Origin: Thermoproteota archaeon
GTDB taxonomy: Archaea; Thermoproteota; Thermoprotei_A; Sulfolobales; NBVN01
NCBI GenBank assembly: GCA_030550455.1
Contig: JAUQPH010000003.1
Span: 9,134 to 73,133, forward strand
Reading direction: 5' to 3'
Length of the DNA: 64,000 nucleotides
Position numbers and translations under genes: made by a program. Below the pieces are notes generated by a model that ran no database searches, was not told where the DNA came from, and worked only from the letters and a program-made list of their open reading frames with translations. Below are positions 1 through 64,000 of the stretch, piece after piece (positions within the stretch are counted from its first letter, which is position 1; every line of letters begins with the position of its first letter).

Positions 1-174
1 ACGAGCGTAGAGGATAACGGTCCTAGGTTTAACAATACCCATAAGCTTCTCAACGTCTTCCTCTCTGAACCTCCACTTACCACTCTCGAGAACAACTGGT
101 TTAATCCAACCTCTCCTAACGTACTCTCTCAAAGTAGTGTAACTGATACCGAGCTTCTCACAAACCTCCTTTGA
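1..174 (-). pseudogene. IS607-family serine resolvase (TnpA) N-terminal region, cut by window edge; N-terminus appears disrupted
   Basis: Reverse complement reads SKEVCEKLGISYTTLREYVRRGWIKPVVLESGKWRFREEDVEKLMGIVKPRTVILYAR, a MerR-like HTH leading into the resolvase VILYAR motif. An in-frame TGA (175-177) lies immediately upstream with no ATG/GTG/TTG before the HTH. Confidence 0.7.
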
Positions 175-248
175 TCAAAGTAACAGTAAATAAAATGATA
201 CCAACCCTTATAAACCTATATGAAACCCGAAACAGTTGCGCGAGGCAT
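175..248 (-). mobile_element. Left terminus of the IS607-type element
   Basis: Reverse complement GCCTCGCGCAACTGTTTCGGGTTTCATATAGG...GGTTGGTAT matches the start of the elements at 9391-9674 and 62946-63224 (GCCTTGTGAAACTGTTTCGTTTTTCATAT...GGTTGGTAT). Confidence 0.65.
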
Positions 249-285
249 GCTACTGTGGGAGCTTATTTCTGCTTAACGACTTCTA

Positions 286-1584
286 TTGAGGACGTGGCCT
301 GTGAGTAAGAGTAGCTATAGCTACATGGTGGTAGGCATCCTTGCTTTACTAGCTGTAGGTTGGAGAAGCAATATCTCTATGTTTTACCATCACTTAATGA
401 ATCTCTATGGAATTGATAGTGTAACTCAAGTGGCGGCATTCGTCGTAATATCTAGTGGTATAGGTATATTTGCTTCCTCAGTTTTTGGCGCACTCTACGA
501 TAAGAAGGGTCCCTCAACTCTGCTAGTTGTAGGAGCAATAGCACAACTAGCATCTGGGACACTAGTACTGTTCATGAGATCAAGACCGTGGAGCGAGGCA
601 GTTTGGTACTGGTATTTGTCGGCTATAGCTTACGGATTTGTTTTCTCCGCTGTCGCTACGTCTGTAAATCCGGCGGTCATAAGTTCCCTACCTTCTAGAC
701 CACAGCTAGCTATAGCTGCAGCCCAGAGCGGGTCTTACATGGCACTGGCACTGTGGTCCCCTATAATCACGTACTTACTTACGAAGACCGATCCCTTCTA
801 CACCTTTTTCACAGCTTCGCTAGTCACCACCTCTGTTACTCTATTGTGTGCCGTAGCATACAGAGGTATGGCCCCGTCTAAGCAGAGAGCTTTAGAGGTG
901 GGTTCTGACCCAGCTAGCCGCAGAGCGTACTTTACTATGTTAATACCCATCTTCTTAGTAGCTACATCATCGATTATGGTGATAAGCTACCTCGCTCCAA
1001 TAATCTCAGAAATATACGAATCCTCAGGTGTCTCTAGTGAGGAAGCTATGACTGTGTACACACCCGCAGTTATCGGAGTCGCAGGCATCCTGCAGACTGC
1101 CGGCGGGTTTTTCTGGGGGTTCATAGCCACTAGAATAGGTATTTTGAAGACTGTTCTAACTCTCTATGTCACTCAGTCCGCATCGTCGTATGCCGTAAGC
1201 ATAGTATCTCACGCAAGTGCGTGGCCAGCTGTACTCGCTCTACTTGTTAGACTGTTTGCTTTTGGTGGTGAGCCAGTAGTTCATATGAGTATCGTACCAG
1301 CCCTCTTTGGAAATAAAAACGTGGGAAAACTCATAGGTCTCCAGATCTCGGTTGTTATGCTATCTTCTATAGTAGGTCCAGCACTAGGTGGTCTAACCAG
1401 GGACGTAACTAAGACCTACCTCTCAACGGTAGCGAGTTCTGCTTTACTAACTACCGTAGCAATAGCCTTCCTTCTGGTCGCGTCACGGGTAATGCGAAAG
1501 TCTTACTTTCTAAAGCAACAGAGGACTCAGTTAGGTGGTAGTGTATCCATGTCTTTAAGCAAGACACCTAATCGAGGTTACTAG
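286..1584 (+). CDS. MFS transporter (OxlT-like)
   Basis: 432 aa, about 12 hydrophobic segments, MFS loop motif GALYDKKGPSTLL. Confidence 0.8.
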   Translation: MRTWPVSKSSYSYMVVGILALLAVGWRSNISMFYHHLMNLYGIDSVTQVAAFVVISSGIGIFASSVFGALYDKKGPSTLLVVGAIAQLASGTLVLFMRSRPWSEAVWYWYLSAIAYGFVFSAVATSVNPAVISSLPSRPQLAIAAAQSGSYMALALWSPIITYLLTKTDPFYTFFTASLVTTSVTLLCAVAYRGMAPSKQRALEVGSDPASRRAYFTMLIPIFLVATSSIMVISYLAPIISEIYESSGVSSEEAMTVYTPAVIGVAGILQTAGGFFWGFIATRIGILKTVLTLYVTQSASSYAVSIVSHASAWPAVLALLVRLFAFGGEPVVHMSIVPALFGNKNVGKLIGLQISVVMLSSIVGPALGGLTRDVTKTYLSTVASSALLTTVAIAFLLVASRVMRKSYFLKQQRTQLGGSVSMSLSKTPNRGY

Positions 1585-1619
1585 TGGGCTCATAGATGAA
1601 GGGTAGACTGCCTACAGAA

Positions 1620-1876
1620 TGTTTTTAGTTACCTGGGTTACTTCTATGGACTCCGAGAACCAATTACCTAAAAGTATAAAAGCAGGTATTTGGGTAATTA
1701 GAAACCGATAAGCTGGTGAGACGCTCTTCGCAGACAGCCCTAGAGATTTGGCGACCCCTCGTAGCCGCAAGCGGGAAAATAGGGACGAGTAGGCGAAATA
1801 AACTCGTGCCTCGAAAAATCCAAAACAGACAAAAACAACTAAACCAACCTAGCTGATAGACGCAGATAACCACTAC
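1620..1876 (+). mobile_element. MITE-like relic of an IS200/IS605-type TnpB element (copy R1, degenerate)
   Basis: Shares left segment GTTAYCTGGGTTAYTTCYATGG and right segment (AC-rich tract followed by AACCAC) with 24725-25035. Confidence 0.5.
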
Positions 1877-2794
1877 CTAGATTAGTTCTTCCCTGACTAT
1901 GTCTCTAGCCATTGAGACCTCAAAAGTTAACTTAGCTTTAACGTAGCCACTTGAGTATCCGGATATGTGCGGGTACCTATCTATTCCAACCTCTTTGGCT
2001 AGTTTAAGGAGGTTTATGTTAGCCATATGCGCAACTACGAGCCTCCTACTTGATAATCCTTCGAGCATACCTGAAGCCTCAGTATCTACCCTAGCGAGTC
2101 TGATAATAGTAGCGCAAACCTCTGGGGTGAGATAACCCAAGGACTTAGCACAGATCTCTACGCGGACACTCCTCACTCTAGCTCCGACCCCAGGTTCCTT
2201 CACGATTCTATAGGACCCTCTCTTCGGGTCGTAGACCAGCCTCCAGGAGGGTAGTTCGAGAGAGGTCCAGGAGAGCTTAGCTGAGTACCTGCCGTTAGAG
2301 ACGTTAATAATGCTTTTAGCCGCCGAAGTTTCCTCAACTATTTCAATCGACTTATTCAACGTATTGACTTCCAACGGGTCTAAGCATGCGATAAAGACGT
2401 TTCTGAATGGTTTTGTTGAAACCCTGATGGCTGGTGCATCTAGGTAGCCGTTGCCCTCACTGTCGATGGCTAGTAAGTAACCTCCTGAGCACAAGTCTCG
2501 GTAGCGGATTTTGCCTAGTAGAAGCTTTGATGAAGGTGCGAACTCTGTGAAAGACCTATAACCGCGCCTACCGTTCACTCCAGTGACCCTTAGTCTTCCG
2601 AACTCTACGTCTAGATCCCTCGAAAGAGAAACGCCCTCTTCGTCGGTAACCAGCATTCTCCTAATAGCGGCAACGGCTTTAGTAAGCTTCGTGTTGTGAA
2701 GCTCTTTGAGAACCAATACTAGTGCCAGCGAGGTTATGATCACAAGTAGTCCTACTAGGGCTATAGATATTGCTACCCCCACTATATCATACAC
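1877..2794 (-). CDS. Hypothetical membrane-anchored protein
   Basis: 305 aa, N-terminal TM segment, no recognised domain. Confidence 0.6.
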   Translation of the reverse strand: MYDIVGVAISIALVGLLVIITSLALVLVLKELHNTKLTKAVAAIRRMLVTDEEGVSLSRDLDVEFGRLRVTGVNGRRGYRSFTEFAPSSKLLLGKIRYRDLCSGGYLLAIDSEGNGYLDAPAIRVSTKPFRNVFIACLDPLEVNTLNKSIEIVEETSAAKSIINVSNGRYSAKLSWTSLELPSWRLVYDPKRGSYRIVKEPGVGARVRSVRVEICAKSLGYLTPEVCATIIRLARVDTEASGMLEGLSSRRLVVAHMANINLLKLAKEVGIDRYPHISGYSSGYVKAKLTFEVSMARDIVREELI

Positions 2795-2951
2795 TGAGTA
2801 CTTATAGTACCTAACTTATCTCTCGCCATACCCTTGGTATCTACCGGCTTACACATTTCAACTCCAGTACAGTCAGACCTAAACAACTAGTTTGTTGAAC
2901 GTTCAATAACGGTTATTTCGCGAGGTCTAAGTATGTGCTGGTGATAGAGAG

Positions 2952-3959
2952 TTGAAACTAGTTGACTCTTACGAGTTTATCGAAAAGCTTCGTGACCTGA
3001 TATACCAGTTACTGGAAATCAGGGACAGGTCTCGTATAGGTGGTGACTCATTTCTGCGTATTAAGATGGGGACACCTCTAGTCAAGCTCGGCTTCATATC
3101 GATGCTTAAGGGAGGTGTGATAATGGATGTTACAAACGAGAAGCAGGCCGAGATAGCGGAGGACGCAGGCGCCGTTGGAGTAATGGTCCTTGACAAGCTT
3201 CCCTACGACGTCAGAGCGTCCGGTGGTGTCGCCCGAACAGCTGGACTAGATGTGATCCAGAGGGTCATGGAGACTGTTACGATACCTGTATCAGCTAAGT
3301 GTAGAATCGGACATGCGGAGGAGGCGAGGTTGCTTGAGGAAGTGGGTGTAGACCTAATAGACGAAAGCGAGGTCCTTACTCCAGTAGACGAGAGAGCCCA
3401 CATAAATAAGTGGGAGTTTATGGTACCCTTCGTAAACGGGGCCAGGAACCTCCCAGAGGCACTAAGGAGGATATTCGAGGGGGCTTCTATGATAAGAACG
3501 AAGGGAGAGCCCGGCACTGGAAACGTTGCGGAAGCAGTAAAGCACATGAAGTTGGTTAACAGAGATATCGCAACTTTGAGAGGGTACTATATGTCGGGGG
3601 ACGTCGAGGCTCTGTGGGTGTATGCGAAGGAAAACAAAGCTCCATACGAACTGGTTATACTTACAGCGAGACTCGGTAGACTGCCTGTAGTGAACTTTGC
3701 TGCTGGTGGTATCGCTACTCCAGCTGACGCTGCCCTCATGATGTGGTTGGGAGCGGACGGAGTCTTCGTGGGCTCCGGCATCTTCAAGAGCTCGGACCCA
3801 GAGGCTAGAGCCAGGGCTATAGTGCTAGCCACCGCATACTACGACGACCCGGAGACAGTTGCTGAGGCCCAGAAGATGGTGTCCGAGAGATCTGCGATGA
3901 TAGGTATAGACGTCAGGAAGCTGAAACCTGAGGAGCTTATGCAGGTCAGAGGTGAGTAG
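2952..3959 (+). CDS. pdxS: Pyridoxal 5'-phosphate synthase lyase subunit PdxS
   Basis: [45 protein letters not shown] and [24 protein letters not shown] are characteristic of PdxS. Confidence 0.97.
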
Positions 3960-4560
3960 CTTGGTAGTAGTTGGAGTGCTGAGCCTCCAGGGAGACTTCC
4001 TGGAGCACCTACAGCTCCTCTCTGAGATCGATGGAGTTAAGGCTTTACCGGTTAGGTCGGCTAAGGACCTAGCTAGAATAGATGCTCTAGTCATACCCGG
4101 AGGGGAGTCTACAACCATAGGCTTCTTGATGAGACTTAGAGGGCTCGACTCAGCTATTATTGACCTAGCGAGAGAAGGTAGACCTATCATGGGGACGTGC
4201 GCTGGGGCAGTACTCCTAGCTAAGAGGGTAGCAGATAGAGTAGTAGGCGATACAGGGCAACCTCTTCTCGAGCTAATGGACATAGCCGTCAAGAGAAACG
4301 CCTTCGGTAGACAAAGAGAGTCATTTGAAGTAGAACTTTCTTTAGAGGGTATAGGCTCTATGAAGGCCATCTTCATCAGGGCTCCTGCGATAGTCGAAGC
4401 CTGGGGCGACGCAAAAATAGTAGCTTACGTCGACTATCCAGGTATCGGCAGGGTTGGGGCGGTGGCCATTCAGAAAAACGCACTCGCAGTCACTTTTCAC
4501 CCAGAAATCTCACGAGACACGAAGCTATATGAGTACTTAGTCTCACTAGTTAAGAAGTAG
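3952..4560 (+). CDS. pdxT: Pyridoxal 5'-phosphate synthase glutaminase subunit PdxT
   Basis: [32 protein letters not shown]; overlaps pdxS. Confidence 0.96.
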
Positions 4561-4578
4561 TGGTAGTGGGCCTCAGTA

Positions 4579-5706
4579 TTGGGTAGTAACGCAGACCGAA
4601 ACTTGTTGACTTGCGTCAATTGCGGGAGGATATACAGTGACGAGGTCTTAATCTGCCCTATTTGCGGTTGGCTAACGATCTTTAAGTACTCGAATAGAGC
4701 TTTCAGAGTCGATAAAGCGGAGCCGGGCATCTGGAGGTATAGATCCGTCCTGCCTAAGGTAGACAGAGTCGTCTCAAAAGGAGAGGGACTGACTCCTGTT
4801 AACAACATTGGGGGAGTACTAGTAAAAAACGAGCGCTACAATCCCACAGGCACTTACTCCGATAGAGCTTCCTCCGTCATTGCGAGCTACGTACTCTCCA
4901 AGGGACTCACAACCATCAGAACGAAGTTCGAGGAGGACTTTACCTACTCCCTCACTTACTACCTAATCGGAGTCTCGTCTATCGAAGTAGTCGTAGGAGA
5001 TCCTCTATCGCTTGATTACTTAGACGTAGACATACTGCTACGAGCCGGGAATGTTAAGCTAATCTTCGACGAGAATGAGAAGGCCTCCCTATTAGGCTAC
5101 ACATCCCCTCTCACTATAGAGGGATTGAAAACCATCGCCTTCGAGATATATGAGAGGAGACTCAGAGTAGAGAGAGTAGTTGTTCCAGCGAGAACAGGGT
5201 TACTAGCTTACTCGATCTGGAAGGGCTTTAGAGACCTAGAGGATGCCGGTGTAAACGCATCCTACGAAGTAGTGGCTACTTCGATTAAAGGAATGGGAAA
5301 CCCCATACTGCCTGAGTTCGCTAAGTCGATTAAGCTAGTCGAGATAAGTAGAGATGAAGCATTCGACTCCTTGGTGAAGCTCTGGAAAAACGGAGTCAAA
5401 ACGAAGCCTTTATCCGCATCCGCCTATGCTATAGCCGAAAACATGGGGAACTCTGTAGCTGTCGTTACTATGGGCTTTAGACCTCTTTCGGCTGGCAGGA
5501 GGACAGATAAAGGAGTGCGTAAAGAGATAATTCGCATACTAGAGAAAAGCGGAGGGGCTACAGCATACGAAGTATGGAAGGTTTTCCCTGCTTACTCCCT
5601 CCGCGGAATCTATAAAGTCCTAGAGTCAATGGAGGAAATGGGTGAAGTGTGCAGTGACTTTAAGTCGAGGGGAAAGCGAAAAATTAAGTATTATAGAGTG
5701 TGCTGA
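4579..5706 (+). CDS. Threonine synthase-like fold-type II protein (probable pseudoenzyme) with N-terminal Zn ribbon and C-terminal winged helix
   Basis: CVNCGRIYSDEVLICPICG ribbon; NPTGTYSDRAS in place of NPTGSFKDRG (catalytic Lys absent); LTIEGLKTIAFEIYE; C-terminal GVRKEIIRILEKSGGATAYEVWKVFPAYSLRGIYKVLESMEEMGEV resembles a wHTH. Confidence 0.75.
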   Translation: MGSNADRNLLTCVNCGRIYSDEVLICPICGWLTIFKYSNRAFRVDKAEPGIWRYRSVLPKVDRVVSKGEGLTPVNNIGGVLVKNERYNPTGTYSDRASSVIASYVLSKGLTTIRTKFEEDFTYSLTYYLIGVSSIEVVVGDPLSLDYLDVDILLRAGNVKLIFDENEKASLLGYTSPLTIEGLKTIAFEIYERRLRVERVVVPARTGLLAYSIWKGFRDLEDAGVNASYEVVATSIKGMGNPILPEFAKSIKLVEISRDEAFDSLVKLWKNGVKTKPLSASAYAIAENMGNSVAVVTMGFRPLSAGRRTDKGVRKEIIRILEKSGGATAYEVWKVFPAYSLRGIYKVLESMEEMGEVCSDFKSRGKRKIKYYRVC

Positions 5707-5800
5707 GATTTTCTCTCTACGTATCTGCCTATCAAGACCGTGAACCTGCGTACTCTATGTGCTCTGAGCCCGTAGAGGTCTATAGGTGTGAAGCATGTGT

Positions 5801-6196
5801 CTAAATGAGCACTATATAGACGAGTTTGTAAACCATCCAGGGTGCTTTTCGCTGTTGCCAGCTCGTAAGAGCACCACCTATTAGACCTCCTAACGCTGTG
5901 AGTATGGCTATACTAGTGGACAACAACAGTGCTCCTCCAAACCCTATTATCCACCCCAATAGCGCCCCTAAAAGTCCCAACATTAGCACTCCAAGTAGGC
6001 TCAGTGATATTCCGACGAGGACTGCCCCAAGAATACCAGCTAAGAACCCGGCCACAAGACCCCGCAACGCTCCCTTGGCTATGAATCCAGCCGCAAGACC
6101 GGCCACAAGAGGCCCTAAGATGGGTATCCAGCCTAATATTAGGAGTATTAGGAAGCCTACCAAGGCTCCGAGGGGGATACTCCCTCCTCTCGACAT
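5801..6196 (-). CDS. Small Gly/Leu-rich membrane protein (DUF5518-like)
   Basis: Four or more hydrophobic Gly-rich segments. Confidence 0.6.
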   Translation of the reverse strand: MSRGGSIPLGALVGFLILLILGWIPILGPLVAGLAAGFIAKGALRGLVAGFLAGILGAVLVGISLSLLGVLMLGLLGALLGWIIGFGGALLLSTSIAILTALGGLIGGALTSWQQRKAPWMVYKLVYIVLI

Positions 6197-6276
6197 ATTT
6201 ACTAGCCGAGCGAGTAGTTCAGTTGAGATTATATAGCTGATACCTATGCTAGCCTCATGTGCGTCTCTGGGGTCCG

Positions 6277-7443
6277 CTACGTCCTTAACCCTATTGAGGC
6301 GAGTTTCTGCGGGTTTACCAATGTAAACAACTTCTGCGCTACGTCTGGATTAGCCTCACTTATCCTCTGTAACACTAGTTGGTACAGTGTAAACCTTACA
6401 TCACTCGGTATTTGTGATAAGGCATCGGCGTAATCTACTGGTGCCGGGAAGCCCGTCGCTTCGCTTACAGACATCACTGAAGAAACTAGCTCCTCGTCAC
6501 TTAGGTCTACTGAGTCGTACTCTATTTTGACTGCTGTAGTGCTTATCCCAGAGTGGGGTCTGTAGAACGCCATTTTCATCCTACTAGCTATGTTTGAATA
6601 CCTAAGCATCTGCTTTAGCCAAGCGAGTCTGTACTTAGCAGGCGAAACCTCTCTAGGGTAAGCGACTCCGTAGTCATTAATTAAGCTCTGGTAGGCAGAT
6701 GCTATAGACTTGTAGTCCCCTATGACAGCGAATTCCCCGGGTTCTAAAACGTACGTCATAAAGGCTCTATCGCTTAAGTCAACGTCTAAGAAGTGTCCGA
6801 GCACGGCTAAAGCATCCTTGGAGTAGCTCCTCTTGAGTACTCCCACGACAGGAGTCTTAGTTTTTTCGGCCAGAAGAACCATAGTGTCAGTTAGTCTCAC
6901 CAGCTCTCTAGCTTTATCTGACTCTACACTAACTCCAGCGAGAACTCTTGGCGACAGCCGGGGTAAAACCTCACCGTCGAGTACGATAATGTCGAAGTAG
7001 ACTTCCCCTCTAGACTTCCTCCTTAGAGCCTCTATGGCTTTCTCCCTCTCGAGTCTTCTGGCTTCCACCCTGGTTAAATCCCTAGTTGGATCGTACGTTA
7101 CATAAGCTGCGACCTCAAACTCCGATGAAGTATAGCGACACTCCTTACCGTATAGGGCGCTAACAACGAAGATGAGACCTAGGTATCCTCCGACGAGCTC
7201 TAGAGGAGGAGAAGTATAGCTCGAGTCTATGCTTAAGAAGCACTTTTCTCCAGTATGAGTAACCCTCCTTATGGTACTGCTCGAGACTAATCTCTCCCTA
7301 ACTTTAGACGCTATTTCGGCTATTGAGGCTACTCTACCTATCTTAATAACTACGGAGTCAAGAGCTTCCCCTAGTAGCTCAGGAGCTATCCCAACGACTC
7401 CTTCTGCTCTAGTCTGCTCTTCACCCCATGGTGGGTTCTCCAA
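6277..7443 (-). CDS. nurA: NurA domain 5'-3' nuclease
   Basis: FLSIDSSYTSPPLELVGGYLGLI NurA-like motif; overlaps a HerA gene. Confidence 0.75.
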   Translation of the reverse strand: MENPPWGEEQTRAEGVVGIAPELLGEALDSVVIKIGRVASIAEIASKVRERLVSSSTIRRVTHTGEKCFLSIDSSYTSPPLELVGGYLGLIFVVSALYGKECRYTSSEFEVAAYVTYDPTRDLTRVEARRLEREKAIEALRRKSRGEVYFDIIVLDGEVLPRLSPRVLAGVSVESDKARELVRLTDTMVLLAEKTKTPVVGVLKRSYSKDALAVLGHFLDVDLSDRAFMTYVLEPGEFAVIGDYKSIASAYQSLINDYGVAYPREVSPAKYRLAWLKQMLRYSNIASRMKMAFYRPHSGISTTAVKIEYDSVDLSDEELVSSVMSVSEATGFPAPVDYADALSQIPSDVRFTLYQLVLQRISEANPDVAQKLFTLVNPQKLASIGLRT

Positions 7444-8944
7444 CTTCCTTCACCCGCATAAGTATGGGGAACCTTAGGGGGTTCCCGAGGCCGGCGAAGA
7501 AGAACTCTCGTACTCCGAGAACTGACAGTGACTCCGGACCCAGACCGCCTAAGTCCAAAACTCCCCGAAGGTTCTCGAAATCACCGGGGGTCTGCAGCCT
7601 GCTGAAGTAGAACGTGTTTATGTTGTTTCTAATATCAGTCGAGAAGTCTATTATTCTCTGACTGGCTAACACTAACCCGATCTCCCACTTCCTCCCTTCT
7701 CTAGCAGTTCTCTCAATCGAGCGTAGGGAGGCTCCACACCCCATGCATGCATAGTTGTGCGCCTCGTCTATGACCACTAGCGTCCTGGGTTTCTCCCTCC
7801 GCTCGTCCACGATTCTCCAAAGCTCGTCTATAACGGATTTCACTATATACCTCCTTACGACCATCTCGACACTACTCAAGTCAACGACGACGATCCTCTC
7901 CTTTAGAACCCTATCGACCACTTCACGAGCCGTGAGTTTCTTCTTGTTTAGTGACTCTATTAGCTCCTTAGAGTAGGTCCCTATAAGTAAGCTCATCTTA
8001 GCCACAGTTGGGTCCTTTGCCTCAAGCTCTTTGCCTACCCTCTCGACGCACTTACGGAACAAGTGTAGGTCCCACGTTATTTCTGTCATAAGCTTCTCGG
8101 TATTTGTGAAGTCAAAGCCCTCGACGAATCTCATGCTACAGGCGAATGAGGTTCCAGATGGGGTAAGTACTTTATCGGGTTTCTGAGGACCGTGAGTTGT
8201 TGTAGAAGTTCTCTTGAAGGAAGCTATGTAAGCATACACAGTTGCCAATATGTACTCTTCCTGCCTCTCGAGCGTAGACCTCTCCGCTATTAGCTCGCCT
8301 AGGGTTACAGGATCGGGCATTACTAGAGATGCGTCTACTACGTTGTGAGGGTAATAAGATGTGTAGTCTACTCCAGAGTGGTCGAACACTATCACCTTCC
8401 AGTCAGTCTTGGACAGCACTTCGTCTATGAGGGCCTTCACGAGCCTCGATTTACCGGCCCCAGTTGCCCCAACTACCCCTATGTGGTAGGGTAGGTATTT
8501 GGGGTTCAGAGGTACTTTGACCCCTGAGTACTTGTGTTCTCCTATTGTCATTCCCTCACCAACGTCGAGCGCAAGGTCCTCGGGGGACTCGATGAGCAGA
8601 ACCTCACTCCTTGGAGTTGGTGGGTCTACCGTAGGTTCGAGCTTTCCACCGCATATTTCCCCGATGATCCTGACGTACGAGGTCTCGAATGGAACGTTCG
8701 TAGCTATTTCTGCGAGTCTGGGGTTATCCACTACTCCGGATCTCTGAGTCGCAGGCAAGAGGGGGTCTATTTTAGACAACCACCTTATTAAACCGAGGTA
8801 CTGCTTTCCCGTTACCCTATCTCTGATAACCGCAAGAGACTCTTCGCGAAGAACCCTCTCGGCGTCTTTGTACACCAGTACGGGGGCGTAAAACGACTTA
8901 GAACCACTAGCAATCACACCAACGGGCTTCAAGACCTTCGCCAT
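7421..8944 (-). CDS. herA: HerA-type bipolar DNA helicase/ATPase
   Basis: Walker A GVVGATGAGKSRLVKAL, Walker B TLVVIDEAHNY, VLASQRIIDFSTDIRNN. Confidence 0.85.
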   Translation of the reverse strand: MAKVLKPVGVIASGSKSFYAPVLVYKDAERVLREESLAVIRDRVTGKQYLGLIRWLSKIDPLLPATQRSGVVDNPRLAEIATNVPFETSYVRIIGEICGGKLEPTVDPPTPRSEVLLIESPEDLALDVGEGMTIGEHKYSGVKVPLNPKYLPYHIGVVGATGAGKSRLVKALIDEVLSKTDWKVIVFDHSGVDYTSYYPHNVVDASLVMPDPVTLGELIAERSTLERQEEYILATVYAYIASFKRTSTTTHGPQKPDKVLTPSGTSFACSMRFVEGFDFTNTEKLMTEITWDLHLFRKCVERVGKELEAKDPTVAKMSLLIGTYSKELIESLNKKKLTAREVVDRVLKERIVVVDLSSVEMVVRRYIVKSVIDELWRIVDERREKPRTLVVIDEAHNYACMGCGASLRSIERTAREGRKWEIGLVLASQRIIDFSTDIRNNINTFYFSRLQTPGDFENLRGVLDLGGLGPESLSVLGVREFFFAGLGNPLRFPILMRVKEVGEPTMG

Positions 8945-9388
8945 TTTCTTATAGCTACTTTACCTTAAAGCTTTTTAGTAATTAGACTTCCATCCACTAA
9001 AAAGAGGTTAATGCCTTAGTAGTGATACCTCGTATATCGAGTACGTTTTTCCATAGAGTCTCATCTTTCTCTTCTGTTCGTAGTCGGGGGTCAACCGCTT
9101 CTTGAAGCACACAACAACCTATATCCGTGGGACTTTGCGAGTTCCCTAGTCTTCTTAGTGTAAAACCCGGTCTCCGACTGACTTGGTTAGATAAGAAGGT
9201 ACGTAAGTAAAGGTTTAAAAATCCATAGAACATAAGGTTGTGGAACCCTCCAGACACCCTCTAAATGAGGGAGAATGAAGGATGGGAACTAGCGGGGTCA
9301 CATCATTACACTCAGCCTGCTTATAACGAGCACAACTCGTTGTTAAGGATTAAAGTAGTGCTCAATATGCTCGTCTACGCTAGATGTT

Positions 9389-9674
9389 TTAGGGGTTCAG
9401 CTCTGATGCAGGTTTATATCGGTTGATTTCATCGCCTCATCTCGTTCCCCCGCATTCCGCTCGGGTTTTCATCGGGCTTGGGGGCGTTCAGGGCGACCCC
9501 GGACACCCCACATCTTGTGTACCTCGGGGAGAGCCACCATCTACACTATCAAGCGGCTCTCGATCCCTCATCGAGATGTATCTACGTATATCGCTATATA
9601 AGGTGTTTATAAACGTTTCTATCAATACCAACCGATACGAACAGATGTGAAAAACGAAACAGCTTCACAAGGCT
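9389..9674 (-). mobile_element. Short (~285 bp) IS607/TnpB-derived element retaining both ends and an omegaRNA-like 3' region (copy A)
   Basis: Collinear in reverse complement with 62946-63224; contains CCCGATGAAAACCCGAGCGGAATGCGGGGG and a conserved GAGAGCC/GGCTCTC stem. Confidence 0.7.
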
Positions 9675-9768
9675 AAAGTACACAGTAGTGTTGAGTATGT
9701 GCGACAGAACGAGATAACTCCCTATATGAGTATAGCATGAAGCTGTAAAAAAGGCTTTAAGCTAAGGT

Positions 9769-11676
9769 TTACTCTGGAAGTAGTTTGGCTTCAGATAGCT
9801 TGTCCGCCAACCACTTCAGGTCTAGCTCCTCCAGCTTCGCTCTTGTCGGTCTACCCCTCATCCAACCTCTCAAGCTGTAGTACTCTGGAAGCATCTCACT
9901 CAACCTAACTACATGCCCTTTAGCCGGCCCCTCAGGCATAGGCTCCTCTAGTAGCCTCTTGGGTAGTGTATCGTACTGTTCTCCGTCTTCAAAAGACAGC
10001 ACGTTGAAGGCTCTCTCCGCGTTGTATATTCTCTCACCTATTCTCTCGAACTCCTCCTTGGTTATGTCCCACCCTGTTACCGCCGATAATTGCTCGGCCA
10101 TGACGTCCGACCAATAGGCGAACGTAACGAACTTGCAGACAATTAAGCTATCTATAGTTGCGAATACGTCCTGGAAGTGCTTAACCCACCCTGCCTTACC
10201 TTTAGTCTCGAACCTATCGAGTAACTGTGGAACTCCTAAGATCTCAGGAGAGATCATGTAGGCCCTGAGGTGACAGCCACCCCTGTTACTCGTAGCGTAC
10301 GCTAGCCCGTGGCCTTGCGCACCTCTCGGATCATACGCTGGTAGCTCCTGGCCTCTAACGACCATAGCTAACTCGGGTGCTCCGTACTTCTGGGCTAGCC
10401 TGAGAGCCCCCTCGGCTATGTCGTCTCCAAAGCCGCTACGGTAAGCGGTTCTCCACGTTAGCTCGATTAAGGCCTCTCCGCTACCCCATGTTGCTCTTAG
10501 ACCGCGTAGCTTCTCTGGAGGAATCTTCCCTTTTTCAACAAGCTCCATGAACGTCCCTATTACGTGACCCATAGATATAGTGTCTAGTCCTAGCTCATTG
10601 CACAGATAGTTTGCCTTAGATATAGCTGCTAGATCGTCTGTACCGGTTTGAGCACCGAGAGCCCAAACCGTCTCGTACTCCGGTCCTCCCCCCTCTCCTG
10701 TGAATGGTGGCTTAGTTATCTTAGTGTATCTAGCGCACGCAATCGGACAACCCCAGCAAACCTCTTCCCTCTGCTTCTCCCAGTCCATTATTTCTCTAGC
10801 AATAGTTTCACCACTAGTCTTATCTGCCGTCGGGAACACACCGGTCTGGAAGTTCCTAGTTGGGTAGATCCCGTGAGCGTTGATTATGTTGACTAGAACA
10901 GCCGTACCGTACTTCGGTAAAGCCTCACTAGTAATCGCCGACCTTTTTATGAGGTCCATAGACTTTACGACAACTTCTCTAAACTTAGCCTCATTAGCTA
11001 CAGGGGGCTTCATATGTCCTCTTACTGCTATAGCCTTAAGCTTCTTGCTACCCCATACGGCGCCATGTCCTCCTCGACCGGCGGCCCTACTCTTGTCGTT
11101 GATTATACAGGCTATCCTAACAAGTCTCTCGCCAGCAGGTCCGATGCAGGCCACCTTGATTCTCGCAGCCTCGTCTTTACCTACTACAGGAGCTAGTTCT
11201 TCCTGTATGATGTCGGTGGTGTCGTGAGTATCTCTACCCCAAAGGTGCTTAGCGTCCCTAAGCTCGGCTTTTCCGTCATGGATCCAGAGGTACACAGGCC
11301 TCTCAGACGCACCCTCAATTATTATTGCGTCGTAGCCGGCAAACTTTAGCTCAGGACCGAACTTCCCACCACTCTGGGAATCGTGTAGAGTGTTGTTAAG
11401 TGGAGACTTCGTTACGGAGCACCATCTACCAGACGAAGGTATCCCCACTATACCCGTGAGAGGTCCGGTAGCTACGATGGCCTTGTTTGCTGGACTAAGT
11501 GGGTCGACCTTAGGATCAACCTCCTTGAGTATGTAGTAAGCCCCTAGACCTCTACCGCCTATCCACTTCCTCAGGATGTCTTCGGGAGGGAGTGGCTCGT
11601 CGATAACTCTCTGGTTTGTCAAGTCTACTCTGAGAACTTTACCCATATAACCTCCGAGTGGCAAAGATTCCACCAT
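9769..11676 (-). CDS. aor: Tungsten-containing aldehyde:ferredoxin oxidoreductase (AOR family)
   Basis: GGYMGKVLRVDLTNQ, WIGGRGLGAYYIL, 4Fe-4S motif CWGCPIAC, later Cys in LIVCKFVTFAYW. Confidence 0.93.
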   Translation of the reverse strand: MVESLPLGGYMGKVLRVDLTNQRVIDEPLPPEDILRKWIGGRGLGAYYILKEVDPKVDPLSPANKAIVATGPLTGIVGIPSSGRWCSVTKSPLNNTLHDSQSGGKFGPELKFAGYDAIIIEGASERPVYLWIHDGKAELRDAKHLWGRDTHDTTDIIQEELAPVVGKDEAARIKVACIGPAGERLVRIACIINDKSRAAGRGGHGAVWGSKKLKAIAVRGHMKPPVANEAKFREVVVKSMDLIKRSAITSEALPKYGTAVLVNIINAHGIYPTRNFQTGVFPTADKTSGETIAREIMDWEKQREEVCWGCPIACARYTKITKPPFTGEGGGPEYETVWALGAQTGTDDLAAISKANYLCNELGLDTISMGHVIGTFMELVEKGKIPPEKLRGLRATWGSGEALIELTWRTAYRSGFGDDIAEGALRLAQKYGAPELAMVVRGQELPAYDPRGAQGHGLAYATSNRGGCHLRAYMISPEILGVPQLLDRFETKGKAGWVKHFQDVFATIDSLIVCKFVTFAYWSDVMAEQLSAVTGWDITKEEFERIGERIYNAERAFNVLSFEDGEQYDTLPKRLLEEPMPEGPAKGHVVRLSEMLPEYYSLRGWMRGRPTRAKLEELDLKWLADKLSEAKLLPE

Positions 11677-11737
11677 ATCTATAAACTATATTAGCAGTTT
11701 TAAACTTTCTGTTTCAGGATTGGCTAGGTAAGCGTGG

Positions 11738-12835
11738 ATGGGTAAGTTCGAGACTACTGACTGGGTCATAGAGCTGAAGAGCGGAGCACGCCCTAGAGAA
11801 GTCGTTATGGAGATATCTACGCTATGTGAGTTTAAGTGCGTCCACTGCTTTAGGTGGAGTGCGAGAAACTTCACTGAAACCTATATGGATATGAGTAAGT
11901 TCTCCAAGATCTTGGAGAACCTAGTCCAGTCCGGTGTCGAGAAGGTCACTCTGACCGGCTGGGGTGAGCCTACGACTCACCCAAACTTCGAGCAGTTGCT
12001 GAAGTATCTCAGGAGTCGAGGACTTCGAGTGGTGCTGAATACCAACGGATATAGGTTATCTAAGCTCTATAGAGTTGTAGCCGAGAATGTTGACGAGATA
12101 GTGGTCAGTATTGACGCAGCTGCTCTCGAGCTCTACGGCAGAGTACGCGTTGGAGGTGTTCTACCAGAGGTAGTTGAAAGCCTGAGGAAGGTCGTAGAAC
12201 TAAAGAGGCTTGAGTTAGTTACGGGACCAACCATAAAGGTCATTTTCACTATCACGAAGCTAAACTCCCATGAGGCAGGTGACTTACTCAAACTAGCTAG
12301 AGAGCTAGGAGTTAACGAGGTGATGTATAGCTACTACATACCATTAGAAGGAGAGCGTGGGCTAGACTGCGTAAGTGATACTTACTGTATTAAGAGGTTT
12401 GAGGAATCTATAGAGAAAGCGAAGAGAGAGTATCCAGAGCTGGGGTTGAGGATCTCAGTACCCCAGCTTCCCCTCGGGTCATATAGGTCGTGCCCATTTG
12501 CTCAAAACAAAGCTCTCTACATTCGAGTTGATGGATCGGTTACTCCATGCCTCTACTATTCGCGCACGTGGAAGACCAAGCTGTTCGGTGTTGAAAGATC
12601 TATAAACGAAATCGTTCTAGGTAGCGCAATCGAAGAGTCCCTCGCAGACATCTGGAGAAACGAATACTCTAAGCTCTACTACAAGCTATCCTTTAACGAA
12701 ATGCCGTCGTGCTTTACATGCGTACTAGCAAACTACTGCGCTCTAACTAGAAGCAACGATGGAGACTGCCTAGGCAACACTCCAACGTGTGCGCATTGCC
12801 CGTTCTATCACGGATTAACGTTCTGCCCTCTTTAA
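11738..12835 (+). CDS. Radical SAM/SPASM protein, AOR cofactor-modifying-like
   Basis: CEFKCVHC radical SAM motif, C-terminal Cys cluster CFTCVLANYC...CLGNTPTCAHC; divergent from aor. Confidence 0.85.
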   Translation: MGKFETTDWVIELKSGARPREVVMEISTLCEFKCVHCFRWSARNFTETYMDMSKFSKILENLVQSGVEKVTLTGWGEPTTHPNFEQLLKYLRSRGLRVVLNTNGYRLSKLYRVVAENVDEIVVSIDAAALELYGRVRVGGVLPEVVESLRKVVELKRLELVTGPTIKVIFTITKLNSHEAGDLLKLARELGVNEVMYSYYIPLEGERGLDCVSDTYCIKRFEESIEKAKREYPELGLRISVPQLPLGSYRSCPFAQNKALYIRVDGSVTPCLYYSRTWKTKLFGVERSINEIVLGSAIEESLADIWRNEYSKLYYKLSFNEMPSCFTCVLANYCALTRSNDGDCLGNTPTCAHCPFYHGLTFCPL

Positions 12836-13016
12836 CGATTACGTAAGTACCATCAATTTCGGAAAGCAGTCTCTATCTACCACACCGACTTATAACGATT
12901 AACGTCGTTAGTAACATCGAGAAAGGTCTATAAAGGTTTTCTGCCGCTAATTTACAGGAGCTGGTCACTTACATTAAATAACCTAGCGGAGTTCCTCCTA
13001 AGTCTTAATCGCCGTG

Positions 13017-13136
13017 GTGGGTACTTAGAGTACCCACTAGCGTTCTTAAGGTAATGCGAACTCGGAGCCCTGAACCAGCTCTATTTATTAAAAACTAGCC
13101 AGCTCATTGGCTAGAAATACTGAGGTTCTGAAACCT
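13017..13136. other. Intergenic hairpin cluster (candidate structured RNA or terminator region)
   Basis: GTGGGTACT-tag-AGTACCCAC (13017-13037), CTAGCCA-gctcat-TGGCTAG (13095-13114), AGGTT-ctga-AACCT (13123-13136). Confidence 0.4.
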
Positions 13137-13210
13137 TTATCGGGTAGTTAGCTATTCAGGAACTGTCGCTCAAACCCGAGCAGTTGCGGTACTGAGTCGT
13201 AATACGTCTT

Positions 13211-13498
13211 TTACCCTCCTCCTGCAGGAGGAAAGATGTCTACGACGTCACCGTCTTTGACTCTAGCGAGCAAGCCCCCGGAGAACCTAGAGTTTACTCC
13301 GTTTATTAAAACGATAAATCTCTCAGTAAATTCCCCATTAAGAAAACTCCGGAGTTCTTGGATTCTTTCAAGAACTTCTCTAAGAGTAGAAGACTCGCCA
13401 TGAACTACTATATCGTTTTCCTTCCAACCAAGTTTGGTTACTAGATCCATATAAACCCTTATCTTAACTCTCAACCTAACAGCCCAATAACCATACAA
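13211..13498 (-). CDS. MoaD/ThiS-family ubiquitin-like sulfur carrier
   Basis: 95 aa ending VVDIFPPAGGG with a terminal GG. Confidence 0.85.
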   Translation of the reverse strand: MYGYWAVRLRVKIRVYMDLVTKLGWKENDIVVHGESSTLREVLERIQELRSFLNGEFTERFIVLINGVNSRFSGGLLARVKDGDVVDIFPPAGGG

Positions 13499-13539
13499 AA
13501 ACGCTGTATTTAAGGTTCATACAAGACTGTGTCTTCTGT

Positions 13540-13787
13540 AAGAGTTTTTACGCTGTTTTAGCTACTATGAGTACTTGGAGGACGTATCATGCTTCAATGA
13601 CGGCGTGGTACCCATCAGAGGCGGGGGATATATTTATACCTCGAGGCGGGCTCTGTGGTGCCCGCCGATGTAGCTCCCGATGACCCTGCGGTAGGTGAGC
13701 AGGTGCTGAGGTAGAAGCCCGTGTCGATAAAACCCAAGATAATCAAAAACACCTAAACAAACCAAGTAAACGACACGGGCAACCACC
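13540..13787 (+). mobile_element. TnpB 3'-end relic with conserved right end (copy R2)
   Basis: Near-identical to 42251-42448 over TCCCGATGACCCTGCGGTAGGTGAGCAGGTGCTGAGGTAGAAGCCCGTG; ends CGACACGGGCAACCACC. Confidence 0.6.
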
Positions 13788-14213
13788 ATACATCCCTTTA
13801 CCTTATATGAGAAACCAACCCGAGAGAACTCCTGAAGTACCTCAAGCAACTGTTTCGTGTTTCGTATTGGCTTGTGTCTCTTGATCGATGCGCGAAGGCT
13901 ACTATGTGGGGAGGTTGGAGCCCTTTGATGAGGTGCGAGCTCTCCCTGAAGGCGAACCGAGATGTGGATTGCTTGGAGCTGCTTTAAACACCCTAAAGCC
14001 TGACGGATCTCGGAGCAAAATGCTGAGGAAAACATATTATACATAAGAGAAGCTAGCTCAACTCATGTAGACTAAAACGAGAGCTGAGACTTCAACTTCT
14101 TGTCTCTCTAGTGTATTCTGTTTGGTAAGAACTAGCTAGTTAGGTCTCGTAAGTTGTGTAGCTAAAAGTAGAAAGAATATAACGCAGTTGGCGCATCGTT
14201 CTCAGGGGGTAGT

Positions 14214-14747
14214 GTGAGTTCAGAGGATTACATTAAGTTCCTTACGACTCGAAGGAGTATTAGGAAATACAAGAAAGAACCAGTAGCGTTAGACCAGCTA
14301 ATTAAAGTTATCGATACCGCCAGATTCGCTCCTAGCGCAAAAAACAGTCAGCCGTGGGAGTTCGTAATAGTGGTAGACCCTAAGACAAAGCACGACCTAG
14401 CATCGGTTTACCCTTGGAGGCAGGCATTACGAGATGCACCAGCAGGTATAGTAGTTCTCTGCGACGAGACAGCTTCGCCTATGTTCTACATGCTAGATTG
14501 TGCCAACGCTGTTACCTATTTAATGTTAGCAGCACATGCCGTCGGCTTAGGGACGGTGTGGTTAGGTGTCGGAGAAAAGGAGAAGCCTATTATCCAGGAA
14601 ATAGTGGGAGCCCCTAAACACAAAGTTCCTATAGCCATAGTTGCCATAGGCTACCCTGACGAAAGCCCGAAGCCGAGGCCCAGAAAGCCTGTTGATGACA
14701 TAGTTCACATAAACAGGTATGGGAATCGTCTCACCGTCTCTAGTTAG
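14214..14747 (+). CDS. Nitroreductase family protein
   Basis: FLTTRRSIRKYKKEPV, APSAKNSQPWEFVIV, GLGTVWLGVGE. Confidence 0.92.
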   Translation: MSSEDYIKFLTTRRSIRKYKKEPVALDQLIKVIDTARFAPSAKNSQPWEFVIVVDPKTKHDLASVYPWRQALRDAPAGIVVLCDETASPMFYMLDCANAVTYLMLAAHAVGLGTVWLGVGEKEKPIIQEIVGAPKHKVPIAIVAIGYPDESPKPRPRKPVDDIVHINRYGNRLTVSS

Positions 14748-14826
14748 AGTATGAAATAGCTGGTACACTAAGTCGAAGCGCCTCTGTGTGTGCGGTGATT
14801 ACCTTGAAAGGCAGGTGTAGTGAGAA

Positions 14827-15543
14827 TTGATTGAAAGCTTAGTGTTGAGAGTCGTAGCCTACGGCCTCATACCGACGATAGCAACTATTCTCGGTTCTGC
14901 TCTCATTTTTCTCCACGTGAGCTTAGACGAGAGGTTCGTTGATGTAGCTCTAGGGTTCGGCTCGGGGCTCATGGTTTACGTAGCTTTCGTAGAGCTCCTT
15001 ATTCCGTCTATCGAACTCGGAGGACTGGGGCTATCGCTAGTAGGGTTTACCATCGGGTTTATTTTGATCAAGTCTCTAGACACTTTCGTCCCACACGCAC
15101 GGGTCGTTCGCAACGACGGGCGCAGAAACCTGACTTTAATAGCTTTAGCTATAGCGATACACAATATTCCAGAAGGTCTAGCTGTAGGCTCTACATCTCT
15201 CCATAGCCCAGAGGCGGGTCTAGCTACTGCGATAGCTATAGCAATACAGGACGTTCCCGAGGGTTTGATAGTTTCTCTATCGGTCGCTACCTCTTCAGGG
15301 AAAATCCTATCAGGCTTTCTAGCCGGAGTACTAAGTGCTGTATCCGAACTGGTCTCGGCAATAGCCTCTCTAGTGGGACTTATCGATACTGCGATAACAC
15401 TACCCGTGCTCCTAGCTCTCTCTGCTAGCGCTATGGTGTACGTAGTTGTACACGAGGTTGCACCCGAGATCTTTGGTCACGAACACGATGAATACGCTAC
15501 TCTGGGGTTTATTGCTGGGTTAATAATAGGTATGATACTATAG
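14827..15543 (+). CDS. ZIP family metal transporter
   Basis: ALAIAIHNIPEGLAVG and IAIQDVPEGLIVSLS. Confidence 0.92.
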   Translation: MIESLVLRVVAYGLIPTIATILGSALIFLHVSLDERFVDVALGFGSGLMVYVAFVELLIPSIELGGLGLSLVGFTIGFILIKSLDTFVPHARVVRNDGRRNLTLIALAIAIHNIPEGLAVGSTSLHSPEAGLATAIAIAIQDVPEGLIVSLSVATSSGKILSGFLAGVLSAVSELVSAIASLVGLIDTAITLPVLLALSASAMVYVVVHEVAPEIFGHEHDEYATLGFIAGLIIGMIL

Positions 15544-15677
15544 CTTGTAAAATCGACTAACACCTTGATCAAGCTGGTGTATTAAAGCGTCTAGAGGACT
15601 CTCGTCCATCATTCACTATCGTGGTGTATGCGAAATAGATATAACTTACCTGATAACACTTGTAGTGGGTTTAAACC

Positions 15678-16544
15678 TTGGTAGAGATCCGAAGGGTAGC
15701 CATCATTGGATTTGGTACTATGGGTTCTGGTATTGCTCAAGTTTTTGCGCAGGCAGGCTTTAAGGTTGTGGCAGTCGATGTTTCTGAGGATGCGCTAAAA
15801 AGAGGGTTAAGCCTAGTTTGGGAAGGACCGTATGGCCTAAAGAAGGCTGTCGAAAAGGGTAGGCTAACTGAGGAGCAGGCTCGCGAAGCCTTCTCCAGGA
15901 TTAGTGTTACGACAAGCATTCAGGAAGCAGTGAGAGAGTCAGACTTAGTTATTGAAGCTGTTTTCGAAGACCTCGAGGTTAAGAGGAAAGTCTTTAGAGA
16001 AGTAGATGCTGCTGCCCCACCTAACGCGATTTTGGCTAGCAATACATCAACTCTCAGCATAACTGCCCTCGCCGCAGTAACTAAGAGACCGGACAAGGTA
16101 GTGGGCATGCACTTCTTTAACCCTCCACAGGTTATGAAGCTAGTTGAGGTAGTGAAGGGATTTCTTACCTCTGACGAGACGGTTGAGGTAGTAAGGTCTC
16201 TAGCTGAGAGGCTAGGTAAGGTCCCTGTAGTCTGTAAAGACTCACCAGGCTTCATAGCGAATAGAATAGGTGTGTTACCAATTCTCGAAGCTATAAGGCT
16301 GTATGAGAGTGGTGTTGCTACTGCTAGCGATATCGATCAAGCTATGAAGTTAGGTTATAACTGGCCAATGGGACCACTAGAACTGGCAGACTTCATAGGA
16401 CTCGACGTCCTCTTGGGGATAGCTGAGATACTGTATAGAGAGACCGGGAATCAGGCATACCACCCACCTCCTCTACTCAGAAGACTTGTCGCCGCCGGAT
16501 ATCTTGGGAGAAAATCTGGAAGGGGCTTCCATGTCTATAGATAA
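15678..16544 (+). CDS. 3-hydroxyacyl-CoA (3-hydroxybutyryl-CoA) dehydrogenase
   Basis: VAIIGFGTMGSGIAQVFAQAG, GMHFFNPPQVMKLVEVV, GYNWPMGPLELADFIGLD. Confidence 0.95.
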   Translation: MVEIRRVAIIGFGTMGSGIAQVFAQAGFKVVAVDVSEDALKRGLSLVWEGPYGLKKAVEKGRLTEEQAREAFSRISVTTSIQEAVRESDLVIEAVFEDLEVKRKVFREVDAAAPPNAILASNTSTLSITALAAVTKRPDKVVGMHFFNPPQVMKLVEVVKGFLTSDETVEVVRSLAERLGKVPVVCKDSPGFIANRIGVLPILEAIRLYESGVATASDIDQAMKLGYNWPMGPLELADFIGLDVLLGIAEILYRETGNQAYHPPPLLRRLVAAGYLGRKSGRGFHVYR

Positions 16545-16546
16545 GG

Positions 16547-17329
16547 GTGAGTAGCGTGGAACTGAAGTACGTAGCCTACGAGAAAAAGGAGAGAGTAGCC
16601 GTCATAACCCTTAATAGACCCGAGAAGCTTAACGCACTGAACCGCGATGTCTTAACAGATTTACGGAAAGCTTTGGAAGAGGCAGAAAAGGATCCGGAAG
16701 TTAGAGTAGTAATTATAACGGGAACTGGTAAGAGCTTTTGTGCTGGTGCCGATATCACCGAGTTCACAAAAGGTGTAGCAGACGTTAGAGGGTTTATAGA
16801 GTTAGGTAGGGAGGTCTTCGAGTTCATCGAGAACATGTCTAAACCTGTTATAGCAGCTGTTAACGGCTATGCTTTAGGGGGCGGATTCGAGCTCGCTCTT
16901 TCCTGCGACTTCGTTATAGCAGCCTCGAGCGCCGCATTCGGATCTACTGAAATCAATCTCGGAATAGTTCCTGGGTGGGGTGCTACTCAAAAGCTAGTAT
17001 TCATGGCTGGACTAGCCAAAGCGAGAGAGATAGTAATGTTAGGAGAGGTGTTTTCAGCAGAGGAGGCTTTGAAGCATGGAATAGTGCATAGAGTCGTTCA
17101 ACCGGAAAAACTGATGGATGAAGCTATGGCTCTAGCGGTTAAGCTTTGCCAGAAGAGCCCAACTGCTCTCGCAATAGCTAAGGCGGTGCTCAGTAGGTCC
17201 GCTAGGTCCATACTAGCACCTGGCCTAGAGCTTGAGAGGTCTATGTTTTACGTTGCTGTATCTTCCGAGGAAGCTAAGGAAGGAATATCAGCTTTCCTAG
17301 AGAAGAGAAAACCTAAGTGGCAAAGCTAA
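16547..17329 (+). CDS. Enoyl-CoA hydratase/isomerase
   Basis: VITLNRPEKLNALN, KSFCAGADITEF, AAVNGYALGGGFELALSCD. Confidence 0.95.
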   Translation: MSSVELKYVAYEKKERVAVITLNRPEKLNALNRDVLTDLRKALEEAEKDPEVRVVIITGTGKSFCAGADITEFTKGVADVRGFIELGREVFEFIENMSKPVIAAVNGYALGGGFELALSCDFVIAASSAAFGSTEINLGIVPGWGATQKLVFMAGLAKAREIVMLGEVFSAEEALKHGIVHRVVQPEKLMDEAMALAVKLCQKSPTALAIAKAVLSRSARSILAPGLELERSMFYVAVSSEEAKEGISAFLEKRKPKWQS

Positions 17330-17524
17330 CCTTTTCAGCAGGCCCCATAGTTTTTCACTAACTTTTTTATTCAAGGTCGGGAAGTTAGCGTACTTGCTGA
17401 AACTTTTAAGTGGTGATAGTTGCGACTATGAATCCACTAGCAAGAAGCCTGCGTGCACGCAGTAAGGTCGATAAGTAACACTCTAGCTTATATTGAGCTC
17501 TATAACTCTGTAATGGTGTAGTAG

Positions 17525-18745
17525 TTGCCGTTAGATTTCGAGTTTACTAAAGAGCAGGAAGACATCAGGTTGACAGTACGAGAGTTCGCTGAGAAGTACA
17601 TTGCCCCAAAAGCTGTTGAGTTTGAGGAAAAGCAGGAAGTACCGAAAGAAATCACTAGAGAGATGGCAAGACTCGGTTTGTTTGGAATTCTCTTTCCAGA
17701 AAAGTACGACGGACTCGGGCTAGACCCGATTACAGCAGGTATAGTTTTAGAGGAGATAGTTAGAGCTGACATAACGTTCTCGCTAGCTGTGGCTTACTTA
17801 GTTCACACGTCTTGGGGTTATGTCGCATATAAGTATGGTAGTGATGAGTTTAGAGAGGACATCATAAGAAAGGCGGCTAAAGGCGATATATGGGTCGGTA
17901 TAGCCACTACGGAACCTGGAGCAGGATCCGACCTAGTGGGAATAACTACTACAGCGAAAAAAGATGTAGACGGGTATCTGATCTTCGGTGAGAAGGCTTA
18001 CATTTCTGGAGTTAGAGAAGCTAGGGAAAAGGGAGCTTGGTTCGAGCTGGGTGGTGGACATGTTACACTAGCATATACGGATAAGACTAAGCAACACAAA
18101 GGTATGAGCTTGTTTTTCGTACCGCTAACCGACCCCAACATAACGATTAGGTTAGAGAAAGAGTTCGGGAGAAAGGGTTGGTCGTTCGGTAGCTTCGTAC
18201 TTAACAACGTTAAGGTACCTGAAACCTATAGAATAGGTGAAGAAGGTAGGGGCTTCTACATAGCTATGGAAGGGTTCGACCACGCTAGAGCCTATATTGC
18301 GCTAGCGTGCGCTGTAGGAGGTAAGAGAGCTATAGAGCTAGCAGCTGAATACGCTAAACAGAGAAGAGCTTTCGGAGAACCTGTGGCCACATTCCAAGGC
18401 GTACAGTTCCAGCTAGCCGACAACTGGGCTAGACTAGAAGCAGCTCACGCTCTAGCGTATAAAGCTCTATGGGCTCTAAAAATGGAGCAAGAGGGTAAAA
18501 TAGGTAGGTTCGAGGTCACAAAGATAGCTGCTTCAGCGAAACTCTTCGCCGTACAGGCAGCTAAAGCAGCTATAGACGACGCTCTCAGATGGTTTGGTGC
18601 TTACGGCTACACCGAGGAGAACCTCGTGGCACTAGCTCTTAAAGCCGTTAAGAGCTACGACTGGGCTGAAGGCTCTCTCGACATTATGAGGTTGATAGTA
18701 GCTCGCGAGGTACTAGGAAAAGAGTACATAGTTAGGAGAAGGTAG
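17525..18745 (+). CDS. Acyl-CoA dehydrogenase
   Basis: GIATTEPGAGSDLVGI, QRRAFGEPVATFQGVQFQLAD, YGYTEENLV. Confidence 0.96.
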   Translation: MPLDFEFTKEQEDIRLTVREFAEKYIAPKAVEFEEKQEVPKEITREMARLGLFGILFPEKYDGLGLDPITAGIVLEEIVRADITFSLAVAYLVHTSWGYVAYKYGSDEFREDIIRKAAKGDIWVGIATTEPGAGSDLVGITTTAKKDVDGYLIFGEKAYISGVREAREKGAWFELGGGHVTLAYTDKTKQHKGMSLFFVPLTDPNITIRLEKEFGRKGWSFGSFVLNNVKVPETYRIGEEGRGFYIAMEGFDHARAYIALACAVGGKRAIELAAEYAKQRRAFGEPVATFQGVQFQLADNWARLEAAHALAYKALWALKMEQEGKIGRFEVTKIAASAKLFAVQAAKAAIDDALRWFGAYGYTEENLVALALKAVKSYDWAEGSLDIMRLIVAREVLGKEYIVRRR

Positions 18746-18786
18746 TACATCTTAAAGCCATCAGTACTTCGGGTGGTACTATACCG

Positions 18787-19596
18787 CTGAACTTAGTTGT
18801 CCTGGTTAAGCCAGTAGTAGACCCGAAAGCAGTAGTAAGGTTCAGACCAGATGGAACGATAGATAGATCTGCAGCAAAGCTAGTGGTTAACCCATACGAT
18901 AAGTACGCAATTGAGGCATCAGTCCAGCTTAAAGAAAAGTTTGGTGGGAAAGCTGTAGGCATAGCCATGGCACCCCCGCATGCAGCTGACGCTCTAAGAG
19001 AGGTGCTAGCTATGGGTGTTGATGAAATGGTTCTTCTTAGCGACCCCAAGTTAGCGGGATCCGATACTCTAGCTACTTCGTATGCTCTCTCAGTAGCTAT
19101 CAAGAAAGTTGAGCAGAGGCTAGGGTCGGTAGACCTTGTTCTCTGCGGTATAGAGTCCTCAGATAGCAATACAGGGCACATAGGACCTGAAGTAGGTGAG
19201 TGGCTCGGAGTACCTAGTGTATCGTATGTCGACAGAATATTGGAGATCAAAGATGGTTACGCTGTAGTCAAGAGACTGATCGAGGGAGGGTATGCCGTCA
19301 TGAAGGTGAAGCTCCCTGCGGTCTTTAGTATCGCTGGTACTAGCTACCAGCCCAGAATTCCATCACTAAGAGATGTGCTAGCCGCTAGGAGAAAGCAGAT
19401 AGATGTGTGGAACGCAGATGGAGTAGGTCTAGACCCGTCTCTAGTGGGTTTAGTGGGGTCGCCAACAAGAGTTGTGAAGATGTGGCGGATAGAGATCAGG
19501 AGGAAAGGTAAAATATTTACTGACTCGGACGTTGACGTAGCTATTGAGAAGCTCCTTAACGAGTTAAAGAAAGACGGAGTTCCGCTAGGGGTGTAG
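18787..19596 (+). CDS. etfB: Electron transfer flavoprotein beta subunit (start extended upstream of the ORF track, apparent CTG start)
   Basis: In-frame LNLVVLVKPVVDPKAVVRFRPDGTIDRSAAKLVVNPYDKYAIEASVQLKEKFGG matches the usual EtfB N-terminus; GIESSDSNTGHIGPEVGEWLGVP. Confidence 0.85.
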   Translation: MNLVVLVKPVVDPKAVVRFRPDGTIDRSAAKLVVNPYDKYAIEASVQLKEKFGGKAVGIAMAPPHAADALREVLAMGVDEMVLLSDPKLAGSDTLATSYALSVAIKKVEQRLGSVDLVLCGIESSDSNTGHIGPEVGEWLGVPSVSYVDRILEIKDGYAVVKRLIEGGYAVMKVKLPAVFSIAGTSYQPRIPSLRDVLAARRKQIDVWNADGVGLDPSLVGLVGSPTRVVKMWRIEIRRKGKIFTDSDVDVAIEKLLNELKKDGVPLGV

Positions 19597-19600
19597 TAAA

Positions 19601-20614
19601 ATGTCGAATAAGATACTTGTCTACATAGAGACCTTAGAGGGGCTACCTGCGGAACACTCCCTAGAACTTCTAGGCAAGGCTGGAGATCTCGCCAAAAAAG
19701 CTGGACTTGATGTTGGTGCGATACTGGTAGGGTACGAGGTTAAGAGCATCGCTCAGGAGTTGATCTACCGAGGCGCTAGTGAAGTACACGTAGTTGACGA
19801 CCCGAGACTAGGCTCTTACAATCTGTTGCCGTATACTAGTGCCGTAGTAGATGTGATCAAGAAGACAGAGCCCGAAATCGTGTTGTTCTCAGCTACCGTG
19901 ATTGGGCGCGAGCTAGCTCCCAGGGTTGCCGCAAGACTTAAAACTGGGATTACTGCTGACTGTACTGACGTAGATATAGGTGACTGGGTAGACCCTGGAA
20001 CAGGTAGGAAGTACGAGAAAATACTGTATCAAATAAGACCTACGTTCGGTGGTGAAATTATGGCAGCTATAGTTACGCCTCAACGTAGACCTCAAATGGC
20101 AACTGTCCGCCCAGGCTTATTCCCGATCCCCCCAAGGGACGAATCAAGAACTGGAAAAGTCGTTGAGTGGAGCGTGAATATACCGGAAAGTGAGCAAAGT
20201 TTAGTTGAAGTAATCGAAGTTAAGAGAGAAAAGAGAAAAGTGGATCTCAAGTCCGCTAGAGTAATAGTATCTGGAGGTAGAGGTTGTGGTGCTAAAGGCT
20301 TCGAGCTCTTAAGAGAGCTGGCTAGCGTTCTAAACGGAGAAATTGGAGCATCTAGAGCGGCAGTAGACGCTGGCTGGATACCGTATGACCACCAGATCGG
20401 CTTAACGGGTCAGACAGTTAAACCAGACGTTTATATAGCTGTCGGGATCTCTGGTGCCGTACAACACGTTGTCGGAATGAAGGACTCGAAGATAGTGATA
20501 GCCATTAATAAGGACCCAGAAGCACCGATATTTAGAATAGCTGACTACGGGATAGTGGGAGACCTCTTCGTAGTGGTACCTAAGCTAACCGAGAGACTGA
20601 AGAAGAAGTCCTGA
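19601..20614 (+). CDS. etfA: Electron transfer flavoprotein alpha subunit
   Basis: ARVIVSGGRGCGAKGFELL, GASRAAVDAGWIPYDHQIGLTGQTVKPDVYIAVGISGAVQHVVGM. Confidence 0.96.
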   Translation: MSNKILVYIETLEGLPAEHSLELLGKAGDLAKKAGLDVGAILVGYEVKSIAQELIYRGASEVHVVDDPRLGSYNLLPYTSAVVDVIKKTEPEIVLFSATVIGRELAPRVAARLKTGITADCTDVDIGDWVDPGTGRKYEKILYQIRPTFGGEIMAAIVTPQRRPQMATVRPGLFPIPPRDESRTGKVVEWSVNIPESEQSLVEVIEVKREKRKVDLKSARVIVSGGRGCGAKGFELLRELASVLNGEIGASRAAVDAGWIPYDHQIGLTGQTVKPDVYIAVGISGAVQHVVGMKDSKIVIAINKDPEAPIFRIADYGIVGDLFVVVPKLTERLKKKS

Positions 20615-20786
20615 CAGTATTCGACTAAAGCAAGTAAATCGCCGCTATTTAAATCACTCTAGCCTATTTTGATATTACTATATAAAGCTAGCCGTAGTAA
20701 CTGCTACCCGTAGGTAGTTAGTGAAGAAATATTTAATCTAATGGAATTAACCCTAATGTTTTATGCGACATTCACAACTGATAGCA

Positions 20787-20825
20787 GTGGCTGCCCGTGC
20801 CCAAGAAAACTAAAACAACCTACGA
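20787..20825 (-). repeat. Fragment related to the right-end repeat of R1-R4
   Basis: Reverse complement GGTTGTTTTAGTTTTCTTGGGCACGGGCAGCCACT resembles the R3 3' arm GGACACGGGCAACCACT and T-rich flank. Confidence 0.3.
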
Positions 20826-20876
20826 ACAGTCTACGAAGCGTCGAACTATTATTTTGGTTTTCGGATATTCTTAGGA

Positions 20877-22736
20877 GTGATAAGTATGGGCGGCTTTATC
20901 GGCAGGATCTTAGATATAGACTTGACTAGTAGGACCTACAAAATACATTCAACTAAAGAAGAGTGGGTCAAGCTGTACTCGATGATGGGTTATGCTATCC
21001 GACTTCTCTACGAAGAGGTTAGGCGTAAGGGTATGATAGATCCACTAGGAAGTGAAAACACCCTAATCATAGTTGCTGGTCCACTAGTTGGAACTTACTT
21101 ATCTGGCTCTAAGACGGCTTTCGTAAGCATCTCTCCTCTCACGGGTTACTTAGGGAAGAGCATGATGGCGGGCTCATTCGGCACAATGATCAAGAGGTCC
21201 GGTTTTGACGGTATAGTGCTACGTGGGGTTTCTACGACGCCAGTGTATATCTCGATAGTAAATGGAGCAGTCGAGATTAGGTCTGCTGACCACCTTTGGG
21301 GAAAGAAGACATCGGAAACCTTTAAGGTTATTGAAGAAGAAATTGGAGTTAAAAACCTGAAGATAGCGGCTATCGGCCCAGCTGGTGAGAAGCTTTGTCG
21401 GTTTGCTTGTATCGTCTCTAACGAGTATAGAGTGGCCGGGCGGACCGGTATTGGGGCCGTCATGGGCTCTAAGAAAGTGAAGGCTATAGCGGTCTACGGT
21501 GAGTCTACTATCGAAGTCGCTGACAAAAGGTCTCTATCCGATCTCGTTAGGAAACACGGAGAGGCCTGCCTCAAGTCCCCGAGAGCTAATGCCCTTAAGT
21601 CTTATGGTACTGCTGGAGGTTTAGTTACCTACGTTTTAGACGGCAATGTCCCTATAAAGAATTGGTCTAGGGGGGTCTTCGAGGACCAGGACCCTGCTAA
21701 AATTAAAATTACTGGTCAAGTCATGCAACAGATCTATAAGTCTAGAGGAAAGTCTTGCGGTACAGAAGTTCCCTGCGTTATCCAGTGCCACAAAGAGGTT
21801 TACGTAGATGGCACCTGGGTTAAGCACCCTGAGTTCGAGACTCTAGCGCTAATGGGAACCAACCTATTGATCAACGACCCCGGCGCTCTCATAACCATTA
21901 ATAGAGCTTGTGATGAACTAGGTCTAGATACTATATCTACGGGTGCTGTAATAGGTTGGGCTATGGAGTGCTACGAAAGGGGGTACATAAGTAAAAACGA
22001 TGTGGGTTTCGAGCTAAAGTGGGGCGATGTAGATGCTGTACTAAATCTGATCAACATGATCGCCTACAGAGAGGGTATAGGTAGCATTCTAGCCGAAGGT
22101 GTAGCTAGAGCCTGTAAGAATATACACCCGAATACGTGCGACTTCGCACCACATGTTAAAGGTCTTGAAGTGCCGGCTCATCACCCAAGGAGGTACTACA
22201 CCATAGGGCTAGTATACGCAACTTCTAATATTGGGGCAAGCCACCTGCAGGGTATGACGTTTCTTTTAGAGAGAGGTGTTGCACTATTGCCCGAGTATGG
22301 GGTAGAGGAACCCCCGAAGAGCCTTGAAGATAAGGTTAGGTCGGTGATAATCACTCAGAACCTCTGCAACTTCCTAGACTCCGTGGGTATGTGTAAGTTT
22401 CCAGTGTTTGGTGTCATAGACTTCGATCACGTAGCTAAGGTCTACTCCGCCGTAACGGGGTACGCAGTCGACAAGGATGAAGTAATGAAAATAGGGGAGA
22501 GAGTATGGTACTTAGAGAGATTACTAAATCTAAACCTAGGGCTTAAGGTAGTTGAGGACAGGCTACCGAGCAGATTCTCAGAAGAACCACTTAATGAGGG
22601 ACCAGTTAGGGGGTCAGTATGCCCCATAGGTGACATGCTCAAGCTCTTCTATGAGTACAGAAAACTAGATAAGAAAAGCGGATATCCAGAGCCCGCTAAG
22701 CTTAAGGAACTAGAGTTAGATACGGGATTGCAATGA
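20877..22736 (+). CDS. AOR-family oxidoreductase, second paralogue
   Basis: MGGFIGRILDIDLTSRTY, AAIGPAGEKLCRFACIV, VYATSNIGASHLQGM. Confidence 0.92.
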   Translation: MISMGGFIGRILDIDLTSRTYKIHSTKEEWVKLYSMMGYAIRLLYEEVRRKGMIDPLGSENTLIIVAGPLVGTYLSGSKTAFVSISPLTGYLGKSMMAGSFGTMIKRSGFDGIVLRGVSTTPVYISIVNGAVEIRSADHLWGKKTSETFKVIEEEIGVKNLKIAAIGPAGEKLCRFACIVSNEYRVAGRTGIGAVMGSKKVKAIAVYGESTIEVADKRSLSDLVRKHGEACLKSPRANALKSYGTAGGLVTYVLDGNVPIKNWSRGVFEDQDPAKIKITGQVMQQIYKSRGKSCGTEVPCVIQCHKEVYVDGTWVKHPEFETLALMGTNLLINDPGALITINRACDELGLDTISTGAVIGWAMECYERGYISKNDVGFELKWGDVDAVLNLINMIAYREGIGSILAEGVARACKNIHPNTCDFAPHVKGLEVPAHHPRRYYTIGLVYATSNIGASHLQGMTFLLERGVALLPEYGVEEPPKSLEDKVRSVIITQNLCNFLDSVGMCKFPVFGVIDFDHVAKVYSAVTGYAVDKDEVMKIGERVWYLERLLNLNLGLKVVEDRLPSRFSEEPLNEGPVRGSVCPIGDMLKLFYEYRKLDKKSGYPEPAKLKELELDTGLQ

Positions 22737-22972
22737 CTGAAAGACATGAAAGATGCGAAATTGAAGTTGTTATATATCCCGAAAATAAGCCACTAAAGGT
22801 AGATATAGACTGCCCATCAATCAGTGTTCGCGAACTCCTTAAGGTTTTAGAGGAGACTGGGATCCCTAGAGATTACTACGCAATAGCGACAGAGGGCAGG
22901 ATCCTCTCCCAAGAGGAAAACGTTCAAGCTGGAGCACGCGTCTTGCTACTACCTCTCGTTATGGGCGGCTAA
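22733..22972 (+). CDS. MoaD/ThiS-family small protein
   Basis: 79 aa, beta-grasp-like pattern, ends LLLPLVMGG; start overlaps the AOR stop. Confidence 0.85.
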   Translation: MTERHERCEIEVVIYPENKPLKVDIDCPSISVRELLKVLEETGIPRDYYAIATEGRILSQEENVQAGARVLLLPLVMGG

Positions 22973-22979
22973 AACACGT

Positions 22980-24638
22980 CTACTTCCTCAATGAAGATAA
23001 GATAGTATTTCGAAGCCCGATAGGTTTTTCATTGAATAACTCCTTGCTCATTTCCCTCAAGTTCTTGCTGATCTTGGGCTTAAACTCCATTTTAGAGAGT
23101 ATGTGCTTATCTATGTCTACCCCTGGTGCTACTTCAACGAGTTCTAGACCGCCCTCAGTGAGCCTGAAGACAGCCCTCTCGGTTATAAATAGCACGTTCT
23201 GCCCTCTAGATACTCCATGAGGACCGCTGTAAACTACTTTGTAAACTTTCCCAACAAACTTGATTACGTCACCATCTTTAATTATCTCGAGACCATTACT
23301 TGAGGCTCTCACTTGTCTGTTACCCGCAGTAAATTCTCCAGCGAACAGTAAGTTAGGTGCTCCAAAGGCTATTACAGGAAATCCTCCGGCTCCGGGCATC
23401 CTACCTGGAAGAAAAGCCGGGTTTACGTTCCCTTGAGGGTCCACCTGTAGAAACCCTAGAGATGCTGCGTCGATTATTCCACCCTCATAAAGAGAGAACA
23501 TATCAGCCATAGGTATTAGAGCGAAGAACCCTCTTGAAGCTCCAAAGTCCGGACCGGTTAGGGCTATGCCACCAAATGGTCCCGACTCGACAGTTGTATA
23601 GACGAAGTCCTCGACTTCTTCCTCAGCGAGCACCGAAGCTACTTCGGCAGGAACTCCTATCCCTAAGTTTACGAGAATGGGTCTACCCATGTCCGCTACG
23701 AGCCTTACTAGTTCGATTGCGACTCTTCTGGCGATAATCTTTCTAGTACCCATCGGGAGGACGGATGTTCGTGATACTTCCGCCGGAGGTGTAAGCTCTC
23801 CGGAGAGCGTGGGGTCGTATAGAACCGAGAACGTCTGCCCATGGTACTCCGGGAGCTCTGGAGATACGACTACGTAATTGACTAGAGGTCCGGGAACATG
23901 AACTTCTCTAGGCTTTATAGACCTAAACTTAGTAACCCTCTTTACTTGAGCAACGACGATCCCTCTCTCCGGTGAGGACCTTGCGGCTTGAGCTATGCTT
24001 AAAACGTTAAGAACAGCGCTCTCATGTTCCATCGATAAATTTCCCTCTTCATCAGCTGTTGTTGCACGAATTAAAGCTACGGTTGGCTTTGGACACGAGT
24101 ATAGCAACATTTCTTCGCCGGCTATCGCGACTACTTCGACTTTACATGTACGCCTCCTGGCTGCGAGATCGTTGAGAAACCCTCCTTCAAGCCTCGGATC
24201 AAACATTGTGTTAAGGCCTACCTTTGTAATCAAGCCGGGTCTTCCGGCTGCTACTTCCCTGAACCAGTGAGAAACCACACCAATAGGCCAATTATATCCC
24301 TCTATTAAGTTTTCCTCAACTAGCTTCGAGATATTTGGCACCCATCCATAATACGGAATTAAAACCCCACGCAGAAATCCGTAGTCCATATTTTCAATCA
24401 TCTTTCTTCCTATAGCATCGAGCCCCCTACCCGGAGTGCCAGGACAGGTTTCAGCTATGATGAAGAGATCCCTTGGGTGTCCGGTCTGCTCGTATAACTC
24501 GTATAGCTTAAGCAGTAAGTAAGCTGGAGTAGCGATCATGTTGAACCCTGAAACCGCAACAACAGATCCGTCCCTTATGGCGCTCAGAGCTTCATGCGGA
24601 TCAACTATCTTACGTAACCCCATCACGGCAACTCCCAC
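22980..24638 (-). CDS. Acyl-CoA:acetate/3-ketoacid CoA-transferase (fused alpha/beta)
   Basis: VNLGIGVPAEVASVLAEEEVEDFVYTTVESGPFGGIALTGPDFGAS with catalytic Glu context. Confidence 0.9.
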   Translation of the reverse strand: MGVAVMGLRKIVDPHEALSAIRDGSVVAVSGFNMIATPAYLLLKLYELYEQTGHPRDLFIIAETCPGTPGRGLDAIGRKMIENMDYGFLRGVLIPYYGWVPNISKLVEENLIEGYNWPIGVVSHWFREVAAGRPGLITKVGLNTMFDPRLEGGFLNDLAARRRTCKVEVVAIAGEEMLLYSCPKPTVALIRATTADEEGNLSMEHESAVLNVLSIAQAARSSPERGIVVAQVKRVTKFRSIKPREVHVPGPLVNYVVVSPELPEYHGQTFSVLYDPTLSGELTPPAEVSRTSVLPMGTRKIIARRVAIELVRLVADMGRPILVNLGIGVPAEVASVLAEEEVEDFVYTTVESGPFGGIALTGPDFGASRGFFALIPMADMFSLYEGGIIDAASLGFLQVDPQGNVNPAFLPGRMPGAGGFPVIAFGAPNLLFAGEFTAGNRQVRASSNGLEIIKDGDVIKFVGKVYKVVYSGPHGVSRGQNVLFITERAVFRLTEGGLELVEVAPGVDIDKHILSKMEFKPKISKNLREMSKELFNEKPIGLRNTILSSLRK

Positions 24639-24724
24639 TATCGATAGCTATCAGGGAAAAGAAATACCGTTATAATTAAATAGTCTTACGTTTAGTCTTT
24701 CTAAGGTAACTTATAGAAGACTGT

Positions 24725-25035
24725 CTATAGGTTGTTTAGTTTTGGTTTTCTGGTTATCTGGGTTATTTCCATGGGTTCGACGTAAAGGTATATAAACATC
24801 ATATAAACATCCACATGTTTTAGTGGCTAGGAGCCTGTGAGCTGGTGAGCCGTTGGCGGGAGGACGGAGCTCTGTGAACCACTCTTCACCTATGGCCCTG
24901 GGGAGTGTAGCGACCCCCTGGAGCCGTAGGCGGGGAGAAAGGGGATAACCAGGTGGATGAACCCGTGTCCGGAAAAACCAAAACAGCTAAAACAACCAAA
25001 AACCCTAGCTAACGGACACGGGCAACCACTGTTAC
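24725..25035 (+). mobile_element. MITE-like relic of an IS200/IS605-type TnpB element (copy R3)
   Basis: Left segment homologous to R1; right end CCCGTGTCCG-(AC-rich loop)-CGGACACGGGCAACCACT. Confidence 0.55.
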
Positions 25036-25164
25036 GATTGAGTAAGACTAGCTTATTCTGTCTTGCGCTGTCGCTAAATATAACGTGGACCACTGATTTA
25101 GCTAATTTAATTTCTTTACCTTACTTTTAATCTTTCTGTAAGGAGTATTGTTTCGGGCATAGAG

Positions 25165-26073
25165 TTGTTGCCACACGAGCTAGTTAGTGAACTAGTTGTT
25201 CCAGTGTTTAGAGGGGTTTTGGCTCATAAGCTTAGTGAGAGAGGTATGAGCCAAGTAAGGATTTCCAGGTTGTTAGGTATTTCGCAGCCTATGGTTAGTA
25301 GGTATTTAAGCGTCCCCCTATCTGAGCTAATTGAGGAACTACGTGGGCTGGGCTTGGATGTAGACGATGTCGCCAGAATCACCGATACCTTAGTAGAGAG
25401 ATTAGCTAACAGCAACTACCTCGAGTATCTAAAGCTATTAGGTAGCTACATTAATTCGGTCTTAAAGAAAGGTCTTCTCTGTCGTCTCCACAGAAAGACA
25501 GCTACAGCTATTCCTTTAGATTGCGATGTATGCTCCACTCTCTTTGGCGAAATAGCAGACCCCTACGTCGAGGAAGTTAAAACTGCTTACGAGATCTTAA
25601 GTCTTCATCCAAGAGGCCACGAACTTGTCCCAGAGGTAGGAATGAACATAGCCTCGGCTCCACCAGAAGCAGTCGATTTTAGAGATGTTGTTGGATTTTC
25701 GGGTAGGATAGTTAGAGTATACAACAAGGTTGTTGCCGCAGGTGAACCAACCAGAGGAGGTAGTAGGCATACAGCTAGTGTGCTACTTAACGTAATGAAG
25801 AAGTTTTCAAGCATCAAGTCTGTCATAGTGATAAAGCATAGCAATGAGTGTATTCAAAAAATGATTGAGGAAGGATATAACGTAGTTAGGGTCGGTCCTC
25901 ACACCTCCGAGCGAGAGCTTTTTACTGAACTCGAAAAAACTGTGAAGACCTTGGATAGGGCTCCTGACGCCATAGTTGATGTAGGTGGTATGGGGATCGA
26001 GCCGGTAATATACGTCTTCGCCTCTAGCGCAATTAAGGCCGTGAAAAAGGCATTGATATGCGTCGAGAATTAG
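25165..26073 (+). CDS. thiR: ThiR-like regulator: HTH + CxxH/CxxC motif + ThiN (thiamine-phosphate synthase-like) domain
   Basis: ISRLLGISQPMVSRYLS HTH; C-terminal IVDVGGMGIEPVIYVFASSAIKAVKKA typical of ThiN. Confidence 0.8.
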   Translation: MLPHELVSELVVPVFRGVLAHKLSERGMSQVRISRLLGISQPMVSRYLSVPLSELIEELRGLGLDVDDVARITDTLVERLANSNYLEYLKLLGSYINSVLKKGLLCRLHRKTATAIPLDCDVCSTLFGEIADPYVEEVKTAYEILSLHPRGHELVPEVGMNIASAPPEAVDFRDVVGFSGRIVRVYNKVVAAGEPTRGGSRHTASVLLNVMKKFSSIKSVIVIKHSNECIQKMIEEGYNVVRVGPHTSERELFTELEKTVKTLDRAPDAIVDVGGMGIEPVIYVFASSAIKAVKKALICVEN

Positions 26074-26271
26074 TCGACAGCTTCGCACTACTGAACTTAG
26101 TCTCACTTAGTGCGATGGTTCGACACGGTAAATAGTTTCATTCTATAGATCGACTCACACTGGTAATAAGTTACATACTTAACACACTTATAAGTGTGTT
26201 GAGTAGGTATGGTTAAAGAGCCTGTTTTAGTGCCCCTATTAGGTTTCCTACTATAAACTAAGTGATGCCGT

Positions 26272-27513
26272 ATGGTAATAGAAGTAAGAGGCTCGCATCT
26301 CTACATTGGGGGTTTGAAAGCTACTGAACTAGCTGATAGATTTGGAACCCCGCTTTATGCATACGACAAGGGAGTGGTTATAGATAACTATGGTAAGATC
26401 TCTAGGAGCTTTACCTACAGAAACGTTGAAGTACTTTACTCGTGTAAAGCAAACAGTAATCCCGGAATATTAGCTACCCTCAGAGACCTTGGGGCAGGAC
26501 TGGATTCTTCTTCACCATGGGAGGTAGTGCTAGGCCTTATGCTTGGCTTCAAGAGAGAGAAGATCATGTTTACAGGAAGTGGTGTCACCGACGAGGAAAT
26601 GAGGTACGTTCGAGGAGAACTAGGTGTTCTAGTTAACGTAGATTCTATACACCAATTGAGAAGATACGGCAGGTTATTCCCGGAGACGGATGTATCGATA
26701 AGGATAAACCCAGGCTTCGGATATGGCTACCACGAGTTCACTACCGCGGGGGGTCTCACTAAGTTCGGCATAAGCATAGACTTACTGAGTAAGGCTTTAG
26801 AGATAGCTAAAGAGTACAAACTCAAGATTGTAGGTCTCCACTCACACATAGGGTCGGGAGTCTTCGCAGTAGAGCCGTACGTTAAGGTAACAAAACTGCT
26901 TTTAGACATTGCTGTAGGCCTCCACGATCTTGAGTTTATTGATATAGGTGGTGGAATGGGGGTACCGTACAGGCCTGAGGAAGCTGAGTTCGACCATATC
27001 GCTTTCGGGCGAGCAGTCTCGGAGCTATTGGAGAATTACTCCAAGAGCATCGGTGAAATCAAGTTAAGAATTGAACCCGGTAGGTTTATCGTAGGTAACG
27101 CAGGTGTTTTATTAACTAGGGTAGTGGAGGTCAAAGTCGTAGAGTTTGGTGGGTCAAGGAAGGTGTTCGCAATTGTGGACACCAGCATTAACCACATCGT
27201 TAGGTCAGTTATGATGGGGACTTACTACGAGGTAGTCGCAGCATCTAAAGCAGATGCTCGACATAGAGTCGAAGTTGATGTAGTCGGTAACCTCTGTATG
27301 GCCGGAGACGTGATAGCCAAAGCAAGAGAATTACCACCACTAGAAGAAGGAGACGTGCTAGCGTTCCTGAATACTGGAGCTTACACATACAGCATGAGTA
27401 TGAACTACAATATGAGGCCTAGACCAGCTGAAGTACTAGTGCACGATGGTGAGGTAAGACTTACACGTAGAAGAGAAAGCTTTGCGGACCTAATATCAAC
27501 CCTCGTGATCTAA
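26272..27513 (+). CDS. lysA: Diaminopimelate decarboxylase
   Basis: VLYSCKANSNPGILATLRDLGAGLDSSSPWEV, GLHSHIGSG, DIGGGMGVPY, RIEPGRFIVGNAGVL, LNTGAYTYSMSMNYN. Confidence 0.93.
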   Translation: MVIEVRGSHLYIGGLKATELADRFGTPLYAYDKGVVIDNYGKISRSFTYRNVEVLYSCKANSNPGILATLRDLGAGLDSSSPWEVVLGLMLGFKREKIMFTGSGVTDEEMRYVRGELGVLVNVDSIHQLRRYGRLFPETDVSIRINPGFGYGYHEFTTAGGLTKFGISIDLLSKALEIAKEYKLKIVGLHSHIGSGVFAVEPYVKVTKLLLDIAVGLHDLEFIDIGGGMGVPYRPEEAEFDHIAFGRAVSELLENYSKSIGEIKLRIEPGRFIVGNAGVLLTRVVEVKVVEFGGSRKVFAIVDTSINHIVRSVMMGTYYEVVAASKADARHRVEVDVVGNLCMAGDVIAKARELPPLEEGDVLAFLNTGAYTYSMSMNYNMRPRPAEVLVHDGEVRLTRRRESFADLISTLVI

Positions 27514-27939
27514 AACGAGAATATAACTTAACGCTCATATTAATGCGTTTGTAGTGTTCTTGACGTTTAAGCTTCAGCTAAGCTTTCGCCTCTAGTAAGT
27601 AAAGCCTCAGCGCTGTCACAGCTAAAAATTGCGACCCTTCAAAGCTTGAGACTACAGCAGGAGGCATGTGCGAGAGCATCATAAGAGCGTTCTAGGTTCG
27701 GAGGAATAGTTGTTTACGCACAGGTTTAGTTTTTCATTTATTGAGATGGCTTTATGGAAGTCTAGAAGGTCGTGTCTGAAGAACTAGAAGCTATAGTTAG
27801 ATAGCGGTAGTCTATACCGAGGCGTTTAAACTCCTTAATCAAGGTTGTGTCAGATAAACATTATTCGGAGAGTAAATAGAAGATTTTAAAACATAGAGTA
27901 TACAAAAATGCTTTATATACCTCTCGATTATATTAACTT

Positions 27940-29379
27940 TTGGGTAAGTGTTTGAATAATTACACTTTTGGTATTGACGGTCTTGATGCTCTTTTAAGAG
28001 GTGCTCTAAGCGCCGGAACTCTGGTTGTAATTGCCGGACACCCCGGTTCTGGTAAGACCACACTGGCGTCTACTATTTGTTACCATAACGCATTAAAAGG
28101 GCATAAGTGCCTGTATGCGTCTGTCCAGGAGGATAAAGAGAAACTCTTTAAGAATATGAAGAACTTGGGGCTTGACTTAGATAGTGTTGAGAAAAACGGG
28201 TACCTAAAGTTTTTGCATCTTCCTCTCACAGCTTCTGAAGATACTGTGACCAACGTCATCATTGATGTACTAAATAAGAGAATAGAGGAGTTCGGCCCTA
28301 ACGTAGTGATCGTGGACTCAGTAACCCCTATCCTAAAGTCTCTGGGCTCTGAAATCAAAGCTAGAGCAATTCTTCAGAACTATTTTGCGGGGTTATCTAA
28401 GGTAATCGGTGGAATAGTTATTCTCATAGCAGAGATCCCACTATCAGAAGAGAGAATCGAGCTAGGAGATATAGAGTTTGTTTCGGACGTGATCATAGTC
28501 CTTCGACACTCCGTAGTGAGACGACTACTACTTCGAGAACTTGAGGTCCGAAAGGCGAGAGGGGCTCCCGTTTCTATAGCTAAGGTAGTATTCACTATTA
28601 CCGAGGGTCTCGGATTTAGAGTATTTACTCCACCTGCTCTAAGTGAAATACCCGCACCAGCTCTAGAGAGGCCTCTCGAGACTATGGGCTGTAGAACTAT
28701 AGACAGAAGAATAGGTCCCGTATACAGGGGAGAGCTTATTTACGTTAAGAGCCCGGGACTTCACTACCACTACTACATCCTAGCGTACGCACTACTTAGT
28801 GCACTCCACAATAAGGGGAAGCTCTTAATCATAAGCTACGAGAGCTCGCCAGCATACATCTGGTACCAGCTTTCAGAAATGATAAAGGATATATTTAGAG
28901 TAGAGATTAGTGCTTCAAAGCTTGAGAGCTTACTTAGCGAGTTTGTTAAAATAGAGGCCTACAACCCAGCAGCATACCTTCCTGAAGACCTCTATCAAAA
29001 AGCTATCGTACTAGCTGATCATTATAAGCCGATGCTCATGCTGTTTTTAGGAAGCCCTATAGGCGATGTCACCTCCGAAGAGCCGCGGTTGAGGGAGTAT
29101 AAAGACATACTGATCAACTTACTGCTTCATCTAAAGAGCCGTAAGCTTATTGGGATAGTTATTGAGACAGGCTCGAGCGAGTTCTCGAGCGTTCTGAGCT
29201 CTATAGCTGACATAATAGTAACCATCAACCCAAGAGAGGCCGCTGGACCGCTCTCAGTGGAGTTCACCGTATCTAGGAGAATAAGGTCTCCGTACACGAT
29301 AAGTGAAAAAGAGCTGAGATCATGTTTTGACGAGATATCGGACTTTCTACTAAAGCTACCCCTAATGGAGACTCGGTAA
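27940..29379 (+). CDS. KaiC-like RecA-superfamily ATPase, tandem, second domain without Walker A
   Basis: GIDGLDALLRGALSAGTLVVIAGHPGSGKTTLAST, NVVIVDSVTPILKSL. Confidence 0.8.
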   Translation: MGKCLNNYTFGIDGLDALLRGALSAGTLVVIAGHPGSGKTTLASTICYHNALKGHKCLYASVQEDKEKLFKNMKNLGLDLDSVEKNGYLKFLHLPLTASEDTVTNVIIDVLNKRIEEFGPNVVIVDSVTPILKSLGSEIKARAILQNYFAGLSKVIGGIVILIAEIPLSEERIELGDIEFVSDVIIVLRHSVVRRLLLRELEVRKARGAPVSIAKVVFTITEGLGFRVFTPPALSEIPAPALERPLETMGCRTIDRRIGPVYRGELIYVKSPGLHYHYYILAYALLSALHNKGKLLIISYESSPAYIWYQLSEMIKDIFRVEISASKLESLLSEFVKIEAYNPAAYLPEDLYQKAIVLADHYKPMLMLFLGSPIGDVTSEEPRLREYKDILINLLLHLKSRKLIGIVIETGSSEFSSVLSSIADIIVTINPREAAGPLSVEFTVSRRIRSPYTISEKELRSCFDEISDFLLKLPLMETR

Positions 29380-29419
29380 AACACTATTAGCCCGAGCGTC
29401 GATTGATACTGAGAGTTAA

Positions 29420-31192
29420 CTACTGAATACTGATACTTTCCTCTATCTGGGACTTATACATGTCGTAGAACATCCCCTGCTTCTCCATGAGTTCTTCAAA
29501 CGTACCGTACTCGACTACCCGACCATCGGATAAAACTAGTATTCTATCGCAGTCTCTAGCTATCGACAGCCTATGGGCTATCACGATTCCAGTCCTACCT
29601 TTGAGTAGCTCACGAAGCGCGCTCTTGATCATGTTTTCAGTTTCAGCATCAACACTTGAGAGAGCCTCGTCAAATATTACGATCCTAGAGTCTTTTAACA
29701 TAGCTCTTGCTATAGCTATTAGCTGTTTTTCCCCTAAGGACAGCCTCTTACCGATTTCACCAACGTCAGTATAGTACCCGTTGGGGAGCTTCTCGATGAA
29801 CTTATGTATGCCCAGCTTCCTACAGACTTCCATGACCTCTTCGTCTGTTGCGTCTGGCTTTACGACCTTGATGTTCGCTACGATTGTGCCCGGGAATAGG
29901 TAAGTCTCTTGGGGTATGTAGCTAACAAACCTCCTGAGGCTACTTCGCTTAACGCTCTTTATGTCTACTCCATCGATAGTTATCTTACCCTTAGTTGGTT
30001 CATAGAACTTCATTAAGAGGTTGGCCATAGTAGTCTTACCAGCACCGGTGTGCCCTACTACAGCAACGATCTCTCCAGACTTGATGCTGAAAGTCACATC
30101 CTTTAGTACGGGGGTTCCAGGCTCGTACTCAAACCATACGTGGTCAAACACTATATCACCTCTCACATTCACGAGCTCTAACCCTTCATCAGCTTCCACT
30201 TTCTCACTTCGAAGGATCTCAAATATTCTGTCTAGAGAAGCAAGAGCCGACTGAAGGGCGTCGTATACGAACACGAGCTCGTTAATTGGTGCCATGAGTC
30301 TACTCACGTATTGCGTAAAAGCCACTAACAGACCAACACTGAGCATACCCGTCAAGCACAGATAGCCTCCGTAAGCGATGACTACAGCCAGAGACAAAGA
30401 AGATGCGACGTTCATGAGTGGGAAAAACAGTCCTGCTAATACTGAAGCTCTAATCGAGAACCTGTATACCTCGCGAGAGACTCTATCAAACCTAGCGAGA
30501 GCGTTTTCCTCCAATCCGAACGACTTTACTACCTCAATACCGGAGATGTTTTCCTCCACTACTGTAGTCATTCTAGATACTCTTTCTCTTACTTCTCTCC
30601 AGGTCCTCCTCAATCTAACTCCTAGCCTCTTAGCTATGAAAACCATCAAGGGGACTGTCACTAAAGACACGAGAGTCAGCTGGGGACTTAGATAAACCAT
30701 CACAGCTAAAGACCCCGTCATCGAGACTATGTCTCCCAAGACATTCAGTAGCCCGGTTACTATTGCTTCGTTAACTACTGACGTATCGTTAACTACTCTA
30801 GATACTAAGTCCCCAAGCTGGTTTTCTTTATGGAAGTCTAGTGTTGCCTTAACATATTTTTCAAATAGAGAATGGCGGAGGTCCCTAAGAACTCTCTGAC
30901 CTATAGCCTCGATTTTAATTGTTCTAATTAACATAGCGGCCCACTGCGCAAGCACAGTAACAACGAGGAGGGACACTAGCTGCGGAAGTAAGTCTAGCCT
31001 TCCCTTAGCTATACTCTCATCGATTATAAGACCCAGTAGGTAGGGAGAAACGAGTAAAGCTATACTGTTTGCTACTATCGCTATAGCGACAACTACTACA
31101 TCTCTCTTGCTTGCTAGAATCAGCTCGACTATTTCACGTATTGACACAGCTCTTGACTTAAGCTCACGAGTTTGCTGGCTCAACGCTCTCAC
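29420..31192 (-). CDS. ABC exporter, fused permease/ATPase (half-transporter with canonical Walker B Glu and H-loop)
   Basis: GHTGAGKTT, IVIFDEALSSVDAETE, VIAHRLS. Confidence 0.94.
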   Translation of the reverse strand: MRALSQQTRELKSRAVSIREIVELILASKRDVVVVAIAIVANSIALLVSPYLLGLIIDESIAKGRLDLLPQLVSLLVVTVLAQWAAMLIRTIKIEAIGQRVLRDLRHSLFEKYVKATLDFHKENQLGDLVSRVVNDTSVVNEAIVTGLLNVLGDIVSMTGSLAVMVYLSPQLTLVSLVTVPLMVFIAKRLGVRLRRTWREVRERVSRMTTVVEENISGIEVVKSFGLEENALARFDRVSREVYRFSIRASVLAGLFFPLMNVASSLSLAVVIAYGGYLCLTGMLSVGLLVAFTQYVSRLMAPINELVFVYDALQSALASLDRIFEILRSEKVEADEGLELVNVRGDIVFDHVWFEYEPGTPVLKDVTFSIKSGEIVAVVGHTGAGKTTMANLLMKFYEPTKGKITIDGVDIKSVKRSSLRRFVSYIPQETYLFPGTIVANIKVVKPDATDEEVMEVCRKLGIHKFIEKLPNGYYTDVGEIGKRLSLGEKQLIAIARAMLKDSRIVIFDEALSSVDAETENMIKSALRELLKGRTGIVIAHRLSIARDCDRILVLSDGRVVEYGTFEELMEKQGMFYDMYKSQIEESISIQ

Positions 31193-32942
31193 CCATCATG
31201 GATGTGTACATCCTGTAGTACATCCCTCTTTTCCTCATAAGCTCTTCATGCGTTCCCTCTTCCACTATCTCTCCGTCATTCATAACTACGATCCTGTCTG
31301 CGAGAGGTACTAGAGAGAGCCTTTGAGTAACTACTATAGCCGTCCTATTCTTTAGGATCTCCTTGAGGTCCTCTACAAGAGCTTTCTCCGTTTCCGCATC
31401 GAGGTTAGCGACCGGGTCGTCTAGTAAGAGAATCTTTGGGTTTCTCACTAGAGCTCTCGCTATAGCTATTCTCTGCCTCTGACCACCGGATAGGTCTATA
31501 CCTCTCTCACCAACGATCGTGTTAAACCCTCTAGGGAGACTCTCTATGAATTTACGTATTTTGGCTACTTCTGTCGCTCTAACCACATCTTCAAATGACG
31601 CATTAGGGTTCCCTAGTACGACGTTATCATATATTGTGCCGTTAAATATGAATGGCTCCTGTGGAACGTATCCGACGTTATTCCTTATTGTAGAGAGCCT
31701 TAGGTTCCTTACGTCAACGCCGTCTAGTAGTATAGCACCTTCATCTGGGTCGTAGAACCTCATAATCAGCTTCATTAAGGTTGACTTCCCGGAGCCCGGA
31801 GGTCCTACTACGAGAAGAACTTCTCCAGGTCTAACTTTCAGGTTGACGTTCTTGAGGGCTTTTTTACCTGAGGGGTACGTAAACGATACGTTAACGAACT
31901 CTAGAGAGCCCTCTACCTTGCTTAGAGTCAGCGCGTCAGGTCTCTCTTGGACCACGTCTTCAGACTCTATGAGCTCGAAAAGCCTTCTAGCAGATGCGAA
32001 AGCTCTCTGGATATCAGTAATCGAGAAGCCCAACATATTTAGTGGTCTTGATAGTGTAGTTATGTAGGTCAAAAACATGGCGAGCCCTCCTACCGTGAGC
32101 ACTCCTCCCTCAATAGCATACGCACCGTAGAGTATCACTAGGGCAGTAGCGATACCGAATATGAGGATAGTTGAGTTACCGTATATCGCTCTAACTTTTG
32201 CGGCCTTTATGTTGAGTTCGGCAAACTTGATATTCTCTTCATCAAATCTTTCCAGCTCGCTATCAACTATGTTAAGCCCTTTTACAGTCTTTATACCGAC
32301 TAAATTGTTGGTTGCTACTGAGGCTATCACACCTAGCTGCTGTCTTATCGCGTCATAGAGAGGTCTTATGACTATGGAGTAGCGTGCGTAAACAATCACT
32401 ACTAAAACCATCGAAGATAATGCGACAGCAGTAAGGATCGGGTGTAGGCTGAACATGTTGTACGCTGAAAATGCGAGAAGGCTTGTAGCGTAAACAATCA
32501 TCCTAAGTCTATCAGACAAAAAGTTAGCTACTCTTTCACTGTCGTTAGTTATCCTAGAGATCAGCTGTCCAACAGAAGCTCTATCAAAGAATCCGAGATA
32601 CTTTCGTAAAACAGACTCAAACGCCTCTAATCTAATAGTGTGAGTTATCTCTTGAGCATACCTAGCTGAGGCGTACCTAACCAAGAAGTTAATGAATCCT
32701 CCAGCGGCTGTTGCCGCAACAAGTAGAACTGCGTAAGTAATAACATCGCTTAGAGACCCGACTGCGACACCTCTGTCTATAGCATACCTGACAAAGACGG
32801 GTGGTAAGCTTCCAGCGTATCCAGCAATTAAAACTAGGGAAATAAGTAGTAGAAATAGTGAAGCTTTCTTGGACATATAGCGCCACAACCACAGGGCTGT
32901 GCTCACTCTTTTACCGCTCGAACTCGCCAATTCTTCATCCAA
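31164..32942 (-). CDS. ABC exporter, fused permease/ATPase (degenerate catalytic residues)
   Basis: GPPGSGKST, LSGGQRQRIAIARAL, ILLLDDPVANLDAETE, VVTQRLS. Confidence 0.94.
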   Translation of the reverse strand: MDEELASSSGKRVSTALWLWRYMSKKASLFLLLISLVLIAGYAGSLPPVFVRYAIDRGVAVGSLSDVITYAVLLVAATAAGGFINFLVRYASARYAQEITHTIRLEAFESVLRKYLGFFDRASVGQLISRITNDSERVANFLSDRLRMIVYATSLLAFSAYNMFSLHPILTAVALSSMVLVVIVYARYSIVIRPLYDAIRQQLGVIASVATNNLVGIKTVKGLNIVDSELERFDEENIKFAELNIKAAKVRAIYGNSTILIFGIATALVILYGAYAIEGGVLTVGGLAMFLTYITTLSRPLNMLGFSITDIQRAFASARRLFELIESEDVVQERPDALTLSKVEGSLEFVNVSFTYPSGKKALKNVNLKVRPGEVLLVVGPPGSGKSTLMKLIMRFYDPDEGAILLDGVDVRNLRLSTIRNNVGYVPQEPFIFNGTIYDNVVLGNPNASFEDVVRATEVAKIRKFIESLPRGFNTIVGERGIDLSGGQRQRIAIARALVRNPKILLLDDPVANLDAETEKALVEDLKEILKNRTAIVVTQRLSLVPLADRIVVMNDGEIVEEGTHEELMRKRGMYYRMYTSMMGESVEPANS

Positions 32943-33041
32943 GTGAACACATAGCGAAAACGAATTAAAAATTGAACTGGTAAACTCCTACAATACGAAA
33001 AGCTTATAAACTTCTCCTACGATATTATAATGGTGTGACAC

Positions 33042-34370
33042 GTGTCAACTCAAGATCGTGCCAAAAAGCTAGAGCTAGTAAAGGCAATACTAAAGGACCT
33101 TCACGGAGGGACCGGAGTCGACGAACTTAAGGAGAGGTTTAAACAAGTGCTAGAAATGGTATCACCCTTTGAGATACCTCTGATAGAGCAAGAGTTGGTG
33201 AAGGAGGGAGTCCCGATAACCGATATACTTAAATTATGCGATCTGCATGTAGAACTCTTTAGGGAGTTCCTAAAGGCTCGAGAGTTAGAGAACGTGCCAA
33301 TTGGGCACCCTGTTTACTTCTTGATTAAGGAAAACGAGCTCTTACTCAAGGAGAGTGAGATACTAGAGATGCTCTCGAGGGTCTTATCGGGCAGTGTGGA
33401 GAGAGGTGAGGTTGTCAAGTACTTAAGTGAGCTTGCTGCAGTACTTAGAGAATTAAGAAAAGTTAGATACCATTACAGAAAAATACAGATGCTACTATTT
33501 CCGTATCTAGAGAGGAGAGGTATCGTAGCTGTTCCAAGAGTTCTGTGGGGTAGGGAAGATCAGGTGGTCGTTAAGCTCAGAGAGCTTGAGGAAGCCGTAG
33601 ATTCATTATTGAATGAGCAGAACGTTGAAGGCGCTGTAAAAGACTTAGCTAGGAGAGCTCAGGAGCTAGCTCGAGAGATTTCGGAACTTGTGTTTAGAGA
33701 AAACAAGATACTCTACCCTGCGGCATTAACGCTATTGAGCGAGGGTGAATGGGTAGCTATAGCTGAAGAAGCGAGGAAGTTTCCGTGGTTAGTCCAAATA
33801 GATAGCAGAGTATGGAATCCTGCAGAGAAACCCGTAATGCCGTACGAGCTTGCGACCACCGTGTCAGAAGAGCAAATAGAGAAACTGCCTCCGGAATTTA
33901 AGTTTATGGCTCTTTCTAGGGGAGTAGAGCCGGACAACTACGAAATCAGAAGAGGTGGAGACCTAGACCTAGGCACAGGTTTTCTAGACATAGAAGAGCT
34001 AAGGGGGCTTTTTAGGGCTCTACCGATTGAGATAACGTTTGCTAATAGAGACGATAGAGTCAAGTTCTACAGCGAAAGCATGCTGTCTCGAGGGTTCGAC
34101 AGAGCGAGGACTATCATCGGAAGGAGAGTTGAGTTCTGCCACCCGCCTAGACTTGAGTTAACCGTTAGAAAGGTCATAGACAGTCTTAAGAGAGGTGAAG
34201 CCCCTTACAGGGAGTTCTGGACGAAGAGTGGTGACAGAATACTGAGGGTCATTATAGTACCGATAAAGAACGATACTGGAGAGATCATAGGTACTGCTGA
34301 GGTAGTTGAGGACCTAACTGAAGTAATAAATAAGGCAGAGGAAATAAAGAAAAAGGTAGTGGTGCTCTAA
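33042..34370 (+). CDS. DUF438 / hemerythrin-like / PAS domain protein
   Basis: N-terminal DUF438 pattern (LKDLHGGTGVDELKERFKQVLEMVSPFEIPLIEQELVKEG) and C-terminal PAS-like FCHPPRLELTVRKVIDSLKRGEAPYREFW. Confidence 0.75.
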   Translation: MSTQDRAKKLELVKAILKDLHGGTGVDELKERFKQVLEMVSPFEIPLIEQELVKEGVPITDILKLCDLHVELFREFLKARELENVPIGHPVYFLIKENELLLKESEILEMLSRVLSGSVERGEVVKYLSELAAVLRELRKVRYHYRKIQMLLFPYLERRGIVAVPRVLWGREDQVVVKLRELEEAVDSLLNEQNVEGAVKDLARRAQELAREISELVFRENKILYPAALTLLSEGEWVAIAEEARKFPWLVQIDSRVWNPAEKPVMPYELATTVSEEQIEKLPPEFKFMALSRGVEPDNYEIRRGGDLDLGTGFLDIEELRGLFRALPIEITFANRDDRVKFYSESMLSRGFDRARTIIGRRVEFCHPPRLELTVRKVIDSLKRGEAPYREFWTKSGDRILRVIIVPIKNDTGEIIGTAEVVEDLTEVINKAEEIKKKVVVL

Positions 34371-34371
34371 A

Positions 34372-34764
34372 ATGAGCACGGTATTTGAAATAGCCTCTAG
34401 ATACGTAGTTCCATCAATTAGGAGGGAGGCAGTACTTGAGCTTCTGCGTAAAGGGTTTTCTAAGGTTGAGGTATCTAGAGCTTTAGGGATATCTAAGTCC
34501 CTAGTGAGTAGATACGCAAAAGGAGAAAGAGGTAAACTACTGGAGGTAGGACACCACCCCGTGGTTAGAAATGCCGTAGACAAAATAGCGTACTTAGTGG
34601 AGTCTGGAGAAGTCTCTGAACATAAGATAGAGGAAGAAATAGTTAAGGCAGTCGTGAAGCTCTTATCGGCGAAGGCTTTATGCGGTTTTCACGAGAAATT
34701 AGATAGGCGATTCAATCCGACGGTGTGCCAGATATGTGTTAGAGTTTTCAGTAAGCAACAGTAG
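34372..34764 (+). CDS. Small HTH regulator with CxxH-x11-CxxC motif
   Basis: KVEVSRALGISKSLVSRYAKGERG HTH; CGFHEKLDRRFNPTVCQIC; resembles the ThiR-like N-terminal half. Confidence 0.75.
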   Translation: MSTVFEIASRYVVPSIRREAVLELLRKGFSKVEVSRALGISKSLVSRYAKGERGKLLEVGHHPVVRNAVDKIAYLVESGEVSEHKIEEEIVKAVVKLLSAKALCGFHEKLDRRFNPTVCQICVRVFSKQQ

Positions 34765-34773
34765 GGATAGAAA

Positions 34774-35886
34774 ATGCTAATGCCGCAGGAAGTCTTCGAA
34801 GAGAGAGTAAGAAAGCTTCAAAAAAGTCTCGTTGAGAACGGTATTGAGTGCGCTATCATCAGAACGCAATCGGACTTCAAGTACTTAGTAGGTGCTAAGT
34901 GGTTGAGACCGTCACTACTGGTGCCAGCAGAAGGTTCTCCAATAGCGTTAATAGTAAAAGGTGAAGAAGACGGCTTTCTAGAGAGGGTTAAGCTAAAGAA
35001 ATTGGAGGTCGTAACATACGTAGAGGGGGGTGACCTTATGGGAAAAGTCAGCGCTCTAGTGCGTTCTCTCGGGTCTAAAAGAGTTGGTATGGTGTTCGGC
35101 GTCGAGAGAGACTCGTACGTACTGTTCTACGAGATGTTCAAGAGGGCTAACAGAAGTGTTGAGGTAGTGGACATCAGTCGGATTCTCGTAGAGATGAGAG
35201 CTATTAAAGAATCTTTCGAGCTGGACGCTATATCGAGAGCTAGTGACATCTCTAGTAGAGTACTCGAGAAAGCTCTTTCATCAGTTAGTGAGGGAGTTTC
35301 TGAAACAGACATAGCTGCTGAAGCATATTACCTAGCGTACAAGCTTGGCTCAGAGGAACCGCACGTATACGTAAACGCGGGTCCTCACCCCAGGGTCCAC
35401 TCAGAGCCTTCTAGAGAAGTTAGAGTAAGAAAGAATACCTTTGTAACAGTTGTCGTTGGCTCGGACTTCAGTGGGTATTACGCAAATACTTCAGCTTCGA
35501 CTTTCATTGGTTCTAAAACAGAGGAAGTCAATAACGCACTCAAATGCGTGCGGGAAGTCTACGAGGTAGCTAAAGATCTCACAAAACCTGGGACTAAGTT
35601 TACTCAAGTGATCAGCCACTTAGACACTGTCTACGCGAAGTACGGGCTTATCGATAAGAGACTCGTCGGATACGTGCATGGAGTCGGGCTTCAGGTGGAG
35701 GAGTACCCGATAACTACTATAGTCCCAGCTCACAGAGCCGCTGAACCGAGAAGAGGGATGGTGCTAGCTCTAGTTCATTCACCGCTCGTAATGCGGGGGT
35801 ATGGAACCTTGAAGCTTGAAGACACTTTCATAGTTGCCGAAGATGGTTTAAGACCGCTTACGAGAGCTTGGGAGTTAATGGAGTAA
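34774..35886 (+). CDS. M24-fold (Xaa-Pro aminopeptidase-like) protein, probably lacking metal ligands
   Basis: Creatinase-type N-terminal domain plus VHGVGLQVEEYP and LKLEDTFIV motifs. Confidence 0.85.
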   Translation: MLMPQEVFEERVRKLQKSLVENGIECAIIRTQSDFKYLVGAKWLRPSLLVPAEGSPIALIVKGEEDGFLERVKLKKLEVVTYVEGGDLMGKVSALVRSLGSKRVGMVFGVERDSYVLFYEMFKRANRSVEVVDISRILVEMRAIKESFELDAISRASDISSRVLEKALSSVSEGVSETDIAAEAYYLAYKLGSEEPHVYVNAGPHPRVHSEPSREVRVRKNTFVTVVVGSDFSGYYANTSASTFIGSKTEEVNNALKCVREVYEVAKDLTKPGTKFTQVISHLDTVYAKYGLIDKRLVGYVHGVGLQVEEYPITTIVPAHRAAEPRRGMVLALVHSPLVMRGYGTLKLEDTFIVAEDGLRPLTRAWELME

Positions 35887-36061
35887 AACACTAAGTAGCT
35901 CTAGCGGAAAGTTAATGCTTTACCCAGGTTTTTCTTCGTTTACGCAGTGCTTTTGGTGTCTTAAGGTGTTCCGTGGTTAAAAAGCTTTTCTATTATTACA
36001 CCATTCTTCAGATTGCTTCCTACCGAGCTTATCTGCTTATTTACACAAGAGCACATATTCC

Positions 36062-36856
36062 TTGGTGACGGCTTTGAGGAGTCTTGAGGAGAGGATCTCT
36101 AGGGCAATCTGGAGAAATACAGCTCGAGATTGGCTAGACCTAGCTAAAGTTGATGTCACAGTAGTCGGTGCGGGTCCTTCAGGTATGACGGCAGCTAAGT
36201 ACTTAGCTGAAAGAGGATTTAAAGTGGTCATCTTCGAGCGAAGGCTTAGTTTTGGTGGAGGAATAGGAGGAGGAGGCATGCTCTTACACAAGATAGTTGT
36301 CGACGATAGAGTTATCCAGATACTAGATGAGTTTAAGGTCAAGTACTCGAGAGACGACGAAGAGAACCTCTACGTCTTAGATGCTTCAGAGCTTATGGCA
36401 AAACTGGCTGCGGGAGCTATCGATGCGGGTGCTAAGATAATTCACGGACTTCACGTTGAGGACGTAATCTATAGGGAGAATCCTGTTAGAATCGAGGGTG
36501 TAGTGCTTCAATGGAGTGCCGTAGTCCTATCGGGACTACACGTTGACCCGCTCTTCGTTAGAAGTAGAGCGGTAGTTGATGCTACAGGTCATGATGCAGA
36601 AGTACTACGAGTGGTAGCGAAAAAAGTCCCCGGCGTGAACTTAGTGCTAGCAGGTGAGAAAGCAGCTTATTCAGAAAAGTCCGAGAGCTTGGTAGTAGAA
36701 AACACTGGTAGAGTACTACCCGGGCTATACGTGACTGGGATGTCTGTTGCCGCACTATACGGACTCCCGAGGATGGGGCCGATATTTAGCTCCATGCTAC
36801 TCTCGGGTAAGAGGGTTGCTGAAATAATTGAAAGAGACCTTAAAGCATCGGCTTAG
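36062..36856 (+). CDS. thi4: Thi4-family thiazole synthase
   Basis: [77 protein letters not shown]. Confidence 0.93.
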
Positions 36857-36890
36857 CGAAATTAGTTCTTGATCTTGGTTTGACTAAAGA

Positions 36891-37742
36891 CTACGTTAGT
36901 TTCTGACCTGCGTACCTTATGTAACCTTCTACGGCTCTAACGACGTCTTTAGTGGGGAGTACGTCGTGTGTTCTAATCACGTTGGCACCGTTTAATACGG
37001 CAATCACCGTTAGCGCTAAACTGCCGTAGAGCCTCTCCTCGGGCTTATCGCGCCCTGTGAGCACCCCGATAAACGATTTCCTGGAGACCCCGATCGCTAT
37101 AGGTCTACCTAAAGCTCTCATCTCTCTTAAGCTCGCTATTACGCTAGTATCCCAGATGTACCATGGAATATCAGGGTACCTAAAGAACCCGATACAGGGG
37201 TCTACTATGACTTTCTCCATATCGTAGTCTATCCTGCGCAACAACTCGAGAGTCTCAGTGAGGGCGTTTATAATCCTGTCTATAGGCCTGCCTGTCCTTG
37301 GCTTAACCTCTTTAGCACATACTATGAGAGAGGGTTCATACTCTTTCAGGACTCTGACCATATCCTCGTCACCTCTCAAACCAGTTACATCGTTTACTAC
37401 CTCAGCACCTAACTTCAGGGCTTCTTCCGCAACTCTAGCCCGAAAAGTGTCTACAGAAACTGTAACGTCAGCTACGTCCTTAACTGATTTAACCGCTTCC
37501 TTAACTCTCCTGACTTCTTCCTCCAAGGGTATCTCAGTCTTTAGATACGGGGCTGTCGACCTACCTCCAATGTCTACTAGGTCCGCTCCCTCCTCGACCA
37601 TCCTGACCGCAATCCTGCCCGCTTCCTCCGGCCTAGCGACAGACCCTGCGTAAAAGGACTCCGGAGATACGTTTATGACCCCAACAATCCGTACTGGTAT
37701 TCCATCACCGACTAGCACACGCCCCAGCTTACCGACTACCAT
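36891..37742 (-). CDS. Dihydropteroate synthase-like protein
   Basis: GVINVSPESFY, GADLVDIGGRSTAP, VNDVTGLRGD, VSRKSFIGVLTGR. Confidence 0.9.
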   Translation of the reverse strand: MVVGKLGRVLVGDGIPVRIVGVINVSPESFYAGSVARPEEAGRIAVRMVEEGADLVDIGGRSTAPYLKTEIPLEEEVRRVKEAVKSVKDVADVTVSVDTFRARVAEEALKLGAEVVNDVTGLRGDEDMVRVLKEYEPSLIVCAKEVKPRTGRPIDRIINALTETLELLRRIDYDMEKVIVDPCIGFFRYPDIPWYIWDTSVIASLREMRALGRPIAIGVSRKSFIGVLTGRDKPEERLYGSLALTVIAVLNGANVIRTHDVLPTKDVVRAVEGYIRYAGQKLT

Positions 37743-38058
37743 ATCGCTCCCTGTACAACGTAGTTTTCAGCCCAAAAACTCGCACCTGAAGACTGCGGTA
37801 GATAAGGCTCTCCACTAGTGATAACCGGTCGAGAGCGACTACTCCACAATAAAACATGGAACGCTAGACTTTCGAATATAGTTGAAAAAGTGAGGCCCCA
37901 GCTTAAAGCAGGAGGTACTATTGAGACAGTAAACTTTCGCTTAAAGACTATTTTGAGGTAAATGCTACATGAGCGTCTCATGGAAATAGGTAGTGAGGAT
38001 AAATAGGCGATGCGGCATGGAGCTATAGGACTGATGTTTATAAGAACACAGTAATAGC

Positions 38059-39288
38059 TTAGTTCTCGCTGCTACTAATTCTGTAGCCACCGATTTTTGC
38101 TACTAATGTTGCTGCTACAGCATCTCCGCAGGCGTTTACATAAGTAGAGAGAGGGTCGTGTATTGGCATTGGGACTGTTATTATTGGTATGCCCTCTAGA
38201 GGAACTCCGACAGACGAGAACAGAAAGCCTCTCAGCGCTAGACCTCCACCAGGAACGGGTGCTGTAGCGGTTGATGTTATTAGTGGTAATAGTAGAACTA
38301 AAGCTAACTGATACGGAGCGAGCTCTATACCAAAGAGCTGGGCTACGAAGAGGGTGTCCATGGCGTGCAACATGGCTGAGCCATCCATGTGCATCGTTAC
38401 TCCGAGCGGAACTACGACGTTTACTACTTCATCCGGTAGCCCCATTTTTCTCGCAGCTTCCATGGTATAAGGTAATGTTACTGCTGAAGACCTAGTGGTA
38501 AAGGCTATCAGCCACGGCTTAGCTATGGCCTTTAGGGCCTTTATCGGGCTTACGCCAACTACCGCAAGGATCAGACTGTAGATACCTAGGAAGTGTAAGT
38601 TTACAAACACAGTATACGTTGCGACATACTTTGCGTATGCCGTTAATATAACTGGACCGGCACTGACGAGTATGTAGACAGTATACGCAAAGACGGCAAC
38701 CGGGATATAATACGATAACACACCGATAGTCCTTATTACTAGGTTCATTCCTAGCCTGAGGTAATCATAGACCCTCCGACCCTCGTCACCAAGCACTATG
38801 ACCGCAACCCCAGTGATTATGGCTAGAAGAATCATGGAGAACGAGCCACCTACCGTGAGGAGTTCCCCAAAGTCTGGGCGTACTAAACTCATCAAGAGGT
38901 CATATCCGCTGACGGGTGGAGGAACTGTGACGCCTGGCATCTCTATCTTCACTCCAACTCCAGGCTTTATCAGCATCATGGCTACTACACCAATCGCTGT
39001 TGCGGTAAACGCTAGAGAGTAAAACGTTGCTAGAGTCGCCACTAGAATTCTTCCGAGCTTGACTAAGTCCCGCATGTAGGCTATGCTAGCAGATATCGTA
39101 AAGAATATAACCAGCGGGATAACAAGCCTCATAAGCCTGATGAATATATCTCCAAGAGCTCTCATCCACGGAAGCACTACATCACGTACTTCGGCTGGCG
39201 CGGCTAGAAGGACAAAGCCAACGACTAAACCGACGAAGAATGCTATAGCTGTATAACCCATGAGGCCGAAGCGTGGCCTCAAGCTCAC
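38059..39288 (-). CDS. Dicarboxylate/amino acid:cation symporter (DAACS, GltPh-like)
   Basis: TRSSAVTLPYTMEAARKMGLPDEVVNVVVPLGVTMHMDGSA, DPLSTYVNACGDAVAATLVAK. Confidence 0.92.
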   Translation of the reverse strand: MSLRPRFGLMGYTAIAFFVGLVVGFVLLAAPAEVRDVVLPWMRALGDIFIRLMRLVIPLVIFFTISASIAYMRDLVKLGRILVATLATFYSLAFTATAIGVVAMMLIKPGVGVKIEMPGVTVPPPVSGYDLLMSLVRPDFGELLTVGGSFSMILLAIITGVAVIVLGDEGRRVYDYLRLGMNLVIRTIGVLSYYIPVAVFAYTVYILVSAGPVILTAYAKYVATYTVFVNLHFLGIYSLILAVVGVSPIKALKAIAKPWLIAFTTRSSAVTLPYTMEAARKMGLPDEVVNVVVPLGVTMHMDGSAMLHAMDTLFVAQLFGIELAPYQLALVLLLPLITSTATAPVPGGGLALRGFLFSSVGVPLEGIPIITVPMPIHDPLSTYVNACGDAVAATLVAKIGGYRISSSEN

Positions 39289-39944
39289 ACCAACTTGTTA
39301 ACATTGTACTAGAGGTTTTATATTTTATGTATAGACCAACTCAATATAAATCAACTTTTTCTAATAAATTTCTAAATAAAATTTAGAACTATTATCCATG
39401 GAATCCGCCAAGGGATTTCGTCATTAACGCGTCTTATTGGACGTTGCGAAGGGCGTCGACTAATCTACGAGAGCAGTAAAACTTAACGTTAAGCCCTACA
39501 GCAGAACACGTAGCTCGGTCTAAGGTAGTTCGAGGTATCATCGTCCAGCTCTCATAATACTACTATTTTAGTTAAATCAATAGTTCGTTTTTGGTTGGGG
39601 GCTAATTACATTTATTTCTAAATAACCTGTTTTAACCAATTCTACTCTCTCACTTACGGAAGTGTGTGCCTTAACTTAGTTTTATGAGCATATTTCCAAC
39701 ATCTGATAACTCTGCGTAGTCTAATCATTTCAATCGTTCCTATGCGCTATTTATGTGTGGAGCATGTTATGTTAGCTTTTGACTTCCATACTTCATGGAC
39801 GGTTTGCCTCAATTTAGTGTTATAACATTATAACCTACTTACGCCCAATATCCAGAGCACCGATATGGCAAGCTCATCTAAGCACTATACTAAAAACACT
39901 AAAGGTAAACTACTCTCACTTAGAGATGTGTAGTGCCTCGGTTT

Positions 39945-40439
39945 TTACTTCCTCTCTGCTAGCTTGGAGTCGACTATTAATAGTGCGTGCTTTTGGTCAC
40001 CGATTAGCCTTACTTTCGCAAGTAAGTCACTCGCACTACTTACCTCCTCTACTTGCTCGTCTATGAACCACTTTAAGAAAGACTCGACGACTTTGTTGTT
40101 CTCCTCTCTGGCCTTGTCTACTAAGTAATAGAATCTTTCCGTGTTCTCTACTTCAGCACTGTAGAAGTCCTCGACTGCTTCAAGTACGGAGCTCCAGCTT
40201 TCCTTCGGCTTTGGTACATCGTAGAGAACTACCTTACCACCAATATCGTAAAGAAACTCGTATATCTTCATGGCGTGCCCGAGCTCCTCCCTCGCTTGGA
40301 CTTTAAAGTAGTGAGCAAACCCTTTTAAACCGATACTATCGAAGTAAGCCGACATCGATAAGTACAAGTACGCATTCCTAAGCTCCTGGTTTAACTGCTT
40401 ATTCAAAAGCTCCTCAAGCTTAGCACTCAGTAACACCAT
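39945..40439 (-). CDS. Ferritin
   Basis: LNKQLNQELRNAYLYLSMSAYF...AHYFKVQAREELGHAMKIYEFL. Confidence 0.95.
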   Translation of the reverse strand: MVLLSAKLEELLNKQLNQELRNAYLYLSMSAYFDSIGLKGFAHYFKVQAREELGHAMKIYEFLYDIGGKVVLYDVPKPKESWSSVLEAVEDFYSAEVENTERFYYLVDKAREENNKVVESFLKWFIDEQVEEVSSASDLLAKVRLIGDQKHALLIVDSKLAERK

Positions 40440-40745
40440 TTTCGAACCCTAACTAACTTATTGATGTCTGTCAATTTAAATCCGTAGGTTTCCTTCCTAT
40501 GTGGTTAGAAATATTCACACGATGTGTAGGTGGAAAATATAAGCCGTGTTGCGACGCTAAATTACCCCTATTCTAAGTCTTTAGTTCGTGATTTACTAGT
40601 GCTAGATGTAGCTTATTAACTCTATCAGGATTTGAGTAAATGAAGTCTTTAATTGCGGTAGTAGCTTGCGGAAAGAAGGTAGGAGTAGAGAAAACTTGCT
40701 GAGTTTTTCGTGATGAAGTTAAGAGCTGGGCTGTAAACCTCGTTG

Positions 40746-41795
40746 TTAATATATAAAGCTCTGAAGCTCCTTTATAAATCTATCGGGTTTTTCTATAAAC
40801 GGTGTATGACCCGCTCCATCTATTAACACTTTCTTAATGGTTCCCCCTCTTGACTCATACTCCCTTAGAAACACCTCGATCTGCCTAACCATAGGCTGAG
40901 GTGGAAATACTTCTTGACCGGGATATCCCGGTATGAAGCCCATCGCTCCTAGAACAGCTAGGTCTAGTAGTGACATATCTGAGACTATCACATCTTTACT
41001 ACCGTGAATCCAGAGAACAGGTGGCTTTAATGAAGCTTTAACCACAGGATATAGGTTCATATACTTCGGGGACATAGCGTTGAGAACTCCTCTAGTGCCG
41101 GGTGCTACGTAAGGCCAGTTCGGGCTCTCCACGTAGTCTCCGGGGTAGTTATCTACGCCTACTTCTACACTGAATAGCATATCTAAGAGCTTCTTTTGAA
41201 GTTTTTCGTTGATTACGAAGTCGTCGGCGAATAGCGACTTAACAGCGTTTACTGGAGCTGAAGGGTGGTCTACTCCTGTGTACTTAGCTTTCAGCAAGTT
41301 AACGAAATCGGGGTTATACCTCAGAACTAGCCCAGCACCAGAGCCGGCATAGTCACTATAGCATGGTGTTCCGAATTCGTCCTTAGTCCCCCCATACCCG
41401 TATGGAGAGACGGGATCTACGAGTACTACTTTCTCGATTCTAACACTACTAGGAGCATCAAGTAGCGCCTGAAGGACTACACCACCACCCATACTGTGTC
41501 CCACCATAACGTAGCCTTTATAGCCAAGTCTAGAGAGAAGCTCGAGTAGATCATCTGAAAAATCTCTCAGACCTCTCGTAGCGTCAACAGGAGCCCTCCC
41601 ACTGTCTCCAAAACCCCTAAGATCCGGTGCGACTACATCAAAGTCTTCCTGAACGGAGCTCATAATATCCTCCCATATCGCAGAGGAAGACAGATTTCCA
41701 TGAACGAGTACTACAGCTTTAGAAGACTTCCTACTCAGAAGCCTAAAGCTCATCTCAACATTTTTAAGCTTTACCCGACGGATTTGGAGGGACAT
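40746..41795 (-). CDS. Alpha/beta hydrolase
   Basis: VLVHGNLSSSAIWED, VGHSMGGGV, IDGAGHTPFIEKPDRF. Confidence 0.9.
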   Translation of the reverse strand: MSLQIRRVKLKNVEMSFRLLSRKSSKAVVLVHGNLSSSAIWEDIMSSVQEDFDVVAPDLRGFGDSGRAPVDATRGLRDFSDDLLELLSRLGYKGYVMVGHSMGGGVVLQALLDAPSSVRIEKVVLVDPVSPYGYGGTKDEFGTPCYSDYAGSGAGLVLRYNPDFVNLLKAKYTGVDHPSAPVNAVKSLFADDFVINEKLQKKLLDMLFSVEVGVDNYPGDYVESPNWPYVAPGTRGVLNAMSPKYMNLYPVVKASLKPPVLWIHGSKDVIVSDMSLLDLAVLGAMGFIPGYPGQEVFPPQPMVRQIEVFLREYESRGGTIKKVLIDGAGHTPFIEKPDRFIKELQSFIY

Positions 41796-42250
41796 CTAAG
41801 AACCCTCAATTACATTTAAAACAGAAAATTAAAACTCGGAATAAACATATGTTAAAGTGTTAAAGAATAATACAAGACATACGGTATTACTTGCTTAAAT
41901 CACCTCACGCTCTAATTTATTCCACGGAGCCTGAATTAGACTCGCGAGTTCGCACACTACCGCGATTCCACAAAAGTAGATTTAGTGAACACACATCCAC
42001 ACTCTTGATTACGTTTTCATACCGACAATAGCTAACGACGATCCGAGTATTGTAGATCTTCGTAGGCGTGGTTCTGAGCTCTTAGAGAGCACGTTAGACT
42101 TTTGAGAATGAGTGTTTAAAGGAGTAAGCTTCAGTGTGCTTAGGAGCCAATATTGATTACGTAATTACCGACGTGGAACGGGTCTGAGTCTCGTTTTATA
42201 TGCGCCTACTCTCGAGGTTACCTATAGAGTCTTTTCTCTATGGAGGTTTT

Positions 42251-42448
42251 AAGCAGTTTTAGTCACTATAGATATCTAGAAGATGCGTTCTGCTTCAATG
42301 TCGACCGGGTAATCATCGGAGGCGAGAGGATGCATCTACCCCTCGAGGTGGGCTCTGTGGTACCCGCTGGTGTACTCCCGATGACCCTGCGGTAGGTGAG
42401 CAGGTGCTGAGGTAGAAGCCCGTGAACAACGCGGCAACCACACTTCTA
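42251..42448 (+). mobile_element. TnpB 3'-end relic (copy R4)
   Basis: Homologous to R2; right end hairpin shortened to CCGTG-AACAA-CGCGG-CAACCAC. Confidence 0.55.
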
Positions 42449-42519
42449 GCTACGACACTTAGAGTTTTAACCTGCGTGTTGCGTATTTGTTGCGGTATTT
42501 GTTATGTATTAGAGTTTGG

Positions 42520-43503
42520 TTAGTCGACGTGGTCTTTTACAGGCTCTCCTCCTGGCTCTACATGTACTGTTGCTTCGTACCCTAACTTACTCCTTACAGC
42601 ATTCTCAATTTTTGTTGCTACTTCATGTGCCTCTCGTAGTGATGTTCCACCAGGCAACTCTATATGTAGTGTTACTTCCACGTGGTTTCCGTATTTATGG
42701 AAGTGTATGTGGTGAATTCTCCTAACATCAGAGTGGGCCTCTCGAACTGTTTCCACGAGTTTATCTAGTTCTATTCGGCTCGGAGACTTCCCGAGTAGCT
42801 CTGACGAACTCTCATAGACGATTTTAGCTGCCGTCAAGAAGATTAGTGCTGAGACGGCCATCCCCAATACCGCATCAATCCACCAGTAGTCTCTACCGGC
42901 ATATATAGCTACTGACAGTAGACCGGTAGCTATAGCGTCACTAGCGTGATGCCAAGCATCAGCAACTATCGGCTGACTCTCGTGTTTTCGACCCAACCTA
43001 TAAGCCCAGAGACCCAGGGCGGCTTTAAAGACCGTTGAAGCAACCAGCACTACTACAAGTAAGTCTGAGTACTCTAGTGGAACACCAGCTAAGAGCTTCT
43101 CGTAGCTAGATATCGTGAAGTGGTATGCGGCGACACCGAGTAGTACACCGATGATTAGACCCCCTACTGTTTCAGCTCTACCGTGTCCAAACGGGTGCTC
43201 TCTATCAGCAGGCTTGTCAGCCACCCTATACCCTACAATGAGAACGACTGAGGTAAGAGAATCAGAAAAAGTGTGAAAAGCATCGGCAATAACAGCCACA
43301 GAGTTGAACACCAGACCGGTGAAGTACTTAACCAAGAACAGAAGTAAGTTAACCAAAGTAGATACGAAACCCTCTAGGTAAGCAGTTCTCTTCTTCAAGA
43401 CCCAAGAGGAGCACACCCCCCATCGCCTATCCTTCTTATACTTCAACGCCTTTAAGTACAGATAACCTACATATTCTTCAACATCGCGTAATGCACAAAA
43501 CAT
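42520..43503 (-). CDS. Cation diffusion facilitator (CDF) transporter
   Basis: SVAVIADAFHTFSDSLTSVV, EHPFGHGRAET, ADAWHHASDAIAT. Confidence 0.94.
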   Translation of the reverse strand: MFCALRDVEEYVGYLYLKALKYKKDRRWGVCSSWVLKKRTAYLEGFVSTLVNLLLFLVKYFTGLVFNSVAVIADAFHTFSDSLTSVVLIVGYRVADKPADREHPFGHGRAETVGGLIIGVLLGVAAYHFTISSYEKLLAGVPLEYSDLLVVVLVASTVFKAALGLWAYRLGRKHESQPIVADAWHHASDAIATGLLSVAIYAGRDYWWIDAVLGMAVSALIFLTAAKIVYESSSELLGKSPSRIELDKLVETVREAHSDVRRIHHIHFHKYGNHVEVTLHIELPGGTSLREAHEVATKIENAVRSKLGYEATVHVEPGGEPVKDHVD

Positions 43504-43610
43504 TAGTGTCTTTTATCTCCTTAGAGGGCTTTAGTTAGCCTGCGTTTATTTACATAAACATTTAACATGGCTTTGCGATCATCGTTTAAGTTTTAAAGCT
43601 TAAAAAGTGC

Positions 43611-45587
43611 TTGCCGCATTATTTACTGGTGTTTACAACGAATATCGGTAAGGTATTCAATAGAGTGGCAGTAACCTCAGTTCTATTACTGATCCTCACG
43701 GCATCAGTAATGCCAGCCGTACTCTTGGGACAGATAGAAGAAACGTTAGTGGTAGCTTCGATGAAGTACATTAAGAATCCTAACCCGCTAAAAGAGGAGA
43801 CTTGGTATGATTGGTGGCTTAACTTAGTTACCTACGATAGGCTCTTTAGAGAGGGACCAGACCTAGATCCACACCCCTGGCTTTGCTCATACTACGAGCA
43901 CAGCAATGACGGTCTCGTCTGGACCTTTAGGCTCGTCGAAGGTGCTTACTGGCACGACGGTAACCCGATCACGTCTGAAGACTTAGTGTTCACAATAGAG
44001 TTCTACAAGAGGTACAAACCTCCCTCATGGTATCCTTCGGTAGAATTCATCGATAGGGTCGAAGCCCTCGATAAATACACCGTCAGACTGTATCTATCGA
44101 GATTTAACGCATGGATCCTCAGGACCTTCGGGTACATGATAATACTGCCCAAGCACGTATGGTCACACGTAGCTGAAGTCTTCGACGACCCAACCTTCTT
44201 CAACCCGCTCAGCCCAGGTGACGTAGAAAAGGTAATGAGTAGAATAGAGGCTGGAGAACCGAAGGATGTTTCATCGAAGACGAAGGACTTCGTCAGTAGG
44301 TACGGTCACCTCAGAATAGGGTCCGGACCCTACGTACTGACTAGGTGGGTCGAGGGAGAGCTCCTAGACTTAGTAAGGCACCCAAAGTACTTCAAGGCGG
44401 GCTTTCCGAGAGCTGCTAGACTCATATTTAAGGTTTACGCAACAGACGAAGCGCAGTACTTGGCGGTTAAGAAAGGAGACGCTCACATAATGATGTGGAC
44501 GGCACCGTACGCTGTTTTAGATGAGGCAATGCGAGACCCTAACCTCGTAGTCCCGAAGAGTCCGGACGTATATGTAGGGTTCTTAGGGTTCAACATGAGG
44601 GACCCGATTACTGGGAACAAGAACTTCAGGAAGGCCGTTGCTTACGCTTTAGATAAGAACTTCGTAATCAATACGCTCATGCTAGGCTTCGCAGAAAAAG
44701 TTTACACCTTTGTTCACCCAGGTCTTACGTTCTGGGTAAACCTAGAGGTACCAAGATACGACTTCGACCTGTCTATGGCGGCCAGACTTCTCGACGATGC
44801 AGGGTTCAAAGACGTCGATAGAGATGGGTGGAGAGAGTCTCCAGCTGGAGAGAAGTTCGAGGTCACAATATATACACCGGAGTACGACCCGGTTAGAGTA
44901 AGAATAGGAGACATTCTAGTCGAGAACTTAGGCAAGATAGGTGTTAGAGCTAAGAACGTGCCTCTAGACTTCGATACGATGGTTGATTACGTCTACAACC
45001 AGCTTAAGTTCCAAATATATATAATAGAGAACGATGCGAACTTCATGCCATGGTACTACTCGTCTTTTTACGTAGAGGAGCAGGCTGTACCTGGAGGAAA
45101 CAACCCGTGGGGCTTCGTTAATAAGGAGTTCGAGGACATTCTGAGGAAAGCTGAGGCCGAGCCCAGTGATACAGCTAGAGCAGACCTCTACAAGCGCTTA
45201 CAACTCATACTAGCCGAGGAGCTACCGATACTACCCATATACGTTAGGTACTGGATACAGGTATACAGAAGAGAGCTATCCGGTGTAGTAGACATGCCCG
45301 GTGGAGCACTAAACTTCTGGACTCTAATAAACGGAAACTTTAGGGGGCTCGCAGCAGAGCTTCCATACACTGTACTACAACCACCTGTAACGACAGTACC
45401 TACACCACTAGCCACTGTTACGATTGTTCAGACGACCCCCATTACGGTCACTTCTCCAGTGTGGGTAACCTATACCGCTAGGGTGGAGGTGCCCTATACG
45501 CCACCAGAGTTGGTAGTCGCTGCCGTAGTAGCTGTTGTAGCAGTGGGAGTACTAATGTTCTTACTAGGCAGGAGGTACGGTAAGTAG
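43611..45587 (+). CDS. ABC transporter substrate-binding protein (family 5, dipeptide/oligopeptide), C-terminal TM anchor
   Basis: DGLVWTFRLVEGAYWHDGNPITSEDLVFTIEFYK; Thr/Pro-rich linker then TM. Confidence 0.92.
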   Translation: MPHYLLVFTTNIGKVFNRVAVTSVLLLILTASVMPAVLLGQIEETLVVASMKYIKNPNPLKEETWYDWWLNLVTYDRLFREGPDLDPHPWLCSYYEHSNDGLVWTFRLVEGAYWHDGNPITSEDLVFTIEFYKRYKPPSWYPSVEFIDRVEALDKYTVRLYLSRFNAWILRTFGYMIILPKHVWSHVAEVFDDPTFFNPLSPGDVEKVMSRIEAGEPKDVSSKTKDFVSRYGHLRIGSGPYVLTRWVEGELLDLVRHPKYFKAGFPRAARLIFKVYATDEAQYLAVKKGDAHIMMWTAPYAVLDEAMRDPNLVVPKSPDVYVGFLGFNMRDPITGNKNFRKAVAYALDKNFVINTLMLGFAEKVYTFVHPGLTFWVNLEVPRYDFDLSMAARLLDDAGFKDVDRDGWRESPAGEKFEVTIYTPEYDPVRVRIGDILVENLGKIGVRAKNVPLDFDTMVDYVYNQLKFQIYIIENDANFMPWYYSSFYVEEQAVPGGNNPWGFVNKEFEDILRKAEAEPSDTARADLYKRLQLILAEELPILPIYVRYWIQVYRRELSGVVDMPGGALNFWTLINGNFRGLAAELPYTVLQPPVTTVPTPLATVTIVQTTPITVTSPVWVTYTARVEVPYTPPELVVAAVVAVVAVGVLMFLLGRRYGK

Positions 45588-45617
45588 GTAAATGAGTGTA
45601 GTATCTAGGGTATCTAG

Positions 45618-46604
45618 GTGACTGCAGTGAGTCTGCCTAGGTATGCTGCTGCGAGAGCTCTCCAAACCTTAGTATCCTTTTTTATTTTGATAAGCATAGC
45701 TTTCTTCCTCTTTAGGGCCATGCCCGGAGACCCTACGGCCTTCCTACTCGAAAGTCCTAGAATACACCCTCAGACTAGGGAGCTCCTCAAGCAGAGGCTT
45801 GGGCTTGATAGACCTCTCTACGAGCAGTTCTTTGTCTACATAGCCAACGTGCTCACCGGTGAACTTGGCTACTCGCTTTACTACGGCAGACCCGTAACCG
45901 AGATAATGTTCGGTAGGAGGATGATCAACACGTTAGTCCTCGTCGGTTCATCTACTTTTGCGGCGATAGCTTTAGGGCTCTTGATGGCTCTCACCTCAGT
46001 TAGAAAGTACGGCTCTAAGTTGGACTCCTCTCTAACTACTTTCTCTTTAGTTACTTACTCCATACCGACGTTCTGGCTCGGCATGATCTTCATAATGCTG
46101 TTTTCAGTAAACCTTCGTTTATTCCCTGTTGGTGGAACCATTACAGCTACGAGAGTACATGAGGGGTTTCTGGATCTAGCACTCGACTACTTGTGGCACA
46201 TGGTTTTACCGTTTACAGTTCTAACACTCATCCAGATAGGCTATAACTACCTAATAGTGAGAAACTCTATGCTATCTCTAATTCAGGAAGACTTCGTCTA
46301 CGTAGCTAGGGCCAAGGGGTTGAGCGAGGACGCTGTGATAAGGAGGCATGTATTCAGAGCAGCCATCCCACCTTTCGCAACTATAGTAGGTCTACAGCTA
46401 GCTGGAGTATTTACGGGCGCGGTGATGACCGAGACGGTGTTCTCTTGGGAGGGGCTCGGTAGGCTGATGTACGAAGCTGTCTCAACTAGAGACTACCCAC
46501 TTCTGCAGGGGTTCTTCATATTAATACTTGCGGCCTTCTTAGTCACGAACTACTTAGTTGACCTGCTATACGCGTACCTAGACCCTCGGGTGAGGCTTAA
46601 GTGA
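45618..46604 (+). CDS. ABC transporter permease, DppB-like
   Basis: GDPTAFLLESPRIHPQTRELLKQRLGLDRPLYEQF, EDFVYVARAKGLSEDAV. Confidence 0.93.
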   Translation: MTAVSLPRYAAARALQTLVSFFILISIAFFLFRAMPGDPTAFLLESPRIHPQTRELLKQRLGLDRPLYEQFFVYIANVLTGELGYSLYYGRPVTEIMFGRRMINTLVLVGSSTFAAIALGLLMALTSVRKYGSKLDSSLTTFSLVTYSIPTFWLGMIFIMLFSVNLRLFPVGGTITATRVHEGFLDLALDYLWHMVLPFTVLTLIQIGYNYLIVRNSMLSLIQEDFVYVARAKGLSEDAVIRRHVFRAAIPPFATIVGLQLAGVFTGAVMTETVFSWEGLGRLMYEAVSTRDYPLLQGFFILILAAFLVTNYLVDLLYAYLDPRVRLK

Positions 46605-47446
46605 GTTCTTGGGGAACCCTGAGGCTGTTCTTAAGAAACCCTTACGGCAGGTTCGGCACCCTTCTGCTATTGGGTCTCGTGGTAGTCGCTGGTGTTGGAC
46701 CCATCTTAACCCCTTATGGGGTCTGGCAGTACGGCGTATGTAAACCGTTTGAGAGACCGTCTATATCGCACCCGTTTGGATGTGATGAGATAGGTAGAGA
46801 CCTCCTCACGCTTTTTCTAAGTGGAGCTAGAGTATCTCTCTTTGTAGGCTTTGTAGCAGCTTTCCTCTCGACTCTCCTCGGGGCTCTAGTCGGGTTGTTT
46901 GGAGGCTACTTCGGTGGTCTCCTCGACGCCGTCATCATGAGAGTGGTTGACGCCCTCCTCGCTATACCAAGTCTAGTCCTCATGATAATCTTCGCAGCCG
47001 TTCTAGGTCCTGGGCTTTTCAACGTAATATTTGTAATAACCGTTCTCTCATGGCCTCCAGTGTCAAGGGTGGTTAGGTCCCAAGTCCTTTCAATAAAGGA
47101 GTACCCGCACGTGGAGGCCGCTAGAGCTTGCGGAGCCAGCTCTATGAGAATACTCTTCAAACACATCGCCCCTGCTACCACCCCCCTAGTTGTGGCGAAC
47201 ATGATTCTTCAGATCTCTAATGCTATAATCGCTGAAGCCGCACTTGGATTCCTAGGGCTTGGAGACCCGAGGATACCGTCTTGGGGAGGGATACTGAGGT
47301 TCGCTTTCAGAATGGGTGCTATGTCAGCTGGTTACTGGTGGTACGTAGTACCCCCCGGTCTCGGAATAGTTCTAGCAGTACTCTCGGTTACGTTCATAAG
47401 CTACGCACTAGACGAGATAGTAAACCCGAGACTCAGAAAGTACTAG
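46601..47446 (+). CDS. ABC transporter permease, DppC-like
   Basis: HPFGCDEIGRDLLTLFLSGARVSLFVG, EAARACGASSMRILFKHIAP. Confidence 0.93.
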   Translation: MSSWGTLRLFLRNPYGRFGTLLLLGLVVVAGVGPILTPYGVWQYGVCKPFERPSISHPFGCDEIGRDLLTLFLSGARVSLFVGFVAAFLSTLLGALVGLFGGYFGGLLDAVIMRVVDALLAIPSLVLMIIFAAVLGPGLFNVIFVITVLSWPPVSRVVRSQVLSIKEYPHVEAARACGASSMRILFKHIAPATTPLVVANMILQISNAIIAEAALGFLGLGDPRIPSWGGILRFAFRMGAMSAGYWWYVVPPGLGIVLAVLSVTFISYALDEIVNPRLRKY

Positions 47447-47497
47447 GAGGAGAGTGGGCTATTTAACCCTCTCCTAACTATATTCGCGGGTTATAGC

Positions 47498-48871
47498 TTG
47501 GAGGAGTTACTCGCTAAGCTCAAGAGCTACGTGTCCAACCGCAGAGACTACCTAGTCGAAGAAGTTCGAAAGCTCATCAGGATGCCCAGCATCTCCGGTA
47601 CTGGTGAGGGCATACAGGAAACCGCGGGATTCTTGAGGGACTGGATAAGGGAAAGGCTAGGTAGTGAAGCAGTATTACTGAGCTACGGAGGGCATCCGAT
47701 AGTATACGGGAGAGTACGCTCCAGAGGGTTAAGCAGGGTCGTGATCTACAATATGTACGATGTCCAGCCCCCGGACCCGCTTAGTGAGTGGGACTACCCA
47801 CCGTTTGAGGCTGCTATCGCTGGCGGCAAGATAGTGGGTAGAGGAGCTTATAACACGAAGGCCGGGCTTATGTGCTCTCTACTCGGCGTAGAGGCCGTTA
47901 AGGAGGTAGTCGGCGACATACCGGTTGAAGTAGTATTCGTGCTAGAGGGTGAGGAAGAGATTGGTAGCCTCTCGATGCCTAAGTTCATTGAGGATAAAGG
48001 CAGTGAATTGGTGGGCTCAGACTTTGTCTACTTCGCCTACCCCTCAGAGGACATCCCGGGGAAGCCTACGATAGAGTTAGGAAACAAAGGAATAGTCTTC
48101 GTAGAACTTAGAGTTAGGACAAGCCGCTACGATGCGCACAGCAGCCTCGGCTCCGGGCTAGTGAACCCGGCTGCTGTACTAGCTAGAGTTGCCTTCGAGC
48201 TCTTAGACCCTCTAGCTGGCCCCAAGCTCGGGTGGCTAGAGTCTAAGGCAGTTACTCCCACTGAGGAGGACCTAAAGTACTTAGAGGACATCATGGAGGC
48301 CTGCCCATTGAGTAGAGTCGTAGAGGAGTACGGGATCTACAGGACTTTGCTAACCGGTAGGGACTGGTACATCAAGGTGTTCTTTAGACCCTCCGTCAAC
48401 ATAGACGGGTTTGCCTCGGGTTACGTGGGTCCCGGTACGAAGACCATAACTCCGGCGGAGGCCGTCATGAGGCTAGACTTCAGACTCGTCCCAAACATAG
48501 AGCCTGAGGACGCTATCTCTTACTTAAACGAAGTCCTGGAGAAACTCAAAGTAAAGGACTTGGTCGAAGTCAGAGTGCATGACTCGTACACGTGGAGTAA
48601 GACTGACCCCAGACACCCCGCAGTCAGAACAGCCGTCGAGACGTACTCAATGATGGGGTTAAAGCCCTACTTAATCCCCATGATGCCGGGCTCGGCACCC
48701 TCTTACCTCTTCACTAGAGTACTGAAGCTACCAATGATCTCGACGGGACCGGGTCACGGCGGGAGGGCTCACGCACCTAATGAGTATATAACCGTAGACA
48801 CCGTACCGAACTTAACCCTGTACACCGCTTTGCTGATAGTGAAAACAGCTCTCAAGAGCGGGAGCAGTTAA
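47498..48871 (+). CDS. M20 family peptidase/dipeptidase
   Basis: VVIYNMYDVQPPDPLSEWDYPPFEAAI, GEEEIGS, GPGHGGRAHAPNEYITVD. Confidence 0.92.
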   Translation: MEELLAKLKSYVSNRRDYLVEEVRKLIRMPSISGTGEGIQETAGFLRDWIRERLGSEAVLLSYGGHPIVYGRVRSRGLSRVVIYNMYDVQPPDPLSEWDYPPFEAAIAGGKIVGRGAYNTKAGLMCSLLGVEAVKEVVGDIPVEVVFVLEGEEEIGSLSMPKFIEDKGSELVGSDFVYFAYPSEDIPGKPTIELGNKGIVFVELRVRTSRYDAHSSLGSGLVNPAAVLARVAFELLDPLAGPKLGWLESKAVTPTEEDLKYLEDIMEACPLSRVVEEYGIYRTLLTGRDWYIKVFFRPSVNIDGFASGYVGPGTKTITPAEAVMRLDFRLVPNIEPEDAISYLNEVLEKLKVKDLVEVRVHDSYTWSKTDPRHPAVRTAVETYSMMGLKPYLIPMMPGSAPSYLFTRVLKLPMISTGPGHGGRAHAPNEYITVDTVPNLTLYTALLIVKTALKSGSS

Positions 48872-48893
48872 AGATTTTGAAGCGTTTACTGCT

Positions 48894-49253
48894 TCACGAA
48901 CTAGACCTCTTTCTAACTAACTCGAGGACTACAGCTAGGATAGCCCACAAAGCTATCCCTCCTATTACCATAACGAGTCCGAGCAGGGAGCTGCCGAGAG
49001 GGTCTTCGAGTACCTCGAGAGGCACGAACTCTCCCCCTTCTATGTAACTCCACACCCAGTCAACAAGCACCATTAGTGTCGCAGCCCAGAGTATTAGTAA
49101 CAAGTACTTTGAGACCTCTTTTCTACTGAAGTAGACTGCTGTAGCTGCTACTGAGGCAGACAGGAGAGCTACTAGCCACATGCTAGTGCACCAAAATATT
49201 GAAGTTAGTGCATATATAAACCCCCTACCAGAGTATAGTGGGAGATAAGACAT
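48894..49253 (-). CDS. Hypothetical membrane protein
   Basis: 119 aa, three predicted TM segments; divergent from the next ORF. Confidence 0.5.
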   Translation of the reverse strand: MSYLPLYSGRGFIYALTSIFWCTSMWLVALLSASVAATAVYFSRKEVSKYLLLILWAATLMVLVDWVWSYIEGGEFVPLEVLEDPLGSSLLGLVMVIGGIALWAILAVVLELVRKRSSS

Positions 49254-49605
49254 GGCCTGCTTCCTAGCTCCACTAGTTGCTGCTGGAATAGTAACAGTAG
49301 TTCAGAGACTGGCTAAGACAGCAGGTGAGAAGCTGGAGTTAGGAATACTGAGCACGATCCTCTGGGGAGGCTCCATACTTTTGGCCATAGAACATGCGTG
49401 GCACGGTGAAATAGTCCCGTACCCGCCGTTTTTAACCGCCATGTATAGTCCAGCAGACCTTGTCACAGTATTACATGAAATCTCGACAGCAGGAGTAAGC
49501 ATGGTGTTAGCCTCACTGGGGATGTGGGGTGGTATTCTCTCCTTTAACAAGTTACTCGCCCATAGAAAAAGCTCTCGGTTATTGAAGACTTTTAGTGTGA
49601 GCTAA
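49252..49605 (+). CDS. Hypothetical membrane protein
   Basis: 117 aa, about three hydrophobic segments. Confidence 0.5.
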   Translation: MACFLAPLVAAGIVTVVQRLAKTAGEKLELGILSTILWGGSILLAIEHAWHGEIVPYPPFLTAMYSPADLVTVLHEISTAGVSMVLASLGMWGGILSFNKLLAHRKSSRLLKTFSVS

Positions 49606-50021
49606 CCGATTATCTGTTTCCAGCTTTTTCTACTTCTTGTCTATCTATTTTACTAGATATCCGGGACCCGTGCTCTGTTCCTAGCGCATGGACTAGCATA
49701 ACCCCCTTCCTCTTTTCTCCGGGCAGTACTCTGCTACAACATCCTTTCTCTAGTATAAAATCTAGCCCCTCGACTCATACTCCTAATTAATCCCTTACGC
49801 TTACTAGGAGGTAGTGTGGAGGGCTTCTCTACAATCCTAGCATCCTAAGGATTATTTTTGATTGATCCCAGTACTAACTAGACCATTAGTTGGACCACTA
49901 GTTGCGCTGTGAGATACTCACTATACCACCTGACTGAAGATCCGCTGAGTCGGGGTCCCAGTGTAAGATATACTTTATTTTAGATCAGTATTCGAACAGC
50001 GTATGAGGGGTGTGTTAGATC

Positions 50022-50795
50022 GTGAACGCTAGAGCCCTCGCTTTAGCATGCCTTTTGTTAGTCATCGGGGCGCTAATTGGTTACAGCATTAGTGCCTCAA
50101 AGCCTCCTGTTTACCACACAGTTACGGCAACGCTCTTGAGTACAACTACGAAGACTCTCGAGCTTTTTATTACGTTAATACAGACGTTACCTACGACGAT
50201 TACGGGGACTGCTGAAAGAACTGCGACCTGGGTCTCGACTGTTACCACTACGAGGGCCGTTACAACGATTTCCACAACCACTTTTACAACGACATACGTA
50301 GTCACGAAGCCGGTTACTGTAACTGTTGCCGTAGGCGTAGACTTACTCGTGGACAAGGACTACTATTACGCTTTATTGAGCTTCTTGAGTAGGGCCAACA
50401 GGAGTATCTACATAATTATGTACGCCGTGAAGTACGATCCTAGCGAACCAGACGATCCCGTGAACATCTTGCTGTACACAGTTGTCAACGCCTACAAGCG
50501 GGGCCTCGATGTGAAGGTTCTCGTCGACGACGTGACTTTCAGTAGCTATAGTGAAACGATAGATTACCTAAAGAGTAGTGGAGTGCCCATAAGACTCGAC
50601 AAGAGTAAGTCTATAACTACTCACGCAAAGTTAGTTATAGTCGATGATCGATACGTGTTTGTTGGCAGTCATAACTGGACCGAAAGTGCCCTAATCCACA
50701 ATCACGAGGTATCGGTACTCATAGTATCGGACACCGTTGCTCAACAGGTCGAGGAATACTTCAACATGTTATGGAGTGAGGGAAGAGCGATCTAG
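50022..50795 (+). CDS. Secreted/anchored phospholipase D-like nuclease with Thr-rich stalk
   Basis: Signal/TM, Thr-rich linker, HKD motif HAKLVIVDDRYVFVGSHNWTESA. Confidence 0.88.
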   Translation: MNARALALACLLLVIGALIGYSISASKPPVYHTVTATLLSTTTKTLELFITLIQTLPTTITGTAERTATWVSTVTTTRAVTTISTTTFTTTYVVTKPVTVTVAVGVDLLVDKDYYYALLSFLSRANRSIYIIMYAVKYDPSEPDDPVNILLYTVVNAYKRGLDVKVLVDDVTFSSYSETIDYLKSSGVPIRLDKSKSITTHAKLVIVDDRYVFVGSHNWTESALIHNHEVSVLIVSDTVAQQVEEYFNMLWSEGRAI

Positions 50796-51180
50796 CTGAG
50801 GAGTTCATCCTCATACTAGGCTTGGGCTTATTCTCATAGTGTTGCCTTACTCAATTCATCCGCATTAGCCACGGGTACGAGCACCATAGATGGTCGATGA
50901 CATCCGCGATCCAGATATCCTGGGTACCCAAGAGACGAGTTCACACTGGATATCGCACTCCTACTGGAATCACACATATCGTTGCTAGAAGTTATAGGCA
51001 GAATACGCTGTCTCGAACCACTACTCCTTACTGAAGCTCTAGCCGTATTATGACACCTTCGCACACGTAGTATTAAAAGCATTAAGTATCTCGAAGTTTG
51101 CGTCCCGGCTGATCGGTATACCTGCTTTCCATCCGGTCGCAGTATGTGAAGTTAGTTAATTTAGTGTTTTTACTACTGTC

Positions 51181-51825
51181 TTGGAGAGTATGAGAAGAAC
51201 GAGTGTTGAAGACTACCTTTCAACTATATATAGACTAGAGGAAGTCTTCGGAGTCGCTAGAACCAACGATATTTCCAGAGAGCTGGGAGTTAGACCCGCA
51301 ACTGTTAGTAAGATATTGCGCAGGCTCGCGGACGAAGGTTACGTCGTGTGGGTGAAGTTTCGAGGCTTCAAACTCAGCGAAAAAGGAGTAGAAACAGTTA
51401 AAACTCTAGTTAGAAAGCACAGAATATGTGAAGCCTTTCTGAATGAACTGGGTTTCGACCCAGTAGAGGTTCACGAGTACGCACACTACATGGAGCACTT
51501 GCCCCAGAGGATAGTGGAGTCTATTTATAGGTACATAGGGTCCCCAAAGGAGTGCCCTCACGGCAACCCGATCCCTGGGGAAGGGTCTACTCTAGCCGGG
51601 AGACCCCTTTCAGACTTCGGCATCGGAGAGACTGTTAGAGTTATCGGCTACAGAGGAGAGCTCGTTACGTACATGAAGAAGGCTATAGCCTCAGGCCTCA
51701 CCCTAGGTGCGGAAGTCCTCATAGTAAACAAAGCGGGTAAAAGTATTGACCTGAAAATCGGTGACCGCTTAGAGAGGGTCGACCTCAAGACGGCTATGAC
51801 TGTACTAGCAGAACATCAACATTAA
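51181..51825 (+). CDS. DtxR/MntR-family metal-dependent regulator
   Basis: SVEDYLSTIYRLEE, ISRELGVRPATVSKILRRLADEGYV, EAFLNELGFDPVEVHEYAHYMEH. Confidence 0.92.
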   Translation: MESMRRTSVEDYLSTIYRLEEVFGVARTNDISRELGVRPATVSKILRRLADEGYVVWVKFRGFKLSEKGVETVKTLVRKHRICEAFLNELGFDPVEVHEYAHYMEHLPQRIVESIYRYIGSPKECPHGNPIPGEGSTLAGRPLSDFGIGETVRVIGYRGELVTYMKKAIASGLTLGAEVLIVNKAGKSIDLKIGDRLERVDLKTAMTVLAEHQH

Positions 51826-51979
51826 TCTGAGAGCTCTTCACTCTAGGTCTTTGACATAAAGATGATGCTATCTGGAGTGAAACCTAGCTATATGCTACCG
51901 ACATCTCCTCAGCACCGAAAGTCGAGACCTTCAGTCGTGTGGGTCAGAGTACATTCGAGAGCCTAAACTGCACGCAGTT

Positions 51980-52999
51980 TTGATATCGTTAGTAATCTTA
52001 TCTGGGGTAAAACAGGTGGAGAGGCTAGTTCTAGTCGGAGTAGACTCCGGGGCAACTAAGACGGAGGCCGTCGGTATCGATATGGCTAGCCAGGTATGTG
52101 TCTTTACTACAGAGAGTTCGTCGAATCCTTCTGTAGTAGGAATAGAGAAGGCGAGTACCGTAATCGCTAGGGCTGTTGAGAAAGTCCTCGCGGGTCTAGG
52201 CTACGGGAGGTCTACACTATACTTAGTCGCCGTCGGTACTGCTGGAGTAGTAAATAAGAGCTACGCCGACGTACTTCGAAAGAGGCTATCTGAACTCTCC
52301 GGCATTTCAGTGGACAGAGTGGTGGTTTTTGAAGACGTCGTAGCTGCTCACGCATCTGTCTTTCTCTTAAGCGACGGTGTCATAGGGATTTTGGGAACTG
52401 GGAGCTGTGTCTACGGTGAATTCGCAGGACATAGCGTTAGAGTCGGAGGTTGGGGACATCTCCTGGGTGACGAGGGAAGCGGGTATAGGTTGGGCCTAAA
52501 GAGTCTTAGAGAAGTCCTCGAGTGTCTCGATGGCTTAAAAGAGTGTTCAAGTCTTGCTATCCTAATAGCCCGCAGCATGGGCTTTAGCTCTGCTAGTGAT
52601 GTACTCTCGTATGTTTACTACTCGGAGAACCCAAAGACCGCTGTAGCATCTTTAGCTACCATGGTAATGAAGGCCTATAGGGATGGTGACAATACGGCTG
52701 CCCGCATAGTCGAGAGTGAAATCGATGAGTTTGTGAAGCAGGTTGCGGCAGTTATAAGAAAGATCGGCGTCTCTAGTCCTAAGGTGGGGTTTACGGGTTC
52801 TGTCTATATGGAGAATAGGGAGTTGCTTAGGCATCTCCTGAAAAAGAAGCTTGAGGAGCTACTCGGTATTGATATAGAGATTTTCGAGCAAAAAGTTAGA
52901 GCATCCTGCGGGGCCATAATTGCTGGGCTGAAGCTGAAGAACGATAGCACTATGCTAGCAAGAGCACTAAACACTATAGAGAAGTGCTGCCTCTGCTAA
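51980..52999 (+). CDS. BadF/BadG/BcrA/BcrD ATPase family (N-acetylglucosamine kinase-like)
   Basis: VGVDSGATKTEAVGID, GVIGILGTGSCVYG, GWGHLLGDEGSGYRLG. Confidence 0.9.
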   Translation: MISLVILSGVKQVERLVLVGVDSGATKTEAVGIDMASQVCVFTTESSSNPSVVGIEKASTVIARAVEKVLAGLGYGRSTLYLVAVGTAGVVNKSYADVLRKRLSELSGISVDRVVVFEDVVAAHASVFLLSDGVIGILGTGSCVYGEFAGHSVRVGGWGHLLGDEGSGYRLGLKSLREVLECLDGLKECSSLAILIARSMGFSSASDVLSYVYYSENPKTAVASLATMVMKAYRDGDNTAARIVESEIDEFVKQVAAVIRKIGVSSPKVGFTGSVYMENRELLRHLLKKKLEELLGIDIEIFEQKVRASCGAIIAGLKLKNDSTMLARALNTIEKCCLC

Positions 53000-53218
53000 T
53001 AACATTCCTCGGAGAGTTCTGCCGAATAGCTGTAGCTGACTTCTCACTAGAGCCACGTTTAGCTACTCAACACCTGTATACCACTTTTACTCTGGTACTT
53101 ACGTGTTGTGTTTATGTGTAGAGCAGCGTGCAGGTTGCTCAACAGCCTCCTACAGCAGGTGTGGAGATCGTAAGGTCCGATTGTACTAAGGAGTTCCTAC
53201 AAGCGCTTTACTCTTACT

Positions 53219-53554
53219 TTACACTTCTTTTTCTAGTACGACCGCCGTCCCGTACGCTAAGACTTCTGCCGCTCCGCTCATAATATTAGAAGTAGCTAGT
53301 CTGACTCCGACTACTGCGTTTGCTCCCATGATTCTAGCTTTCTCGATCATTCTCTTCAAGGCCTCGTCTCTCGAGCTGGCAAGAAGTTCCGTATACTCAA
53401 CTATCTCTCCACCGGCAATATTCCGTAAGGCTGCTACTATATCTCTACCTATGTTCCTAGCTTTAACTACACTCCCACTAACTACTCCAAGTATCTTCTT
53501 TACTCTATATCCGGGGACGTACTCGAGTGTCGTAACTATGAATTCTTCGCTCAC
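53219..53554 (-). CDS. YbjQ/UPF0145 (DUF74) family protein; start trimmed to VSEEFIV
   Basis: VTTLEYVPGYRVKKILGVVSGSVVKARNIGRDIVAALRNIAGGEI, ANAVVGVRLATS. Confidence 0.9.
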   Translation of the reverse strand: MSEEFIVTTLEYVPGYRVKKILGVVSGSVVKARNIGRDIVAALRNIAGGEIVEYTELLASSRDEALKRMIEKARIMGANAVVGVRLATSNIMSGAAEVLAYGTAVVLEKEV

Positions 53555-53558
53555 GTTC

Positions 53559-54218
53559 TCAACCCCTCTGACTACTATAACTTTTCTTAAATGCTTTAAA
53601 CATAGGCATCGCGATTCCAACAAACAGTAAAGCTGAGACCATAGCTATGACTAGTTCTACTAACCAAATGTTTTCTAAAACGAGCGAAGCAACTATAGCA
53701 ACTAAGTTAGATACTGAGTGAAGTGTAGCTGAGGTTGCTAGCAACCTATAGCTCCGAGGGTTTTTGCTTAATAACACAGTTAGAGACAGATGGATTAAGA
53801 TAGCTGAGTTCCTCTCTAGAGCGCCGGGTAGGAGGTCGACCCAGTCGTATCCGTAGACAGATGCTGAGAGAGATACCGGGACAGCATAAACTAGTAGAGC
53901 TTCAGTAAGACCCCACCCAAGACCTAAAGCCAGAGATCCTCCTCTCCCACTTTTTAATATAGCGGCTCTCAACACTAAAGACCTAATGGACTCCTCGAAT
54001 ACTCCCGCTAATACCGAGGCAGCAACTAGATAGATAATCCCAGGAGTTAGAGTCTGTAATAACACTAGTAGGGGCACCCTCAATACCAGGGCTAGTAGCC
54101 ACCCACCTCCACCTACTGCTGCCGCTAACCAAGCACTGCTGACCCGCCCAGCTACCCTAGCTAGCATCACAAATCCTGGAACCAGCGAGATGAGTACGGA
54201 AGCAATATAGTTAGACAT
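53559..54218 (-). CDS. Putative intramembrane glutamic protease-like membrane protein (YhfC/PrsW-like)
   Basis: VFEESIRSLVL, GLGWGLTEALLV, HSVSNLVA in TM context. Confidence 0.55.
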   Translation of the reverse strand: MSNYIASVLISLVPGFVMLARVAGRVSSAWLAAAVGGGGWLLALVLRVPLLVLLQTLTPGIIYLVAASVLAGVFEESIRSLVLRAAILKSGRGGSLALGLGWGLTEALLVYAVPVSLSASVYGYDWVDLLPGALERNSAILIHLSLTVLLSKNPRSYRLLATSATLHSVSNLVAIVASLVLENIWLVELVIAMVSALLFVGIAMPMFKAFKKSYSSQRG

Positions 54219-54288
54219 GCTCGTAACCCTGATTACACATAGTAAATATTAGATATGGAGTTAATATAGAGAAGTTGGGAACAGCTAG

Positions 54289-54834
54289 ATGAGTGACTAC
54301 GAAAAGCACGTTCTACAGGGAGTGTTTGCGGGCATCATTACGGGGATTGCGGTTGCTGTAATGGTAGCACTAATACCGACCGATGCTCTCGGCAGTTTAA
54401 CCGAAGAACTAGTAAGGCACCAGCTACCAACCTCTCTACCACCTGAAGAGGTGGAGAAGGTCGTTGAGAGCATCAAGGAGATGACTCAAGTAGCTCTACG
54501 AATAGCACCTATTGCTCAAATTATTCAGTACATACTAGTTGGCGCACTATTTGGACTACTAAAGGGAGCTTTAAGGAATAAGTTGAAGCTGGGTGAGGCT
54601 GTATCTGCTATCGTTACTGGATTCATCCACATCTTAGTTTTAGGTGTAGTGCCCATAACAGTACTTTCAGCACTAATGCCGGAGCTAGCAGATATGTTCA
54701 CTAAGAACTTGAACCTCAATTTATACTTAGCGGTTCTCCTACCAGGAGTAGTGTTTACAGCTTCGATAACCTTAGTTAGCCTACTGAAAGGTCCTTGGTC
54801 GAGACTTATTGAGGCGAAGCCTAAGTCTGTATAA
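54289..54834 (+). CDS. Hypothetical membrane protein
   Basis: 181 aa, four predicted TM segments. Confidence 0.55.
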   Translation: MSDYEKHVLQGVFAGIITGIAVAVMVALIPTDALGSLTEELVRHQLPTSLPPEEVEKVVESIKEMTQVALRIAPIAQIIQYILVGALFGLLKGALRNKLKLGEAVSAIVTGFIHILVLGVVPITVLSALMPELADMFTKNLNLNLYLAVLLPGVVFTASITLVSLLKGPWSRLIEAKPKSV

Positions 54835-55061
54835 TGTGTATTACATGAGAGACTCTGTTGACCTCACGACACATCCGTCTAAAGTATTTAGCAAGTAGTT
54901 TCTTACTTGACTAGAAGTCAACTTACTGACGTCGAGTACGCGTTTCTGGTTTTCTACTAGTGCTCGATGGAGATGTCTCAAATCTTGAGGAGCTATTCAG
55001 CTTACTTCAGCGTTAAACACTGCTTAAAGTTCGAGTTAACTAGAATAAAGCCTTAGTTGAA

Positions 55062-57365
55062 GTGTGTAAGCGGGATAAAAAAGAGTTGCATAAAGACCAG
55101 CTCATCGAAGAACTTGACAGAGCACTTGAAGAAAACTACGGAGAGGTAGGTGCTAGAGTCGTTTACGAAAAAATCGAGGAGTACGGAGACCCCGAACACG
55201 GTCCGGCAGTACAAGACCTAGACCTCCCCGAGGCAGTCGTTAGAGTACTGCTGAAGCGCGGGATTCAGAGGCTCTACAGGTTTCAATTTGAGGCATATAA
55301 GCACGTTTTGAGCGGTCGAAACGTAGTTATATCTGCGGGAACCGGAACTGGTAAAACTGAAGCTTTCTTCCTCCCGCTTCTCAAGAAAGTGTCCGAGGAG
55401 GTAGGGTCTAACCCTAAGTCCCTAATACTCTATCCGACTAAGGCCCTAGCTCGAGACCAGCTCAAGCGCTTCTCCGACTACACGGTTTTCGGTGTTACAA
55501 GCGTGAGCATTTACGACGGTGACACCCCTAGGAGCGTTAGGGCTCGCATAGCCTCCAGCCCCACGACATTCGTAATCACGAACCCGGACATGATTCACGT
55601 AGGACTAGTCTACAGTCCTCACGTGAGGAAGTTCGTCAAGTCTGCGAATACCATGGTGTTCGACGAACTCCACGTTTACGAGGGAGTGCTAGGTTCTCAT
55701 GTACACCACCTCTTCCAAAGGATTAAGATGTGTCGTGGGTCAGCTCCCCAGGTGGTAGCTTCTTCTGCCACCATAGGAAACCCCAAGGAGTTTGCTGAGT
55801 CCTTGTTTGGGGAGGAGTTCGTCGAAGTTAGGGGGGCGATCATGAGGAGGGGTACGGCAGTGCACGCTCTCGTTTCGACAGGTCTTCTGAGTAGGTGGAG
55901 CATCGCAGTGTTCGTGTCTAAGTTCCTAGCTAGCAGAGGACTGAGGTTCATAGTCTTTGTAGATAGCCAACAGCTTGCCGAGATGCTCACGAACGTCTTG
56001 CGCAACAGGCACGGTGTTGAGGTTATGGTCCACAGAGCTGGGATTCCGGCAGAAGTGAGGAGGAGAGTTGAGAGCGACCTTAGAGACGGCAGACTACAGG
56101 GAGTGGTCTCCACACCGACATTAGAGCTCGGGATAGATATTGGGAGTCTTGACGCAGTCGTGCTTGCGGCACCTCCACCATCGTACGCTAAGTACCTCCA
56201 GAGAGCTGGTAGAGCGGGCAGAAGGAGGAAGGGGTATATCTTTACGATCTTGAGTGATGATCCCGTAGACTCCTATTATGCTAGAAATCCAGAGAAGTTT
56301 TTAGACCAAGATATCCCGCCAAGCGCTATCGAACCTCGAAACGAAGAAGTTATAAAGACTCACTTAGTAGCTTTCCTACTTCAGCAAGGTAGAACCATAG
56401 AAAATGACCTCCCGCAAGTGTGGAGGTCCGTCTTAGGGAACTTGCTCGCCGAGGGATTAGTGAGAATCCGTGGAGGAGTAGTACTTCCGCAGTTCAGTGA
56501 GGCCAGGAAGTTCCTGTCCTTAAGGGAAGGGATCAGGTCCCCCGGTCCGGTAATTAAGTTGGTAGACTTAAGCACAGGTCAAGAGATAGCCGAAAGAGAG
56601 CTCCCTAGGGCTCTACTGGAGCTATACCCCGGTTCTCTATACCTCTATCTAGGTAGACCTTACAGAACACTAGAGTTAGACCTAGGTAAGCTGAGAGCCT
56701 ACCTCGAGAACGCTGGCGATGCTCTAGAGTTCTACACTAGGCCCCTCTATACTGTCGACGTATCAAACTTCGAGGTTCTAGCCGAAAGAGACTCGGAACT
56801 CGGGGTTAAGCTAGCGTACGCACACGTAGAGTTAGAGATGGTGGTTGAGGGATACGTAGCTAGAGACGTGTTTGGTGGAGCTATCCTAGAGGTACGGCAC
56901 TACAGCAGACCTATAACGTTTAGGTATCCGACAAAAGCCGTCTTAGCAAAATTCGAGGAGTTCGTTGAGCTGGGCTTCGAGGGCATGGCAGAAGCCTATC
57001 ACGCTATAGAGCACGCAGTAATATCGGCTGCGAGAGTAGTATGTGGAGCCGGCCTCGGTGATATGGGTGGAGTGAGCTATCCGAGTGGTGACATAGTCTT
57101 TTACGATGCGGATATGGGTGGAAGTGGTCTGGCTAAGCTACTATACTCGAGATTCGAGAAAGCTGTCGACGTAGCCTACTCGATCGTTAGTAAATGCGAT
57201 TGTGACGATGGGTGTCCTCGGTGCGTCTACAGCCCTTACTGCGGGAACAACAATAGGGTTCTATCCAGGAGGAAGGCATCCTATGTGCTAGAGCAAACCA
57301 CTAAGAGTAAACCTATAGTAGCCCAAGAACCGCTTAAAGCAAAATACGGTATTCCGTACGTCTAA
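55062..57365 (+). CDS. DEAD/DEAH helicase with C-terminal DUF1998 (MrfA/Hrq1-like)
   Basis: VISAGTGTGKTEAF, VFDELHVYEGVLGSH, LQRAGRAGRR, CDCDDGCPRCVYSPYCGNNN. Confidence 0.93.
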   Translation: MCKRDKKELHKDQLIEELDRALEENYGEVGARVVYEKIEEYGDPEHGPAVQDLDLPEAVVRVLLKRGIQRLYRFQFEAYKHVLSGRNVVISAGTGTGKTEAFFLPLLKKVSEEVGSNPKSLILYPTKALARDQLKRFSDYTVFGVTSVSIYDGDTPRSVRARIASSPTTFVITNPDMIHVGLVYSPHVRKFVKSANTMVFDELHVYEGVLGSHVHHLFQRIKMCRGSAPQVVASSATIGNPKEFAESLFGEEFVEVRGAIMRRGTAVHALVSTGLLSRWSIAVFVSKFLASRGLRFIVFVDSQQLAEMLTNVLRNRHGVEVMVHRAGIPAEVRRRVESDLRDGRLQGVVSTPTLELGIDIGSLDAVVLAAPPPSYAKYLQRAGRAGRRRKGYIFTILSDDPVDSYYARNPEKFLDQDIPPSAIEPRNEEVIKTHLVAFLLQQGRTIENDLPQVWRSVLGNLLAEGLVRIRGGVVLPQFSEARKFLSLREGIRSPGPVIKLVDLSTGQEIAERELPRALLELYPGSLYLYLGRPYRTLELDLGKLRAYLENAGDALEFYTRPLYTVDVSNFEVLAERDSELGVKLAYAHVELEMVVEGYVARDVFGGAILEVRHYSRPITFRYPTKAVLAKFEEFVELGFEGMAEAYHAIEHAVISAARVVCGAGLGDMGGVSYPSGDIVFYDADMGGSGLAKLLYSRFEKAVDVAYSIVSKCDCDDGCPRCVYSPYCGNNNRVLSRRKASYVLEQTTKSKPIVAQEPLKAKYGIPYV

Positions 57366-57408
57366 TGACACATTTAACTGCAACGCCTACTCGCTTAGGA
57401 CCTGGACT

Positions 57409-57858
57409 CTACCTATGTCGGACAACTAGGAGTAACCCAACTATCGCTAGTGCTACTCCCACCATCATCCCTATAGGTGCCTCCAAGTAAGCTAACCGCA
57501 TGGCCTCAAGCACCCGAAGGACGTTCCTCAACAGCTCTCTCAGTGTTAGTGCTACTATTACTAGACCTCCTATTAGCAGTACCACACCTATCGCAACCTG
57601 TAGGTTACCGCGCTTGTTAACCGTTGGTGAAGGCTCTTCACCTGATTTCTCCACTGCTGTAACTATCTCCTTGCTAAGTAGTATTAGGCAAGCTACTACG
57701 TATAGTGTTAACCCAACTTGCGGGTACAGGACAGTTAAAAACACCCACAGAAGCCTAATAACCGACGGGTCCACATCGGCGTATTCACCGATGCCACCGC
57801 ATACACCACATAGCAATCTATTCTTGTGAGAGCGGTACAGCCTCTTCGGGCTTTTCAC
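57409..57858 (-). CDS. PspC domain membrane protein
   Basis: KRLYRSHKNRLLCGVCGGIGEYADVDPSVIRLLWVFLTVL. Confidence 0.92.
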   Translation of the reverse strand: MKSPKRLYRSHKNRLLCGVCGGIGEYADVDPSVIRLLWVFLTVLYPQVGLTLYVVACLILLSKEIVTAVEKSGEEPSPTVNKRGNLQVAIGVVLLIGGLVIVALTLRELLRNVLRVLEAMRLAYLEAPIGMMVGVALAIVGLLLVVRHR

Positions 57859-58129
57859 TAAATGCTCCCCGATTCTGCAGCTATAGTATCACGTTCTAAG
57901 CGGTGTGAAAGGCTGTTCAACCATTACTGCGGGTTAGATCTCTTAGAGTAAGGTCTCCTGAGGTTTCGCTCGACTTTGTGTGCGTAGGTGTAGACTCCTC
58001 CCGCTACACTTAGAGAGCATCCATGACACCAGTTAGAGTAGCCGGTAGCCGTTGAAACCATAAAGCTAAGAGCGAACCTGCTATAGGGAATTGTGAGAGG
58101 CTCATTAAAGCTTAAAGCGAAGAGCAGAG

Positions 58130-59119
58130 CTAGCCCCAGTACTCCAGCTCTTTGCGGTAGAGGGGCGGTTTGTTCACTTCCTCTAGGTACGTCCTTACAC
58201 TAGCTTCAGCTTCACTTATGTCAACGAGCTTGAACCTAACCTTCTGACCAGGGTTTAGTTGCGCTAAGAAGTCGGTATCCTGCGGTAGGACGTGTAGAGC
58301 TACAGCATAACCTCCAGTCGTCTGGGAGTCAGACATCAGTACTATGGGCTTCCCGTCCGGTGGCACCTGCACGTACCCTCTATCTGTCGGCACTGACGGT
58401 AGCCTCCCGAGCTTCTTGGCCGATGGAAGTGGCTCTCCGTTTAACCTATAGCCCATTCTATCGCTTTCAGGAGTAACTACATACTCGTTGCGCAATAACA
58501 GCTCCACATCTTCCAAGAGATGAGTGTGAATACCCAGGGTAGCTCTTAGAGTTAATGGTGCCTCAGGTTTCGCATGCCTGCTCACAAGCTGCTCAGGTGG
58601 CACCAAGTCGGACACTCTCTCCCATACTTCGGCTGGATCGACCGAGCCTATCTCCAAGACGTCACCAGGTCTTAGAGGTCTTCCAAAGCACCCCATAGCG
58701 CCTCTAGTATAAGTAGACATGCTCCCAAGGATTTCGTCGCAGACGACTCCACCTGATACGGCTACGTAGTGAACGCGGCCCGCTCCAGTCGGAGATATCC
58801 GCAAAGTACTGCCTTGGCGACAATAGAGGGGAGTCCAAGGCTCTACCTCCACATCATCTAGAAACACCTTTGGATAACCCCCCGTGACAGATACTACGAA
58901 ATCCCCTAGGAGATGAACTGCTATTGCTCCAAACACCTCGATAACGGCGACCCTGGGTTCGTTTCCCACTAGAGCATTAGCGATTACTGCGGACATTCTA
59001 TCTAGTGCCCCCGAAACGGGAACCCCTATAGCTCTATATCCCCTTCTACCAAGGTCTTGGACAGTTGCGTGACCAGCTACGTGGACTACTCGGATATTAC
59101 GCACTGTAGTCACCAACAA
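58130..59119 (-). CDS. pxpC: 5-oxoprolinase subunit PxpC
   Basis: ATVQDLGRRGYRAIGVPVSGALDRMSAVIANALVGN, SDSQTTGGYAV. Confidence 0.93.
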   Translation of the reverse strand: MLVTTVRNIRVVHVAGHATVQDLGRRGYRAIGVPVSGALDRMSAVIANALVGNEPRVAVIEVFGAIAVHLLGDFVVSVTGGYPKVFLDDVEVEPWTPLYCRQGSTLRISPTGAGRVHYVAVSGGVVCDEILGSMSTYTRGAMGCFGRPLRPGDVLEIGSVDPAEVWERVSDLVPPEQLVSRHAKPEAPLTLRATLGIHTHLLEDVELLLRNEYVVTPESDRMGYRLNGEPLPSAKKLGRLPSVPTDRGYVQVPPDGKPIVLMSDSQTTGGYAVALHVLPQDTDFLAQLNPGQKVRFKLVDISEAEASVRTYLEEVNKPPLYRKELEYWG

Positions 59120-59822
59120 ACACCCCGAAGAGTTTCTCGAACTCTTCGGGCCTGATGGACTTAAATACTACTTCATCACCAGGGTGTATCGGTATGGGTG
59201 GGTTCTTCCTATAATCAAACATGGTTAGCGGTGTTCGCCCGATAAGCCGCCACCCCCCAGGGCTCTCTAGTCCGTAGACGCCGGTCATCCTCCCAGCGAT
59301 ACCTACCGAGCCCTTGGGAATCCTGACCCTCGGGGTCTCTAGTCTTGGAGCAGAGATCGCAGGGTCTACTTCCCCCATGTAGACGAAGCCCGGCGTAAAT
59401 CCTAGGGTTATCACTGTGTAAACTCTAGACGTGTGTATCTTCACTACCTCCTCCTCGGAGAGCTTAGACCAACTAGAGACGAACTGAAGGTCAGGGCCGA
59501 ACTCACCACCGTAGGCAACTGGTATAGTGAACCTCCTTGGTTTATAGAGCTCCGCAATGTCGATACTCCTACTCCATAGCCATAGTTCTCTGACTTTAGA
59601 CTCTACTGCTTCACCAGAGATTTTCCTGGGGTCGTAGTATACAGCAATGGATGTAACCCCAGGAACGATTTCATCAACTAAATCTGCTATCTCCTTCTTT
59701 ATGGAGTAGTAGAGTTTGTGCATATCCTTTACGCAATCCATACTGACTTCTTCGCATATGTCGATGTGTACTATGTAGCCACCGCTTCTAACTACCCTGA
59801 TCCCCGATGGTTTTCTCGACAT
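59097..59822 (-). CDS. pxpB: 5-oxoprolinase subunit PxpB
   Basis: IPVAYGGEFGPDLQFV, TLGFTPGFVYMGEVDP, PGGWRLIGRTPLTMFD. Confidence 0.94.
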   Translation of the reverse strand: MSRKPSGIRVVRSGGYIVHIDICEEVSMDCVKDMHKLYYSIKKEIADLVDEIVPGVTSIAVYYDPRKISGEAVESKVRELWLWSRSIDIAELYKPRRFTIPVAYGGEFGPDLQFVSSWSKLSEEEVVKIHTSRVYTVITLGFTPGFVYMGEVDPAISAPRLETPRVRIPKGSVGIAGRMTGVYGLESPGGWRLIGRTPLTMFDYRKNPPIPIHPGDEVVFKSIRPEEFEKLFGVFVGDYSA

Positions 59823-59825
59823 TTC

Positions 59826-60626
59826 CTACACTACTTCGGCAATAGGTCTTAACTCTACCCCTAGCTCCCGAAGTTTTTGGTTAACAGCTCTAGCTATCTC
59901 GATAGCTCCTGGGCTATCTCCATGAATGCAGAGAGTGTGAGCTCTGACTTCGACCGGTTTGCCGTCAACAGAGAGCACTACCCCTTTATCGACTATGGAT
60001 AATACTCTCTCGAGAATCTTACCGATATCCGTTATTAAAGCACCAGGAGTACCCCTAGGGGCGAGCCTCCCGTCCGAAGTGTAGCCTCTGTCTATAAAAG
60101 CCTCATACGCTACCTTAAGTCCTAGTTCTTCAGCTACTCTAGCCGAAGCAGACCCGTAGGGAGCTACTACTACAAGCCTTGGGTTGAAGGAGTGAACTGC
60201 TTCAGCTAGAGCTCTAGCGTAATCTTCTCTAACCCACGCCATGTTGTATAGAGCTCCATGAGCCTTTACGTGCTGCATCCTCATACCCTCAACCTTCAGG
60301 AATGCGTCTAAAGCACCCAGCTGGTAGATCACGTACGACTTCAGCTCCTCAATGGAGAGGACCATCTCTCTCCTCCCAAATCCCATCAAGTCCGGGAACC
60401 CTGGGTGAGCACCAACAGAAACTCCTAAAGACTTAGCCAACCTAATGGACCTCCAAATACTGACCGGGTCACCAGCATGAAAACCGCATGCTATGTTAGC
60501 AGAAGTCACGTACTTAAACAACTGATCCTCGTCTACTAGAACCCATCTCCCGTAAGACTCCCCAGCATCAGTATTGAGATCGACAAACTTAACCATTCTC
60601 TCCCCGTAAAGAAGTATTTCTATCAA
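59826..60626 (-). CDS. pxpA: 5-oxoprolinase subunit PxpA (LamB/YcsF)
   Basis: VDLNTDAGESYGRW, SANIACGFHAGDP, VKAHGALYN, CIHGDSPGAIEIA. Confidence 0.95.
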   Translation of the reverse strand: MIEILLYGERMVKFVDLNTDAGESYGRWVLVDEDQLFKYVTSANIACGFHAGDPVSIWRSIRLAKSLGVSVGAHPGFPDLMGFGRREMVLSIEELKSYVIYQLGALDAFLKVEGMRMQHVKAHGALYNMAWVREDYARALAEAVHSFNPRLVVVAPYGSASARVAEELGLKVAYEAFIDRGYTSDGRLAPRGTPGALITDIGKILERVLSIVDKGVVLSVDGKPVEVRAHTLCIHGDSPGAIEIARAVNQKLRELGVELRPIAEVV

Positions 60627-60697
60627 GAATAAAAGTCTATGACACTATAAGTAAGTAAGTAATGTTTTATATTTTTGTAACACATGACTTATAATGA

Positions 60698-60925
60698 GTG
60701 AAAAATATGACCTCGAGCACTACTTCCTATAAAAAGTCTAGAGACTTTCTCTTCACTCTTGTCGTCATTATAGTATGGGCAGCAGCGTTCGGGGTCTATC
60801 TGGTCAATAGACCCGACGCTTCTCTGTGGGGTCTTAGCTCTGCCTACACGTACTCGCTACTATGGTGGTTAGTAGCAGTAGCTGTCATAGTGCTGTACGC
60901 AGTAATAGACATAAAGGGTGGTTAG
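60698..60925 (+). CDS. Small 2-TM protein preceding SSS symporter (symporter small-subunit-like)
   Basis: 75 aa, two TMs, overlaps the symporter start. Confidence 0.65.
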   Translation: MKNMTSSTTSYKKSRDFLFTLVVIIVWAAAFGVYLVNRPDASLWGLSSAYTYSLLWWLVAVAVIVLYAVIDIKGG

Positions 60926-62465
60926 CGTGGAGGCCTGGCAAGTAACTACTGTGATAATATTCGTGTACTGCTTGATGGTCATAGCGATCGGCTACCTATC
61001 TGGGCGAGTGCTAAAGAAGTCTCTAGAGGACTTCTACGTCCTCAGTAGACGTGCTGGAACTGTCGTAACGTTCCTAGCTACAGCAGCTACTTACCATAGC
61101 GCGTTTGCGTTTCTGACGAGTGTAGCTGTATTCGCTAGAACTGGTGTGACGTTTTGGATAGCCTCATCTGCTTGGACTACTATGGCTGCTGTGTTCATGT
61201 ACCTAGTTGGGACTAGGCTCATGAAGCTGGGGAGGGCTAGAGGACATATATCTCCAGCAGACGGTTTAGCTGACTTCTATAGGAGCGAACTTCTTCGGGT
61301 CTTAGTGGCAGTGATAATGGCTCTCTTCGTGATAGCGTATATCGTAGTACAAGCTGTGGGACTAGGGCTCATACTAGATATCGGAAGCAACGGGGCGATC
61401 CCCTACGCCTACGGATCCTTGATCCTAATGCTGGTGGCGACTATCTACATGGTTTTAGGAGGTCTAAGAGCTGCCTACTGGACTGACGTCCTCCAGGGCG
61501 TCTGGATGTATTTAGGCATAGTTTTAGCAGCTCTTCTGATTATCGGCAGGCTAGCTCCGGGAGGGCTACCCGAGGTAATGAACCAGCTTAGGACGCTAAG
61601 ACCTTCCCTACTAACTATGCAGTGGGACCCGGTTATGATGCTCGGAACGATAATGATCTACGGACCAGGTCTAATGCTGCTACCGCATCTTTGGATAAAG
61701 TACTACATGGCGCGCGATGAGAGGATACTTAAGGCTTCCGCCGTTGGGACAGCACTCTATCTATCGTCTTACTACATCCCAGCAGCTATGATAGGGCTAT
61801 CAGCAGCGGTAGTAAACGCTGTAGGCATGCCCGGCGTCCTCGAGAAGGGCTTTATGGACGTCCTGAGGGCTAAGTACGGGAGCGATGACGCTATAATGGC
61901 TACCATGATTACTACATTCCTGCACCCAGCGGTAGCAGGTTTCCTACTAGCAGGAGCTGCTGCGGCAGCTATGTCTACTCTCGACTCGTTCTTGGGCTCG
62001 ACGTCACTTCTGCTTACGAGAGACATATACCAGAGGTACGTTAGACCCGGTAGACGTGAAGAGGAATACGTACTCGTCAGCAGGCTCCTCATGTTCGTCT
62101 GGATGCTGGTCGGTTGGTACTTTGCCATACTCAAGCCCGGGCTCATATTCGATATAACCGCTATTGCTGTCGCTGGAGGCCTCCAGCTAGTACCGATGAC
62201 AATCCAGATGGTCATCCCGAAGCGTAAAGTGATAAACAAGCACGGGGCAGTAGCAGGTTTCGTTGTCGGCTCGATCATCGTGACTTTATTCACTGTTCAA
62301 ACAGGTAAGTACTTCAGGATGCCTGTTACGTACCACGCAGCAGTTGCTGGATTACTGGGTCTCGCCATTAATATTGTCGTAACTCTCGTAGTAAGTGCTC
62401 TTACTAGGCCATCGCAGGAAGAAGTTAGGACTTTCGAGGAATACAAAAGTATACTGTACTCCTAA
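60918..62465 (+). CDS. Sodium:solute symporter (SSS family)
   Basis: SLEDFYVLSRRAGTVVTFLATAATYHSAFAFL, AAAAAMSTLDSFLGSTSLLLTRDIYQRYV. Confidence 0.93.
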   Translation: MVSVEAWQVTTVIIFVYCLMVIAIGYLSGRVLKKSLEDFYVLSRRAGTVVTFLATAATYHSAFAFLTSVAVFARTGVTFWIASSAWTTMAAVFMYLVGTRLMKLGRARGHISPADGLADFYRSELLRVLVAVIMALFVIAYIVVQAVGLGLILDIGSNGAIPYAYGSLILMLVATIYMVLGGLRAAYWTDVLQGVWMYLGIVLAALLIIGRLAPGGLPEVMNQLRTLRPSLLTMQWDPVMMLGTIMIYGPGLMLLPHLWIKYYMARDERILKASAVGTALYLSSYYIPAAMIGLSAAVVNAVGMPGVLEKGFMDVLRAKYGSDDAIMATMITTFLHPAVAGFLLAGAAAAAMSTLDSFLGSTSLLLTRDIYQRYVRPGRREEEYVLVSRLLMFVWMLVGWYFAILKPGLIFDITAIAVAGGLQLVPMTIQMVIPKRKVINKHGAVAGFVVGSIIVTLFTVQTGKYFRMPVTYHAAVAGLLGLAINIVVTLVVSALTRPSQEEVRTFEEYKSILYS

Positions 62466-62945
62466 AGTCCTAAGCCTGTTTTTTCTCTCTATTACGTTCT
62501 TTCAGACTTAGTTCTCGTAATCACGAGTACCGCCATTCCAGCGACTAAGCTAGCGAGGAGTACTCGCAGGGTCGCTATCTACTACTTACAGTAGTCCGGC
62601 GTTAAGCTCCCACTTTACGAGCAGTCTAGAGAATGCGTCAGCTACCTATAGATGCTGCCACGCCTTATCAGTTAAACCCTGCTGAGAAGATCCGAGAGCC
62701 GAGGGTATCAAGAGACCGGCGTCAGGACGTTGAAGACCGTTGTCAGTCAATGTAGGACGTCGGCTCTCACTAGCTCAGGTAGTATGGCTAGAACCCCTAG
62801 TACTATTCACTCCAAAAATAGCTCTTCCTCGTTCATGTCCTTTTGAGTAAGTATCTTACAGCATTACTGGCTGGTACAGCAGGCGAAGCAAAAAGCACGT
62901 TATTCGCATTACTAATTACGACCGTGCGGCCGCTACTAGCCCAAG

Positions 62946-63222
62946 AGCCTTGTGAAACTGTTTCGTTTTTCATATTTGTTTGTATTGGTTGGTATTGATA
63001 GAAACTTTATAAACACCTTGATATACGTAGAGGTACTTCGATGAGGGATCGAGAGCCACTCGATGCTGCATATGGCGGCTCTCCCCGAGACATCTAAGAT
63101 GTGGGGTGCTAGGGGTCACCCTGAACGCCCCCAAGCCCGATGAAAACCCGAGCGGAATGCGGGGGAAAGAGGTGAGGCAATGAAATCAACCAATATAAAC
63201 CTACATCAGAGCTGAACCCCTA
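62946..63222 (+). mobile_element. Short (~280 bp) IS607/TnpB-derived element retaining both ends and an omegaRNA-like 3' region (copy B)
   Basis: Collinear with copy A; same terminus as the IS607 left end at 175-248; keeps GAGAGCC (63051-63057)/GGCTCTC (63077-63083) stem. Confidence 0.7.
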
Positions 63223-63651
63223 GACTCGGGAAACTAGCTAGGGAAAGTACTTGATCGTGACCGAGAGGGTTAGACTTAAACCACGTAACCTATCAGTCCA
63301 ACTAGTGGCGGGCGTCGCTCTGACTGTATAGTGCTCGAACCGTCCCTCACCCCAACGTATCCGTAGATCTTCATGGGATTGTTCATTACGGTTTCACCGA
63401 GCCTCCCCCACGGGCTGTCGTAGGCCTTGGGAACTAGTGTAGTCCCTGGCTACACCTTATAGACGCAGAGTGCCCTTAAACGTTGGTGCGTACTCTGTTA
63501 CTCTAAGAGCTCCGAGAGCCGTAGGGAAACTTGCGGAAACCTAGAGAAAAAAGATAACCACAAGGTCGGTTACAGCATGCTCACGCTAGCGAAACTTACT
63601 AAATAGACACCTACTTTAATCAAGTTTAATAGGCTCTAATACCCCATACCT

Positions 63652-63945
63652 ATGTGGGATGTACTATACGGGATTCGATGTGAGGGAGTAGCTCTGAGCT
63701 GGCTAAAGGGTTTTATCGTCGGCTATGTGAGGAACGAGATCGCACAGAATAACTTGCTCGGCAGGATTAAGAGGTGCTTGAAGTCGTATGGGGTAATGTT
63801 GTTCGACGTTAAGGTTTTGCTGAACCTCATAACCTTGGGCCCGTTTCTGAACCTAGGCCCTCCTGAAGAGAGGCGTAAGAAGCTTGACTCCTTGCTGAGG
63901 TCCCTCGATGAGCTGGTAAAGGTGTGTAGCGGTGGTTTTCGTTAA
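63652..63945 (+). CDS. Hypothetical protein, directly upstream of a methyltransferase
   Basis: 97 aa ORF overlapping the downstream coding start; no recognised domain. Confidence 0.5.
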   Translation: MWDVLYGIRCEGVALSWLKGFIVGYVRNEIAQNNLLGRIKRCLKSYGVMLFDVKVLLNLITLGPFLNLGPPEERRKKLDSLLRSLDELVKVCSGGFR

Positions 63946-64000
63946 GGTCTTCTTCGGGAGTTCTGAGTCTATGAGGGAGCTCCGAGACGGGAGCGTCCAC
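63932..64000 (+). CDS. DNA methyltransferase (N4-cytosine/N6-adenine type), N-terminus only, continues beyond window
   Basis: GTG-initiated frame reads VVFVKVFFGSSESMRELRDGSVH, matching the start of families that continue LVVTSPPY; not in the ORF track because it is truncated. Confidence 0.6.
   Translation, partial: MVFVKVFFGSSESMRELRDGSVH

Follow-up and report, generated by a model that had tools for sequence, protein, structure and literature searches.

The closest described counterpart of the protein reported here is bacterial PdxR, in which an N-terminal GntR winged helix is fused to a fold type I aminotransferase domain; its gene lies beside pdxST, and its regulon comprises pdxST and B6 transport. 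Apo-PdxR activates pdxST, and MocR regulators such as PdxR have been reported to be absent from Archaea (PMC5320631). Regulators were not covered by a survey of the B6 pathway in Bacteria and Archaea, which describes B6 transporters as unidentified in many organisms (PMC9997740). In a search of the open literature, with subscription papers mostly outside it, neither an archaeal B6 regulator nor a transcription regulator of fold type II was found. Threonine synthases (PRK05638, TIGR00260) resemble the present protein in fold and N-terminal zinc ribbon, and the PRK05638 type also ends in a winged helix. The ECF S-component HmpT/PdxU2 is the nearest solved relative of a predicted target transporter, that is, of a regulated gene and not of the regulator.

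The protein, here called TSL, is encoded in a stretch of 64,000 nucleotides from a Thermoproteota archaeon of the order Sulfolobales (the window). With a probability of roughly 0.8, comparative evidence points to TSL as a one-component archaeal regulator of vitamin B6 supply, which would sense B6 and bind the palindrome TTGAACGTTCAA before pdxS and B6 transporter genes. As in PdxR, a winged helix is fused to a PLP-enzyme fold, the gene lies beside pdxST, and the predicted regulon covers pdxST and B6 transport, whereas in TSL the winged helix is C-terminal, the fold is of type II and the lysine is missing.

A lysine-less threonine synthase fold beside pdxS and pdxT

The TSL gene begins with TTG 18 bp after pdxT, on the same strand and contiguous with pdxST (Table 1), so the placement directly downstream of pdxS-pdxT given by the first-pass annotation is correct. 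The threonine synthase fold also proposed there is borne out by a Pfam PALP match (2.3e-14) and by the best PDB matches, which are threonine synthases throughout, both by sequence and by fold (6nmx_B in the PDB fold search, E 1.0e-14, TMq 0.58). The NCBIfam cutoffs for threonine synthase are nevertheless missed by a wide gap (PRK05638, 108.5 vs. 421 bits; TIGR00260, 33.6 vs. 167.1). Compared with lysine-bearing threonine synthases, TSL has Ser94 (codon TCC) at the PLP-lysine position, its GNAGN phosphate loop reads ARTGL, STGN is replaced by an EEDF-like stretch in which the asparagine is gone, and the cap region is short by ~45 residues; the lysine-to-serine change and the altered phosphate loop had both been recognized in the first pass. 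The zinc ribbon, described there as kept, is conserved as CxxC..CxxC in the family alignment, C29 being invariant and the other three cysteines nearly so. The suspected C-terminal winged helix is visible in the AlphaFold model (22-sequence alignment, pLDDT 88, pTM 0.76), where residues 309-375 follow the textbook order helix-helix-helix-strand-wing-strand. Among known Pfam winged-helix families (FUR, TrmB, PadR), TSL scored below the gathering score (FUR, 18.5 vs. 23.1; TrmB, 14 vs. 25.6), and no Pfam match to GntR was obtained. Further along the window (6277-8944, minus strand), a NurA nuclease gene (PF09376) lies beside a HerA-like ATPase gene, an ordinary archaeal DNA-repair pair.

Table 1. 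Features of the TSL locus (positions in the window)
Feature	Position	Strand	Basis
Predicted operator, palindrome TTGAACGTTCAA	2895..2906	.	unique genome match, upstream alignments
TATA-like element GGTTATTT, at constant spacing from operator	2911..2918	+	54-site alignment
pdxS, PLP synthase subunit, predicted target gene	2952..3959	+	Pfam SOR_SNZ 1.3e-92
pdxT, glutaminase subunit, predicted target gene	3952..4560	+	Pfam SNO 1.7e-47
TSL gene, 375 aa, threonine-synthase-fold pseudoenzyme ending in a winged helix	4579..5706	+	ORF, Pfam, alignment, AlphaFold, PDB fold match
N-terminal zinc ribbon, Cys12, Cys15, Cys26, Cys29	4612..4665	+	family alignment
Former PLP-lysine motif NPTGTYSDRAS	4840..4872	+	sequence, alignment
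Ser94 codon	4858-4860		
C-terminal winged helix, residues 309-375	5503..5703	+	AlphaFold, alignments
Recognition helix, residues 341-353	5599-5637	+	AlphaFold, alignments
Arg342 codon	5602-5604	+	AlphaFold, alignments
Lys346 codon	5614-5616	+	AlphaFold, alignments

Of the 214 genomes of the order, 50 carry relatives of TSL, which also occur in other families of the phylum; among the named records are Sulfolobales and Desulfurococcales MAGs, Ignisphaera, Fervidicoccus, Thermosphaera, Caldisphaera, Thermoproteus sp. AZ2 and Methanomethylicota. They form a single clade in the tree (72 rows, SH-aLRT 100, stem 1.06). The PLP lysine occurs in none of the 79 family members aligned, its position being taken by Ala (43), Ser (14), Met (13), Tyr (3), Val (2), Thr (2), Gly (1) or Ile (1); L019, with Phe, was counted in the residue table but is excluded from the 79 because the tree puts it in a sister class. 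Loss of the lysine is a fixed property of the family and not a local mutation, far beyond what chance would give. The suggested survey of lysine-less homologues found pdxST linkage at 33 of the 52 TSL loci of the order, in two arrangements, mostly pdxS-pdxT-TSL, with six loci reading TSL-pdxS-pdxT, one with the genes 2.8 kb apart and one with a pdxT remnant; linkage recurs outside the order (L126, L128, L153, L155). The three observations that the first-pass annotation had set against its own reading, namely an intact lysine in relatives, no winged helix and no pdxST linkage, were thus each looked for and did not appear.

Two sequence classes of pdxS exist in genomes of the order, and the class found in the window (>500 bits) is almost confined to genomes with TSL, the exception being a fragment in G180, which suggests that pdxST and TSL may have moved as one cassette. 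In two genomes (G009 and G137; L056, L071), the pdxS reading frame is broken into two or three pieces by frameshift or assembly error, with the operator and TSL intact.

Predicted operator and regulon

In the genome of the window, TTGAACGTTCAA has a single match, even with one mismatch allowed, and it sits just 5' of pdxS. Over 54 aligned sites, T occurs at +17 in 44 and A at +18 in 40, in fixed register to the palindrome, which places the operator directly upstream of the BRE position. The operator core GAACGTTC is present in 37 of 42 pdxS upstream regions from TSL-carrying genomes and in 0 of 9 from genomes without TSL (p=6.6e-7), and the exact 12-mer is found genome-wide in 26 of 50 genomes of the order with TSL vs. 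6 of 164 without (Fisher p=2.5e-14), both p-values being inflated by kinship of the genomes; the reversed pattern, used as control, gave no match in TSL-carrying genomes of the order. As for the five upstream regions without the exact core, L052 is at a contig end, L053 and L175 are one base off, L095 has the variant GAAGCTTC and L096 is degenerate. Among the exact sites in genomes lacking TSL, those of G102, G045, G035, G197 and G201 were treated as chance and not counted, and that of G180 lies before a truncated pdxS; the counts leave out second sites in G053, G149 and G156. The site is also present before pdxS where TSL is unlinked in the genome (L173, L174). In Caldisphaera-group genomes (L176, L177), it precedes a pdxS of the other sequence class, so that the palindrome tracks the presence of TSL rather than the class of pdxS. 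Where the order is TSL-pdxS-pdxT, the site lies between TSL and pdxS and not 5' of TSL; a site before TSL itself, as expected for autoregulation, was looked for and found only at L081/G145.

The same palindrome precedes several kinds of transporter genes in other TSL-carrying genomes. It lies 5' of ECF S-component (PF07155) genes in G038, G146, G011, G057 and G354, with EcfA and EcfT downstream in the first four and lacking in G354, a genome from outside the order. Further sites lie 5' of an APC permease of ~465 aa (G074, G076, G250, G304, G299), of an MFS transporter (G073, G076) and of an ABC binding protein/permease pair (G003, G064). pdxS is also preceded by the site in G250 and G304, and no pdxS hit was obtained in G038, G146, G354, G074, G076, G073, G003, G064 or G299. 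The single PDB match of the ECF S-component is 4hzu_S (1.2e-4), which is HmpT, for which pyridoxamine has been identified as substrate (PMC4860826). The theme common to the site-bearing genes is predicted to be B6 supply, and the DNA target and regulon proposed for TSL are well supported by these comparisons. At the ECF gene of G037, no clear site was seen.

The APC-family permease (about 455-480 aa, with ..NSLAGQAPxYSIAGG..) is found under the operator in nine genomes (L271, L273, L274, L219, L280, L336, L342, L345, L348) and is a candidate archaeal vitamin B6 transporter. In Acidilobaceae-type genomes (L088, L089, L090, L094), a ThermoDBP-related gene lies 3' of TSL in conserved synteny, with no recognizable operator. 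This gene and the CBS-HTH and DUF981 genes beside unlinked TSL were considered and rejected, since no site accompanies them and their synteny follows the lineage.

Recognition helix and operator vary together

In carriers of TTGAACGTTCAA, residues 340-346 mostly read [ST]L[RK][GA]xY[KR]. In family f31, by comparison, position 342 is occupied by Gln or Leu, and TTAAACGTTTAA stands at an unchanged distance before pdxS in each of the five upstream regions of that family; this variant also lies 5' of the same APC permease (G294, G339, G314, G288) and of a class V aminotransferase (G329, G429, G314). In G043, in which Lys346 is replaced by Thr, the sole exact TTGAAGCTTCAA of the genome is located at pdxS. 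That Arg342 reads the G of TTG is strongly supported by this covariation, which rests on few clade-level events, and loss of the arginine together with loss of the G is what direct readout predicts, tying the operator to TSL and not to another regulator. TTGAAGCTTCAA was rejected as a general operator of Lys346-variant proteins since it is common elsewhere in G086, G038 and other genomes; it has no sensible target in G063, G065 and G066, and only G043 was therefore counted. Targets of the TSL proteins of G063 and G066 (Lys346 to Ser) were looked for and not found.

The class V aminotransferase (L338, L343, L349, L278, L281) occurs under the variant operator or beside a site-bearing MFS gene. 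In NCBIfam it matches pyridoxamine-pyruvate transaminase best (262 bits, short of the 600 cutoff), and in the PDB 2z9u; an archaeal enzyme of pyridoxamine salvage is possible.

Mechanism, alternatives and the wider family

It is proposed that the catalysis-less fold type II domain of TSL senses B6 status, and that a TSL dimer acts at the BRE/TATA box of B6 genes, its winged helices, presumably two per dimer, binding the palindrome directly upstream of this element at pdxS and, in other species, upstream of B6 transporter genes. Both dimerization and DNA binding by TSL itself are presumed here. With the lysine, the STGN asparagine and the glycine phosphate loop lost, it cannot be taken for granted that TSL binds PLP at all, and any such binding would have to be non-covalent, in a rebuilt pocket. 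The effector would most likely be PLP or another B6 vitamer; PLP itself is favored, with a different ligand holding a lesser yet considerable share. An amino acid, O-phosphohomoserine or a substrate of PdxST (glutamine, pentose or triose phosphate) might instead be sensed by a TSL regulating the same B6 genes. The lost PLP-anchoring residues fit such an effector, and phosphohomoserine is also bound by the ancestral fold, but synthesis and uptake genes in one regulon share only the end product, and this option is considered rather unlikely. As to the sign of regulation, activation at low B6 is preferred. Repression at high B6, in which B6-loaded TSL would cover the BRE and block TFB, is a serious contender, as the operator abuts the BRE position. 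However, the constant spacing to the TATA-like element over 54 sites, which belong to different genes, suggests that TSL touches the basal factors directly. Such contact is made by archaeal activators such as Ptr2. Together with the activation of pdxST by bacterial PdxR in its apo form (PMC5320631), the fixed spacing favors activation by apo-TSL.

Linkage and co-occurrence alone would allow that a different, unlinked regulator binds the palindrome and that TSL is merely co-inherited with pdxST. This is highly improbable, because changes in the TSL recognition helix go along with changes of operator bases in separate clades and the other pdxS class bears the site only in TSL-carrying genomes. 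It is similarly hard to credit that TSL is still an enzyme (a lysine-independent threonine-synthase-like or PLP-handling one) or a partner of PdxST using its winged helix for protein contacts. The threonine synthase fold has been kept and the gene is contiguous with pdxST in the window, but the lysine, STGN, phosphate loop and cap segment are lost, a lysine-bearing threonine-synthase-like protein is encoded in the same genome (L331), and TSL is retained in several genomes without a pdxS hit (e.g., G038, G063, G073, 99% complete), which implies that it is not only a PdxST partner. The regulator reading of TSL, as anticipated in the first-pass annotation, accordingly gains support from a conserved palindrome tracking TSL, a B6-type set of predicted targets and recognition-helix/operator covariation. 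PdxR-like logic built on a different fold, also anticipated, is consistent with the comparative evidence for control of pdxST and B6 uptake through a conserved operator. With neither an N-terminal GntR-type winged helix nor a fold type I domain, TSL is predicted to work like PdxR yet stands outside the PdxR family, as an archaeal, non-homologous analogue.

The TSL architecture is shared by threonine-synthase/winged-helix fusions of the TACK archaea (PRK05638-like), which fall outside the TSL clade and many of which keep GN and GSG motifs (L137 and L138 score 387 and 356 bits, cutoff 421). Their lysine is replaced by Arg, Tyr, Phe, Thr or Met and is kept in Bathyarchaeota. A PF07155 ECF S-component gene adjoins 16 of about 36 distinct fusion loci, and in one subgroup (L137, L139, L306, L309, L314, L305 and others) a TTAAAG-N6-CTTTAA-like palindrome, unlike the TSL operator, precedes it. 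This adjacency and these palindromes suggest that the regulator role is older than the pdxST-linked clade, and the wider family probably has the same B6 role as TSL. Proteins with Lys replaced by Arg beside a palindrome-preceded ECF S-component (L137, L139, L306, L309, L314, L318, L146, L305) are probably a sister family of B6 regulators misannotated as threonine synthase. About as likely as not is a broader scheme, in which all TACK proteins of this architecture would constitute a large family regulating B6 uptake and synthesis; members that keep the lysine, in Bathyarchaeota, would sense PLP by forming an internal aldimine, and the lysine would then have been lost via Arg and Tyr forms toward the pdxST-linked clade.

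The outcome is a defined protein, a predicted operator of 12 bp and a list of targets. TSL appears to be a switch for B6 synthesis or import in many heat-loving archaea, and the predicted regulon nominates archaeal B6 transporters of the ECF, APC, MFS and ABC types, a gap named in the B6 pathway survey (PMC9997740). The findings also suggest that threonine synthase is the wrong name for a widespread family now annotated as such, and the scheme of a PLP enzyme turned into a B6 switch would have a second, independent origin, from another fold.

Follow-up and report, generated by a model that had tools for sequence, protein, structure and literature searches.

A protein-free miniature element of the IS607 lineage that probably retains an omegaRNA scaffold in a Thermoproteota archaeon

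The 64,000-nucleotide stretch of DNA analysed here (the window), from a thermophilic archaeon, contains, near its start and on the minus strand, a short repeat (copy A) that is, virtually beyond doubt, a protein-free miniature transposon (MITE). About 30 near-full copies of ~283 bp each, and several decayed ones, are found in the same genome. The family descends from a TnpB-only element with IS607-type ends, and the part of it that corresponds to the tnpB 3' end very probably remains an omegaRNA scaffold, judging from its pattern of base-pair changes. Taken as a whole, the explanation that we consider probable is that of an IS607-lineage MITE mobilised in trans and supplying omegaRNA. That MITE RNA functionally guides TnpB in trans is a narrower claim, possible and on balance doubtful. 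Coordinates of the features are collected in Table 1.

Table 1. Features of copy A and of related elements in the window
Feature	Position	Strand	Basis
Copy A, non-autonomous IS607-lineage element (MITE)	9391..9672	-	31-copy alignment; ends CCTCGTG...GAACCCC
AG before LE, probably host target, (R)WGCC, TAM-like	9673..9674	-	graded base preference (31 sites); nested insertion L002
Left end (LE), common to TnpB-only parents and intact IS607	9624..9672	-	profile matches L038/L039/L041/L042, L043, L110
Piece from tnpB upstream/5' coding sequence	9522..9623	-	profile ~47-153 matches L038 1327-1435 and equivalents
Candidate archaeal TATA box TTTATAAA, in the tnpB promoter/5'-derived piece	9606..9613	-	position shared by most younger copies
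Hairpin GAGAGCC/GGCTCTC, relic of tnpB 5' coding sequence	9529..9561	-	98.3% paired, nearly invariant, 1 both-sided change
OmegaRNA-like scaffold (tnpB 3' end and RE)	9391..9514	-	20 pairs with a pseudoknot; covariation exceeds shuffled and slid controls
Closing helix GATGT/GCATC, 9509-9513 with 9404-9408	9404..9513	-	mostly one-sided changes
Stem-loop H1, 9503-9508 with 9489-9494	9489..9508	-	GC<->CG and UG/UA/GC exchanges
Stem H2, 9479-9482 with 9446-9449	9446..9482	-	CG<->UA compensatory changes
Pseudoknot, H1 loop GGGGU 9495-9499 with terminal ACCCC 9391-9395	9391..9499	-	94% of cells paired
Predicted guide TAAAACATCTAGCGTAGACG, host flank	9371..9390	-	flank begins directly after conserved ACCCC
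Copy B, same family	62946..63222	+	86.3% identity to copy A over its length; profile match
Third family copy, decayed, strongly diverged	13840..14087	+	LE and RE profile matches
Decayed IS607 element, LE and TnpA 5' part	1..246	-	LE at 246-197, E 3.6e-9; NF033518 match

Results

A multi-copy family without proteins

The window's own genome (G000) is a MAG of 1.65 Mb on 17 contigs, 87.8% complete. A search of it with the copy A stretch returned 41 matches, far above chance, most of them 270-290 bp long and 73-92% identical to copy A. The initial annotation had described a minus-strand repeat of ~285 bp, strongly similar to copy B and without a full TnpA or TnpB, and both observations hold: the two copies share 86% identity, and the 283 bp of copy A contain no ORF, no TnpA and no TnpB (the length is 282 bp when counted with the CC of both junctions). 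When 31 near-full copies were aligned, the element boundaries were sharp and the flanks unrelated, with a left end reading ...(A/T)GCCTCGTGAAACTGTTT and a right end (RE) reading ...CATCAGAGCTGAACCCC. Being short, multi-copy and proteinless, and having its ends in common with a larger element, the family belongs with the MITEs and PATEs; it is not a classical MITE, in that its ends are not inverted repeats and the flanks of the 31 copies show no target duplication. An Rfam search of the window matched no family. Across the joined flanks the longest ORF was 116 codons and most sites had no long continuous ORF, so the insertions look largely intergenic. Five contigs of G000 (C3, C7, C9, C10 and C14) terminate no more than ~60-170 bp from a copy of the family; the repeats are therefore a probable cause of assembly breaks, and more copies may exist than were counted. 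The 635-aa gene that neighbours copy A (9769-11676, minus strand), which we take to be a tungsten-type aldehyde ferredoxin oxidoreductase, keeps its order in genomes G003 and G004, both without the MITE.

Derivation from a TnpB-only element

The full-length parents are TnpB-only elements of ~1.5 kb, at least three of them intact in G000 (L038, L039 and L041) and a fourth frameshifted (L042), and the last ~130 bp of the MITE match the tnpB 3' end of all four. A profile of the left part of the MITE matches each parent twice, with positions 1-51 falling on the parents' left end, which precedes tnpB by ~200-250 bp, and positions 47-152 spanning the promoter of tnpB and its initial codons. It follows that two internal stretches of the parent are missing from the MITE, one that holds a divergent 47-aa ORF and one that makes up most of tnpB. 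In the L020-type second junction, CCCCGAGGTACTCAAG, the tnpB start ...CCCCGAGG is joined to the tnpB end ...AGGTACTCAAG. The 47-aa ORF (MARVEMVRCSVIKYRRGDHVLYPLGRDKEKIKHLHGKEVYVLIIAEE) is present in all full-length elements, between LE and tnpB (about 1180-1325 in L038, with equivalents in L039, L041, L042 and L046), and the protein of the parents has no Pfam match. What the MITE has kept appears to include the likely tnpB promoter: a TATA-like box, (C/T)TTATAAA, is kept at the promoter place in most younger copies, and such motifs occur at 0.14 per kb in the window. A full TnpB element 73% identical (L096, JAGTQB010000012.1) comes from a MAG that bears the label Bathyarchaeota, pointing to either horizontal transfer or mis-binning.

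The more distant ancestry is indicated by an intact IS607 element (L110) in G027, from the same archaeal family, which encodes a 204-aa TnpA and a 435-aa TnpB. The family LE stands directly before its tnpA (LE E 4e-7), and its RE ends ...ATGAAACCCAAACCCC, with the terminus ACCCC. This common LE and RE terminus support an IS607 lineage with a TnpB-only immediate parent; of the term 'IS607-derived', used in the initial annotation, the lineage can be kept and direct derivation from a TnpA-bearing element has to be given up. Since neither copy A nor the full-length parents encode TnpA, they are not autonomous IS607 elements. In G000, within the limits of an 87.8% complete MAG, we found no intact TnpA with the family LE and no PF01797 match, that is, no Y1 transposase of the IS200/IS605 kind; the one intact serine TnpA (contig C3) lies in an element without a family LE match. 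Degraded IS607 elements are also present. The window start falls inside one of them (L043, G000:C11:6500-10500), consisting of an LE, a TnpA N-terminal part with a nonsense codon (TGA where the L110 codon is CGA), a 100-N scaffold gap and an open TnpB frame. Another IS607 TnpA fragment with a stop (L130, G000:C5:110589-110786) adjoins the MITE copy L047.

An RNA-type structure in the RE

A helix scan of the REs, followed by counting against controls, led to a structure of 20 pairs, composed of a GATGT/ACATC closing helix, a GGGGTG/CGCCCT stem, a CCCC/GGGG stem and a GGGGT-ACCCC pseudoknot. Over 51 REs from G000, G001 and named relatives, 91.4% of the cells are paired, both-sided changes occur in 28 cells vs 10.8 in shuffles (0/500), and pairing falls to 32-62% when the partner is slid. 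The MITE rows alone give 90.9% paired cells and 21 both-sided changes vs 8.7 in shuffles (0/500). Because these shuffles do not preserve relatedness and the structure was selected on the same data, most weight falls on the slid controls and on exact GC-CG exchanges at 22/31. All 20 pairs are intact in copy A. RNAalifold gave a poor consensus for the RE, and the MFE of single sequences did not lie below that of shuffles (z -0.76, -0.48). Covariation of the RE fold, also within the MITEs taken alone, supports the omegaRNA idea of the initial annotation, which had named structural covariation as its check; the idea survives for the ~124 nt of RE with their pseudoknot, the module having been misplaced onto a different stem.

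That stem, GAGAGCC at 9529-9535 with GGCTCTC at 9555-9561, is intact, and its loop varies among copies. In the parent the same place is ...GGAGAGC...GGGCTCTCCCCGAG and reads GGAGAGCTCGTCGAAGCTCTCAGGATGAGGGCTCTCCCCGAGG; it derives from tnpB codons ~5-20, upstream of the RE and outside the 3' omegaRNA region. The hairpin is 98.3% paired, but it shows one both-sided change, which is weak covariation support, and it is absent from several MITE types of G001 that keep the RE, so that its being the omegaRNA module of an IS607-derived element seems extremely unlikely. A peptide proposed as the TnpB tail, MVALPEVHKMWGVRGRPERPQAR, was likewise rejected, as it lies in another frame than tnpB; the true tnpB frame in copy A gives RCGVSGVALNAPKPDENPSGMRGNEMRR followed by a stop and matches ...RCGVLGVTLNAPKPDENPSGMRGNE... 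of intact TnpB.

The RE has the layout of an OMEGA RNA, a structured RNA at the tnpB 3' end and RE whose pseudoknot adjoins the guide. Positions -5..-1 before the guide pair with -109..-105, and in the ISDra2 complex, with a mature scaffold of 116 nt, -5..-3 pair with -103..-105 (PMC10097598). The two systems thus share a scaffold of ~116-124 nt at the tnpB 3' end and RE, a guide in the flank and a pseudoknot of -5..-1 with about -105, a likeness of layout; they differ in that the scaffold described here is also carried by elements without tnpB.

The chief rival to guiding in trans is that the RE has been kept only as a DNA site for the transposase, the RNA fold being inherited from tnpB elements and idle, and we regard this as having close to an even chance. 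Ends-only elements have precedents in PATE and SMN1, TnpA may need the RE in cis, and young copies conserve the LE, a part without any role in the RNA, to about the same degree as the RE. Mutation density in the RE is only slightly below that of the middle part of the MITE, and paired positions have no clear advantage in conservation. Against an idle RE, compensatory changes are also found among the non-coding MITE rows (some may predate the deletion), the TATA-like box has been retained in most younger copies, and the part of the tail found in every MITE type has just the length of the scaffold. The last point extends to G001, another species of the genus, whose own MITEs have several different left parts (L081-L095), all of which meet the tail no more than about 10 nt 5' of AAGATG, at the 5' border of the scaffold. 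Some of these types are plainly related by descent, and in L088 the junction lies at a TACTCA microhomology; the recurrence of this junction is therefore suggestive only, and a common breakpoint could stem from microhomology or RE swapping. In L094 (G001:C55, about 890-1022) the 5' part of the RE is inverted before the remaining RE, a complex rearrangement.

Insertion sites, guide and TnpB partners

In the flank before the LE bases CC, G is found at 29 of the 31 sites, A or T at 30 and A or G at 25, the preference fading with distance, while the right flanks of the 31 copies show no motif; the common insertion-site motif is (R)WGCC. One copy, L002, is nested in the RE of an older, reversed family copy. 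When its flanks are joined as GGGTTTAG-CC-CTAATG, they match GGGTTCAGCTCTGATG in a gap-free alignment through the junction, and do so only when AG is assigned to the host. This empty site, the one base-exact case, fits an exchange between identical dinucleotides, CC on one strand and GG on the other, without target duplication and with AG host-derived; the joined flanks of the 31 copies contain no other clean empty site. The exchange dinucleotide of IS607 is GG (PMC4058570, PMC6188088). An exchange over CC with AG on the host side would make (R)WGCC a TAM-like motif adjoining the guide, and it is a candidate for the TAM of the family.

The MITE is absent from the syntenic locus of G003 and G004, which shows a lineage-specific insertion of copy A; the intergenic DNA there has diverged too far to be aligned base by base. 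The guide position given in the initial annotation is right for an RE ending ACCCC at 9391. An empty site matching that guide, which had been expected in related genomes, was not found with base-pair precision either at these syntenic loci or by a guide search in 7 genomes, where no other site had <=2 mismatches; a single 3-mismatch match in G003 is at chance level and lacks WGCC.

A candidate TnpB partner for the scaffold, which the initial annotation had required, is present in the genome: L038, L039 and L041 encode intact TnpB ORFs of 412-451 aa and have the same RE. The family TnpBs have a TNB domain and a zinc-binding C-terminal domain, conserve the catalytic residues D186 and E280, and have Cas12f/TnpB as their best solved relatives. 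These residues also bear on another possibility, that the RE RNA is real and regulatory, MITE transcripts titrating or repressing TnpB or TnpA, for example, with no guided cuts. The same RE covariation would be expected of such an RNA; retention of the D and E residues by the TnpBs, together with a pseudoknot and guide-adjacent layout as in cutting omegaRNAs, makes it improbable.

Discussion

Under the explanation that we favour, the ancestor was a 1.5-kb TnpB-only element composed of LE, a small divergent ORF, tnpB and RE, from which two internal deletions produced the copy A type. Still present in it are the LE, a short 5' piece of tnpB together with its promoter, and ~124-134 bp at the 3' side, which encode the omegaRNA scaffold as far as the end of the RE. 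We infer that an IS607-type serine transposase acting in trans then spread it to about 30 sites, by exchange over the CC/GG dinucleotide without target duplication. Transcription from the element promoter into the flank would yield an omegaRNA with a private guide for each copy, TnpB from full-length relatives would load it, and cutting of insertion-free alleles beside (R)WGCC would favour retention of the copy. Because the ends, the likely promoter and the guide-RNA part have all been kept, the nuclease of full-length relatives might in principle protect each copy. A further extension, that the ~20 younger copies are 'omegaRNA-only' selfish units of promoter, scaffold and private guide which borrow both TnpA and TnpB, one or a few TnpB genes thereby serving many guides at once, we consider rather doubtful.

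Ends-only derivatives of TnpB-bearing IS elements are already known. In the Halanaerobium PATE (IS200/IS605), 28 nt of the LE are combined with the final 58 nt of tnpB and a complete RE (PMC7290912); this element resembles the present MITE in being ends-only and keeping the last part of tnpB with the whole RE, whereas the MITE has IS607-type ends, ~30 copies vs one, an extra tnpB promoter/5' piece and covariation in the RE. SMN1 of Sulfolobus islandicus, mobilised by ISC1733 (PMC3718332), is likewise an archaeal MITE of ~320 bp moved in trans, but another transposase is implicated, and no omegaRNA analysis of SMN1 was found in the part of its description covered here. With IS607 itself (L110, IS607/ISC1904) the family shares an LE over ~50 bp, an RE ending ACCCC and CC/GG exchange without target duplication; unlike it, the MITE has neither tnpA nor tnpB, and the TnpBs of the parent and of L110 share only 29% identity. 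The parents resemble the archaeal TnpB-only (IS1341-type) elements with 3'-overlapping RNAs, in that they have tnpB without tnpA and an RNA overlapping the tnpB 3' end, and differ from them by their IS607-type ends and the 47-aa divergent ORF between LE and tnpB. In the literature covered, outside which many subscription papers lie, we found no published description of proteinless elements supplying omegaRNA to TnpB in trans.

The family comprises ~60 natural scaffold variants with compensatory changes in two species, which makes it useful for defining an archaeal omegaRNA, and it provides a candidate TAM open to direct testing. If the MITE RNAs work, TnpB would be a shared good, and proteinless elements would parasitise both halves of the transposon life cycle. 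This would help to explain the persistence of TnpB-only elements and of their protein-free derivatives, and would amount to a natural multi-guide TnpB system.
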